Of a DNA stretch of 43,534 bases, positions 1-43,534 are shown piece after piece. The stretch is from an uncultured Planctomyces sp. (GTDB lineage Bacteria > Planctomycetota > Planctomycetia > Planctomycetales > Planctomycetaceae). Numbering within the stretch: the stretch's first letter is position 1; the number at the start of each line of letters is the position of its first letter. Position numbers and translations under genes: made by a program. The stretch covers positions 1 to 43,534 of the forward strand of contig CALGTK010000386.1 of the NCBI GenBank assembly GCA_937904325.1. Direction: 5' to 3'. The notes under the pieces were generated by a model that ran no database searches, was not told the origin of the DNA, and worked only from the letters and a program-made list of their open reading frames with translations.

Positions 1-1009
1 ATTCCGCCATCATCACGACCAGGACGTTGTCCATCATGCCGCGGTCGATCAGGTCTTCGATCAGCGCTGAATAAACCTGGTCGACTTTCGGCACGCGACT
101 GGAATGTGCGTTGAAGTTGTCGCCGTGCGTGTCCCAGCCGTACGACGTCACCTGGACAAACCGCACTCCTGCTTCCAGTAAATTTCGAGCCAACAGCGTG
201 TGTCGGCCAAAATCGTGAGTGCCGTAGCGTTCTCGATCCTTCGCTGGCAGTGTTGATTCGTCAAACAGTTTTTGATTCTGCATCAGCTTCTCAGCGACAT
301 CATAGACATAGCTGTTTGCTTCGTTATTTCCTTTGCGACGGTGAAGTGCGTATCGCTTGTTAAAAAGTTGCTGCAATTCACGTCGCTCGGTCGCGACCGC
401 TTTAGAAATGAAATCCGGCCGAACGAGATTTGTCGGAGGCTGGCCGTCTCCCAATGCCAGCGCTCCATATTGTGCTCCCAGAAATCCTGAATACTTTGAG
501 ATGAACCCACCGTTGCCCGGCTTGACCCACAGGTATGGAGGCAACCCACTGGACATCGGCCCCATCAGTTTTGCCACAGCCGATCCCCAGAACGGATATA
601 CGACTCCGCGGTTTTTGGGATGCCCGCGGAGAATTTTGGGGACTCCGGACGAATGGTTCGGGTCTTCAGTTTTCATCGTGCGTACCGTCGCCAGGTGATG
701 CATCAACTTCGCAGTTTTCGGCATCAGCTCACTGATCTGCACGCCTGGAATCGACGTTGCAATCGACCGGTACGGTCCACCGAATCTGGTGTTTGGTTTC
801 GGATCCCAGCTTTCAAGCTGACTCATGCCTCCATCCAGCCAAAGCAGCAAAACCTGCTGCTCATTCTTCTGGAGTTCCTCACCGACTACTGGCCGGACGA
901 TCCCACCGAGCGTGCCGAGTCCAAGTCCGGCAGTCGTACCGCCAATGGACTCCAGCACTCTCCGACGAGAAATACCATGCTCAGTCGCATTACAGGATTG
1001 AGAATTCAT
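1..1009 (-). CDS. DUF1501 family protein, 3' end outside window
   Basis: The reading frame starts at the ATG whose first base is 1009 (GAGG lies 6 nt upstream) and stays open to base 1, so at least 336 residues are present and the C-terminus is missing. The N-terminus has a Tat-like signal (SRRRVLES, then a Gly/Ala/Leu-rich stretch). Next come the DUF1501 marks: LLWLDGGMSQLESWDPKP near residue 55, the KTEDPNHSSG region, and GVRFVQVTSYGWDTHGDN followed by a DLIDRGMMDNVLVVMMAE segment. DUF1501 is an alkaline-phosphatase/sulfatase-fold family that is expanded in planctomycetes, exported, and of unproven activity. The gene lies 41 bp behind the DUF1549/DUF1553 gene on the same strand, the standard pairing in this phylum, so co-transcription is likely. 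The family call is firm; the substrate is unknown. Confidence 0.9.
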   Translation of the reverse strand, partial: MNSQSCNATEHGISRRRVLESIGGTTAGLGLGTLGGIVRPVVGEELQKNEQQVLLLWLDGGMSQLESWDPKPNTRFGGPYRSIATSIPGVQISELMPKTAKLMHHLATVRTMKTEDPNHSSGVPKILRGHPKNRGVVYPFWGSAVAKLMGPMSSGLPPYLWVKPGNGGFISKYSGFLGAQYGALALGDGQPPTNLVRPDFISKAVATERRELQQLFNKRYALHRRKGNNEANSYVYDVAEKLMQNQKLFDESTLPAKDRERYGTHDFGRHTLLARNLLEAGVRFVQVTSYGWDTHGDNFNAHSSRVPKVDQVYSALIEDLIDRGMMDNVLVVMMAE

Positions 1010-1050
1010 GATGCCTCATTCAGCGATGTTTGAACCGTCGAGTTTACAGT

Positions 1051-2736
1051 TCAGTGATTCACGACGAATTCCGTCGATGTGAGCATGGCCCACGCCAGAC
1101 TGGTCAATACTTCATTACGTCGTTGAAAATTCTTCTTCAGGACTTCAAGCAACTCACTTCGCTCATCGTCTGTCGGCTTTCGAGTCAAAACAGAAAGAAA
1201 CAGTCGGTCGATCGCCGCATCGTCAACCGATTCTTTCGCCAGTTCGTTAATCAGAGTACCTGGTTCCGAGGCGAGGCATTTCTGCAGACGCCCCTCATGC
1301 ATGAGATAAAGGGCCGCTTTGACCGACGGCGCAAATGCTGTTTCCGGCTCCTTCGGAGCATTCCCAAAGTTCAATTTAAAGTCCGAGAAAGTAGATTTCA
1401 GCTCGTCCGACATCGCAACAAGTTCCTCAAGTGTAGCTTCGTCAATCGTCTTTAAGTCATCTTCCGACTTCTTTGCGGCTTCGCCTGCTTTGCGAAGAGA
1501 TCGGCGGACGGCCTTAAAGCGGCCAGTCGCGATGCCAACACTCCAGTAAAGCTGCTCCGCCGAGACTCGCTTTTCAATGGCAACAGCGTAACTTTCCCGA
1601 AGCGGTTCAGCCGTTCCTGTAAGCAAGCTACTTCGCTGATAAGTCTTCGTTCTCGCCAGTTCTCCCACAAACCAACGAATGTCAAAATCGTGCGAGGCAA
1701 ACTCAGTCGCAAGCAGTGTGAGCAACTCAGGATGCGTGGGTAAATTGTCGGCGTGCTGCAGGTCAAGTGGTTCGACAAGGCCACGGCCCATCATGGAAAA
1801 CCATAACCGGTTCACAATATTCCTGATAAAAACGGCGTTTTCTCTGGCAGCGAGACCTGTTGCAAGCTCGCTTAGCGGGCTGAACTTCGGCACGCCTGGC
1901 GTTCGTTTTTTTCGGTCTGGCGGAACTAGAAACTCCTCGCCCTTTTTAAATGTGGGGATCTCGACCTCGCCATGTCCTGGAACAACCGGCCCGGTCTGCA
2001 GCGTGACCTGTTCGAAAACCGATTTAAATTCCTTCTTCGTCTGCATCAACTTTTCTTCCAGCGCGGGAAACTTGACGTCGCGGCGAGCCTGCACATTCTC
2101 GAAGATCATGTGCAGCCCCTGGAAGTCCTGCTGGCTGTAGTGTGAAATCGTGAGATGGTCGTGGCACTGAGCACATTGCAGATCGACTCCAGCCAGAAGC
2201 CGTCCCACGTCGCGGGTGAGGCCCGGCACATCGACGGGAGCCATCGCTCCCTCTTTAACCAGTCGCTGCGTCACAAAAAAAGCTGCACCACGCAGTTCTT
2301 CATCGTCGGCATCCGGATTCAGAATCGCTCGTGCCATAAGGTGCCAGGGTTTGTTCTGCTCGAAGGCAGCCCGCAGAAAATTTGACCACTCTTCATTATC
2401 GCCACGCCGCTCCATCAGCATCACGTGAAACAGTTCCTGCATCCTCCGCGGATAGTCCGCGCCATCCAATAAAGTGTCAATTCGTTTGTCGCGACGGTCG
2501 ACCGACGGGTCACTTAGAAACGCAGTGGCCTCGTCGACTGTCGGAATTCTGCCAGCTAGATCCAGGTAGACTCGTCGTAGAAATTCCGAGTCATCGGCCG
2601 GAACCGACATCTTCGCATCACCAATCTTAGCTTCAATCAGACGGTCGATCCGAACAGGCAGTGAATCGGCAGCGTTAACGGCTAAAAGTGGCTGAGCTAT
2701 CACCAATGAAGTCGCAATGAGAATGTGATAAATCAT
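1051..2736 (-). CDS. DUF1549/DUF1553 secreted protein (short PSCyt2-PSD1 form)
   Basis: This 561-residue protein begins with a signal peptide (hydrophobic 3-22, cleavage likely after NAA). A DUF1549 domain follows with FLRRVYLDLAGRIPT at about 52-66 and a CxxCH motif, CAQCHDH, at 188-194, which looks like a c-type heme site. A DUF1553 domain fills the C-terminal half (NRLWFSMMGRGLVEP, then AWAMLTSTEFVVNH at the end). It lacks the separate N-terminal PSCyt1 cytochrome domain that longer relatives have; compare the gene at 11588-14839. The start is supported by GAGGT seven bases upstream of the ATG. These proteins are usually encoded with a DUF1501 partner, and one follows here 41 bp downstream. 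Role is inferred only: exported, possibly electron-transfer-linked, probably in breakdown of complex carbohydrate. Confidence 0.9.
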   Translation of the reverse strand: MIYHILIATSLVIAQPLLAVNAADSLPVRIDRLIEAKIGDAKMSVPADDSEFLRRVYLDLAGRIPTVDEATAFLSDPSVDRRDKRIDTLLDGADYPRRMQELFHVMLMERRGDNEEWSNFLRAAFEQNKPWHLMARAILNPDADDEELRGAAFFVTQRLVKEGAMAPVDVPGLTRDVGRLLAGVDLQCAQCHDHLTISHYSQQDFQGLHMIFENVQARRDVKFPALEEKLMQTKKEFKSVFEQVTLQTGPVVPGHGEVEIPTFKKGEEFLVPPDRKKRTPGVPKFSPLSELATGLAARENAVFIRNIVNRLWFSMMGRGLVEPLDLQHADNLPTHPELLTLLATEFASHDFDIRWFVGELARTKTYQRSSLLTGTAEPLRESYAVAIEKRVSAEQLYWSVGIATGRFKAVRRSLRKAGEAAKKSEDDLKTIDEATLEELVAMSDELKSTFSDFKLNFGNAPKEPETAFAPSVKAALYLMHEGRLQKCLASEPGTLINELAKESVDDAAIDRLFLSVLTRKPTDDERSELLEVLKKNFQRRNEVLTSLAWAMLTSTEFVVNH

Positions 2737-3180
2737 GAGCAGACCTCAGTTCCGGACGATCCAGGAGGGTGGAGACGAATCGTCGCGAGGAACAACGCTG
2801 TGAGCCAATTGCAGGCGAGAGACAGAATGCAAGCGAGGCACAAGTCTACCATCTCACATCTGTGCCGGCGATTCCGATCGTTCCATATTGGTTCAACACA
2901 CCTGCAGGCAGCTTGCCTTTAGCAACATTGAAACGATTGCTGACCCCACAAATCGCTCGACAAAATAGATTCCCGCTAAAATCCTGTTGCAGTTTTTTTA
3001 CGCTCAGACCGCGGCGAGCCCTTCACGCCAGCAGGCCACTACGGCAACATAGGCCGAACGACCTGCCCGCCCCACAAGCTCATCATCCGTGCGTACAGAA
3101 ATTGGGTTCTAACAGGACCATCAAAGTCAGGTTCCAGTAACATATGGGGCATCACGGCGCACTTAATTTCAGGAACAGTT
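2737..3180. other. Intergenic region between divergent genes
   Basis: This 444 bp stretch separates the divergent DUF1549/DUF1553 gene and the sugar isomerase-like gene, so it must hold both promoters. I see no convincing protein-like reading frame, RNA gene or strong hairpin in it. AGGA lies a few bases before the ATG at 3181 and is the likely ribosome binding site for the rightward gene. Confidence 0.5.
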
Positions 3181-4140
3181 ATGGATCGCCGAAGTTTTTT
3201 TGCAGCCACTACGACTTGCTTTGCCGGCCAGACGCTCGTTTCGCGGGATGTCGTTGCCGCCCGGAAGACTGAATCGCCAAAAAACTCCGGAGCAAGGATC
3301 AGTAACCCGATTGCACTTTCGACATACTCGTTGTGGCGTTTTCGAAATGAGGCGTTTCGAGACGTTCATCGCTGTATTGAAATTGCATCTGAGTTTGGCT
3401 TTGACGGTGTTGAGTTGCTGCTTTACCAGATTGAACAGAACACTCTGTTGAGTAACTCGGCGATGCAGGAGATTAAACGGCATGCATTCAGGCTGGGACT
3501 GCCGCTGTGCGGGATGTCGACTCATCAGGGGTTTGTGACTCCCGATAAGGAGAAACGCCAACGGAACGTAGATCTCACGATCGGACAGATTGAAACGTGC
3601 TGCCAGTTGGGGATTCCAACAATGCGCGTTAATACCGGACGCTGGGGAACGAGCCGAAACTTCGACGAGCTTATGAAAAATCGTGGTATCGAACCGCCGC
3701 TCGACGGATATACCGACGAAGATGGATATCCGTGGGTAATTGAGAGCTTCGAAAAGTGTCTGCCAACGGCTGAGAAGTGTGGGGTAGTGCTCGGCCTGGA
3801 GAATCACTGGGGACTTGGTCTGACGCCCGAGGGAGTGACTCGGATTGTCGACGCGGTTGATTCTCCGTGGCTTCAAGTAACAGTCGACACGGGAAATTTT
3901 CTGGAAGACCCATACGAGAGGCTTGAACAACTGGCCCCTCGCGCCGCATTCGTTCAGGCCAAGACGTACTACGGGGGCGGGCAATGGTACGAGATTGACA
4001 TCGACTACGACCGAGTGGCAAAAATGCTCCACCGGCACAACTACAAAGGCTGGGTGTCGCTCGAATTCGAAGGCATGGAGGGCTACGAAACGGCCATCCC
4101 GAAAAGCCTCGCACTGCTGAGAAACGCGTTCACTGCATAG
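3181..4140 (+). CDS. Sugar phosphate isomerase/epimerase-like TIM barrel, Tat-exported
   Basis: A 319-residue xylose isomerase-like TIM barrel (AP endonuclease 2 family). The N-terminus MDRRSFFAATTTCFAG is a Tat-type signal, so the mature enzyme is probably periplasmic, as is common for these proteins in planctomycetes. The barrel begins at about residue 43 with NPIALSTYSLWRF. Likely metal ligands are E207 in LGLENHWG, D236 in VTVDTGNF, the region around 257-263 (FVQAKTY) and E295/E297 in WVSLEFEGME. The family isomerises or epimerises sugars and inositols through a divalent metal; the substrate here cannot be read from sequence. The start is supported by AGGA upstream. It stands alone on the plus strand, between a divergent DUF1549 gene and a decayed region. 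Confidence 0.85.
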   Translation: MDRRSFFAATTTCFAGQTLVSRDVVAARKTESPKNSGARISNPIALSTYSLWRFRNEAFRDVHRCIEIASEFGFDGVELLLYQIEQNTLLSNSAMQEIKRHAFRLGLPLCGMSTHQGFVTPDKEKRQRNVDLTIGQIETCCQLGIPTMRVNTGRWGTSRNFDELMKNRGIEPPLDGYTDEDGYPWVIESFEKCLPTAEKCGVVLGLENHWGLGLTPEGVTRIVDAVDSPWLQVTVDTGNFLEDPYERLEQLAPRAAFVQAKTYYGGGQWYEIDIDYDRVAKMLHRHNYKGWVSLEFEGMEGYETAIPKSLALLRNAFTA

Positions 4141-4312
4141 CCTGTCTAAAAGTTCCGCACGATCGCGTCTGAGGATATGGACGCGAAAATCGCAGGCTGC
4201 CACAAGTGCAACGCAGTTCCGGCAGGCTTAGCTCGATGCTCATTTGTTTTACCGAAGCAGCGCTGCGCTCGTTCCAGCCTACCACAGGATTGTACTCCCG
4301 GATGCAGTCGGC

Positions 4313-4344
4313 AGATCTTCTGGATGCTTCGGCGGGGAAGATCT
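4313..4344. repeat. Perfect 8-bp inverted repeat
   Basis: AGATCTTC at 4313-4320 and GAAGATCT at 4337-4344 form a perfect inverted repeat around a 16-base GC-rich loop. It lies between the sugar isomerase-like gene and the PadR pseudogene. No T-run follows on either strand, so it is a poor intrinsic terminator. It may be an operator relic or chance. Confidence 0.3.
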
Positions 4345-4445
4345 GACTTGACACTTAAAACCTCTCAGCACATCACTCCCATACCCCAACCTGAAAGGTG
4401 TTGTAGATTTGCGAGTCACTGCCCTGATGCGGCAGTGTGAATCGT

Positions 4446-4784
4446 ATGCCGATGAAGAAATCGATGTTTGAGGGAAACGTCGAAACGTTCCTGCTGACGA
4501 TCCCCGATTGATCGCCGAACTACGGGTACGAGATCGTTCGGCTGTCAAACGAACAGTCCACTGGCGTGCTGATACCGCTAGACAGCACAGTTTATCCAGT
4601 GTGGCATCGGCTTGAAAAACACAAGCTGATTTCCAGTTTCCGGTAGAAGACCGATAGCGAACGGCAACGCAAGTATTACCGGCTAACGGAAGTCGGAACG
4701 AAACTGCTCTCAGAAAACCGTCAGCAGTGGGCGAGCCTCATACCGAGCGGCTGGATAATCGTCAGTAGAAGATTGAGCGTTTGA
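4446..4784 (+). pseudogene. PadR family transcriptional regulator, pseudogene
   Basis: Read from the ATG at 4446, this frame gives a recognisable PadR winged-helix protein with two in-frame stops, TGA at 4509-4511 and TAG at 4644-4646. Family marks: KKSMFEGNVETFLLTIPD at the start, YGYEIVRLSNEQSTG (normally HGYEI), then STVYPVWHRLEKHKLI (normally GTLYPALHRLE..GLI), and RQRKYYRLTEVGTKLL (normally RRRKYYRLTEAG). Both stops interrupt the conserved core, so no full product can be made without readthrough. The tail after QQWASL loses resemblance to the family and closes at TGA 4782-4784. PadR proteins are small repressors usually placed next to the genes they control; no intact permease or partner follows here, which fits general decay of this segment. 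Confidence 0.8.
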
Positions 4785-4858
4785 AGGCCGAAGGCGTGGC
4801 GACAGAAGACGCCGGCGATGCACAGTCCGTTATGACGACGCTCCCGACTCTGGTTAAC
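4724..4858 (+). pseudogene. Remnant of a small helical hypothetical protein
   Basis: In the frame of 4724, offset from the PadR frame, the translation reads GEPHTERLDNRQ, a TAG stop at 4766-4768, then KIERLKAEGVATEDAGDAQSVMTTL. This resembles small bacterial hypothetical proteins with an R-I-x-R-Q-x-x-I-x-R-L-x-x-x-G-H-D-T pattern followed by A-x-x-L-L. It overlaps the end of the PadR remnant, has no start codon of its own, and loses the resemblance after about 4858. I read it as a truncated, interrupted gene piece. It is short enough that chance similarity remains possible. Confidence 0.35.
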
Positions 4859-5112
4859 ATACCTGCATTTCACATCGGATCTGTAGTTCCCATGCTTGTG
4901 CAACTCAGATGTTCCAACGTGAAAACGATTCGCTAAGCCCGTCAAGATGAGCAGCTTGCGCCGCGATTCGTCTACCTGAGTCAGTAGCCCGATTTTCCAG
5001 ACTCCAATTGCGTTTTCAATGTTTACGAACGCTGCATCCTGCCGGATCGTCTTCCCACGCCAGTGTCGAACCTGCTAGTTTTCACTCATTCTTACATCCA
5101 AGGAGTGATCTG

Positions 5113-5382
5113 ATGAGCGCTACGGAAACTGAATCGACCCCGGAACCACCGTCGAAAGAAGTACTCAAGAAGGCGATGAAAGCCTTCCGAAAAAGGCTGA
5201 AAGTGACTCGTCTGGATGATGAGTCACGCATGGGATACGGCCCGATGAGCGGCGGTAACAAGTCCGGGGTCTGCGCCATCATGCCGCCCAACCAGTACCC
5301 GAAAGAGGTCTGGGAAGAATTGGCCAACCAGGGCCGCCTTCGATACCTTGGCCAGGGCATGTATGAGATGACCGACGGCTAA
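5113..5382 (+). CDS. Small conserved planctomycete protein, unknown function
   Basis: An 89-residue protein. The ATG at 5113 is chosen because AAGGAG sits at 5100-5105 with good spacing; the frame is open further upstream but has no comparable site. The acidic, Pro-rich N-terminus (about 1-18) is followed by a basic helix, KKAMKAFRKRLKVTRLDD. A loop GYGPMSGGNKSGVCAIMPP comes next, then a helix-turn pattern QYPKEVWEELANQGRLRYLGQGMYEM. I recognise the pattern (KAFRKRLK-TRLDxES, then PPNQxPxEVWEELxxQGxLxYxGxGxYE) from proteins widespread in planctomycetes that carry no assigned function. The basic, helical character would suit nucleic-acid or ribosome binding, but that is a guess. No signal peptide is present, so it should be cytoplasmic. 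Confidence 0.85.
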   Translation: MSATETESTPEPPSKEVLKKAMKAFRKRLKVTRLDDESRMGYGPMSGGNKSGVCAIMPPNQYPKEVWEELANQGRLRYLGQGMYEMTDG

Positions 5383-5597
5383 GGTTGCGGACTCCGTCAC
5401 CTGCGGTTCGACAGGCTCGTGGGTAACCAGGCGTACTAACGCCGTTCACAAGTGACGAAGCACATGCTCGATACAAAGCGAGCACAGGAAGTCGGAATAC
5501 TGGCCGCAATATATTCCCAAAACCACGATCGTAGCCTGACAGCTACTGCTCGCCCTTACCCAATTGCAATCGTAATTCCATATCTGAAACGCCAGAA

Positions 5598-7682
5598 CTA
5601 TTTCTCGATTAGATGCTCAAGACGTTTCCCTGCTGCACCACGTGGATCAATGACCGTCAATCTGCCGTCCGGGATCATCGCCCGCAAATCCGGCAGGTCA
5701 TAGTACCGCAAGACCCCATGTACAACGTTTACCAGCTGGCGTTCAGTGACTGGCGTATCAATCACACTCTTCCATGAGTCAAGTCCGCCACTAAGCTTAA
5801 TCTTGCCGAACAGGTCAAGATTAAGAACTGCCACATGCAGAGCCGGCACTGTCAACTCGCCAGTCGCGATGAGATCGACTTTCTTAAATCGCCTCAGCCG
5901 ACCGGACAGCCACCGAGACGCGGCGTAAATTTGATCGGCACGCATACCTACAAACGATTGCCCCAGCATGTAGGCCACGTAGAACTCCGCTGAGTTCGGA
6001 CCAAGCACGCCAGACAATGATCCGTATCGCCAGGGCTTCATTTGAGTCTCACCGCAGCCTGCAACGTCGATGGACAACACTGTTTGCCCCGACTTCACGA
6101 GTCGAACAATCACACCGTCTGTTCCTGCTTCTACCGCCTTCCCTTCATTGTGCAGGTATATCGTTGCCTTGTCAGTGGACTCATTCGGAACGAACAGCAG
6201 CGCAGGCAACTTCAACTCCGCTGATGTCTTTAACACGAATCGCTGTACCTGGTAACCATCCTTCGTGACCGAACTCAATTGCTCGCCTGAAAACTCGCGA
6301 AGATCGACACGTTCTCCAATGCCAGCCAGTTCCTTTATTACGGATCGCCGAATTTCTGCCGACATATTTGCGAATGCAAACTCGTCCCCTGAGCTCGCTC
6401 TCTTCCTGGCAAGTCGGCGTTCCACTTCACGATAGATATCAAAAACCGACTTCGCACCGTCTACCAACAGCGTCTGGCCGCGCGGTGTACATTGCAGCTG
6501 TTCGTCAGAAAACGGCGTCAGGTCTCCCTCAGTAATTGCATCATCCTTACCCAGCAGCCAGCGGCGCATCCAACGAACCATCGCAACTCGCAATTCCTGG
6601 TTGTATCCATGTTTGTCGTCGGTCTCAGCGATGTTGACTCGTTCCGGGAATCCGAGTTTCGCATACACTCGCTTCGCCTGCCGATATGCTATCCACGTAC
6701 CTTCAATCGGAACAAAGTCCTGAGTCGCCGCTAGAATCAACGTCGGTTTCGGAGCCCGCATCAGAAGAAAATCCGGATGATCGATTCCGTACTTAGTCTG
6801 CCCGAAGATGTTTTGCTCAGCATCGCCCGGCCCCGGTCGATCGTTCTTGATTCTCGTCGTCGTGATGAAGTTTCCCGGCGCGGCTGCGACGATTCGTTCG
6901 TCAAGTGCCATCAGAAACGCTGTCTGATTGCCACCGCCGGAACTTCCTGTGCAACCAATTCGGTCCCCAATGATGTCACCACGACTCTGCAGATAATCGA
7001 TACCGCGCATCCCATCCCAGATGAAATACGTGGCAAGGTTCTGACCAAGTAATATGGGGGCCACGCCGGTCACCATGTGCTCGCTGGTTGACTTGAATGG
7101 CGCAAGGTTCACAGGATGAGAGTGTCCTTTCTCATGCAGAATCTGCTTGCGTTCACCCTGCCCGGGCGGATCGAAAATCAACGCAGCACAACCGTTCTTC
7201 GCCAGCAGGATGCAGACCTTCTGGTATGAATCGGCGGCCTTGCCGTTTTCGGTATGCCCGCAGGGAACGAGCACAGCCGGATACGGTGCGTGAGAAACCG
7301 GCAGGTACAAAGTCGCGGTCACCATAAAGCCCGGACGGCTTTCATAGATGATCTTCTCGGCCCGAAAACCATCGCCCGGCAACTTGCCAACCACTCTTGC
7401 ATTCAACGGTGTCCGCTTTGGAAACCCTCCAAGCAACTGACGAAACCGCTTTCTCAGCACCTTCTGCCGTAACAAAATCTGTTCGCGACTTTTCAGCAAT
7501 TTATATTGTTCAATTCGTCGATCCAACGCTTCGTGCGCCAGCGTGCGGAAATGGTTTCGCAGCATATGAGCAACTTCGGGCTGAGTTCGGTCCAGCAGAT
7601 CAAACTCACCAGCCTGGACTGCAAACAGAGGAAAGAATGAGACCGCAATCAATATCAGGGCCGCAGCATTTGATCGCTTCAT
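5598..7682 (-). CDS. Secreted alpha/beta hydrolase, acetyl xylan esterase-like
   Basis: A 694-residue protein with a signal peptide (hydrophobic about 8-23, AVQAG). The first alpha/beta-hydrolase domain, about 95-375, resembles the acetyl xylan esterase/cephalosporin deacetylase group: LYLPVSHAPYPAVLVPCGH, then DPPGQGER, then the nucleophile elbow GCTGSSGGG with Ser at about 248. Asp of AATQDFVP (about 322) and His of DDKHGYN (about 358) complete a plausible triad. The second half (about 390-694) looks like a degenerate second hydrolase domain with its own VAGCGET turn. The start is the ATG at 7682 with AGGAG seven bases upstream; GTG at 7685 is less well spaced. It lies about 48 bp downstream of the beta-propeller gene and is probably co-transcribed. 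Likely role: periplasmic ester cleavage on polysaccharide, inferred. Confidence 0.8.
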   Translation of the reverse strand: MKRSNAAALILIAVSFFPLFAVQAGEFDLLDRTQPEVAHMLRNHFRTLAHEALDRRIEQYKLLKSREQILLRQKVLRKRFRQLLGGFPKRTPLNARVVGKLPGDGFRAEKIIYESRPGFMVTATLYLPVSHAPYPAVLVPCGHTENGKAADSYQKVCILLAKNGCAALIFDPPGQGERKQILHEKGHSHPVNLAPFKSTSEHMVTGVAPILLGQNLATYFIWDGMRGIDYLQSRGDIIGDRIGCTGSSGGGNQTAFLMALDERIVAAAPGNFITTTRIKNDRPGPGDAEQNIFGQTKYGIDHPDFLLMRAPKPTLILAATQDFVPIEGTWIAYRQAKRVYAKLGFPERVNIAETDDKHGYNQELRVAMVRWMRRWLLGKDDAITEGDLTPFSDEQLQCTPRGQTLLVDGAKSVFDIYREVERRLARKRASSGDEFAFANMSAEIRRSVIKELAGIGERVDLREFSGEQLSSVTKDGYQVQRFVLKTSAELKLPALLFVPNESTDKATIYLHNEGKAVEAGTDGVIVRLVKSGQTVLSIDVAGCGETQMKPWRYGSLSGVLGPNSAEFYVAYMLGQSFVGMRADQIYAASRWLSGRLRRFKKVDLIATGELTVPALHVAVLNLDLFGKIKLSGGLDSWKSVIDTPVTERQLVNVVHGVLRYYDLPDLRAMIPDGRLTVIDPRGAAGKRLEHLIEK

Positions 7683-7730
7683 CACACATCTCCTGATTCA
7701 TCGAGTCATCCGCACTCAGACCAAATGTTA

Positions 7731-9152
7731 CTACTGATTAAGTTTGATCAGAAAGATGTCGTTGCTGCCGCGACTCTTCAGCTTGTGCGACTGGTACTGA
7801 GTCTCGGGTGAGAACGCCCCCGAGATATAACAGTTTCCGACTCGATCAACGGCGATTGCATAGCTAAGGTCGCTGTGGGCACCACCCATCACTGACAGCC
7901 AGTCCAGGTTCCCGCTCGGTGAGTACCGTGCAACGTAGAGATCGCGACCGCCGAGTTCGGTCAAATGCTGATTCATGAACATTATGTCGTCGGTAAATTC
8001 TCCAGTGACGTAGCAATTTCCCGAATCGTCCGTGGCAATCCCCAGTCCGTAGTCAATCTTCTCTCCCCCGCCCGAATACGCCCACGCAGGTTTGCCGTCT
8101 GAATTAATCCGAGCGACGAAGACGTCGTACTCGCCAGCACTCTCCAGCGTCGTACTTCCGAAAATCGCCTTCTTTGTGAACATACCGGTGAGATAGCAAT
8201 TGCCATTCGCATCAACCGCGACGCCCGTGCTTAGACCATCGGATTCACCGCCAGCAGTCGTGGCCCAGACCAGGTCACCGTCAGGATTCAACCGGGCGAC
8301 AAAAATATCTTTCACGTTCGTCGGCGATCCGAATTTTCGGTTACCAAGTTGCACCACACCCGAAACGTATCCTGAAACGTAGCAATCCCCATCCGGGCCC
8401 ACGGCAATATTGTGGCCACTTTGCGCTCGATCATTCCCCGCGAGACGACTCCACACCAGTTGTCCGTCCGTCCGGTATCTCGCCACAAAGATGGACTTTC
8501 CTTTTGTAATAGTCGACTTCGCTTTTCCAAGTGTCACGTCACCAGAAAATGATCCGGCAACATAAACGTCGCCAACCGGCGTGACGGCAATTCCGTGACC
8601 GTAGTCGTAACCTTTGCCGCCACCTCTGTGTGCCCATTGAAATTCACCATCTACGTCGTATTTAGCGACGAAGTAGTCGTAGTCGCCGCGGTTCCTGAAA
8701 ACTTTATCGCCAATCCAGAACTCGGGACTTTGAAAATGCCCAGTCACGTACGAATTTCCTGCGGCATCAACAGCGACGCTGTAGCCTCGATCAATCTTCG
8801 ATCCGCCAGCAGTCTGCAGCCAGAGCAGCTTGCCCTCGGGCGAGTATTTCGCCAGAACGAAGTCCATGTTTCCACGGCTCTTCAGCATTCGGCCCGAGAA
8901 ATTTGCTTCGTCTGTGAACTCGCCTGTGACATAGCAATTCCCGACATCGTCCACAGTGATGCCGCGAATCTTGTCGTGCTTCGCCCCGCCTTCCTGTCGC
9001 ACCCAGTCGATCGTCGGTCGGGCTTCGGGATGGCTCTTAGCCGAATCCGCAATTGAAATCCGACAATCGATGAAACCACTCAGCAGAGCAACTCCAGACA
9101 TAAACGTGAACGCTGAAAAACCAATCCAGCCTCGAGCGTTTTCGATGATCAT
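7731..9152 (-). CDS. Secreted SBBP-repeat beta-propeller protein
   Basis: This 473-residue protein has an N-terminal hydrophobic export segment (about 9-28). After it come seven copies of a roughly 55-residue repeat with the core GG-x-x-x-D-x-G-x-x-I-A-V-D-x-x-G-N-x-Y-V-T-G-x-F, then F-V-A-x-Y-x-x-x-G-x-x-x-W. This is the SBBP pattern, and seven copies fit one closed seven-bladed propeller. The fourth repeat is the most divergent (AGNDRAQSG). Such proteins are extracellular or surface-bound and serve as binding scaffolds; no catalytic signature is visible. AGGT sits a few bases upstream of the ATG at 9152. It leads the two-gene unit with the hydrolase at 5598-7682, so the propeller may help present or bind that enzyme's substrate, which is an inference from position. 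Confidence 0.85.
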   Translation of the reverse strand: MIIENARGWIGFSAFTFMSGVALLSGFIDCRISIADSAKSHPEARPTIDWVRQEGGAKHDKIRGITVDDVGNCYVTGEFTDEANFSGRMLKSRGNMDFVLAKYSPEGKLLWLQTAGGSKIDRGYSVAVDAAGNSYVTGHFQSPEFWIGDKVFRNRGDYDYFVAKYDVDGEFQWAHRGGGKGYDYGHGIAVTPVGDVYVAGSFSGDVTLGKAKSTITKGKSIFVARYRTDGQLVWSRLAGNDRAQSGHNIAVGPDGDCYVSGYVSGVVQLGNRKFGSPTNVKDIFVARLNPDGDLVWATTAGGESDGLSTGVAVDANGNCYLTGMFTKKAIFGSTTLESAGEYDVFVARINSDGKPAWAYSGGGEKIDYGLGIATDDSGNCYVTGEFTDDIMFMNQHLTELGGRDLYVARYSPSGNLDWLSVMGGAHSDLSYAIAVDRVGNCYISGAFSPETQYQSHKLKSRGSNDIFLIKLNQ

Positions 9153-9338
9153 GCTGACCTGTACCTTTACGTATTCAATTTAACAGCCGACCGGCGAAGA
9201 CTCGCACGACAACCGACGAGATGCGAGACTACACCAGTAGAAACTGTCTCCGGCTCACAGCCATCACGCAATGAACCGTGGCCAGTTTTAGTATCGCTTC
9301 AATACTTCTCAACTTACCTTGCTGACAGGAACCGCTCC

Positions 9339-10037
9339 ATGCGATGCCACATTGCGTCCGCTCTGCTGCTTACATTCGCCATCTCAACGTCCTCCACCAT
9401 TGCCGCCGACAACACACTGACTCCCGCCGAGCAAAAAGCTGGCTGGAAACTGCTGTTTAACGGCAGGAATTTGACCGGCTGGAAAACCAGCAACGGCAAG
9501 CCGATACAGACCAAAGTCGAAGAGGGATCAATCGTCCCGTACAAGTCCGGTGGATACCTTGTCATCAACGAGAAGCAGTTTGGAGATTTCGTCCTGAAAT
9601 GTGACGTGATGTGGCAGGATGAGCGCTGTAACTCTGGAATCTTCCTGCGAATCGACGATCCGAAAAATCCGGTTCACACCGGATTTGAAATCCAGGTCAT
9701 GGCCGGCGACAAGACAGGCAAGCACGAAATGGGCGCGATCTACGATCTGGTCACGACGTCAAAGAATGCTGGTAAGAAGACCGGCGAATGGAACAGCTTC
9801 GAAATTCGCTGCAAGGGATCAAACATCAGCGTGACGCTGAACGGCTCAAAAGTCAGCGAAATCAACACCGAAGAATTCACCGAGCCGGGAGTTTGCCCCG
9901 ACGGTCAGAAACACAAGTTCAAACTGAAGAAGGAGCCACGAGCGGTCAAAGACTTTGCCCGTAAAGGCTTTCTTGGCTTCCAGGACCACGGGCACAAGGT
10001 CTGGTACAAGAATGTAAAACTGCTAGAGCTGAAATAG
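9339..10037 (+). CDS. DUF1080 (3-keto-disaccharide hydrolase type) secreted protein
   Basis: A 232-residue protein with a clear signal peptide (about 1-23, TIAADN). The mature part is one concanavalin-like DUF1080 domain: AGWKLLFNGRNLTGWKT at about 34-50, then GGYLVINEKQFGDFVLKCDV, RCNSGIFLRID, GFEIQVM, and a final GFLGFQDHGHKVWYKNVKLLEL. Order and spacing match the family closely, and the length is normal for a single-domain member. Characterised relatives cleave 3-keto-glycosides, and the family is strongly expanded in planctomycetes and Bacteroidetes. AGGA lies about eight bases before the ATG. It is divergent from the propeller gene and convergent with a DUF1501 gene, with only 32 bp separating the two stops. 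Export is firm; the exact substrate is not known. Confidence 0.9.
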   Translation: MRCHIASALLLTFAISTSSTIAADNTLTPAEQKAGWKLLFNGRNLTGWKTSNGKPIQTKVEEGSIVPYKSGGYLVINEKQFGDFVLKCDVMWQDERCNSGIFLRIDDPKNPVHTGFEIQVMAGDKTGKHEMGAIYDLVTTSKNAGKKTGEWNSFEIRCKGSNISVTLNGSKVSEINTEEFTEPGVCPDGQKHKFKLKKEPRAVKDFARKGFLGFQDHGHKVWYKNVKLLELK

Positions 10038-10040
10038 AAC

Positions 10041-10065
10041 GCAGGGTGGGCAGTGCCCACCCTGC
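10041..10065. terminator. Near-perfect GC-rich palindrome between convergent genes
   Basis: Two 12-base arms (GCAGGGTGGGCA and TGCCCACCCTGC) flank a single G. The palindrome fills most of the 32 bp between the stop of the DUF1080 gene (10037) and the stop of the DUF1501 gene (10070). It could end transcription from both sides, although no T-run follows. It also resembles REP-like palindromes that I associate with planctomycete genomes. Confidence 0.5.
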
Positions 10066-10069
10066 ACAA

Positions 10070-11515
10070 TCACGCGATGATGTCTTGAATCACGTGTCCA
10101 AAATCCTGCTCCAGCCGCTTGTGTGATGGTAATTCCAGCCGTTTGCGATCAAGTCCGAGCTGCTGCAGGACGGTCGCATGGATGTCGGTGACGTAGTGCG
10201 GATTCTCTGCGGCATGAAAGCCGATCTCGTCGGTCGCTCCATGAGCGACACCACCTTTAAGCCCGCCGCCGGCCATCCAGACCGAGAACCCGTACGGATG
10301 GTGATCTCGACCGTTGGCTCCCTGAGAGCCGGGTGTGCGGCCGAACTCTGTCGCAAAGACAACGATGGTCTCTTCCAGCAGTCCTCGCCGCTTCAGGTCC
10401 TTCAAAAGGCCAGCGATTGGGCGATCGACCTGGCCGGAAAGCTTTGCGTGACTGGCCTGCAGATTCGAATGCGAATCCCACGCTCCGGCGGCGCCGGCTC
10501 CGTGCATGATCTGAATGAATCGAACGCCTCGTTCTGCGAACCTTCGCGCCGCAAGTAACTGCATTCCAAACGGCTTCGTCGTCGGATCGTCAAAACCGTA
10601 CAAATCCTGAGTTTCTTTCGTTTCACCGTCGAACCGGATGACGTCCGGCACGGATGTCTGCATTCGGAACGCCAGCTCATAAGATTGCATGCGGGCTCGC
10701 AACGCTTCATCTGATGGGTACTGGTCTAAGCTGATGCGGTTCAGGCGGTTGATCAGGTCGAATGTCAGCTTCTGCTCCGGTTCGGAGAAATCGACTTCCG
10801 GCCGTGCGTACGGTAGTGGATTGGCCGGATCAACCTTCATAGGAATCGCGTCGTAGGCCGGGCCCAGATAATGCCCGTCGCGAATATCAAAGTACCGAGG
10901 CCCCATGGAAATGAACTGCGGCAGGTTCTGGTTCAGCGTTCCGAGTCCCCACGTGACCCACGCTCCAATTGTCGGCACTCGTTCGTCAAGCATATGCCTG
11001 CCCGAAAAGAACTGAACCTGAGCGCCGTGATTGTCGTCAGTCGTCCACATCGAACGGATGAACGAAATATCGTCGGCACAACTACCGATGTGGGGAAACC
11101 AGTCACTGATTTCAATGCCACTTTGCCCGTACTTCCGGAAGCCAACCTGCAGCGGGTAAAGCTTGTTTCTTTGCTGGCCATTGGCATCGTTGACCACAAC
11201 GACACGCACCTTCTTAAGTTTCTCTGGATCCTGAACGCTTTTGAACGGCGAATCATTGATCGACTTACCAGCGTGTTTCGTGAGAGCCGGCTTTGGATCG
11301 AAGCTCTCCATATGGCTGACGCCGCCGCGCATAAATAGCCAGATTACGTTCTTCGCCTTCGGCTGCACATCTGCCAGCAACGAATGGTCGCTGCCGGCCA
11401 CGCCATCACGCTGCAACATGGCGTTCAGGGCCAAAGCTCCCATCCCCATTCCGGCACCAAGCACCTGCCGTCGGGTATATTGTCCGACTTGCCCGCCGTT
11501 CGTGTTGAAACCCAT
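10070..11515 (-). CDS. DUF1501 family protein, Tat-exported
   Basis: A 481-residue protein. The start is the ATG at 11515, with GGAG seven bases upstream; a TTG two codons earlier is possible but poorly spaced. A Tat signal, [20 protein letters not shown], covers about residues 14-33. DUF1501 marks follow: [98 protein letters not shown] and [11 protein letters not shown]. The GRDHHP and EFGRTP segments match the sulfatase/phosphatase-like C-terminal metal region of the family. It follows the 1083-residue heme-motif gene with a 72 bp gap, giving the classic planctomycete pair. The enzymatic activity of the family is unproven. Confidence 0.92.
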
Positions 11516-11587
11516 CGTCAAACTCCAAAACCAAACGCTGACCTGCCACGCAAATTGAAACCATTAGATACTGGCGGCGACTAATCT

Positions 11588-14500
11588 CTACCGAATCGTT
11601 ACAAAATCGTTGTGATTGAGTAACGCGTGTACGAGTGCAGCGCGCCCCCGTACATCAGCATCGGACTTATCCGTCAAAGCGACCATCAACTGCGTCAACG
11701 TTACCTGGCACTCTGCCAATTCAATATCTGTCGGCTGTCGGGCCAGCAGCAGTTCAAAGGAATTCCGAACAAAGGCAGCCTTATCATTAGCGGCCGCCGG
11801 TGATTGTTTAACAATTCGCTGGCTCAGCAAACGAGACATTTCCAGGGTGAGTCGACTGTTAGCCATCGCCAGCGCCTGCTGAGGGACAATGCTTTCCGAA
11901 CGACGGTAGCAGTGTTGAATATCCGCGTCGTCGAACATTGCCACGAAGGCATTTCGAGCGTCGCGAGACTGCGTGAAGTACAAACTGCGACGTCGCCCGG
12001 GGGCGTTGCTGGGATTCTCAGTCGGCCCACCCATCTCAAGATCGAGAACGCCTGCAAGATGCAGCACGCTGTCGCGGACGATTTGCGACTCCATCCGAAC
12101 CGGCATCCGACGCCAGTAGTATTGATTTGTCGCGTCATGCTTTGTGGTACCCTCTTCGGCATCGCGGATTCCGGTCGAGCGCCGATACGCCTGAGACGTC
12201 ACGATCAGTCGATGAAGATGTTTCATGCTCCAGCCGCTCTCCTGAAAATCAACAGCCAGCCAATCGAGAAGTTCCTGCATCAGCGGGGCTTTCGTGCGAC
12301 GTCCGAAATCTTCGACCGGATCGACCAGCGGCTGACCAAAGTGCCGTAACCAGACATGATTCACAGCGACGCGTGCTGGCAGCGGGTTACGAGCATCGAC
12401 AATCCACTTTGCCAAAGCCGTCCGCCGACCAGTACTTGATTTCGGGTAAGGTGCATCCCGTGAATCCGGTTTCTCGGCTGGACCTTCCAAAGCTTTCAAT
12501 GATGCACGGATCGTCGTGTAAGCGGTTCCCGGTTTCTTGACGGCCGCCTGCGCTTTTGCCAGAGCCGTTTGTTCTTTCTTCAGTCGGGCTTCGTCAGCCG
12601 TCTTCTTCGCCGCATCCAGTTTACCAGCAAGTCCAAGTCGCGACTTCGCAATCGCCAGGTTAACAACAGCGACTTCGTGGTGCCGGGCTGCAGTCGCGGC
12701 CTGGATGATCAACATCTTCGATTGTTTGTTGTCGGGCGAGTTCAACTTCGCCTGATCGGCAGCCAGGGCTGTTCGAAGCATGGCAGGCTTGCGTTCTGCT
12801 ACGGCGAGAGTTGCCTTGTCGACTGCGAGTTTCAAAGCCAATAGCTCGGGATCGGCATGGCCAGACTGGCCGGGTTCGAAAAGTCGGCGTTCCGCGGGCA
12901 ATTCACGAATTTCCAACGAGTCGAATTCCGCAATTGCATCAAATGCAACAAGGTCCACGCGGCCGGCTTCACGCTTCAGTTTGACACGGTAGGCCAGTGT
13001 GTGCGAACCATCGATTGCTACGTTGATCAAGTCGCCTTTAACAGAGACCTTCAGTTCATAAGGTGTGCCGGTCTCAACCCTGCGAGCAACCACGCCATCC
13101 CTTGGGTATTGAGAACCCGATCCCGGATTCACCGCGATCTGTAGTTTCGAACCCGGCTTCACCGCACTCATGTAAACCATTTTCTCGCGGCCATCGACCA
13201 CGTCGAAAGCAAGGCCCACAGATTTCCACTTCTGACCTCCAAGCGTTCTGAACTTCAAAGTTGCTTCAAAGTCAGACGGATGTTCTTTTCGCGTCCGGTA
13301 GTACTGTCGAGTTGCTCCTGTCTGCTTCTGAGTGACTTTTCCGCCTGCGTAGTTCCAGTCTCCCGGTCCGCCTTCCCAGACGTCGCCATCTGCTGTGTTG
13401 AAGTCATCCTTCAGGAACAGATTACCTGGAATCAATTTGGCCGGCTCAGACGCGTTCTCCGTCTGCAAGGCTGACTCAGACGCAACCACGGATTTTCGCG
13501 CCGTCTCAATCTCAGCCTGGGCAGTCGCCAGGTAATCGTTCAACACGAAAGACCTTTGCGTTGGTGAATGCGACTCTACGGGCAGCGCAACGGCTTCTAC
13601 GTGAAAGTCATCGGTCGAGAGCAGTGCCGGGATGGCCGGCAGCATGACTCGCGACTTATCCGGATCCTTCTCGTTTCCTCGCAGGTGCAACCAGGTCGGA
13701 ATCTCCATGTGCGCGTCGAACACTCGCGGGATGCCGTCCTGTTCAAGGTCGATCTGCCCCGACACGGAATCAAGCCGAACCTGGTGTGGTTCGAAGATCG
13801 CCCGCATCGAGTAATAGTCATCATGAGTCAGCGGGTCAAACTTGTGATCATGACACTTTGCACAATTCATCGTCAGCCCAAGAAACGCTTTGGACGTGTG
13901 CTCGATTGTTGAGTCCAGCCACGTAGTCCGATTAAACAGATAATAGTTGCGGGCCAGGAACCCGGTGGCTCGCAGTGTCTTTGGATCCGTCGGAGCCAGC
14001 TCGTCGCCAGCCAGCATTTCCAGGACCATTCGGTCGTAACCTTTGTCATCGTTCAGCGATTCGATGATCCAGTCCCGCCAGTGCCAGATGTGCTTCTGAC
14101 TGTTTCGTAGCTGCTTACCCAGACCGTACCAGTCAGTGTACCGCCAGACGTCCATCCAGTGCCGGCCCCAGCGTTCTCCGTAGTGGGGACTTTCGAGCAG
14201 ACGATCGACAACGCGAATCCACGCTCCTGGACTCTCATCGGCAAGAAACGTGTGCAACTCTTCGCGCGTCGGCGGCAGACCGATCAGATCGAGATAGACC
14301 CTCCGCAGCAGCAACGACTTCTGCACAGCCCCGACAGGTTTCAATCCAAACTCGCGATGCTTCGCCGTGACGAACGCGTCAATCGGATTGTCCGTCGCGA
14401 TGCCATCGCCGATCGGCAACTCCGCCTTGATCGGCCGCTGAAAAGACCAGTGTTCGCGCGGATCGGAGTCAGCTTCTTCGTGCTCCGGAGTGGCAGCGCC

Positions 14501-14839
14501 GCCGGCAATCCATTTCCGAATTGCAGCGATCTCTGCCAGCTTCAGCGGCTCACCTTCCGGAGGCATGCGGATGTCGTCGTCTTTCGAGATCACTCGAACA
14601 AGCAGTTCACTCAATTCGACTCGCCGCACATTGATGATGGGGCTGTCGGTTCGCCCCTTGATCGCAACTGCCGTGTCAAGGCGGAGGTCTGACTCCTGCT
14701 TCAACGCCCCGTGACACGCGTAACACCGAGCCTTGAGAACCGGTTTGACCAGTTTGAGATAGTCATCGGCGAGACACTGTCCGTTCAATATTGAAAGGAC
14801 AACACTTGAGACACTGAGAATTCGAATGGCCGACATCAT
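11588..14839 (-). CDS. PSCyt1-DUF1549-DUF1553 heme-motif protein with internal insert
   Basis: A 1083-residue exported protein. A signal peptide (about 1-24) leads into a PSCyt1 planctomycete cytochrome domain with CYACH at 39-43 and distal MPPEGEPL at about 92. DUF1549 follows from about 150 (RRVYLDLIGLPPTREEL, GERWGRHWMDVWRY), with a second CxxCH, CAKCHDHKFDP, at 326-335. After about residue 440 there is an Ala/Lys-rich helical segment, then a beta-rich DUF1080/LamG-like insert (about 475-660: LKDDFNTADGDVWEGGPGDW, DFEATLKFRTLGG). Another coiled-coil-like stretch comes next (about 680-790), and finally DUF1553 (RRTALAKWIVDARNPLPARVAVNHVWLRHFGQPLV onward). Two heme motifs suggest a periplasmic electron-transfer protein with a carbohydrate-binding-like insert. 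Its DUF1501 partner follows directly. ATG codons at 14839 and 14836 are both possible starts. Confidence 0.9.
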   Translation of the reverse strand: MMSAIRILSVSSVVLSILNGQCLADDYLKLVKPVLKARCYACHGALKQESDLRLDTAVAIKGRTDSPIINVRRVELSELLVRVISKDDDIRMPPEGEPLKLAEIAAIRKWIAGGAATPEHEEADSDPREHWSFQRPIKAELPIGDGIATDNPIDAFVTAKHREFGLKPVGAVQKSLLLRRVYLDLIGLPPTREELHTFLADESPGAWIRVVDRLLESPHYGERWGRHWMDVWRYTDWYGLGKQLRNSQKHIWHWRDWIIESLNDDKGYDRMVLEMLAGDELAPTDPKTLRATGFLARNYYLFNRTTWLDSTIEHTSKAFLGLTMNCAKCHDHKFDPLTHDDYYSMRAIFEPHQVRLDSVSGQIDLEQDGIPRVFDAHMEIPTWLHLRGNEKDPDKSRVMLPAIPALLSTDDFHVEAVALPVESHSPTQRSFVLNDYLATAQAEIETARKSVVASESALQTENASEPAKLIPGNLFLKDDFNTADGDVWEGGPGDWNYAGGKVTQKQTGATRQYYRTRKEHPSDFEATLKFRTLGGQKWKSVGLAFDVVDGREKMVYMSAVKPGSKLQIAVNPGSGSQYPRDGVVARRVETGTPYELKVSVKGDLINVAIDGSHTLAYRVKLKREAGRVDLVAFDAIAEFDSLEIRELPAERRLFEPGQSGHADPELLALKLAVDKATLAVAERKPAMLRTALAADQAKLNSPDNKQSKMLIIQAATAARHHEVAVVNLAIAKSRLGLAGKLDAAKKTADEARLKKEQTALAKAQAAVKKPGTAYTTIRASLKALEGPAEKPDSRDAPYPKSSTGRRTALAKWIVDARNPLPARVAVNHVWLRHFGQPLVDPVEDFGRRTKAPLMQELLDWLAVDFQESGWSMKHLHRLIVTSQAYRRSTGIRDAEEGTTKHDATNQYYWRRMPVRMESQIVRDSVLHLAGVLDLEMGGPTENPSNAPGRRRSLYFTQSRDARNAFVAMFDDADIQHCYRRSESIVPQQALAMANSRLTLEMSRLLSQRIVKQSPAAANDKAAFVRNSFELLLARQPTDIELAECQVTLTQLMVALTDKSDADVRGRAALVHALLNHNDFVTIR

Positions 14840-14991
14840 GAACTTTCACCGATTTTTCAACCGAGCCCACCGCGTTAATTGCAGGAACCCGAAACCGACT
14901 GGTGGCTGGGTTGCCAGACCTGAGCGACACGGTCACTCTGTCGGGCTACGAATCAATCAGTAGTCTAACAGAGTGTGCGTCCGGACCCACA

Positions 14992-16419
14992 ATGGATCAA
15001 TCCTCAACAGGCGACAACACAGATTCGGCCGTCGGCGGGATGACCGACGAACCTCGATCGATCGCCCGGGTGACGTTGTCCGCGTGGCTGTGCTCCGGAG
15101 CTGTCATCGCTTACCTGTGTCGCAATTCTTTGTCAGTCGCCGAGAAGACGATCCGCCTGGATTTGCAAATCAGTGAAGAGACCATGGGCTTCATCATGGG
15201 GTCCTTCTTCTGGTCGTACGCTCTGTTTCAGATCCCCGGCGGAATGCTGGGGAGGAAATTTGGCTCGAGAACCTGGCTACCGATTTTCTCGGCAGGATCA
15301 GCCTTCGCAACGATGTTGTTTGGACTGGCGACCGGGACAGTCGGTCTGTTGTCCGCACGTTTGGGAATCGGAATCTCGCAGGCCGGACTGTTCCCATGCT
15401 CCACAATCGCCATCACCAAATGGTTCCCGAGTCGCGAACGAGGACTGGCCAGCGGACTTCTCGGTGCGGCGATGTCGGTCGGCGGCGCGATCGGAGCGGG
15501 GCTCACCGGCGAGTTCCTCGAACTGACCAGTTGGCGTTGGACCCTGACTTTTTATTCAATCCCCGGGCTGATCTGGGCGGTCGGTTTTCGCAAATGGTTC
15601 AGGGAAACTCCCGCAGAACATCCCAGGGCCAATCAGGCCGAGTGCTCCTACATCGTCGAGGGACGCACATCAACGAGGAGCGCAAAGGCAGAAGCCGATG
15701 ACGAAGTACCAGATGGCCACAGGGGGACGAACGAGGATCAGGCAGCAGCCGACCAGCAGGAAGACTCCAACCTCGCCTGGCTGAAACTTCTGCTGTTCAC
15801 ATCATTCTGGATGATCTGCGGACAACAATTCTTTCGAGCGGCCGGGGCCGCATTCTTTCAAAGCTGGTTCCCGACCTACCTGCAGGAAACGCGAGGGGTC
15901 TCGACCGCCGATTCCGGTTGGCTGGCGTCGCTGCCGCTCATTGCCACCGTCCTTGGTTCGATTCTGGCCGGGGGCGCTTCCGACTTCGTCTATCGAAGCA
16001 CGGGGCGACTGACGCTCGCCCGATCCGGACTGGCAGGCAGCGCGTTGCTTGTATGTTCGCTGCTGGTCTTCTCGGCGTGGTTTGTCCAGGACGCAACCGT
16101 TGCCACACTCGTGATCAGCGCAGGAGCCTTCTGCGCCGCCGTCGCCGGCCCGTGTGCGTACGCATCGACCATGGATCTGGGTGGCAAAAACGTCGCACTG
16201 GTCTTCAGCTGGATGAACATGATCGGAAACTTCGGCGCAGGGCTCCTCATCTGGGGCGTCCCGCACTTTCGACATCTCGTCGAAACAAACACTGTGCTGC
16301 TGAAACTGTGCGGCGACAACAGTTGGAATGCCATTCTAATTCTGTTCGGCACAATGTTCCTTTTGTCGTCAGTTTGCTGGGCCTTATTGCGAGTCCGAGA
16401 AAACGAATTGGAATCCTGA
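14992..16419 (+). CDS. MFS transporter, anion:cation symporter (ACS) type
   Basis: A 475-residue inner-membrane transporter with about 12 hydrophobic segments in two halves. ACS-type features: CRNSLSVAEKTIRLDLQIS after the first helix, GFIMGSFFWSYALFQIPGGMLGRKFGSR (the conserved loop 2-3 motif), ARLGIGISQAGLFPCSTIAITKWFPSRERGLASG, and GVSTADSGWLASLPLIATVLGSILAGGASD in the second half. A hydrophilic, acidic loop of about 45 residues (EGRTSTRS to QQEDSNLAW) joins the halves. The start is uncertain: the frame is open from 14902, but ATG 14992 is the first ATG with a sensible cytoplasmic leader, and ATG 15040 has a purine-rich GGCGGG before it. ACS members carry sugar acids such as galactonate and glucarate. 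The galactonate dehydratase-like gene two genes downstream supports a sugar-acid substrate. Confidence 0.85.
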   Translation: MDQSSTGDNTDSAVGGMTDEPRSIARVTLSAWLCSGAVIAYLCRNSLSVAEKTIRLDLQISEETMGFIMGSFFWSYALFQIPGGMLGRKFGSRTWLPIFSAGSAFATMLFGLATGTVGLLSARLGIGISQAGLFPCSTIAITKWFPSRERGLASGLLGAAMSVGGAIGAGLTGEFLELTSWRWTLTFYSIPGLIWAVGFRKWFRETPAEHPRANQAECSYIVEGRTSTRSAKAEADDEVPDGHRGTNEDQAAADQQEDSNLAWLKLLLFTSFWMICGQQFFRAAGAAFFQSWFPTYLQETRGVSTADSGWLASLPLIATVLGSILAGGASDFVYRSTGRLTLARSGLAGSALLVCSLLVFSAWFVQDATVATLVISAGAFCAAVAGPCAYASTMDLGGKNVALVFSWMNMIGNFGAGLLIWGVPHFRHLVETNTVLLKLCGDNSWNAILILFGTMFLLSSVCWALLRVRENELES

Positions 16420-16438
16420 GATACTTCAAGTTTTTGAC

Positions 16439-16474
16439 AGGGCCGGTTTCCACCGGGCAATAGGAACCGGCCCT
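16439..16474 (+). terminator. Stem-loop terminator after the MFS gene
   Basis: AGGGCCGGTT (16439-16448) pairs with AACCGGCCCT (16465-16474), giving a 10-bp GC-rich stem that can extend by GG/CC pairs with a bulged T. ATGTTTATTTGAG follows and is T-rich on the plus strand. It lies 20 bp past the MFS stop and 32 bp before the next start, so it may end or weaken transcription into the ceramidase-fold gene. Confidence 0.6.
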
Positions 16475-16506
16475 ATGTTTATTTGAGTTTGCTAAAGAGT
16501 TTGACC

Positions 16507-17967
16507 ATGCACACTGTCGAATTTCCTCAAAGCCATTGTCAGGCAGGCGTCGCGCGACGGGACATCACTCCGCCGGTAGGCATTTACCATCGGATGTGGG
16601 GCGCGGCGACGCACGACCGGTCAACCGGAATTCATCGCCCGTTGACCGCCACAGTTCTGGACATGCGGCCGACGAATGCCGAAGCCGCCTCGAAGCCAGT
16701 CGTCTTTGTCGCGATCGACCACTGCCTGTTGTGGAATCGCGAGATGAACGAACTGCTGGACCGAGTCAGCGCTTCGTCCGGCGTAGAACGAATCCAGATT
16801 GTCGTTTTCTTTTCCCATACACACGCCGCCGGACTAATGGGTCATGAACGTGTCGACTTGCCGGGCGGCGAACTGATTCCACAGTACCTCGCCGATCTTG
16901 CTGACACAATCGCCGACGGAATCCGAGAAGCATCCGAACAGTTACAGCAGGCGATTTTTTCATACGGAGCTGGCCGCTGCAATCTCGCCACGAATCGCGA
17001 CTTCAAAGACGAAACACTGGGCAAATACGTCTGCGGCTATAACGCAGGCGGCGAAGCCGACGACACAGTCGGAGTTATCCGAGTCGCCAGCGCGGCTGAT
17101 CACTCAGTCATGGCGACGATTATAAACTATGCCTGCCACCCAACGACGCTCGCCTGGGACAACACCCTTGTCAGTCCGGACTATCCCGGTGCCATGTGCG
17201 AAGTCGTCGAGACCGCAACTGCCGCACCGTGCTTCTTCATTCAGGGAGCATCCGGCGACATTGGTCCTCGCCACGGCTTCGTCGGCGACACGGCAGTTGC
17301 CGACAAGAACGGTCGGCAACTCGGGTACGCCGCCCTGTCGGCTCTGGAAGATCTGCCGCCGGTCGATGCTCAGATGAAGTACGGCGGCGCGGTGATCTCC
17401 GGTGCGACGATCGGAAGCTGGGGCTACGAAACTTCTTCGTCGGCGCAGCGAGCACGGGCTGCGGTCTGGCAGGAGCAAAGATCTGAAGTGGCACTTGCTT
17501 ATCGCGACGATCTGCCACGGCACGACGAGTTGCAGCAGGAAGCCGCCGAATGGAGAATAAAAGAAGCAACCGCGACGAAATCTGGCGACGCCAACACCGC
17601 TCGCGACGCGCGAGCGATGATCGAACGAATGACTCGTCGGCTCGTCCGAGTCGCCCATCTCGATGACGCCGAGTCCTATCCCTATCCGATTCGTCTGTGG
17701 AAAATGGGCGACGCCGTCTGGGTCGCCCTCGACGGAGAACACTACAATGTCCTGCAGCGCAATCTCCGCGAACGTTTCGCGGGAGTACCGCTGATTATCG
17801 GAACACTCGCCAACGGCTCCGATGTCTGGTATCTGCCCGACAAAGATTCGTACGGAAAGGGACTCTACCAGGAAGACGCGTCCATTCTCGACAAAGGCAG
17901 CCTTGAGAAACTTGAGGCGGCGCTGGTCCAGCAGATTGAGAAATTGCTAAAGGTCGACGCTTCATAA
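16507..17967 (+). CDS. Neutral ceramidase N-terminal domain-like hydrolase
   Basis: A 486-residue protein of the neutral/alkaline non-lysosomal ceramidase fold. ATG 16507 is taken as the start, with AAGAG nine bases upstream; a TTG at 16483 would add eight residues but sits almost in the terminator. Motifs: AGVARRDITPP at 13-23, GIHRPLTATVLD at 41-52, FFSHTHAAG with likely zinc ligands at 101-109, NYACHPTTL at 207-215, and FIQGASGDIGPR at 244-255. In known ceramidases the last motif is GDVSPN, whose Ser is catalytic; here the equivalent position is Gly, so true ceramidase activity is doubtful. No signal peptide is visible, unlike most secreted ceramidases. Its place between a sugar-acid transporter and a galactonate dehydratase-like gene suggests hydrolysis of a related carbohydrate or glycoconjugate, an inference. 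Confidence 0.75.
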   Translation: MHTVEFPQSHCQAGVARRDITPPVGIYHRMWGAATHDRSTGIHRPLTATVLDMRPTNAEAASKPVVFVAIDHCLLWNREMNELLDRVSASSGVERIQIVVFFSHTHAAGLMGHERVDLPGGELIPQYLADLADTIADGIREASEQLQQAIFSYGAGRCNLATNRDFKDETLGKYVCGYNAGGEADDTVGVIRVASAADHSVMATIINYACHPTTLAWDNTLVSPDYPGAMCEVVETATAAPCFFIQGASGDIGPRHGFVGDTAVADKNGRQLGYAALSALEDLPPVDAQMKYGGAVISGATIGSWGYETSSSAQRARAAVWQEQRSEVALAYRDDLPRHDELQQEAAEWRIKEATATKSGDANTARDARAMIERMTRRLVRVAHLDDAESYPYPIRLWKMGDAVWVALDGEHYNVLQRNLRERFAGVPLIIGTLANGSDVWYLPDKDSYGKGLYQEDASILDKGSLEKLEAALVQQIEKLLKVDAS

Positions 17968-18046
17968 AACAGCCGCGGCTTTTCGGGAATCAATGAATTC
18001 GCTGTAACTGGAATTCTCTGTTACTAACCGGGAAACATAAACTGTC

Positions 18047-19225
18047 ATGAAAATCACCGCCGTCGAAACTCTCGTCTGTCACGCTCGGATGCGGAACTGG
18101 GTGTTTGTCAAAATTGTGACCGACCAGCCAGGTCTGATCGGCTGGGGAGAGGCCACGCTGGAATGGCACACTCGCGGAGTCGTCGGCGCCGTGCAGGACA
18201 TCTCCGAACTGATCGTCGGCGAGGATCCGCGGCGGATCGAACATCTCTGGCAGATGATGTTCCGTCAGCACTTCTGGCATGGCAACGGGATCGTTCGCTC
18301 GACAGCGATTTCCGGCATCGACATCGCGCTGTGGGACATTGCCGGCAAGGTCGCCAACATGCCGTGTTCGCAACTGTGGGGCGGTCCGGTGCGTGACTGG
18401 ATTCGAACCTACTGCCACCTGGGCGGTGGAAAAATGGAGGATTTTTACGAGACATCCGTCGAAGACGCGAAGCAGTTTGGCGAGCTTGCTCAGAAGGCCG
18501 TCGAAGACGGATACACCGCCTTCAAAAGTATGGCCGTACCGCCCACGATGCCGATCGAAGGGCTGCGACCAGTCCGTCTGGCCGAGGCCGCGGTGGCCTC
18601 GATGCGGGACGCGGTCGGTGACGAGATTGACATTATGGTCGATTGCCACGCGCGGCCGTCTCCGGCGATGGGGCTGCGTTTCGGAAAGGCTCTGGACCCG
18701 TACGGACTGTACTTCTTCGAAGAACCCTGCTGGCCGGAATCTGTCGACGGGCTGGCGACGATCAATCAGGCACTGACAACTCCTGTGGCCACGGGAGAAC
18801 GAGTGACCGACCTGTCGACCTTTCAGGAATTGTTCGCCCGCCGCGCGTGCGAGATCTGCCAACTGGACATCACTCACTGCGGCGGTCTGACTGCTGGACG
18901 CCGGATTGCGGCACTCGCCGACGCTCATCGGATCGCGCTGGCACCGCATAATCCGCAAGGACCGGTCAGCACGGCAGCATCGCTGGAATTCGGATTCTCC
19001 CAACCTGGATACATCATCTGCGAAACCGTTCACAACGACGTCCCCTGGAGAAACGACGTTGTCGACGAAGGATTCACGATCGAACCCGAAGGTCGACTCG
19101 TGAAGCCAAATACTCGCCCAGGTCTGGGCATCTCGATCAACGAAGCCGCTGTCGCAGAGCACCCGTTCGAGCAGGAGTTGCCTCAACGAGTCTTCTATCC
19201 GGACGGCAGCGTCGGTGACTGGTAA
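18047..19225 (+). CDS. Enolase-superfamily dehydratase, galactonate dehydratase-like
   Basis: A 392-residue member of the mandelate racemase/muconate lactonising enzyme family. The N-terminal capping domain runs to about 120 ([23 protein letters not shown], then [13 protein letters not shown]). The barrel carries D199 and H201 in [11 protein letters not shown]225/E226 in [11 protein letters not shown]251 in ATGERVT, D274 in QLDITHCGG and H301 in LAPHNPQGP. The Asp-x-His pair on the second metal-ligand strand and the APHNPxGP segment are characteristic of D-galactonate dehydratase (DgoD) and close relatives, which remove water to make 2-keto-3-deoxy-galactonate. A cytoplasmic location fits the lack of a signal peptide. 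It follows the ceramidase-fold gene by 79 bp. Exact substrate is uncertain, so no gene symbol is given. Confidence 0.85.
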
Positions 19226-19372
19226 ATCGAGATCGGCAAGCGGCATCTTAACTACAACGTCTATAGAGCTGGTTGAAGCGTTTTTCGGCCGAGGCTATAA
19301 ACGACAACTCTATCTTGTTCATTACGTCTTCTCTGTGCGCGCACTGAGCGATTATCCAGCGAAAGCAAACGA

Positions 19373-21157
19373 ATGTCCGACAGCAACGAAGATCAGGTTC
19401 CGCAGAACGACGGTGCAACCCCGACAACTCCTGACAGCACGTCGGTGAACAGCGATATTCAGGAGCCGCCGACATCATTTGGTGGAATCTTTCGCAAACT
19501 CGGCCCTGGACTGATCATCGCGGCAAGTATCGTAGGATCAGGCGAACTGATCGCGACGACAAAGACCGGAGCTCAGGCCGGTATATCTCTTCTGTGGCTA
19601 ATCGTCGTTGGATGCGTCATCAAAGTATTCGTCCAGATTGAACTTGGCCGAGTCGCCATCAGTCAGGGCGAAACGACACTCACTTCGCTTAACCGTGTTC
19701 CCGGACCGCGTCTGGTGGTCAGTTGGATCATCTGGTACTGGCTGATCATGATGATCGTCGGCTTCGGCCAGCTTGGCGGAATTATCGGCGGAGTCGGCCA
19801 GGCAATGGCTCTCGCCAGGCCACTGACCGGCGACTACGTCGAAGCCATCAAGTATCCGTCTGAGGCGGAACTCAAACGGTACATCGCCTGGGACGACGAT
19901 CAGACGAACAATCGCGGTGACCGACTTGGAGAATTATCTCTTGAGCAGCAGAAACGAGTCACCCGTGCTCAGGATGTTATTGAAACACGCCTGGCAAAGC
20001 TCAATCAGGACTCACCGGGCCGTGCCGAAAAAACACTGCAACTGGTTCGAAATCTGATAGAGAGGGAAAAGGACGCCAAGGCGAAAGAGGACGCTGGCGA
20101 GGAGTTCAATAAGAATGACATCCTGGGCGTTGAAAAGGCTGCCGTAAAAAAAACATTAAAGCCCTGGACCTGGGACGACAAATACTGGTCGGTGGTCGTT
20201 GCTGTCATGACAATCGTGCTGCTGGTGCGTGGCAAGTATGGCCTCATCCAGAACGTGTCGACGTTTCTCGTCGTCGGGTTTACGTTCATCACGATCGGAA
20301 ACGTGCTGGCCCTGCAATTCAAGCCGGAATTCGCAATGAGCGCGGGCGAGATCTTCGCCGGTCTGATGCAACTATTGCCGGAAGCCGGCGTCAAACCTCC
20401 TGATTTACCTTACTGGGAGCTGAAACAACCTCTCGCGACAGCGCTCGCCACGTTTGGAATCATCGGAGTGGGTGCGACCGAACTGGTTGCCTACCCATAC
20501 TGGTGTATCGAAAAAGGCTACGCCAGATACACCGGACCAAAGACCAACGACGAAGCCTGGTATCGTCGGGCGAACGGCTGGATTAACGTTATGAAGTGGG
20601 ATGCTTTCGCGTCGATGCTCATTTACACGATCGCCACGCTCGCCTTCTTCTTCATGGGCGTTGCCGTCATGTATCAGAACGGACTCGACCCGGAAGGTAT
20701 GCGTATGGTCAGCACACTGCTTGAGCAGTACGTGCCCGTCTTCGGCGACTACGCCAAGTGGCTGTTTCTCGTCGGAGCAATCGCCGTCCTCTATTCGACG
20801 TACCTGGTGGCCAACGCTGCGTGGACTCGAGTTTACACGGACGCGTTCAAGGTGTTTGGCCTGATGAGCCGCGACAATGAAAAGAGCCACAACCAGTCGA
20901 TCCTGGTCCTTGCCATTGTACTGCCGCTGATTTCAATGAGCCTGTGGTGCAGCGGGATCAATCCGGTAAAACTGGTGCTGCTGAGCGGCCTGATGCAGGC
21001 GATCATGCTGCCAATGCTGGGTTTCGCGGCACTCTGGTTCCGCTTCACAAAAACGGAAAAGCCGATCCGACCGGGCCGGGCGTGGGACGGCTGCCTGATC
21101 ATCTCGTGCATCGGCCTGCTGATCGCCGGTGCCTGGGGTGTTTACAGTAAGCTGTAG
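19373..21157 (+). CDS. Nramp-related membrane transporter lacking canonical metal motifs
   Basis: A 594-residue polytopic protein. A hydrophilic Ser/Thr/Pro-rich N-terminus (1-38) leads to TM1, FRKLGPGLIIAASIVGSGELIATTK, which aligns with Nramp TM1. The metal-binding DPGN is replaced by GSGE at about 55-58. In the TM6-equivalent, GVGATELVAYPYWCIEKGY (365-383), the usual MPH is also missing. An unusual helical hydrophilic insert (about 154-268) separates the early helices from the rest. Roughly eleven hydrophobic segments are visible. Classical Nramp proteins import Mn2+/Fe2+ with protons; some relatives without DPGN carry Mg2+ or other substrates. The TerC-like gene 54 bp downstream, whose family includes Mn exporters, keeps a metal role plausible. 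Substrate is unknown. The ATG at 19373 begins a typical cytoplasmic tail. Confidence 0.8.
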   Translation: MSDSNEDQVPQNDGATPTTPDSTSVNSDIQEPPTSFGGIFRKLGPGLIIAASIVGSGELIATTKTGAQAGISLLWLIVVGCVIKVFVQIELGRVAISQGETTLTSLNRVPGPRLVVSWIIWYWLIMMIVGFGQLGGIIGGVGQAMALARPLTGDYVEAIKYPSEAELKRYIAWDDDQTNNRGDRLGELSLEQQKRVTRAQDVIETRLAKLNQDSPGRAEKTLQLVRNLIEREKDAKAKEDAGEEFNKNDILGVEKAAVKKTLKPWTWDDKYWSVVVAVMTIVLLVRGKYGLIQNVSTFLVVGFTFITIGNVLALQFKPEFAMSAGEIFAGLMQLLPEAGVKPPDLPYWELKQPLATALATFGIIGVGATELVAYPYWCIEKGYARYTGPKTNDEAWYRRANGWINVMKWDAFASMLIYTIATLAFFFMGVAVMYQNGLDPEGMRMVSTLLEQYVPVFGDYAKWLFLVGAIAVLYSTYLVANAAWTRVYTDAFKVFGLMSRDNEKSHNQSILVLAIVLPLISMSLWCSGINPVKLVLLSGLMQAIMLPMLGFAALWFRFTKTEKPIRPGRAWDGCLIISCIGLLIAGAWGVYSKL

Positions 21158-21211
21158 AACTCCCTGCTCGAAATATTCACGTCACAAGTCGTTGCATGAG
21201 GAACTGAATTC

Positions 21212-22003
21212 ATGGACGTATTCTTATCGTTTATCTCGCTTGTTCTGCTGAGTGCCGGCCTCGGCATCGACAATGGCCTGTTGATTGAGTTTTCGTTGAA
21301 AGGACTCAACCTCGACGAGAAGAAACATATGATGTGGCGATCCGTCGCGCTCGTCATGGCGGCTCTGTTAAGAGTCGGATTTCTATTCAGCCTTTCACAA
21401 CTGTCGTTTCTCGAGAATCCGATGCCTCGTTCAAACTGGTTTCCGAATCTGTGGTTTGCTCCCGAAGGTGTCGAGCTGACCTGGATGAGTCTTGTTCTGT
21501 TCGCTGGCGGGCTGATTATCCTCGCGATGGCCGTGTGGGAGTACTACCACAAGTTTCGAGAGGAACTCGAAGGACATTCTCACACCGGGAAAGTTTCAAA
21601 AAGCGGCACCTTCAAAGTGCTCGCCGTCGTTGGCTACCTGGCACTGATGAATGTTCTATTCAGTCTGGATTCCGTCTTCGCCGCCGTCGCAATTATGGAC
21701 CTGGAGACTCAATTCTGGTGGATGGTCGCCGCCATTCTGATCGCCTCGGGTATCATGGTTTTCTGCATGATCCCGCTGAGCGCAATCGTGGCAAAGAACA
21801 AGCACTTCGGAGTGCTGATGCTTTCAATCCTTGCCGTCATCGCCACCAAGCTGCTTGTCGACGGAACCGGCGCACACTTCTCGAACGGTCTGCTGATCTT
21901 CATCATCTGCGTGCTGCTCCTGAACGACGCCGCCCAGGCCATGATCGACAAAGCCACCGCCAAACGAATCGCCAGAACCGCTACTCAGGACGCGTCTGGC
22001 TAG
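21212..22003 (+). CDS. TerC family integral membrane protein
   Basis: A 263-residue membrane protein with about seven hydrophobic segments. The first, LSAGLGIDNGLLIEFSLKGL (about 13-32), carries the TerC-type Asp (D20, the family pattern being L-G-x-D-N). The segment MNVLFSLDSVFAAVAI (about 146-161) carries the second conserved Asp, D153, equivalent to the SLDS(I/V) motif. A charged, His-containing loop (about 111-132, with EGHSHTGK) joins the halves. TerC/Alx/YkoY proteins export Mn2+ or load metalloproteins during secretion, and were named for tellurite resistance. GAGGA lies about nine bases before the ATG at 21212. It follows the Nramp-like gene closely and is probably co-transcribed. No downstream terminator is obvious. 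Confidence 0.8.
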   Translation: MDVFLSFISLVLLSAGLGIDNGLLIEFSLKGLNLDEKKHMMWRSVALVMAALLRVGFLFSLSQLSFLENPMPRSNWFPNLWFAPEGVELTWMSLVLFAGGLIILAMAVWEYYHKFREELEGHSHTGKVSKSGTFKVLAVVGYLALMNVLFSLDSVFAAVAIMDLETQFWWMVAAILIASGIMVFCMIPLSAIVAKNKHFGVLMLSILAVIATKLLVDGTGAHFSNGLLIFIICVLLLNDAAQAMIDKATAKRIARTATQDASG

Positions 22004-22310
22004 GTCTGCTGACTGGATTTGATGTCCGTTTCTTCGGCATCGAGCTCCACAGGGTTGGTTTCAATGTGCATGTATGCAAGAACACATCTCTTATTCGCTT
22101 ATAATGTAAGCTGTAATGTGGGTCTCGTTCATGACTTTTCCCATTCTCCTTGCGTATCAGTCTTCTGATAGTTCGCCCACAGAATCGACCACTCAGACTC
22201 CGATCTTCCGCCAATTCGGGGATGATGTTTAAAATTCCGGTGGCCTTGGAAGGTCACGGATGTGGGAATCTCTATCCTGCTGCCAAATCACTCACGGATG
22301 AGTCCGGAAA
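22004..22310 (+). promoter_or_regulatory. Intergenic region with a candidate -10 element
   Basis: This 307 bp gap before the DUF374 gene holds no convincing gene. A consensus TATAAT sits at 22100-22105, but the bases at the expected -35 position are not consensus, so any promoter there is weak or needs an activator. It would leave a leader of about 200 nt before the ATG at 22311. I see no riboswitch-like fold. Confidence 0.3.
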
Positions 22311-23045
22311 ATGAAGCTCAAAAGCCCTCTCCTGACGAAATTTACGGCCTGGCTTCTGGTTCGCGGAATTCAGGCACTTTACCTGACGGTGCGGCGTACC
22401 GAGGTCTCCATTGACGCCGACACCAACCCCTGCCGTCCCAATGTCAAAGGCCGATACCTGTTCTGCACCTGGCACGACACAATCGTCATGCCTCTTTTTC
22501 ATGGACCCCAGATCGCCACCGCTGGAATGGTCAGCGGACATACTGACGGCTCGTTTCTCGCCTTTGCGATGGAGTTTCTGCACATCAAGCCAGTCCGTGG
22601 ATCATCTGGAAAACGAGGCGTCAAAGCTCTGCGCGAAGCGATTACAGTTGTTCAGAATTACCACATCACAATCACACCTGACGGGCCGCGTGGCCCGCGG
22701 CGAGTCATGAAAGACGGAATCATTTTCCTCGCCGCCAAGAGTGGTCGTCCGATCGTCCCATTGGCATATCGAGTTTCGAGTTGCTGGAAGATATCCGGCA
22801 AATGGACCGACCTGGTCATCCCTAAACCGTTTGCAAAAGTCACGGCTTTTCTGGACGAGCCAATTTACGTACCAGAAAACGCGGGACGCGTAGAACTGGA
22901 CGCTCTGACGCAGGAAATTCAGCAGCGTCTAGACGCGATGTACCAGTTGGCCGAAGACAAATCGGCGGATGCCACCTGGCCAATCAGAATTCCGAAAACA
23001 TTCAGAGCAGAAGCTCCCACAGAGAATGCCCAGCGAGCGGCCTGA
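22311..23045 (+). CDS. DUF374 lysophospholipid acyltransferase-like protein
   Basis: A 244-residue protein of the DUF374 group, related to LpxL/PlsC-type acyltransferases. An amphipathic/hydrophobic N-terminus (about 7-28) would anchor it to the inner membrane. Motifs: FCTWHDTIVMPLF at about 51-63 (the HD-type active-site block), GHTDGSFLAFAMEFLHIKPVRGSSGKRG at about 76-103, and ITPDGPRGPRRVMKDGIIFLA at about 121-141. The last two are DUF374 hallmarks and probably shape the acyl-acceptor pocket. In the related LpxL enzymes an acyl chain is passed from acyl-ACP to a lipid A precursor; DUF374 proteins often sit near lipid A genes, but none is visible here. The short length, against about 300 for LpxL, is normal for DUF374. 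Substrate is unproven. Confidence 0.85.
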   Translation: MKLKSPLLTKFTAWLLVRGIQALYLTVRRTEVSIDADTNPCRPNVKGRYLFCTWHDTIVMPLFHGPQIATAGMVSGHTDGSFLAFAMEFLHIKPVRGSSGKRGVKALREAITVVQNYHITITPDGPRGPRRVMKDGIIFLAAKSGRPIVPLAYRVSSCWKISGKWTDLVIPKPFAKVTAFLDEPIYVPENAGRVELDALTQEIQQRLDAMYQLAEDKSADATWPIRIPKTFRAEAPTENAQRAA

Positions 23046-23283
23046 TGCTCCGGCCGATACTGTCAAACCGGGCAACGTTCGCATACGATCCGGGCTCTCC
23101 GGCAGGAGCCTTGTAGAGTGCTGTCTGCCGCTTCAATCAGCAACTTAAATAGTCATACTGGCCGCCGCACCTTCCCCGTTCGTCTATTCCGATTGAACGC
23201 GTCGCGGGCAAATGAACTGCCGCCAACCGCGGATGTTCAATGCGGCCGTCGTTTTGCGATACTCTTTCTCAGGATTTTTCTTG

Positions 23284-25446
23284 ATGACTTCAAAAATGGA
23301 TGTTTATGCCCTCTGCCCTTGTGGCAGCGGTAAGAAAGTCAAGTTCTGTTGCCATGCCGTGCTCGGCGAAATGGACAAAGTAGCTCGCCTTCACGAAACG
23401 AAACAATCAGCACAAGCTCTGAGTGTTCTCGAGCGTCTGGCTGAAAAGCACCCGGAAGCTCCGATTGTCTTTATTACCCGCACTCAGTTGCTGATGGAAG
23501 AGCGGCGTTTTGACGAAGCCGCAATAACCATGCGAGGCTTCCTCAAAGACAACCCGGACAGTAGCCACGGCATCGGCCTGCTTGCTTATGCTCGCTTTAT
23601 GGATGTCGGTTTCCAGGAAGCGAAACCCGAAATCCACCGAGCGTTTCAAATCTGCCCGCAGTCATCGCCAGACATCATAGGCTCACTCGCCTCGCAGATC
23701 GCCGACGACGTCTTCTACTCGAGCAGCATGTCTGCACGTGAGCACCTGGGACTCGCACTGCGTCTCACACAGGAACAGGAAGAACGGCAGAATCTTTTTC
23801 AGGAACTGATGCGAGTTGATGGGTCGGCAGAGATTCCATTCCCACTTCGAGGTGTCCATTCACTCGAAGAACTCGACGCCCCGGAAGGTACAGAAAAAGA
23901 CATCAAGACGGCCACTCGTCTGTCAGCGCTCGGCTGCTGGGAGATCGCCGCAAAGCTCTTTGACAAACTCAACGAAAAAATGCCGGACAACTGGGCGTTG
24001 TGGAAGAACATCGGATTGTGCCGTGCCTGGGACGCTAACAACTCTGGAGCCGCCGAAGCACTGCGAAAGGCTTCAGAACTGGCCCCCAGCCATGAAATCG
24101 CCGTCGAATGTGAAACCATCGCTCAGCTACTGGAACTGTCTGAAGTCGAAGGCCAGATGCCGGTTAAGGCCGCCCGCTACAAGCTGACTTCAACATCGAT
24201 GACGCTTTCGAAGCTCGATGACTGCGACCGAGCCGTTAGATTGCCAGCAACCAAAGACCAGACAGATGTCAATCCGAAAGTGGTTGGTCGTTATCTGGTC
24301 CTCGACTTCCCGGCACCACCGGACGACGAAGACGTTCGCGACGACAACGTCCCGACCGTCCAGGCAGAAGTTTCAGTCTTTGACCTGAACACTGATGACG
24401 GAGCCGTCGGCATTGTTTCCGTCATTGGCTCCGACGGCAACGCACGTAACGAGGCCATGACGGTCGTTGAAGAAGAGCTGAAGGATTTCATAACGAATTC
24501 AGAAGATGATGAGAACCACGAATCAGATGCTCCGCTGTATTCTGAAAGCCTAGTTCGATCAGTCCTTAACGAACTGACACAGAGTCAGGAACGAAAATAC
24601 TACGGAACGCGTCTGGACCTTGTTCAGCGGAGAGAAATCGCGAAACAGGAAGGTCGCGATTTCGTAGAGAACAAATGGTGCAACACTAAACTCAACCGCC
24701 TCGGTGGCAAGACACCATTGGAAGCAGCCAACGTCCCTGAACTCAGGGTTAAACGAGCAGCAGCTCTGCACGTTCTGGAGTCCATCAGCGACGTCGCGAT
24801 GCTCTACTCAGACAGCACAGAACTGCGCAAGACACTCAACATCGACGAAGAAACGCCGTACGCCGTTACCGATGAAACCGAACTCAACTCACTATCCGTA
24901 CTTGAGTCACACCGGATGCCGATCAGCGAACTGAACGATGAACAACTTGGCCACATCGTTCATCGAGCTTTGCTGATCCGACACGTTCCGTTTGCCTACA
25001 AAGTCCTGACGGAAGTTTCAAAGCGAGGCGTCGACCGAATTCAGGGAATCGACACGTCGATGTTCCAATGGACGATCGCCCAGGTCTGCCGGGAACTCGG
25101 CCATCACGACGAAGCTCTCAAGTGGCTGAAGGAAGGTCGTGAGGATGTCGAAAAAGGCGACAACTTCGAAGAGAAATTCCAGTGGGCAATGCGAGAGTTC
25201 CAATTCCGAATTGAAAACCGCAGTGACCCCGCTCTTCCGGAGTTGATCGACCACCTCTGGAACTTCTATGGCACCAAAATGCCAGGTATTCGCGACGCAT
25301 TAGAGCCAGCACTCAAAGAACTCGGGATTCCGATTCCTGGTGAATCGGCAGGTGGGCTCGTCTTGCCTGACGGCTCCGGTACTCCGGCAACGGCCGATGC
25401 TGATCCGGGCAAAGCCGACTCCAAACTCTGGCTTCCCGGTCAATAG
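23284..25446 (+). CDS. SEC-C zinc-motif and TPR repeat protein
   Basis: A 720-residue cytoplasmic protein. The start is ATG 23284, preceded by AGGA; the frame is open further upstream, but those codons do not look coding. A SEC-C zinc motif opens the protein, YALCPCGSGKKVKFCCH at about 8-24, with C11, C13, C22 and C23/H24 as ligands. TPR-like helices follow: VARLHETKQSAQALSVLERLAEKHPEAPIV, then FDEAAITMRGFLKDNPDSSHGIGLLAYARF, and again near the C-terminus (QVCRELGHHDEALKWLKEGREDVE). The middle (about 330-480) is acidic and less ordered. SEC-C modules bind SecB or other partners in SecA; stand-alone SEC-C/TPR proteins are probably adaptors. The partner is unknown. It is convergent with the TolC-family gene. 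Confidence 0.8.
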   Translation: MTSKMDVYALCPCGSGKKVKFCCHAVLGEMDKVARLHETKQSAQALSVLERLAEKHPEAPIVFITRTQLLMEERRFDEAAITMRGFLKDNPDSSHGIGLLAYARFMDVGFQEAKPEIHRAFQICPQSSPDIIGSLASQIADDVFYSSSMSAREHLGLALRLTQEQEERQNLFQELMRVDGSAEIPFPLRGVHSLEELDAPEGTEKDIKTATRLSALGCWEIAAKLFDKLNEKMPDNWALWKNIGLCRAWDANNSGAAEALRKASELAPSHEIAVECETIAQLLELSEVEGQMPVKAARYKLTSTSMTLSKLDDCDRAVRLPATKDQTDVNPKVVGRYLVLDFPAPPDDEDVRDDNVPTVQAEVSVFDLNTDDGAVGIVSVIGSDGNARNEAMTVVEEELKDFITNSEDDENHESDAPLYSESLVRSVLNELTQSQERKYYGTRLDLVQRREIAKQEGRDFVENKWCNTKLNRLGGKTPLEAANVPELRVKRAAALHVLESISDVAMLYSDSTELRKTLNIDEETPYAVTDETELNSLSVLESHRMPISELNDEQLGHIVHRALLIRHVPFAYKVLTEVSKRGVDRIQGIDTSMFQWTIAQVCRELGHHDEALKWLKEGREDVEKGDNFEEKFQWAMREFQFRIENRSDPALPELIDHLWNFYGTKMPGIRDALEPALKELGIPIPGESAGGLVLPDGSGTPATADADPGKADSKLWLPGQ

Positions 25447-25479
25447 CTCAAGTAATGTGTTCCAGCCAATAAACAACTT

Positions 25480-25501
25480 CGCCAGAAAAATCATTCCGGC
25501 G
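25480..25501. terminator. Candidate bidirectional terminator hairpin
   Basis: CGCCAGAA (25480-25487) pairs with TTCCGGCG (25494-25501) with one mismatch and a 6-base loop. A short second stem, GAGCG-TTTTC-CGCTC, covers 25501-25515. The hairpins lie between the convergent stops of the SEC-C/TPR and TolC-family genes. No long T-run is present, so confidence is low. Confidence 0.35.
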
Positions 25502-25537
25502 AGCGTTTTCCGCTCCCACTTCCGTTGACACAATCTT

Positions 25538-28285
25538 TTACTTCCGACGCCAGAATCGTCCCCAGCTCGAAGGTTGTTTGGCTTCAGCCTGCTCGCTCGG
25601 TTCATCAGTACTACGTGGTGATGTCGACAGACTTCCGGAGTCGCTGAAGCCCGAAGTCTGCGGAACCTCTTCGTCCCGAACGTAGTCATCATTGAATATA
25701 GGAATGCGACTCACCGCACTTCCGATGACTGAACTTGATGATTCAACTGAAAACTCGACGGCCTGAATGGGCTCTTCAAATTTGTTTCTTGCGGCCTGAA
25801 TCGATGCTCCGCCTATGAACTGGCTTCCTGATGACGAGTCAGTCGACGGTGCTCTAAACGTTGAACGGACACCCGACCGGCCATCCGATGGCATCGGAGG
25901 AGCTAATTCTTCTGGCCCAAACGGATCACTTGCGGGCAAACGCGGAGCCGAGTCATCATCAGTCGGTGGTGCAGGAACAATCGATCCCTGGGCACCGCTT
26001 TGCGGAATGAGGTCAAGCGTCTTAATCACTGACGTACCTGGTTCGTCAATCACTTCAGGCACGGACTCATCGTAGCTGACACCCAGTCCGCCAGCTTCCG
26101 GTTCAGCAGGGATTAACGCAGAGCGGTTATCAAGTGCTGGCGGAGTTGTCTCTGGGAGTTCCATCGGACCAGGCACAACTGGTGGCAGCGATTCTTCCAT
26201 CGGCATCGCGTTGCGATAGTCAAACGTGCCATTGGCTGTATCGAGACAGTCAATGCAGTCGTCAATAAATTCGCTGGGCGCGGTGACCTTGTTCGGAGAT
26301 TCAAACGCGAAACTTCGTTGCCAGGCACGGCGTAAGGCATCGTCGTACGCGTCTTCAGTCCAAAGGCTCTCCGACAGGTATACGCTGTTGTCCATCAGCA
26401 ACGTACCTTTGCGGTACCGCAGCTCGTTCAGAGCCTGGTTGTAACCGACAAGGCTCGAGTAGTAAGCGATCTCAGCCTGAGCCAGGCTGATTTGTGCTCG
26501 CAGCACCAGATCGACCGTCGAACGACCTACTCTATACTCCGCCTCGAATGCTTCCACTCGACGTTGAGCGGCACGACGGCGGTTGTAGTTCGTTTTCGCG
26601 GTCTGGTAAGACTGATCAAGTTGCTGGAAGGATGCCGCCAGCTCGTAACTGATTTCCTGCTCCTGCTGGGCAAGCAACGCTCGAGCCTTCGAAATCCGAT
26701 GCTCGATATTCTGCATTTGAGTCGTCGCACCACGGAAACCAATCGGCATCGAAAACTCAAAACCAAGTCCCCAGCCAGTATGGTCACCGCTCATCAGCGT
26801 GTCGTAGGCACTGTTAAACCGTCCGTCTCCACCGGTCAACTGGTCACCAAAACCATTTACCTGGTACCGAGCGACGAAATCCAGTCGTGGATTCACAAGA
26901 GCTTCAGCCGCTCCACGCTGCAGTTCGAGACTTTTGATGTTCCATTTCTGGCGGCGAATTTCAGGACGATTAGTTAACGACTCGGCCAGCGAGTTGTTCC
27001 AGTCAGGAAGAATTTGAGCCGTAATCGGATCGTCGCTCGGTCGAATGACTGATCCATCATTCACGGGAAGGCCCATCAGACGTCGCAGTCGAACTTCCTG
27101 AGTGAACAGGTTCGACAAAGCGCCTTCACGTCGTGAGCGAGTTTCAAAGTAGTTGTCGCGGGCCTGGGCTTCGTCAGCCGCTCCAACTTTCCCGGCATCC
27201 ATGTTGGCTCGAACTTCCCGCCACGTCTGCAGGGCGCTCTTAGTCGCCACGGACTCAGCATCGTACGTTCGGTAGGCAAGGTAAAGCTGCCAGTAGGTAT
27301 CTTCAGTATCTTTCAGAAGTTGAGAGACCGAGCCCTCAAATTCCACAAGACTAATGTCTGTTCGAATTCGAGCGATCACAACGCCCTGATTGACTGTAGG
27401 AGTACTCTGAAGCGTTGGTCGACGAGCGATCGGACCAGCAATCCGCGTGTACTCGGTACCGGCTCCTTGCCACAATGGTCGCCGATATTCGAGACCAAGT
27501 GTCGGCAAGCCGCCATCCTGATTGGCACTTGGCCGCGACGCGTACTGACTTCCGAAGAACCGAGCATTGCTGCCTGTCTGGTTGGTGTCTGTGTAAAGCC
27601 AGTTGTGCTCAACAGAGAACGATCCACCGTCGCCGAAAATCTTGCTGATCTCAGCCCGAAAATCTCCGAACTCGTCACGCTGACCGTCAAGAGCCTGAAA
27701 GCCGATTGTGCCACTTTCGGCCGGTTGTTCCGACGCTCCCCAGGTCATGTTGGTCGTAAGTGTCGCGTCAAATTCAGACAAGGCCGCCTGAACACCACCC
27801 TGACCAAATAGCGTGTTGCTTTCCTGAATCGCAACATCATAAATCGACGATGCGAAATCGGGATTGCTCAACAATCGGTTGCCCGGATTCAGGAACGAAG
27901 CGTTGTCGCGGATGACTTCGGCGTTCTGCAATGCATTCCGCAGAACAGCTTCTAATGAGATGTCCTGAATTTCGTCTTTCCGAGGATGCCTGATTCGCCT
28001 GGGCTCCTGACTGCCTGAGACGGCCTTATTCTGCTCCTGAGCAACGTTCGGGTATTCGACCTGCGTGGCCTGATCTTTGTAGTATGAAAGCTCGCGAGCC
28101 TCGCCAATGAGGTACTGCAATTCCTCATTGCCACTAGACAGGCATCCTGTCGTAAGACTTGCTGTGGCAAAAAGTAACGTACATTGAATACGTTTTCGCC
28201 AAGCCCGTGGCAGCCATGCGGCAGGTACGGAAAAAGCAGTGCTCTGAGTATTCACGCTCAAACGTTGGAAACGCCGAAACACCAT
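25538..28285 (-). CDS. TolC-family outer membrane efflux protein with long C-terminal tail
   Basis: A 915-residue exported protein. GAGGA sits seven bases before the ATG. The N-terminus is a long signal ending LLFATASLTTGC, which may be a lipobox with lipidated C48, though the -3 residue is not typical. The TolC/OEP body (about 110-660) has two similar halves rich in long amphipathic helices. These include LKDTEDTYWQLYLAYRTYDA with RLRRLMGLPVNDGS (a typical family motif), and KARALLAQQEQEISYELAASFQQLDQSYQTAKTNYNRRRAAQRRVEAFEAEYRVGRSTVDLVLRAQ with IAYYSSLVGYNQALNELRYRKGTLL. A Pro/Ser/acidic tail of about 220 residues follows, unlike normal TolC. It probably forms a trimeric channel for a tripartite pump or type I secretion, but no pump or adaptor gene lies nearby. 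Confidence 0.88.
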   Translation of the reverse strand: MVFRRFQRLSVNTQSTAFSVPAAWLPRAWRKRIQCTLLFATASLTTGCLSSGNEELQYLIGEARELSYYKDQATQVEYPNVAQEQNKAVSGSQEPRRIRHPRKDEIQDISLEAVLRNALQNAEVIRDNASFLNPGNRLLSNPDFASSIYDVAIQESNTLFGQGGVQAALSEFDATLTTNMTWGASEQPAESGTIGFQALDGQRDEFGDFRAEISKIFGDGGSFSVEHNWLYTDTNQTGSNARFFGSQYASRPSANQDGGLPTLGLEYRRPLWQGAGTEYTRIAGPIARRPTLQSTPTVNQGVVIARIRTDISLVEFEGSVSQLLKDTEDTYWQLYLAYRTYDAESVATKSALQTWREVRANMDAGKVGAADEAQARDNYFETRSRREGALSNLFTQEVRLRRLMGLPVNDGSVIRPSDDPITAQILPDWNNSLAESLTNRPEIRRQKWNIKSLELQRGAAEALVNPRLDFVARYQVNGFGDQLTGGDGRFNSAYDTLMSGDHTGWGLGFEFSMPIGFRGATTQMQNIEHRISKARALLAQQEQEISYELAASFQQLDQSYQTAKTNYNRRRAAQRRVEAFEAEYRVGRSTVDLVLRAQISLAQAEIAYYSSLVGYNQALNELRYRKGTLLMDNSVYLSESLWTEDAYDDALRRAWQRSFAFESPNKVTAPSEFIDDCIDCLDTANGTFDYRNAMPMEESLPPVVPGPMELPETTPPALDNRSALIPAEPEAGGLGVSYDESVPEVIDEPGTSVIKTLDLIPQSGAQGSIVPAPPTDDDSAPRLPASDPFGPEELAPPMPSDGRSGVRSTFRAPSTDSSSGSQFIGGASIQAARNKFEEPIQAVEFSVESSSSVIGSAVSRIPIFNDDYVRDEEVPQTSGFSDSGSLSTSPRSTDEPSEQAEAKQPSSWGRFWRRK

Positions 28286-28395
28286 CGATTCATCCTCAGC
28301 CTATCGAGAGACTCGAAAGCGGCACTTATCTGCAACAGTTTGCAAATGTCCTTTTTTGTTTGGACATCATGCGCACCGCGCGGCAGTACAACCGC

Positions 28396-28425
28396 TATAA
28401 GTGTTATCGGCGATACAATCGTCAA
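28396..28425 (-). promoter_or_regulatory. Candidate promoter of the TolC-family gene
   Basis: On the minus strand, TTGACG (28420-28425) and CTTATA (28396-28401) are 18 bp apart and about 110 bp upstream of the TolC-family ATG. The -35 hexamer is near consensus and the -10 is weak. The palindrome at 28421-28433 overlaps the -35. Confidence 0.35.
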
Positions 28426-28433
28426 ACTTTGAC
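28421..28433. repeat. Palindrome GTCAAA-C-TTTGAC, possible operator
   Basis: This perfect 6-bp inverted repeat with one central base overlaps the candidate -35 hexamer upstream of the TolC-family gene, a position suited to a repressor site. Confidence 0.35.
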
Positions 28434-28441
28434 AATCTCGA

Positions 28442-28456
28442 GATCATTCAATGATC
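28442..28456. repeat. Palindrome GATCATT-C-AATGATC
   Basis: A perfect 7-bp inverted repeat with one central base, eight bases from the end of the GTCAAA palindrome. Being just upstream of the candidate TolC promoter, it could be a regulator binding site. Confidence 0.3.
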
Positions 28457-28654
28457 GCCGTAGCCCATTCATCCTCTTCAGCGCACTTAAATGAGTGGCA
28501 ACCCCCAAATTTCAGCCTTGCACGATCATCGCGATCCGCTTCAACACTCCGGAATGCGAGATAACATTGATAACAGGCCTGCTGTCTGGCATGTTTTCCG
28601 GAGCCTGGTCGCAATGCCCGGCTCGCTTGAAAATCTGACAAATTCGGTTTGCGC

Positions 28655-31600
28655 TTATTCCCAGCCGCCGAACTTTTCCCGCCAGCGGTCTGCCATAGCT
28701 GTCAGCGTTGCCTGGTGCGTTTTGTAGTAGATCGCTCCAAAGACCAACGCGATTCCGATCAGCAGGACGATGGAACCAACAGCCGTCATCTGGATACCAC
28801 GTTCCATTCCGGTCAAGACCTTGCCGACAATGGTGACAAGGTCGATCAGCAGCATCGAAAAGCCCAAAGTCAAATAAAGCCGGATACGGAAGAAACTTCC
28901 CAGCCCCATGGCTGCAAGGCAAAGCAGAATCAGGCTGAGATTAAACGCAACCGGGTAACGATCATCGACCAATGCGTAGTACCCGGCACTGCCGAGCATC
29001 GTCATGATCGTGACCAGCCGAATCCGATTTCGAGTGTCTCGATGAATGCGATCACGGAATAACTGCAACATGACCAGCACACCCATTCCGACCGGCACCG
29101 TGTACGCGTACAGAACTCGGAACTCCAGCTTCGACCAGAAGACAATCAAGACGAACGCGACAAAGCCGGCAATCCCAACCAGGTGATACGGTGACTGCCG
29201 GTCATCTTTACCCATGAAGGTAAACATCAGGCTATGCATCCCGACAACCAGCAGCGCCACGTTGGTTCCCAGGTTGTGATAAAGAACCCACACCAGGGCA
29301 ACGACCGGGAGCGTGAATAACGTACCAAGCAGCGGTATCCGAATCTGCTTTGGCTGGAGATCGAACAGTTGCTTGCTACCGGCCAGACCGAAGCTGACAA
29401 CAAGGCTCGCCCACACGTCATATTCGAAATTCCAGAACTCAGTGGTCAGTATAAGGTGTCGACGGATAACTCCGAAAAACGCCAGGATTGATAATTGCAA
29501 CGCTATATACGGAGCCGTGCTCTGCCGCAGTCGCCCTTCGAAGTACCAACCTATAGACAAACCTGCAAACAGACCTGCCGCGAGCATCAGAGTCGGAACC
29601 TCAAACGGCCGGCCGTAGTGCAAGACTTGAGCGACAATGGTGATCGCAAACGTAACCCACAATACAACGCTGTTTGTCATCGCTCCGGAAGTAGCCATCC
29701 AGTGACATGTCTGGTCAAACAGTCTGGGTTGTGCTCGATCAAACTGGTCATAGGTGACGAAAAGTCTTTCCTGAAACACTCGAGCGAATGTCCCCAATGC
29801 GAACAGAGCAGCCGCCGCCATCAGCAGCGGCCAGCTTTGTAAGGCATCGCTAAATCCGGCATCGCGAAGATGTGTCTGACTGAAGAACGTCAGCCAGACC
29901 GGCACCAGCAGAATCATTGCAGCGAGTAGTCGTTCCTCGTTGTTGCAGGCTTTCGATGTCGGGCGCGGCGTCAGCGCAGTCATAACACTGCCAATCGCAA
30001 CCGCCACCAGACCAGTCACCGATTCTGGATGATGCCACAGAACATGGGCGAAGACGAGCCCCGACAGGGTCAGCATGAGCGTGCCCATCTTTGGTAGCGG
30101 AGTGAATCGCAGAGAAATTTGATGAGCAATCAGCAATACAGATTGAGCTGCCAGCACGGCCCAGATGACCTGGCCTTTCGGTAGCCAGCTGGTAACGAAA
30201 AAGTCCATGTGCAAAGCCAGCAACAGTTGCATACCGGCAATCACGAAATACACCGGCAAGCGACGCATGAGTCCGTGGTGAATAAGTACCGACGCACTGC
30301 CAGCCAGAAGTGGAGCCACTAACAAACTGTCGACTCGCCAATCGGTCAGACCCCATAGTACGAGCCCCTGCACAACAATCTGAAGACAAACTCCCCACGA
30401 ACGCCTCAATGCGAACCAATGCGCCTCGTCAATTGCAGCCAATTGTTGAATGACTGTTCGTGCGGGCGACCGATGGGTACTGAAGAGAATCCAGAAATGT
30501 GCGAGTCCAATTCCACACCATGCGGCCGCCATCGGAAAATCAAATGGACTCATCCGAGGCAAAAGCGTCAGAGTGAAATAACTGCCGACCATCAGCGACA
30601 GGCCACCATAGAATGCCAGCCAGGCATTTCCGCCGAGACCATGAAGACGCAACAGAATCAGAGCGACAACCATGACCAGCGGCGCATTGAGATGATAGTA
30701 GTCGGTCTGAATAATCGGCTCATTCGGAAACAGAATCATCTGGAACAGGCCGCGGCAGATGTAAAACGCCAGAATTGTGAAACTCAGAACGGTCGCTGAG
30801 TTTCGGTATCGCCGGCCTGATTCCAGACCGCTGCGGAAGTCAGTTTCTGATCGAAAATAGAACCAGGCGATTGGCAGTCCGAAGGCAAAGATGGCAGTCG
30901 CAGGTTGCCGAAGACCAGGAATCAGCAACGCCGCGCACCAGATCGCCAGCGTCACTCCAAAGTGGTAAAACCCCTCGCACCAATTAACGTATTCCTGTTC
31001 GCCGTCAGCGGGATGGCGTGCGGCTCGTCGACAGTAGCAACCAGCCAGCAACGCCATCAACCCGGAAACAATAAACCGAAACACTGGAATCCGTGCCAGA
31101 TTGGGATGCACAAAGTAATTGGCACTCAACAGCATAAGTACCAGAACGGCTAGAACCAGGCTGGCTCGATTCACATAAGAAGTGATCGTTTCCCGTGCCA
31201 CAATTCGTCGAATGACTGTTGCTTCAAGCAGACTGGCCGCCAGTGCAAGGCAGACAAGATGAATTTCTGACAGTCCGTACCCGCGCAAGTAGTCTCCGCA
31301 GAAGACCCGGATGATGTGAATATTGCCCAGCGTCAATAATGGCGTTCCAATCGCGTAAAACCGGCTGTTCTGCCATGACCAGCCGATAACTGCCAGGGTA
31401 ACGGAGGCCACAAAGGGGGTGACCAGTTGCACGGATTGCTCCCGCAGTTCACCGCTGGACGAGTGATAAACCGTCGCCAACACGGCAAATGCAATGGCTG
31501 GAATAAATACCCAGGCGACATCCGGCATTCTGAAGAACGACACCGGAAATGGTCCCCGTACGATGGCAGGACGACGAACACTTAACAGCCGTCCGGCGTG

Positions 31601-34600
31601 CCCAGCCAAAGCCATCGCCAAAGCCAAGAGGCTCATTCGCCACGGTATTGTCAGAAGTTCCAGCCGCTCACGAATTGAATAACCGTTGCCATCCTGTAGC
31701 TCCAAGTGGCAAACGAGCAAGTAAGTCAGCAAGCACGAAATCAATCCAAGTGGTGCTGACTGATGTGCCCTTGCCGTTACAACGACAGCAGCGATAGCAA
31801 AAACTAACTGGGTGGAGGACAGTTCGACACTGAAGATCGAATCGGTCATCGCTGACACTGCAACCACGACAGTCAGCAAACTGCCAAGGACATTGAAAGG
31901 CCGGAGCAACGGAGCGACCTTGTCATGAATCGCGGGTTTGAACTCCAGGCACATGTGGATAATTTGAACGATCAACAGCAAGCCGATCGTCGGCCAGAAC
32001 GCTCGCGTAACCGACAGCCGAAACAGCAGTGACTGCTCTCCGGGCGTCGTTGCCAGCAAAGCCACCCAGACGAGAAAGAACAACAATCCGCCGAACAATT
32101 GTTGCTTTGTTCGCAACCCGTGCCACACAAGTTGTCCACCGGCAAAAGTCATCAGCGGCAGCAGCGTTGTGACATCCCGCCCACCCAGCAGAGCCAGGAT
32201 ACAAAAACTGCCCGCAATCACGCTGCCAATACTCAGCATGGACCTGGTTGGCGCGACCAGGATCGTCTCAACCCATTCAAATTTAGTTCTCTGCAACGTG
32301 TATGCAAAAAACAGAATCTGCAGAACGATCCCCGTCACGAGCACAGGACCGTACCAGTGAGGATGTTCAGAAAGGTGCCAGTGCCCGCACAGCAGACTGA
32401 TCAGTAGAAACAGCCCGCCAAGGTAAGTTCCGATCAACGATCGCCGATACTCGCGAGCGTAGACCGCTGCCAACGTCCAGCAGACCGAAGTCACACCGAT
32501 CGCGATCGCAGTCTTAAGGCCAATGCCGTCCGCAAACAGATTCTTCAGCAGAACCCACACATCAACTCGTAAAATCAGAAAGACAGCCGAGGCGACCAGC
32601 GGCCACGTAAACAGCTTGTGATCGTAACGCCGAAGAGGAAACAACGTCCGATCGAAAAACCGATCGCCTGCGGACAGATTCTTGAGAAACCCTGCTTCTC
32701 GAAGCGGGAACGACACGACAAGTAACCCAAGCGCGCTGCAGGCACTGCCAAGACCGGTCCCCCAACTGAAATGGTCGAACGTCGCGCGAAAGTTCGATTT
32801 CAACTCGGGAAACAGGATGACTACGATGACCATCGCCATCATGGCCGGAATGAGCGAACGCGAGAAATACGTTGTGGCAACCAGCACGCCAGCCATCAGC
32901 AACGGGCCGAGATAGTCCATCCCGTTGTGCAGCCAGTCCGCACTGCCGGGAACGTCGTGTTCAACAACCACTCGTAACACCATCGCAGCAACTGCTAACG
33001 ATCCGTAAACCCAAAGCACCGTCGAACGAGCACGCAACAACAGACTGGATCGAGTGATCGCCAGGGTTGCCAGCCAGAGAATCGACAACACTGAAAGCCC
33101 GAAGACAAGTGTGTTGCCTTCGAGGCTGCGGCCTTCCATGTCCACACAGCCCAGGTACAACAACGACAGAGCGCACACCGACATTGCTGAATGCACCCAC
33201 CGCAGTTCGTTGTCCCGGAATGCTCGCCAGAAAAACCACGCCACGATGATCAGCAGGCATTCGCCGGTGTGGATCGGGGGAGTTTGAAATCGCCACTGGC
33301 ACAATCCTGCAACGATGGCAGTCAGCATCAACACTGTCACCTGGACGCCGATTGCTGACTGGCTGAACGAATCGTATTTCCGGACCTTGAAGAAGTAATG
33401 CAGGACGCCAAGAATTGCCGCCGCCATTAGTCCCAATGCTGGTAACCACTCCCGTGGAAACTGATCGAGCATGCCGACCGAAGCTACAGCGAGCATCAAA
33501 ATGGTCAGCCCAATCCATTCGTGCACCTTCGACTGACGTCCGACTGCCTGATAAATCCAAATACCGCCCGCCAACGTGAACGATAACACACGAATCTCTG
33601 GCTGAGTGGCTCCCATCAGTGTTCCCATCAGAACCAGCGCAAAGCCCAGGAACGACTCACCGCCAAGTTGTGACTGTCGAAGTGTCAATTCTCGAGCGCG
33701 GCGCTCCGTCAGCAGCACCAGCCACCCGGTCAATATGACCATCGGCGCGTAAGTCCATACGTGCGGAAGGTGCTTTAAGTATGCATGCACCCAGCCAAAA
33801 ACCTGCAGAAACGTAACGACCAGCGTCGCACCAAAGAACCAGGGAACACGCCGACCGTTTGCCATCTCCGGCGTGAGTACGTTTCCTGAAAATCGGATCA
33901 CCGCACCAGCCACCACCATAAAACCGATGTGAAAACCCACACCCATGATGACGTTCAGTTGCTCGCCGCCAACCTCCGCAAACGACTGAGCCACCGGTCC
34001 GAGCATCACCAGACTGTTAAGCAGCAACAACGTTCCACCCAGCAACCAGGTGAGCGATTCGTGAATTCGGCCGCACCACGTCCTCAAGCCCCAGGCCCCA
34101 AGCGATAAATAGACCATTCCAAGAAGCGGAACGACAAGCACTTTCTGCTCCACCTGCTGATCGTTCGACAAAAGTGCGATCGCCATGAAATTGATTGGCA
34201 GCAGTCCGATTGCCGCTCCACGCAGTATCGCTGCTGTGCCTTCGAACTGTTTGTCCTGACGTTCGACCCAGGTGCCCATAGCCCCCAAAGCCCACGTAAA
34301 TGCTGCCAGCAATGTCGGCATGATTGTGTAGCGAACGGCCCAGTGCTTGTCCCACGTGTACCATGCCAAAAGCGAACTCCCGGCAATCACCATCAGTACG
34401 CCCGCCACCATGTACCAGTTCTCGGCGAAGAACGGCTGCACGTGATCGCGCCACACCGATGGCGGTGGTGGCCCGATTAGTTGAGCCGGTTCTGGAGCGG
34501 ACTCCTTTGGAAGTTTTACCGAATACGAGAACGCCGCCGGCTCAACAGCCGGCTGCAAAGACGCAGTTTGCGGGGCCTGCGGAACTTCATCGGCGGGTAC

Positions 34601-35788
34601 TGGTGCCGCCGGGTCTTCCTCGACGAAGTCCCCATCCTCAACGACGTGTACAGCTTCGAGCAGCCCGCTGAGTTCTTCGCCCGGAATGATCATTTCCCAT
34701 CGTTCGGCAAAACGATCAGCATCAATTTCCGGAGCATGAGACTGGCACCAGCTTTCAAGAGCCGACTGGACTGCGGGAGGAATCCCGGATTGTTGTCGAC
34801 ACCAAAAGGTCAGAACTTCCATTGGACTCTGTTGGCCAATCCGACCCAGTTCTTTCTGCTGTCGCTCCAGCTTTCGGCCACTTTGCAGCAGCCAGTTTCT
34901 CCACCCGGACCAGCCAGCAATATTTCGCGAACCAGCACGCAGCGTGAAAATCAATGCCGCACGCTCGCGCTCGTCGTTTGATTGCAAAACATCGACCAGC
35001 CGACAAGCGGCGTTCACGCCAGGCCATGCACAAAGCTCGTCAAGCCATCGATTTCCGTCACCGCTGGTTGCTGATTCCTGATGTCGCAACACGAGTTCAT
35101 CCAGCACAATCTCTTCATCAAGGCTTGCCGGAATTTGTCCTTGCCGGTTGTCGAGTACATCTTTGACAGCGATCTCGTCTGCTTCCCGCTGCAGCTCAAT
35201 GTGAGATTTCAGGCGATCCAACGCGAGAGTCATCTCCGAGTCGTCAACACAATGCGACCTGGCGTGCTTGACTAGCGACAGGACAAAACGACGATCCGAC
35301 GGAAAAAGCGGAGCGTCAGTATCCTGCAGTATTTCTGCCAGCTCTGACTCGAGGGCCGCCGCAGTCCTTGGAGCTTCGTTCTGACGTGCTACTGCGAACC
35401 GGACATCACGGTAGACGGAAAGAGCACTTGCCAGCCGCTTCAAGGGGTGCGTGAGTGTCCTCCACCCCGACTGAACACCCAACGGCAGATCGGCGAGCAA
35501 CGGAAATTGTTCGGTAACTGCTTGAGCCGACGACAGCCGTTGTTCCCGTCGAGCAGCGTGTAGTTGAGCCGCTGCCGAATGACGAGCCGCCTGCACTCGA
35601 GGAACCATAGCGGCAACGCCGGGGTCGCCATGCTGCAGCAATGCCTCGATCAACTCCTCACCATTCAGTGGAGGCGTTGTATCTGCCAACCGTCCTAGAA
35701 CCGGCAGCGAGTATTGCGAGTTCAAAGCACCGTTTGCGGTATAACGTGCAAGTTGATTCAACAGAACGTTGGCATCGATATCCGTCAT
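28655..35788 (-). CDS. Giant polytopic membrane protein, unknown function
   Basis: A 2377-residue single reading frame. Residues 1-390 are soluble and helical with many charged residues (AARREQRLSSAQAV, RLKSHIELQREADEIAVKD). A Pro/Ala/acidic linker covers about 392-443. From about 457 (NWYMVAGVLMVIAGSSLLAWYTW) to about 2355 the chain is almost unbroken hydrophobic segments joined by short, often Arg-rich loops; by eye I estimate 50-60 membrane spans. It ends with a short cytoplasmic tail, ADRWREKFGGWE. The layout recalls DUF2339-type proteins (soluble N-terminus, then a long run of helices), which are much shorter. I see no transporter, glycosyltransferase or protease signature. The ATG at 35788 has only a weak purine-rich site upstream. 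The 7-kb frame has no stop or frameshift, so it is under selection. Confidence 0.8.
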   Translation of the reverse strand: MTDIDANVLLNQLARYTANGALNSQYSLPVLGRLADTTPPLNGEELIEALLQHGDPGVAAMVPRVQAARHSAAAQLHAARREQRLSSAQAVTEQFPLLADLPLGVQSGWRTLTHPLKRLASALSVYRDVRFAVARQNEAPRTAAALESELAEILQDTDAPLFPSDRRFVLSLVKHARSHCVDDSEMTLALDRLKSHIELQREADEIAVKDVLDNRQGQIPASLDEEIVLDELVLRHQESATSGDGNRWLDELCAWPGVNAACRLVDVLQSNDERERAALIFTLRAGSRNIAGWSGWRNWLLQSGRKLERQQKELGRIGQQSPMEVLTFWCRQQSGIPPAVQSALESWCQSHAPEIDADRFAERWEMIIPGEELSGLLEAVHVVEDGDFVEEDPAAPVPADEVPQAPQTASLQPAVEPAAFSYSVKLPKESAPEPAQLIGPPPPSVWRDHVQPFFAENWYMVAGVLMVIAGSSLLAWYTWDKHWAVRYTIMPTLLAAFTWALGAMGTWVERQDKQFEGTAAILRGAAIGLLPINFMAIALLSNDQQVEQKVLVVPLLGMVYLSLGAWGLRTWCGRIHESLTWLLGGTLLLLNSLVMLGPVAQSFAEVGGEQLNVIMGVGFHIGFMVVAGAVIRFSGNVLTPEMANGRRVPWFFGATLVVTFLQVFGWVHAYLKHLPHVWTYAPMVILTGWLVLLTERRARELTLRQSQLGGESFLGFALVLMGTLMGATQPEIRVLSFTLAGGIWIYQAVGRQSKVHEWIGLTILMLAVASVGMLDQFPREWLPALGLMAAAILGVLHYFFKVRKYDSFSQSAIGVQVTVLMLTAIVAGLCQWRFQTPPIHTGECLLIIVAWFFWRAFRDNELRWVHSAMSVCALSLLYLGCVDMEGRSLEGNTLVFGLSVLSILWLATLAITRSSLLLRARSTVLWVYGSLAVAAMVLRVVVEHDVPGSADWLHNGMDYLGPLLMAGVLVATTYFSRSLIPAMMAMVIVVILFPELKSNFRATFDHFSWGTGLGSACSALGLLVVSFPLREAGFLKNLSAGDRFFDRTLFPLRRYDHKLFTWPLVASAVFLILRVDVWVLLKNLFADGIGLKTAIAIGVTSVCWTLAAVYAREYRRSLIGTYLGGLFLLISLLCGHWHLSEHPHWYGPVLVTGIVLQILFFAYTLQRTKFEWVETILVAPTRSMLSIGSVIAGSFCILALLGGRDVTTLLPLMTFAGGQLVWHGLRTKQQLFGGLLFFLVWVALLATTPGEQSLLFRLSVTRAFWPTIGLLLIVQIIHMCLEFKPAIHDKVAPLLRPFNVLGSLLTVVVAVSAMTDSIFSVELSSTQLVFAIAAVVVTARAHQSAPLGLISCLLTYLLVCHLELQDGNGYSIRERLELLTIPWRMSLLALAMALAGHAGRLLSVRRPAIVRGPFPVSFFRMPDVAWVFIPAIAFAVLATVYHSSSGELREQSVQLVTPFVASVTLAVIGWSWQNSRFYAIGTPLLTLGNIHIIRVFCGDYLRGYGLSEIHLVCLALAASLLEATVIRRIVARETITSYVNRASLVLAVLVLMLLSANYFVHPNLARIPVFRFIVSGLMALLAGCYCRRAARHPADGEQEYVNWCEGFYHFGVTLAIWCAALLIPGLRQPATAIFAFGLPIAWFYFRSETDFRSGLESGRRYRNSATVLSFTILAFYICRGLFQMILFPNEPIIQTDYYHLNAPLVMVVALILLRLHGLGGNAWLAFYGGLSLMVGSYFTLTLLPRMSPFDFPMAAAWCGIGLAHFWILFSTHRSPARTVIQQLAAIDEAHWFALRRSWGVCLQIVVQGLVLWGLTDWRVDSLLVAPLLAGSASVLIHHGLMRRLPVYFVIAGMQLLLALHMDFFVTSWLPKGQVIWAVLAAQSVLLIAHQISLRFTPLPKMGTLMLTLSGLVFAHVLWHHPESVTGLVAVAIGSVMTALTPRPTSKACNNEERLLAAMILLVPVWLTFFSQTHLRDAGFSDALQSWPLLMAAAALFALGTFARVFQERLFVTYDQFDRAQPRLFDQTCHWMATSGAMTNSVVLWVTFAITIVAQVLHYGRPFEVPTLMLAAGLFAGLSIGWYFEGRLRQSTAPYIALQLSILAFFGVIRRHLILTTEFWNFEYDVWASLVVSFGLAGSKQLFDLQPKQIRIPLLGTLFTLPVVALVWVLYHNLGTNVALLVVGMHSLMFTFMGKDDRQSPYHLVGIAGFVAFVLIVFWSKLEFRVLYAYTVPVGMGVLVMLQLFRDRIHRDTRNRIRLVTIMTMLGSAGYYALVDDRYPVAFNLSLILLCLAAMGLGSFFRIRLYLTLGFSMLLIDLVTIVGKVLTGMERGIQMTAVGSIVLLIGIALVFGAIYYKTHQATLTAMADRWREKFGGWE

Positions 35789-36278
35789 GTCGTTTCCCGC
35801 TCTGGCATATCCTGTCGAACGTGTCCGTACGACATCGGTCTCAAAATGATCTCACCGCAGCGATCATACACCCAATCAGTCGCGCACAAATCAATCAATG
35901 CTCGACAACAACGATGCCGACGCTTCGACAACGGGCGAAAAAGCAGCCAGGGTATAACGCGTAAGTAGCGGAATTACGAAAATTCCGGCAAATCAAACTG
36001 AACGCCCGTTCGTAAAGTCTTGCGCAATCACTCAATCTCGCACACAGCGTCAGGAACAAGCCACGCCGGAATCAATCCTTGATGCGAGTACGTGACCACG
36101 TGCCTGATGCTCGGATCAGAACGTACATTACAGCGGCGTCAAAGCTGAATTGATAAATACTGAAAACGTAAATTTAAAGACTTCTTGCCAGGACTGCTTA
36201 GCGACATCGGAATAATCTTTCGCGACAAACTCCGTGCTTCCGTAAACCAGATTGGAAAGGCTAATCCGAACAGACTCT
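35789..36278. other. Intergenic region upstream of the giant membrane-protein gene
   Basis: This 490 bp gap lies between the stop of ruvA and the start of the giant gene, both on the minus strand. It is somewhat AT-richer near 36120-36190. I see no gene, and only the inverted repeat at 35969-35987 stands out. The promoter of the giant gene is probably here. Confidence 0.5.
35969..35987. repeat. Inverted repeat CGGAATT-ACGAA-AATTCCG
   Basis: Perfect 7-bp arms flank a 5-base spacer, about 180 bp upstream of the giant gene's ATG. On the minus strand a TTATAC element lies about 14 bases further on, so this could be an operator at the promoter. No pairing T-run suggests termination. Confidence 0.3.
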
Positions 36279-36905
36279 TTAGCCATCTCGATTATTACGG
36301 TAGACCTCGATCAGCAACTCATCGACCGATTTGGCTTTCGGTTTACTCTCGATGGCGGCTTCGACCTTCTCGCGAGCTTCAGACGTGCTGTGCCCGAGAC
36401 TCAACATTGCTTCGTAGGCATCCTCAACGATAGACGGTCGAGCCGCAGAACCGTCGGGCATGTCTCGATCGATCAGCAGGGCAAATTTGGCCATCTTGCG
36501 CCGCAATTTCGCGACGATCCGCTCGGCCATCGCCGCACCAATTCCCGGCAACGTGGTCAACTGCTTGACGTCCTGTTCCTCGATCGCCGTCGCAACTTCA
36601 CGAACCGGACGCACCATCGCACGCAGCGCTTTCTTCACCCCGACACCGTCGACCTGGCAGATAATGCCGAAGAATTCCTTCTCGGCATCGTTCATGAATC
36701 CAACCATCCGCGGAGTCAGCCGGCCCTGCTGAGGATTGCCGTCCAGGTACTCAATGGTTCGCAGGCTGACCTCCTGATTAATCAGCGGCTGCAATTGCCT
36801 GCGTACGAACTCAGGAATGAGAACTTCGTACTCGAACGGCCCCGCGGAGATTGTCACTGCCGTGTCGCCCAGTTGAACCAGTTGCCCCGTGATCCTCGTG
36901 ATCAT
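36279..36905 (-). CDS. ruvA: Holliday junction branch migration protein RuvA
   Basis: A 208-residue RuvA. Domain I is an OB fold ([33 protein letters not shown], 1-33). Domain II has two helix-hairpin-helix motifs: [20 protein letters not shown] at about 78-97 and [19 protein letters not shown] at about 116-134. Domain III (about 157-205: [25 protein letters not shown]) contacts RuvB. RuvA tetramers hold the four-way junction while RuvB drives branch migration. The loop between the OB fold and domain II ([18 protein letters not shown]) is several residues longer than in E. coli and lacks its Glu-Asp acidic pin. ruvB and ruvC are not adjacent. The gene is the last of a same-strand group with hisF, the pilT-like gene and a zinc-ribbon gene. 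Confidence 0.93.
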
Positions 36906-36915
36906 TCGTCAGTCC

Positions 36916-36957
36916 ATTCGATGTTGAGTATTCAATGTTGGATGTTCGACGTTCAAT
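36916..36957. repeat. Degenerate short tandem repeat between genes
   Basis: Three imperfect copies of a 10-mer of the type ATTCAATGTT (ATTCGATGTT, ATTCAATGTT, GTTCGACGTT) occur with a period of about 14-16 bp. They fill the 51 bp between the zinc-ribbon gene's stop and the ruvA start. Similar AACATTGAA-type runs are common in intergenic DNA of planctomycetes. Confidence 0.5.
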
Positions 36958-37370
36958 CAGCTCGCACTGTGAATGTTAAACCATCGCTCGCAGTATCCGC
37001 ACTTAACATCTCCGCTGGGCGAGACATCCGCTTCCTTACCAAGGGCCGCTCCGCAATTCGGGCAGTCGTATCCCACTTTCGACTTTGCTGCATCGTCAGG
37101 CTGAGGTGACACTGAATCAGACGCCGGTCGATTCGCTGCCAGTTCCTTCTGCATTTCCTGAAGAGTCTGAGCCATGTTGCGAGGGTCACCAAATTTCCCG
37201 GCAGTCTTATAAATCGCGACCCCGCCCATTATGAAAAAGCACGCGACAAAACTCCCAAATACTTTAAAGATAAATGGAGCAAAGCCGAAATTACCTCCCC
37301 AAAGAGCGAACAGAACCGTCACGCCGATTCCGGCAGGAAAGATCGCAATCAATCGTGGTGAAATTCCCAT
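36957..37370 (-). CDS. Membrane protein with C-terminal zinc ribbon
   Basis: A 137-residue protein if started at the ATG at 37370, just before the first hydrophobic segment; a longer frame upstream does not look coding. Two membrane segments (about 5-24, IAIFPAGIGVTVLFALWGG, and about 30-53, FIFKVFGSFVACFFIMGGVAIY) are followed by a charged helix (AQTLQEMQKELAAN). A Ser/Pro linker and a zinc ribbon complete it: CPNCGAALGKEADVSPSGDVKCGYCERWFNIH, with Cys pairs CPNC and CGYC. The ribbon should face the cytoplasm. I do not recognise a named family. Its position between a pilus-retraction ATPase gene and ruvA does not reveal its function. Confidence 0.65.
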   Translation of the reverse strand: MGISPRLIAIFPAGIGVTVLFALWGGNFGFAPFIFKVFGSFVACFFIMGGVAIYKTAGKFGDPRNMAQTLQEMQKELAANRPASDSVSPQPDDAAKSKVGYDCPNCGAALGKEADVSPSGDVKCGYCERWFNIHSAS

Positions 37371-37481
37371 AGCAGGATTTTCTGAACAGGAGAATGAAGG
37401 CACAGAGCATAGACGTTGAAGCGGAGGCCTTAGAGAAGGTCTCCGATTCAACGCGTGTATTCCGAGGTGGCTCAGCAGGCG

Positions 37482-38627
37482 TTACAGGATTGCCGCCCCT
37501 TTGACATCGATCCCCTTCAGCCGCATTTTGAGCTCCTCGACGTTCGGCGAAACCTCAAACGCGGCCGCTCGACTGATGAATTCCATCTGAATGAATTCAT
37601 ACAGACTGTCGTTAAAGAGCTGCATTCCATCTTCGGCCCCGATGCGAATAGCCGCGTGAAGTTTGTTGTCCTCTCCTTTTTCAACAAGCTTCCGAACCAT
37701 GGCATTAAAAAGGAGAATCTCAATGATCGGAACTCTTGGTGGTAGATCGACAATCGTCTTGAGAAGTTTCTGACCAACGATCGCTTTCATGCTCATGCCG
37801 ATGGCAGCGCGGATCGCCGTGTGCATGTCGGCCGGAAACAGGTCGATGATACGCGGAATTGTTCCCGGAGCGCTGGAAGCATGAATCGTACCAAAAACGA
37901 GATGCCCCGTTTCGGCGGCATGGATCGCTGTTTCGAATGTATCACGGTCGCGCATTTCGCCCACGAGGATGATGTCAGGGTCTTCACGCACGGCATGTTT
38001 CATCGCCACGTGAAAGTTGCTGACGTCCTGTCCGAGTTCACGCTGATTGATCAGGCACTGATCTGACGTAAACACAAATTCGATCGGATCCTCGACCGTA
38101 AGGATGTGCTTATTCATATTCTCATTGATCCAGTTGAGCATCGACCCGATCGTCGTACTCTTACCAGACCCCGTCACACCAGCCAGCAGCACCATCCCCT
38201 GGTCAAACTTGCACAGTTCTTCCATAAGTGGCGGTAGGCAAAGCTTCTCAAACGGTGGAATCGATCGTTCGATCTTTCGGGCCACCATCCCGACTTTTCC
38301 GAGTTGCGTAAGCAGGTTGATACGAAAACGCCACGGTTCTCCCTTATGTTCCACAACTTTTGCATAGTCAGCGCCGCCATCTTTATGGAAGATGTCGAGA
38401 TTTCGCTGGTCCAGCATCGGAAAGCAGAGTTTGATCATGCCTTCTTCAGTGATCGGCGGCATTTTAAGAGGTGTCAATGTCCCTCGAATACGGAAAATGG
38501 GTGGACTGCCCACCTGCAGATGTACGTCCGAGCAATTGTGATCAATCGACGCCCGGAAGATCTTGTCGATCTCCAGTTCTTTTCCGCTTTCGTAGGTCGA
38601 TTCCTTCCACTCGTAAATCTTCACCAT
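37482..38627 (-). CDS. PilT-like type IV pilus retraction ATPase
   Basis: A 381-residue GspE/PilT-family hexameric ATPase. An N-terminal PAS-like domain (about 18-120: DIFKHDGGADYAK-like region, RFRINLLTQLGKVGMVARKIERSIP) precedes the RecA-like core. The core has Walker A GVTGSGKST (150-158), Asp box LTVEDPIEF (176-184), Walker B DPDIILVGEMRD with E224, and His box TGHLVFGTIHASS (240-252). The PilT subtype is supported by length and by HAVREDPD. The C-terminal PilT motif AIRNLIREGK is absent; the matching stretch reads IGAEDGMQLFNDSLYEF, so it may be a PilU- or PilT2-like paralogue. It would power twitching or pilus retraction at the inner membrane. No pilin genes are adjacent. Confidence 0.85.
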   Translation of the reverse strand: MVKIYEWKESTYESGKELEIDKIFRASIDHNCSDVHLQVGSPPIFRIRGTLTPLKMPPITEEGMIKLCFPMLDQRNLDIFHKDGGADYAKVVEHKGEPWRFRINLLTQLGKVGMVARKIERSIPPFEKLCLPPLMEELCKFDQGMVLLAGVTGSGKSTTIGSMLNWINENMNKHILTVEDPIEFVFTSDQCLINQRELGQDVSNFHVAMKHAVREDPDIILVGEMRDRDTFETAIHAAETGHLVFGTIHASSAPGTIPRIIDLFPADMHTAIRAAIGMSMKAIVGQKLLKTIVDLPPRVPIIEILLFNAMVRKLVEKGEDNKLHAAIRIGAEDGMQLFNDSLYEFIQMEFISRAAAFEVSPNVEELKMRLKGIDVKGAAIL

Positions 38628-38720
38628 TTCGTTTTACCCTGACTATTACCTGACATGAATTGAATCGGCAGGTGCTGGCCTCAGTCACCAAATCCTGAAC
38701 CGGACTTCTCAAAATTCAAA

Positions 38721-39500
38721 CTACTGAACCATCAATCGGACAGGAACACCACGCTCCGCCATATATTGTTTCGTCTCTCCGACCGTGTACTCTCCAAAGT
38801 GGAAAATGCTGGCAGCAAGAGCGGCTGACGCTTTGCCATCTGTCACCGCTTCGAACATGTGGTGAGGCGATCCTGCTCCTCCGCTCGCCACCACCGGAAC
38901 GCCAACAGCCTCGGAAACCGCTCGCGTAATCTCAATGTCGAAACCGTCTTTAGTTCCATCAGCATCCATACAGGTTAACACAATCTCGCCCGCGCCGAGC
39001 CGTTCAACTTCCTGAGCCCAGGCAACAGCTTCCAGGCCGGTGGGAATTCGGCCGCCGTTAATATGAACATCCCACAACTCAGAGCCGTCGTCCTGTTTGA
39101 TTCGCTTCGGATCAATGTTCACGACAATACACTGGCTCCCGAAGCGCAGTGCCGCTTCTTTAACAAAATCGGGATCAGTCACGGCCGCGGAGTTAATTGA
39201 TACCTTGTCACATCCCGCGCTGAGCAATGTACGAATGTCTTCGAGGTTTCGAATTCCCCCGCCTACAGTCAGCGGCATGAATACGACTTCGGACGTCCGG
39301 CTGACGACATCCAGGATGATCTCGCGTTCTTCGTGGCTGGCGGTGATGTCGAGAAATACTAATTCATCGGCGCCTTCTGCTTCGTACCGGGAAGCAATCG
39401 CGACAGGGTCACCTGCATCCTGAAGGTTCAGAAAGTTAACGCCTTTGACGACACGTCCGGCATGAACGTCGAGACACGGAATAATTCGCTTAGCAAGCAT
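38721..39500 (-). CDS. hisF: Imidazole glycerol phosphate synthase cyclase subunit HisF
   Basis: A 259-residue TIM barrel, normal length for HisF. The start is the ATG at 39500 because [20 protein letters not shown] matches the family N-terminus exactly; the frame is open further upstream. The catalytic acid D11 lies in PCLDV and D130 in VVNIDPKR. Phosphate-binding glycines are in PLTVGGGIR (about 76-84), [12 protein letters not shown] and the loop [13 protein letters not shown] (about 178-190). HisF uses ammonia passed from HisH to convert PRFAR to IGP and AICAR, the fifth step of histidine synthesis. hisH is not adjacent, so his genes are scattered here. It lies upstream of the pilT-like gene with a 93 bp gap and downstream of an enolase-superfamily gene. 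Confidence 0.95.
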
Positions 39501-39638
39501 CGTGAGTTGTCGATCCTGACTGAAAAGGAGACCTGCGAAATCTGACCGATTCCCCGTAGAAGTGATGGCGTTCAATTTAGGCTGGTTCTTTCGAACCGTC
39601 AATCACCTGCCACCGCATGAACCAATCCATGCGGAAAT

Positions 39639-40979
39639 CTACAGTTTTCCGGAGAGGCGATATCCCTTGCGAGACGAATCGAACATCTCGTCCAGCCAGC
39701 GAACGCCGATGCCCGCCCGCTCCGAAAGAGCTATCTCTCCATTCCTGATTTCAACCGTCGTGTCGATCAGGTGTGGATACAACGTCGCGATGTGGGCCCG
39801 CACGGTTTCCTGGTACGTCACCCCCGGAACCGAAGCAGCGATGTTCAAACCAGCAAACAAAGTCAGCGGCCCCGTACAATCATGCATGAGCACCGGCACA
39901 TTGTGCAGCTGAGCCAGTTCGGCGATGCGGCGAGACTCGCTGATCCCACCGACCCAGGTTGGATCGATCATCACGTAATCCGCGGCGCGACCTTCGACAA
40001 CCTGCCGGTACTGCTCACGCGTAACAAGCATTTCGCTGACGGCCAGTGGGACTCCCGCATCAGCCCGAAAAGACGCGAGCGTTTTAACATTGTCAGTCCG
40101 CACGACGTCTTCCATCCAAAGCGGCTCGACTTCGCGCATACCACGAGCAATCGCCAGCCCGGCCGCCAAAGAGAAGAAACCGTGACCATCAAGCATGACA
40201 TCAATGCCGTTACCCACGCGTTCTCGAATGGCTCGAAATGGCGCAACTCCGCGTTCGACATCCTTCGCACTGATCCGCTGCCCGCCAGATTCACGATAAA
40301 CGGCGTCGAACGCCCACAGCTTCATCGCACTATAGCCGAGTTCAAGCAACTCTTCCGCCAGATCGCCCGGTCGGTTCATACAGGTCCAGTTATCTTCCAG
40401 CGGTCCAGGCTTCCCTGGATCACCATGTCCCGGCCAACCAGCGAACGTAGGCGAACCCACCGTGCGTCGGCCATAGAACGGTCCACCGCAACTATTGTAA
40501 ACGGGAACGGCATCCCGCACCGGACCACCGAGCAACCTCCACACAGGCCGCTCGCAAAGCTGCCCGGCGATATCCCACAGTGCGAGATCAATCGCCGACA
40601 ATGCACGCAGTTCTGCCCCAACGCCTCCAAACGCAATGCACCGTTCGTAAAGAAAACGCCAGTGACTCTCGATGGCCGCCGCGTCGGAACCGATCAGTCG
40701 ATTCGCCATCCAGTCGTGAATGACGGATGCAGCCGCCTCTGGCAGATAATAGGTCTCACCATGGCCGATGACTGATTCGCCACCAACCGTACCGGCGTCG
40801 GTATGAACCCTCAGCGCCAACATGCCCGGCATCACGTCGTAAGGGACGACAGTCTCCAGTGCCCTGATCCTCGGACCTCGCGTATAAGCGTGCTCCTGCG
40901 TCGGCCCGGACGCCAACTTGCGAGCGTCGTCTGCCGTCAACGATCCTTCCTGCTCTGCTGAAGTATCCTGCGAGGTCAT
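39639..40979 (-). CDS. Mandelate racemase/muconate lactonising enzyme family protein
   Basis: A 446-residue enolase-superfamily protein. After a polar leader (1-35), the capping domain starts at about 36 (RIRALETVVPYDVMPGMLALRVHT). It includes GHGETYYLPE and LSAIDLALWDIAGQLCERPVWRLLGGPVRD (about 127-156). Barrel residues: D264 and H266 in VMLDGHGFF, E290 in PLWMEDVV, E316 in LAVSEML, D339 in VMIDPTWVGGISE and H366 in VLMHDCTGPLT. This pattern predicts abstraction of a proton alpha to a carboxylate from a sugar acid or similar acid. No signal peptide is seen, so it is cytoplasmic. Its ATG overlaps the stop of the DUF1501 gene (40976-40979, ATGA), pointing to translational coupling. Substrate is unknown. 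Confidence 0.85.
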   Translation of the reverse strand: MTSQDTSAEQEGSLTADDARKLASGPTQEHAYTRGPRIRALETVVPYDVMPGMLALRVHTDAGTVGGESVIGHGETYYLPEAAASVIHDWMANRLIGSDAAAIESHWRFLYERCIAFGGVGAELRALSAIDLALWDIAGQLCERPVWRLLGGPVRDAVPVYNSCGGPFYGRRTVGSPTFAGWPGHGDPGKPGPLEDNWTCMNRPGDLAEELLELGYSAMKLWAFDAVYRESGGQRISAKDVERGVAPFRAIRERVGNGIDVMLDGHGFFSLAAGLAIARGMREVEPLWMEDVVRTDNVKTLASFRADAGVPLAVSEMLVTREQYRQVVEGRAADYVMIDPTWVGGISESRRIAELAQLHNVPVLMHDCTGPLTLFAGLNIAASVPGVTYQETVRAHIATLYPHLIDTTVEIRNGEIALSERAGIGVRWLDEMFDSSRKGYRLSGKL

Positions 40980-42448
40980 GCCAGTACTCCGTCGACGACC
41001 TCGCCGTGCACGTCCGTTAGACGATAATGGCGGCCTTGAAACTTGAATGTGTGCCGCGTGTGGTCGACGCCCAGCAGGTGCATCAGCGTCGCCTGGAAGT
41101 CGTGGACATGGACCTGGTCTTTCACAACGTTATAGCCGTACTCGTCGGTTTTTCCGTACGAGACGCCCCTCTTCACTCCTCCGCCGGCCATCCAGATTGA
41201 GTAGCAGTACGGGTGATGGTCCCGACCGTGCTTCTTTTTGTTATTGATGTCACCCTGCCCGAATGGCGTCCGGCCGAACTCGCCGCCCCAGATGACCAGC
41301 GTGTCTTCCAGCAGACCGCGTTGTTTCAAATCCTTCACGAGCGCCGCCGATGGCTGATCCGTGTCGACACACTGCTGCTCCAACTGCGTCGGCAAATTGG
41401 AATGCTGGTCCCACCCACTGTGCATCAATTGGATGAACTTCACACCTCGCTCAGCCAGCCGACAAGCCATCAGACAGTTCGACGCGAACGATCCCTGCGT
41501 CGAAACTTGCGGACCGTACATATCGAGAACGTGCTGCGGCTCACTGGCCAGATCGACCGCTTCCGGCATCGCCGCCTGCATGCGATAAGCCATCTCGTAC
41601 TGAGCAATCCGAGTCTGAATCTCTGGATCGCCGACCTGATCGAACTTCTGCTGATTCAACTTGGCAAGACCATCAAGCAGCGTTCGTCTGGTGTCACGAG
41701 TCAGCCCATCCGGATCGTCGAGATAAAGTACGGGACTGCCGCCCTGCCGAAACTTCACTCCCTGAAACTTCGATGGCAAAAACCCACTGCTCCAGTAGAA
41801 GTCGTAAAACAACTGCCCGCAACTCCCCTCGCGGTCGCGCGACGTCAACACGCAATAGGTCGGCATGTTGTCGTTGTCGCTGCCGAGTCCGTACGCCGTC
41901 CACGCTCCCACGCTCGGCCTGCCTGGCTGCTCAGCACCCGTCAGCAGAAAAGTCATCGCCGGGGCGTGGTTAACCGCTTCGGTCTTCATCGTGTGAACCA
42001 TGCAGATGTCGTCGACAATAGACGCTGTGTGCGGCATGAAGTCGCTGATCCACCGACCACTCTTTCCGTGCTGCCTGAACGGAGCACGAGGTCCCAGGCA
42101 CGGCTTATTCTTCCCCTGAGTCATCGTCGAAAGCTTCTGGCTCTTGTGGATCGACTCAGGTATCTCTTCCCCGCGGCGTTTCGCCAGAATCGGCTTGTAA
42201 TCAAACAAGTCGGTGTGAGACGGCGCTCCGCTCTGCATGAGCCAGATCACGCGTTTCACCTTCGGCTCGTGATGTGGAAGTCCCGGCAAGCCACCAGAGC
42301 CAGACAGAACTCTGGTACTTGATTCGGCCGAGGCGGCATCCTTCTCCAGCAAAGAAGAAAGCGCCAACGCTCCAAGGCTTACGCCGCCGGCAGCCGACAA
42401 CAGCCCCCGCCGAGTTGTCGCTTCAACCGTTTGCTCGCTCAGTCCCAT
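40976..42448 (-). CDS. DUF1501 family protein, Tat-exported, coupled to enolase-family gene
   Basis: A 490-residue protein. GGAG seven bases before the ATG supports the start. A Tat signal, ATTRRGLLSAAGGVSLGALALSSLL, spans about residues 10-34. DUF1501 marks: VIWLMQSGAPSHTDLFDYKP, HTMKTEAVNHAPAMTFLLTG, SVGAWTAYGLGSDNDNMP, GVKFIQLMHSGWDQHSNLP, VIWGGEFGRTPFGQGDINNKKKHGRDHHP and HDFQATLMHLLGVDHTRHTFKFQGR. The HSGWDQH and EFGRTP/GRDHHP blocks match the presumed metal site. Unlike the other two DUF1501 genes here it has no DUF1549 partner; its stop overlaps the start of the enolase-family gene. Activity of the family is unproven. Confidence 0.92.
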   Translation of the reverse strand: MGLSEQTVEATTRRGLLSAAGGVSLGALALSSLLEKDAASAESSTRVLSGSGGLPGLPHHEPKVKRVIWLMQSGAPSHTDLFDYKPILAKRRGEEIPESIHKSQKLSTMTQGKNKPCLGPRAPFRQHGKSGRWISDFMPHTASIVDDICMVHTMKTEAVNHAPAMTFLLTGAEQPGRPSVGAWTAYGLGSDNDNMPTYCVLTSRDREGSCGQLFYDFYWSSGFLPSKFQGVKFRQGGSPVLYLDDPDGLTRDTRRTLLDGLAKLNQQKFDQVGDPEIQTRIAQYEMAYRMQAAMPEAVDLASEPQHVLDMYGPQVSTQGSFASNCLMACRLAERGVKFIQLMHSGWDQHSNLPTQLEQQCVDTDQPSAALVKDLKQRGLLEDTLVIWGGEFGRTPFGQGDINNKKKHGRDHHPYCYSIWMAGGGVKRGVSYGKTDEYGYNVVKDQVHVHDFQATLMHLLGVDHTRHTFKFQGRHYRLTDVHGEVVDGVLA

Positions 42449-42523
42449 TAGCGCTCTCCGTGTCTCCGCGTCTTGATACTCTGCCGCCGCTGCGGTCCAG
42501 AATTACTGCAATGCACAAATCTC

Positions 42524-43003
42524 TCACGGCTTCCAGTCAAGCTCCACCTGTCGACCATCAGGAACATCTCGCAGTTGCTCGTGAATGTTTCCGTACCCCG
42601 CGAAGTGATTCGCAATTTCAGTGACGGCAACGTTCGAAACTTCGTACTCGCCGCCTGTCACGGGAGGATGCCGAAACGTGTAACACTGCCCGCCGCTCAG
42701 CGCTGCCTCAGACTCGACCATCGCATCAACGAGCGGAATCGCAAAGTAGTCGCTGAGTTCCTCTGGTTTCTCACAGAGATCGCAGAACTCCACCTGATCC
42801 TTTGCAACCTGCTCCACTTTTCCCATTCCCGAGTCCAGCATCACCACAACACCGTTCTCAAGAATCAGAAAAAGATCCCCGAACCGGTTCATTAGCCAGA
42901 TAGTGTACGAATCCGGCAGCAACCACCGCCAGGATTCGAGTAACACGTCCCAGTCCAGTTCGTGATGATGGATGATGTAATCCTGAATTGATCTCTCAGC
43001 CAC
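42524..43003 (-). CDS. DUF1851/Tdi1-type immunity-like protein
   Basis: A 159-residue protein if started at the GTG at 43003, which has GAGG about nine bases upstream. The frame is open to a TTG at 43066, which would add 21 residues, so the start is uncertain. The N-terminal part (WDVLLESWRWLLPDSYTIWLMNRFGDLFLI) and the C-terminal part (YFAIPLVDAMVESEAALSGGQCYTFRHPPVTGGEYEVSNVAVTEI, then IHEQLRDVPDGRQV) match the GAD-like/DUF1851 family. That family includes Tdi1, the type VI secretion immunity protein against the NADase/DNase-type effector Tde. The GQCY, GGEYE and LPDG-like (VPDGRQV) blocks are the strongest marks. No effector or T6SS gene is nearby, so it may be an orphan immunity gene or a housekeeping homologue. 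It is divergent from the membrane gene at 43170. Confidence 0.7.
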   Translation of the reverse strand: MAERSIQDYIIHHHELDWDVLLESWRWLLPDSYTIWLMNRFGDLFLILENGVVVMLDSGMGKVEQVAKDQVEFCDLCEKPEELSDYFAIPLVDAMVESEAALSGGQCYTFRHPPVTGGEYEVSNVAVTEIANHFAGYGNIHEQLRDVPDGRQVELDWKP

Positions 43004-43169
43004 GCCCCTGTCCTCTAAAAGTTGCCACAGGTCCCTGCCTGGAATATTTCGATGGCGATTCGTCAAGTTTGATCTTAACCTGACAGAGCGTCGAACGGGA
43101 CCGTCCGGCGCCTAATGGTGCGCAGCAAAATCCACGCCCTGTGAATTCCCCACAATGGAGGCGAGTACC

Positions 43170-43534
43170 ATGGATCACGAATTTCCGCTCGACGTAAACT
43201 GGAATTCGACGTTCGTCGATATCCTCACAGCACACGCCCTCTCAATAATGCTCGTGCTCGGCGCAATCGGCTGCGTGTCTCTTCAGAAGCAACGGCCGCC
43301 AAAGGACTCCAGCATCTGGTTCTGGGCTTTTGCAATGGCAGGGTCGCTGATTGCGTTCTCAATGATTGCTGCATCATTAAGAACGCGATCCCCGCTAGCC
43401 GACAATTCATTTTTTACCGGCTACAAAACAATGTTCTGGTGCGTTGGTCTGCGAGGAATGTGGGTGACGCATTGTCGTCTGGCGCATTCCCATCTGAAGT
43501 GCAACGTAGCTGATTTCAGCTCAGGTTCTGACAA
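43170..43534 (+). CDS. Membrane protein, 3' end outside window
   Basis: The ATG at 43170 has a strong Shine-Dalgarno, GGAGGCG at 43157-43163, six bases upstream. The frame stays open to the window end, giving at least 121 residues. Two hydrophobic segments are visible (about 18-37, DILTAHALSIMLVLGAIGC, and about 50-67, IWFWAFAMAGSLIAFSMI), with a possible third around TGYKTMFWCVGLRGMW. The N-terminus is not a cleavable signal. I do not recognise a family. The last 25 residues are unusually rich in Cys and His (THCRLAHSHLKCNV), so a frameshift near the end cannot be excluded. It is transcribed away from the Tdi1-like gene. Confidence 0.55.
   Translation, partial: MDHEFPLDVNWNSTFVDILTAHALSIMLVLGAIGCVSLQKQRPPKDSSIWFWAFAMAGSLIAFSMIAASLRTRSPLADNSFFTGYKTMFWCVGLRGMWVTHCRLAHSHLKCNVADFSSGSD

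Follow-up and report, generated by a model that had tools for sequence, protein, structure and literature searches.

A family of giant membrane proteins with 64 predicted spans in planctomycetes and other bacteria

We analysed a 43,534-nucleotide stretch of DNA from an uncultured Planctomyces sp. (the window), whose minus strand carries a gene for a membrane protein of 2377 residues. This giant protein is a member of an undescribed bacterial family whose length is fixed at about 2,350 residues, and is predicted to cross the membrane 64 times in register; both conclusions are well supported, as is the class of protein to which it belongs, while the function that we infer for it is put forward more tentatively. 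Its relationships are best explained if the family forms an outsized branch within a loosely knit superfamily of poly-spanning proteins, which would include an unnamed planctomycete family of ~1250 aa, the SCO7613_CTERM proteins and probably DUF2339/Arc3A. The features discussed below are as follows (window coordinates):

28655..35788, minus strand: whole giant gene, a single open frame of 2377 aa (homologues of constant length; dN/dS)
34619..35788, minus strand: N-terminal helical, soluble, cytoplasmic domain, residues 1-390 (from the model; side from positive-inside parity)
34454..34618, minus strand: Pro/Ala-rich linker, residues 391-445 (from the sequence; modelled as disordered)
28718..34414, minus strand: membrane part, residues 459-2357, with 64 predicted spans (hydropathy, AlphaFold helices, positive-inside register)
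34343..34363, minus strand: conserved motif WYTWDKH (residues 476-482), which follows span 1 and varies little or not at all among family members
32978..34432, minus strand: block of residues 453-937, colinear with the DUF2339 membrane region from its first residue (suggestive profile alignment)
28748..29251, minus strand: C-terminal block with approximate bounds (residues ~2180-2347), equivalent to the SCO7613_CTERM region in homologues and lying within the block that matches the ~1250-aa family

The gene and its family

The gene is open from ATG to stop over 2377 codons with no internal stop, which upholds the uninterrupted 7.1-kb frame described in the initial annotation (where the strand was absent), and it occurs as a single copy in the window's genome. 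Independent assemblies hold the same single frame, with the full gene present in congeneric relatives (87 and 73% identity) and in another genus of the same taxonomic family (46-47% identity). All complete homologues measure 2222-2414 aa, including two at no more than 19 and 22% identity, and pairwise dN/dS lies at 0.12-0.14. Because the same frame recurs in independent assemblies at this length and with such dN/dS values, it is neither a chance frame nor an assembly join. The low dN/dS ratio further supports purifying selection on the gene and, with it, the real role that had been presumed from the intactness of the frame. No support was found for the reading that we are dealing with fused or decaying frames devoid of function; one genome, in which the last ~50 codons are left, does show that the gene can be lost, but the independent frames, their length, the dN/dS values and a topology that stays in register over all 64 spans refute this reading, to which we assign practically no probability.

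The giant protein matched nothing in Pfam (E<=1) or NCBIfam, and no model of these collections covered 15 aligned homologues, apart from sub-threshold matches to SCO7613_CTERM. Likewise, a 16-member family profile found nothing among PDB sequences, in line with the initial impression that no known family or transporter signature is present. A PADLOC scan of the protein gave nothing relevant, promoter and terminator scans at the gene performed no better than on shuffled sequences, and, among the papers searched, none described a single chain with some 64 spans.

Full-length homologues were found in Planctomycetota, in Verrucomicrobiota/Lentisphaerae and in one deltaproteobacterial MAG, and a partial one in an elusimicrobial MAG; a scan of named genomes, which in part repeat those genomes, yielded 17 clear homologous loci over this range (Planctomycetota, Verrucomicrobia, Lentisphaerae and the two single MAGs). 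In profile searches by phylum, which used a 4-row alignment and thus give lower bounds, the family was present in at least 9 of 199 sampled genomes of Planctomycetota, at least 8 of 289 genomes of the verrucomicrobial phylum, counting Lentisphaerae, and at least 1 of 145 genomes of Akkermansiaceae. Read as specific to planctomycetes, the envelope role that had first been suggested is rejected on this distribution, as the family extends to Verrucomicrobia, Lentisphaerae, Deltaproteobacteria and Elusimicrobia and occurs in a few percent of planctomycete genomes. In a tree of the homologues many sequences clustered by phylum and others were intermixed, a pattern that fits a family of old age that has often been lost and may at times have been transferred. 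On one contig (L013:2290-2445, G025:C56) the last ~50 codons of the gene lie behind unrelated sequence, with no further remnant of it found on that contig, and apparently represent what is left after a deletion.

Domain layout and membrane topology

The overall layout, with a soluble and helical N-terminus (residues 1-390) followed by a Pro-rich linker and an otherwise hydrophobic chain, agrees with what was initially read from the sequence. The N-terminal domain is the least conserved part of the protein (17-29% identity to homologues outside the genus) and has no match in Pfam, and the linker region was modelled with a pLDDT of ~31-42 over roughly residues 381-480. In one homologue (L031:5869-6000) we noted a possible N-terminal extension with a CPHC...CPTC zinc-ribbon-like motif.

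Alignment-averaged hydropathy shows 64 peaks, and combining the helices of two AlphaFold models with hydropathy gave 64 cores, which were chosen without regard to charge; this set includes an added hydropathy peak at 2203-2220 that the second model missed and leaves out one short polar helix. The protein is thus a membrane protein as annotated, with a span number a little above the 50-60 first given. Connections on the side of the N-terminal domain carry on average 2.79 lysine and arginine residues, compared with 1.07 on the other side (p=8e-8), and this positive-inside signal keeps the same phase through all four quarters of the chain. As a miscount early in the chain would flip the phase later on, the 64-span register is well supported, and since the phase holds along the whole chain, both the N-terminal domain and the C-terminal tail are placed in the cytoplasm. 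Conserved polar residues in or near the spans include R523, N533, R939, N1489, R1571, R1714, H1764, H1860 and R2109.

Relation to other poly-spanning membrane proteins

The strongest relative in profile-profile comparisons (hhalign without MAC realignment) was the unnamed planctomycete membrane family of ~1250 aa. It matched the giant family over the C-terminal ~350 columns (P 4e-11 to 5e-15) and, in the same order, over the first membrane block (P 9e-6), while reversed profiles gave nothing and block-shuffled ones reached at best P 0.0015. These alignments show the two families to be related and colinear at both ends. Their C-termini also end alike, with W as the penultimate residue, whereas the smaller proteins have about half the length of the giant ones and are without the ~390-residue N-terminal domain and roughly 700 residues in the middle of the membrane part. 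The ~1250-aa family (L011:2365-6177 and L062-L070) is widespread in planctomycetes, and the members tested had no Pfam match.

The C-terminal ~165 residues are also where the giant family resembles membrane proteins with the SCO7613 C-terminal domain, with all matches falling below the model's cut-off. Two giant homologues, L020 and L037, matched SCO7613_CTERM (NF047321) over this region at 3.3e-9 and 3.3e-5, and the C-terminus of the ~1250-aa protein L011 did so, again sub-threshold, at 6.9e-7. The best score in the giant family was 36.7 bits (L020) against a cut-off of 45 bits, which none of its members reaches, and the window protein itself gave no match to the model at all. Deletion of SCO7613 affects PHA storage (PMC8313934).

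The initial annotation had likened the layout to DUF2339-type proteins, a likeness that finds weak but better-than-control support in profile comparison and none in Pfam. DUF2339 aligned with the giant family over 435 columns, starting from its first membrane residue, with P 9e-5 for residues 440-1060 and P 1e-3 for the whole membrane part, compared with P 0.016-0.15 for reversed and block-shuffled controls. This suggests a distant relationship to DUF2339/Arc3A that is not significant by usual standards. PF10101 matched neither the window protein (E<=1) nor 16 family members; in the window's genome it found solely a different gene, on contig C119 (L071, about 3878-7014), where a canonical DUF2339 gene is followed by a DUF3999 gene in an Arc3A/Arc3B-like pair. 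This DUF3999 gene (PF13163), the sole one found in the genome, adjoins the canonical DUF2339 gene and not the giant one. As a canonical DUF2339-DUF3999 pair and a DUF2157 gene are separately present in this genome, the giant protein is a protein apart. Against the 855-codon frame of the canonical DUF2339 protein, the earlier estimate of two to three times the length of such proteins proved accurate. The tie to DUF2157 comes from L034, a cyanobacterial relative of residues 401-537 that weakly matches PF09925 (2.3e-4), whereas the members of the giant family tested had no match to PF09925 at E<=1 and the genome's DUF2157 gene is a separate one.

DUF2339 proteins correspond to Arc3A of Pseudomonas aeruginosa, which has ~35 spans and no residues indicative of catalysis, prevents the build-up of lysophospholipids and associates with Arc3B (DUF3999); in many bacteria, aas genes are neighbours of arc3 genes (PMC8926400). 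Defence against lysophospholipids and phospholipase toxins is the role ascribed to Arc3A/DUF2339, whose protection against lipases has been confirmed (PMC12663445). Like Arc3A, the giant protein combines a soluble N-terminal part, a linker and a long run of membrane helices with no enzyme signature, the first membrane helix is where the alignment begins in either family, and aas and lplT adjoin one giant homologue, as is often seen with arc3 genes. It differs from Arc3A (PA5114) in having 64 rather than 35 predicted spans, no PF10101 match and no neighbouring DUF3999 (Arc3B) gene.

Gene neighbourhoods

The giant homologue of an Akkermansiaceae genome (CAIKHZ010000012.1, L033:2381-15409) lies in a cluster that looks like a phospholipid-repair operon, with aas, an lplT-like MFS gene, the giant gene, a PlsC acyltransferase gene and a PAP2 phosphatase gene on one strand and gaps of 4, 39 and 87 bases. 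The aas assignment has an E-value of 6e-215, and the lplT-like gene matches LplT-Aas fusions at 1e-85 and LplT at 8e-35. By a rough estimate of ours, the probability that an aas-lplT pair would adjoin the gene by chance in about 26 loci is a few percent. The aas/lplT genes were absent from the window and from about two dozen other neighbourhoods, most of which, like the window, had nothing relevant next to the giant gene, and no neighbour was conserved among these beyond the closest relative; the lipid operon is for this reason the evidence of one lineage.

A few further neighbours are worth recording. In L025, a PlsB-like acyltransferase gene is the divergent neighbour of the giant homologue (gap 21). 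Downstream of the giant gene in the window, after 370 bases, lies a minus-strand gene (25538-28285) for a TolC-like outer membrane protein of 915 aa that has a long additional N-terminal part; conservation of this adjacent gene, which the initial annotation had raised, holds for the closest relative (87% identity) and not elsewhere, and we rejected it as an operon partner because it is common to that relative only. The DUF374 protein encoded at window 22311-23045 (plus strand) belongs to an acyltransferase-like family; its gene is 5.6 kb from the giant gene, and no evidence links the two. At L111:13980-16751, 893 bases downstream of a homologue and on the opposite (minus) strand, a protein with no match in NCBIfam carries a GGGLRSA motif as in patatin-type phospholipases.

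Predicted fold

AlphaFold models were built for residues 1-1200 from 15 sequences (mean pLDDT 75, pTM 0.49) and for residues 1178-2377 from 14 sequences (mean pLDDT 72, pTM 0.47), with residues ~2200-2377 poorly modelled. Both lay out consecutive antiparallel hairpins in an alpha-solenoid-like manner, at low global confidence (pTM 0.47-0.49). The best structure matches, those of Foldseek included, were circular tandem repeats and TPR/HEAT helical solenoids: a circular tandem repeat protein led for the first half (Z 14.7 over 425/456 residues), and the same type of protein was best for the second half (Z 11.2). Because the Z of 14.7 sits near the stated background for helical repeat proteins, we retain the hairpin layout only, and as a hypothesis. 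No known transporter fold was among the best structure matches, an absence that does not count as evidence against one, given the low confidence of the models.

The idea that a helical unit had been duplicated was not borne out, as comparing the membrane part third against third gave matches no better than those of controls (hhalign, P 0.007-0.5). A weak self-match within the last third (residues ~1823-2018 versus 2069-2257) had a raw P of 1.4e-4.

Possible function

By analogy with Arc3A, we tentatively propose, as the most likely of the roles considered though one that falls short of even chances, that the giant protein is an Arc3A-like inner-membrane protein that handles lysophospholipids or damaged lipids. 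Its ~64 helices would pack as consecutive antiparallel hairpins into an extended, curving wall within the bilayer. This wall may bind or corral lysophospholipids or other damaged lipids and so stop their accumulation, and captured lipids might then pass on to turnover or to re-acylation by LplT/Aas, in line with speculation about Arc3A. From this proposed capture and hand-over would follow a role in repairing membrane damage of the phospholipase type or in defending against it. Speaking for the proposal are the ties to the ~1250-aa, SCO7613_CTERM and DUF2339 proteins, the lipid genes beside the L033 and L025 homologues and the solenoid-like structure matches. Against it stand the failure of PF10101 and PF09925 to match, a DUF2339 link below usual significance, the location of Arc3B elsewhere, the lipid operon being found in one lineage, models of low pTM built from 14-15 sequences and a best Z near background. 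A bolder form, in which the chain would be an alpha-solenoid of hairpins within the bilayer, forming an arc or ring round a patch of lipid so as to trap and process lysophospholipids or other damaged lipids, and hence a new architecture, strikes us as quite unlikely.

The same wall of 64 helices could instead organise or stiffen the cytoplasmic membrane as a corral, domain boundary or source of curvature, with no specific lipid involved and with the N-terminal domain recruiting cytoplasmic partners. A large solenoid-like membrane part with a soluble domain, the constant length and the lack of a conserved partner gene in most genomes would suit such a scaffold, but many strictly conserved polar residues in or near spans (for example those listed above, N1489 aside) suggest a specific ligand or chemistry, and a patchy distribution of a few percent ill fits a core structural role; we hold it to be somewhat unlikely. 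Conserved arginines and histidines within spans, together with the L033 operon of LplT, acyltransferases and PAP2, would also be consistent with a transporter or scramblase of novel fold for a lipid or polyprenol-linked substrate, in which these buried residues line a path for anionic head groups. This we judge unlikely, as the structure matches (of low-confidence models) include no transporter fold, Pfam finds no ATPase or other energy-coupling domain, and no ATPase partner is conserved alongside.

Very many spans serve force sensing in Piezo, and a membrane array that senses tension or lipid packing and signals through its cytoplasmic helical N-terminal domain, tied to the membrane part by a flexible linker, has this precedent. 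That domain, however, is the least conserved part of the protein, and neither a signalling domain nor a match to a pore module was found, which makes an envelope or mechanical sensor very improbable.

Significance

Because its length is constant across several phyla, the giant protein is a real biological object, and one for which there is no family model. The family is best seen as a giant branch, hitherto undescribed, of poly-spanning Arc3A/SCO7613-like proteins. Should the solenoid-like packing prove right, the fold would be an unusual one for a membrane protein. If the link to Arc3A holds, the giant family would broaden a little-understood form of bacterial membrane self-protection to PVC bacteria and may provide a second and far larger system for studying how lysophospholipids are handled by poly-spanning proteins.
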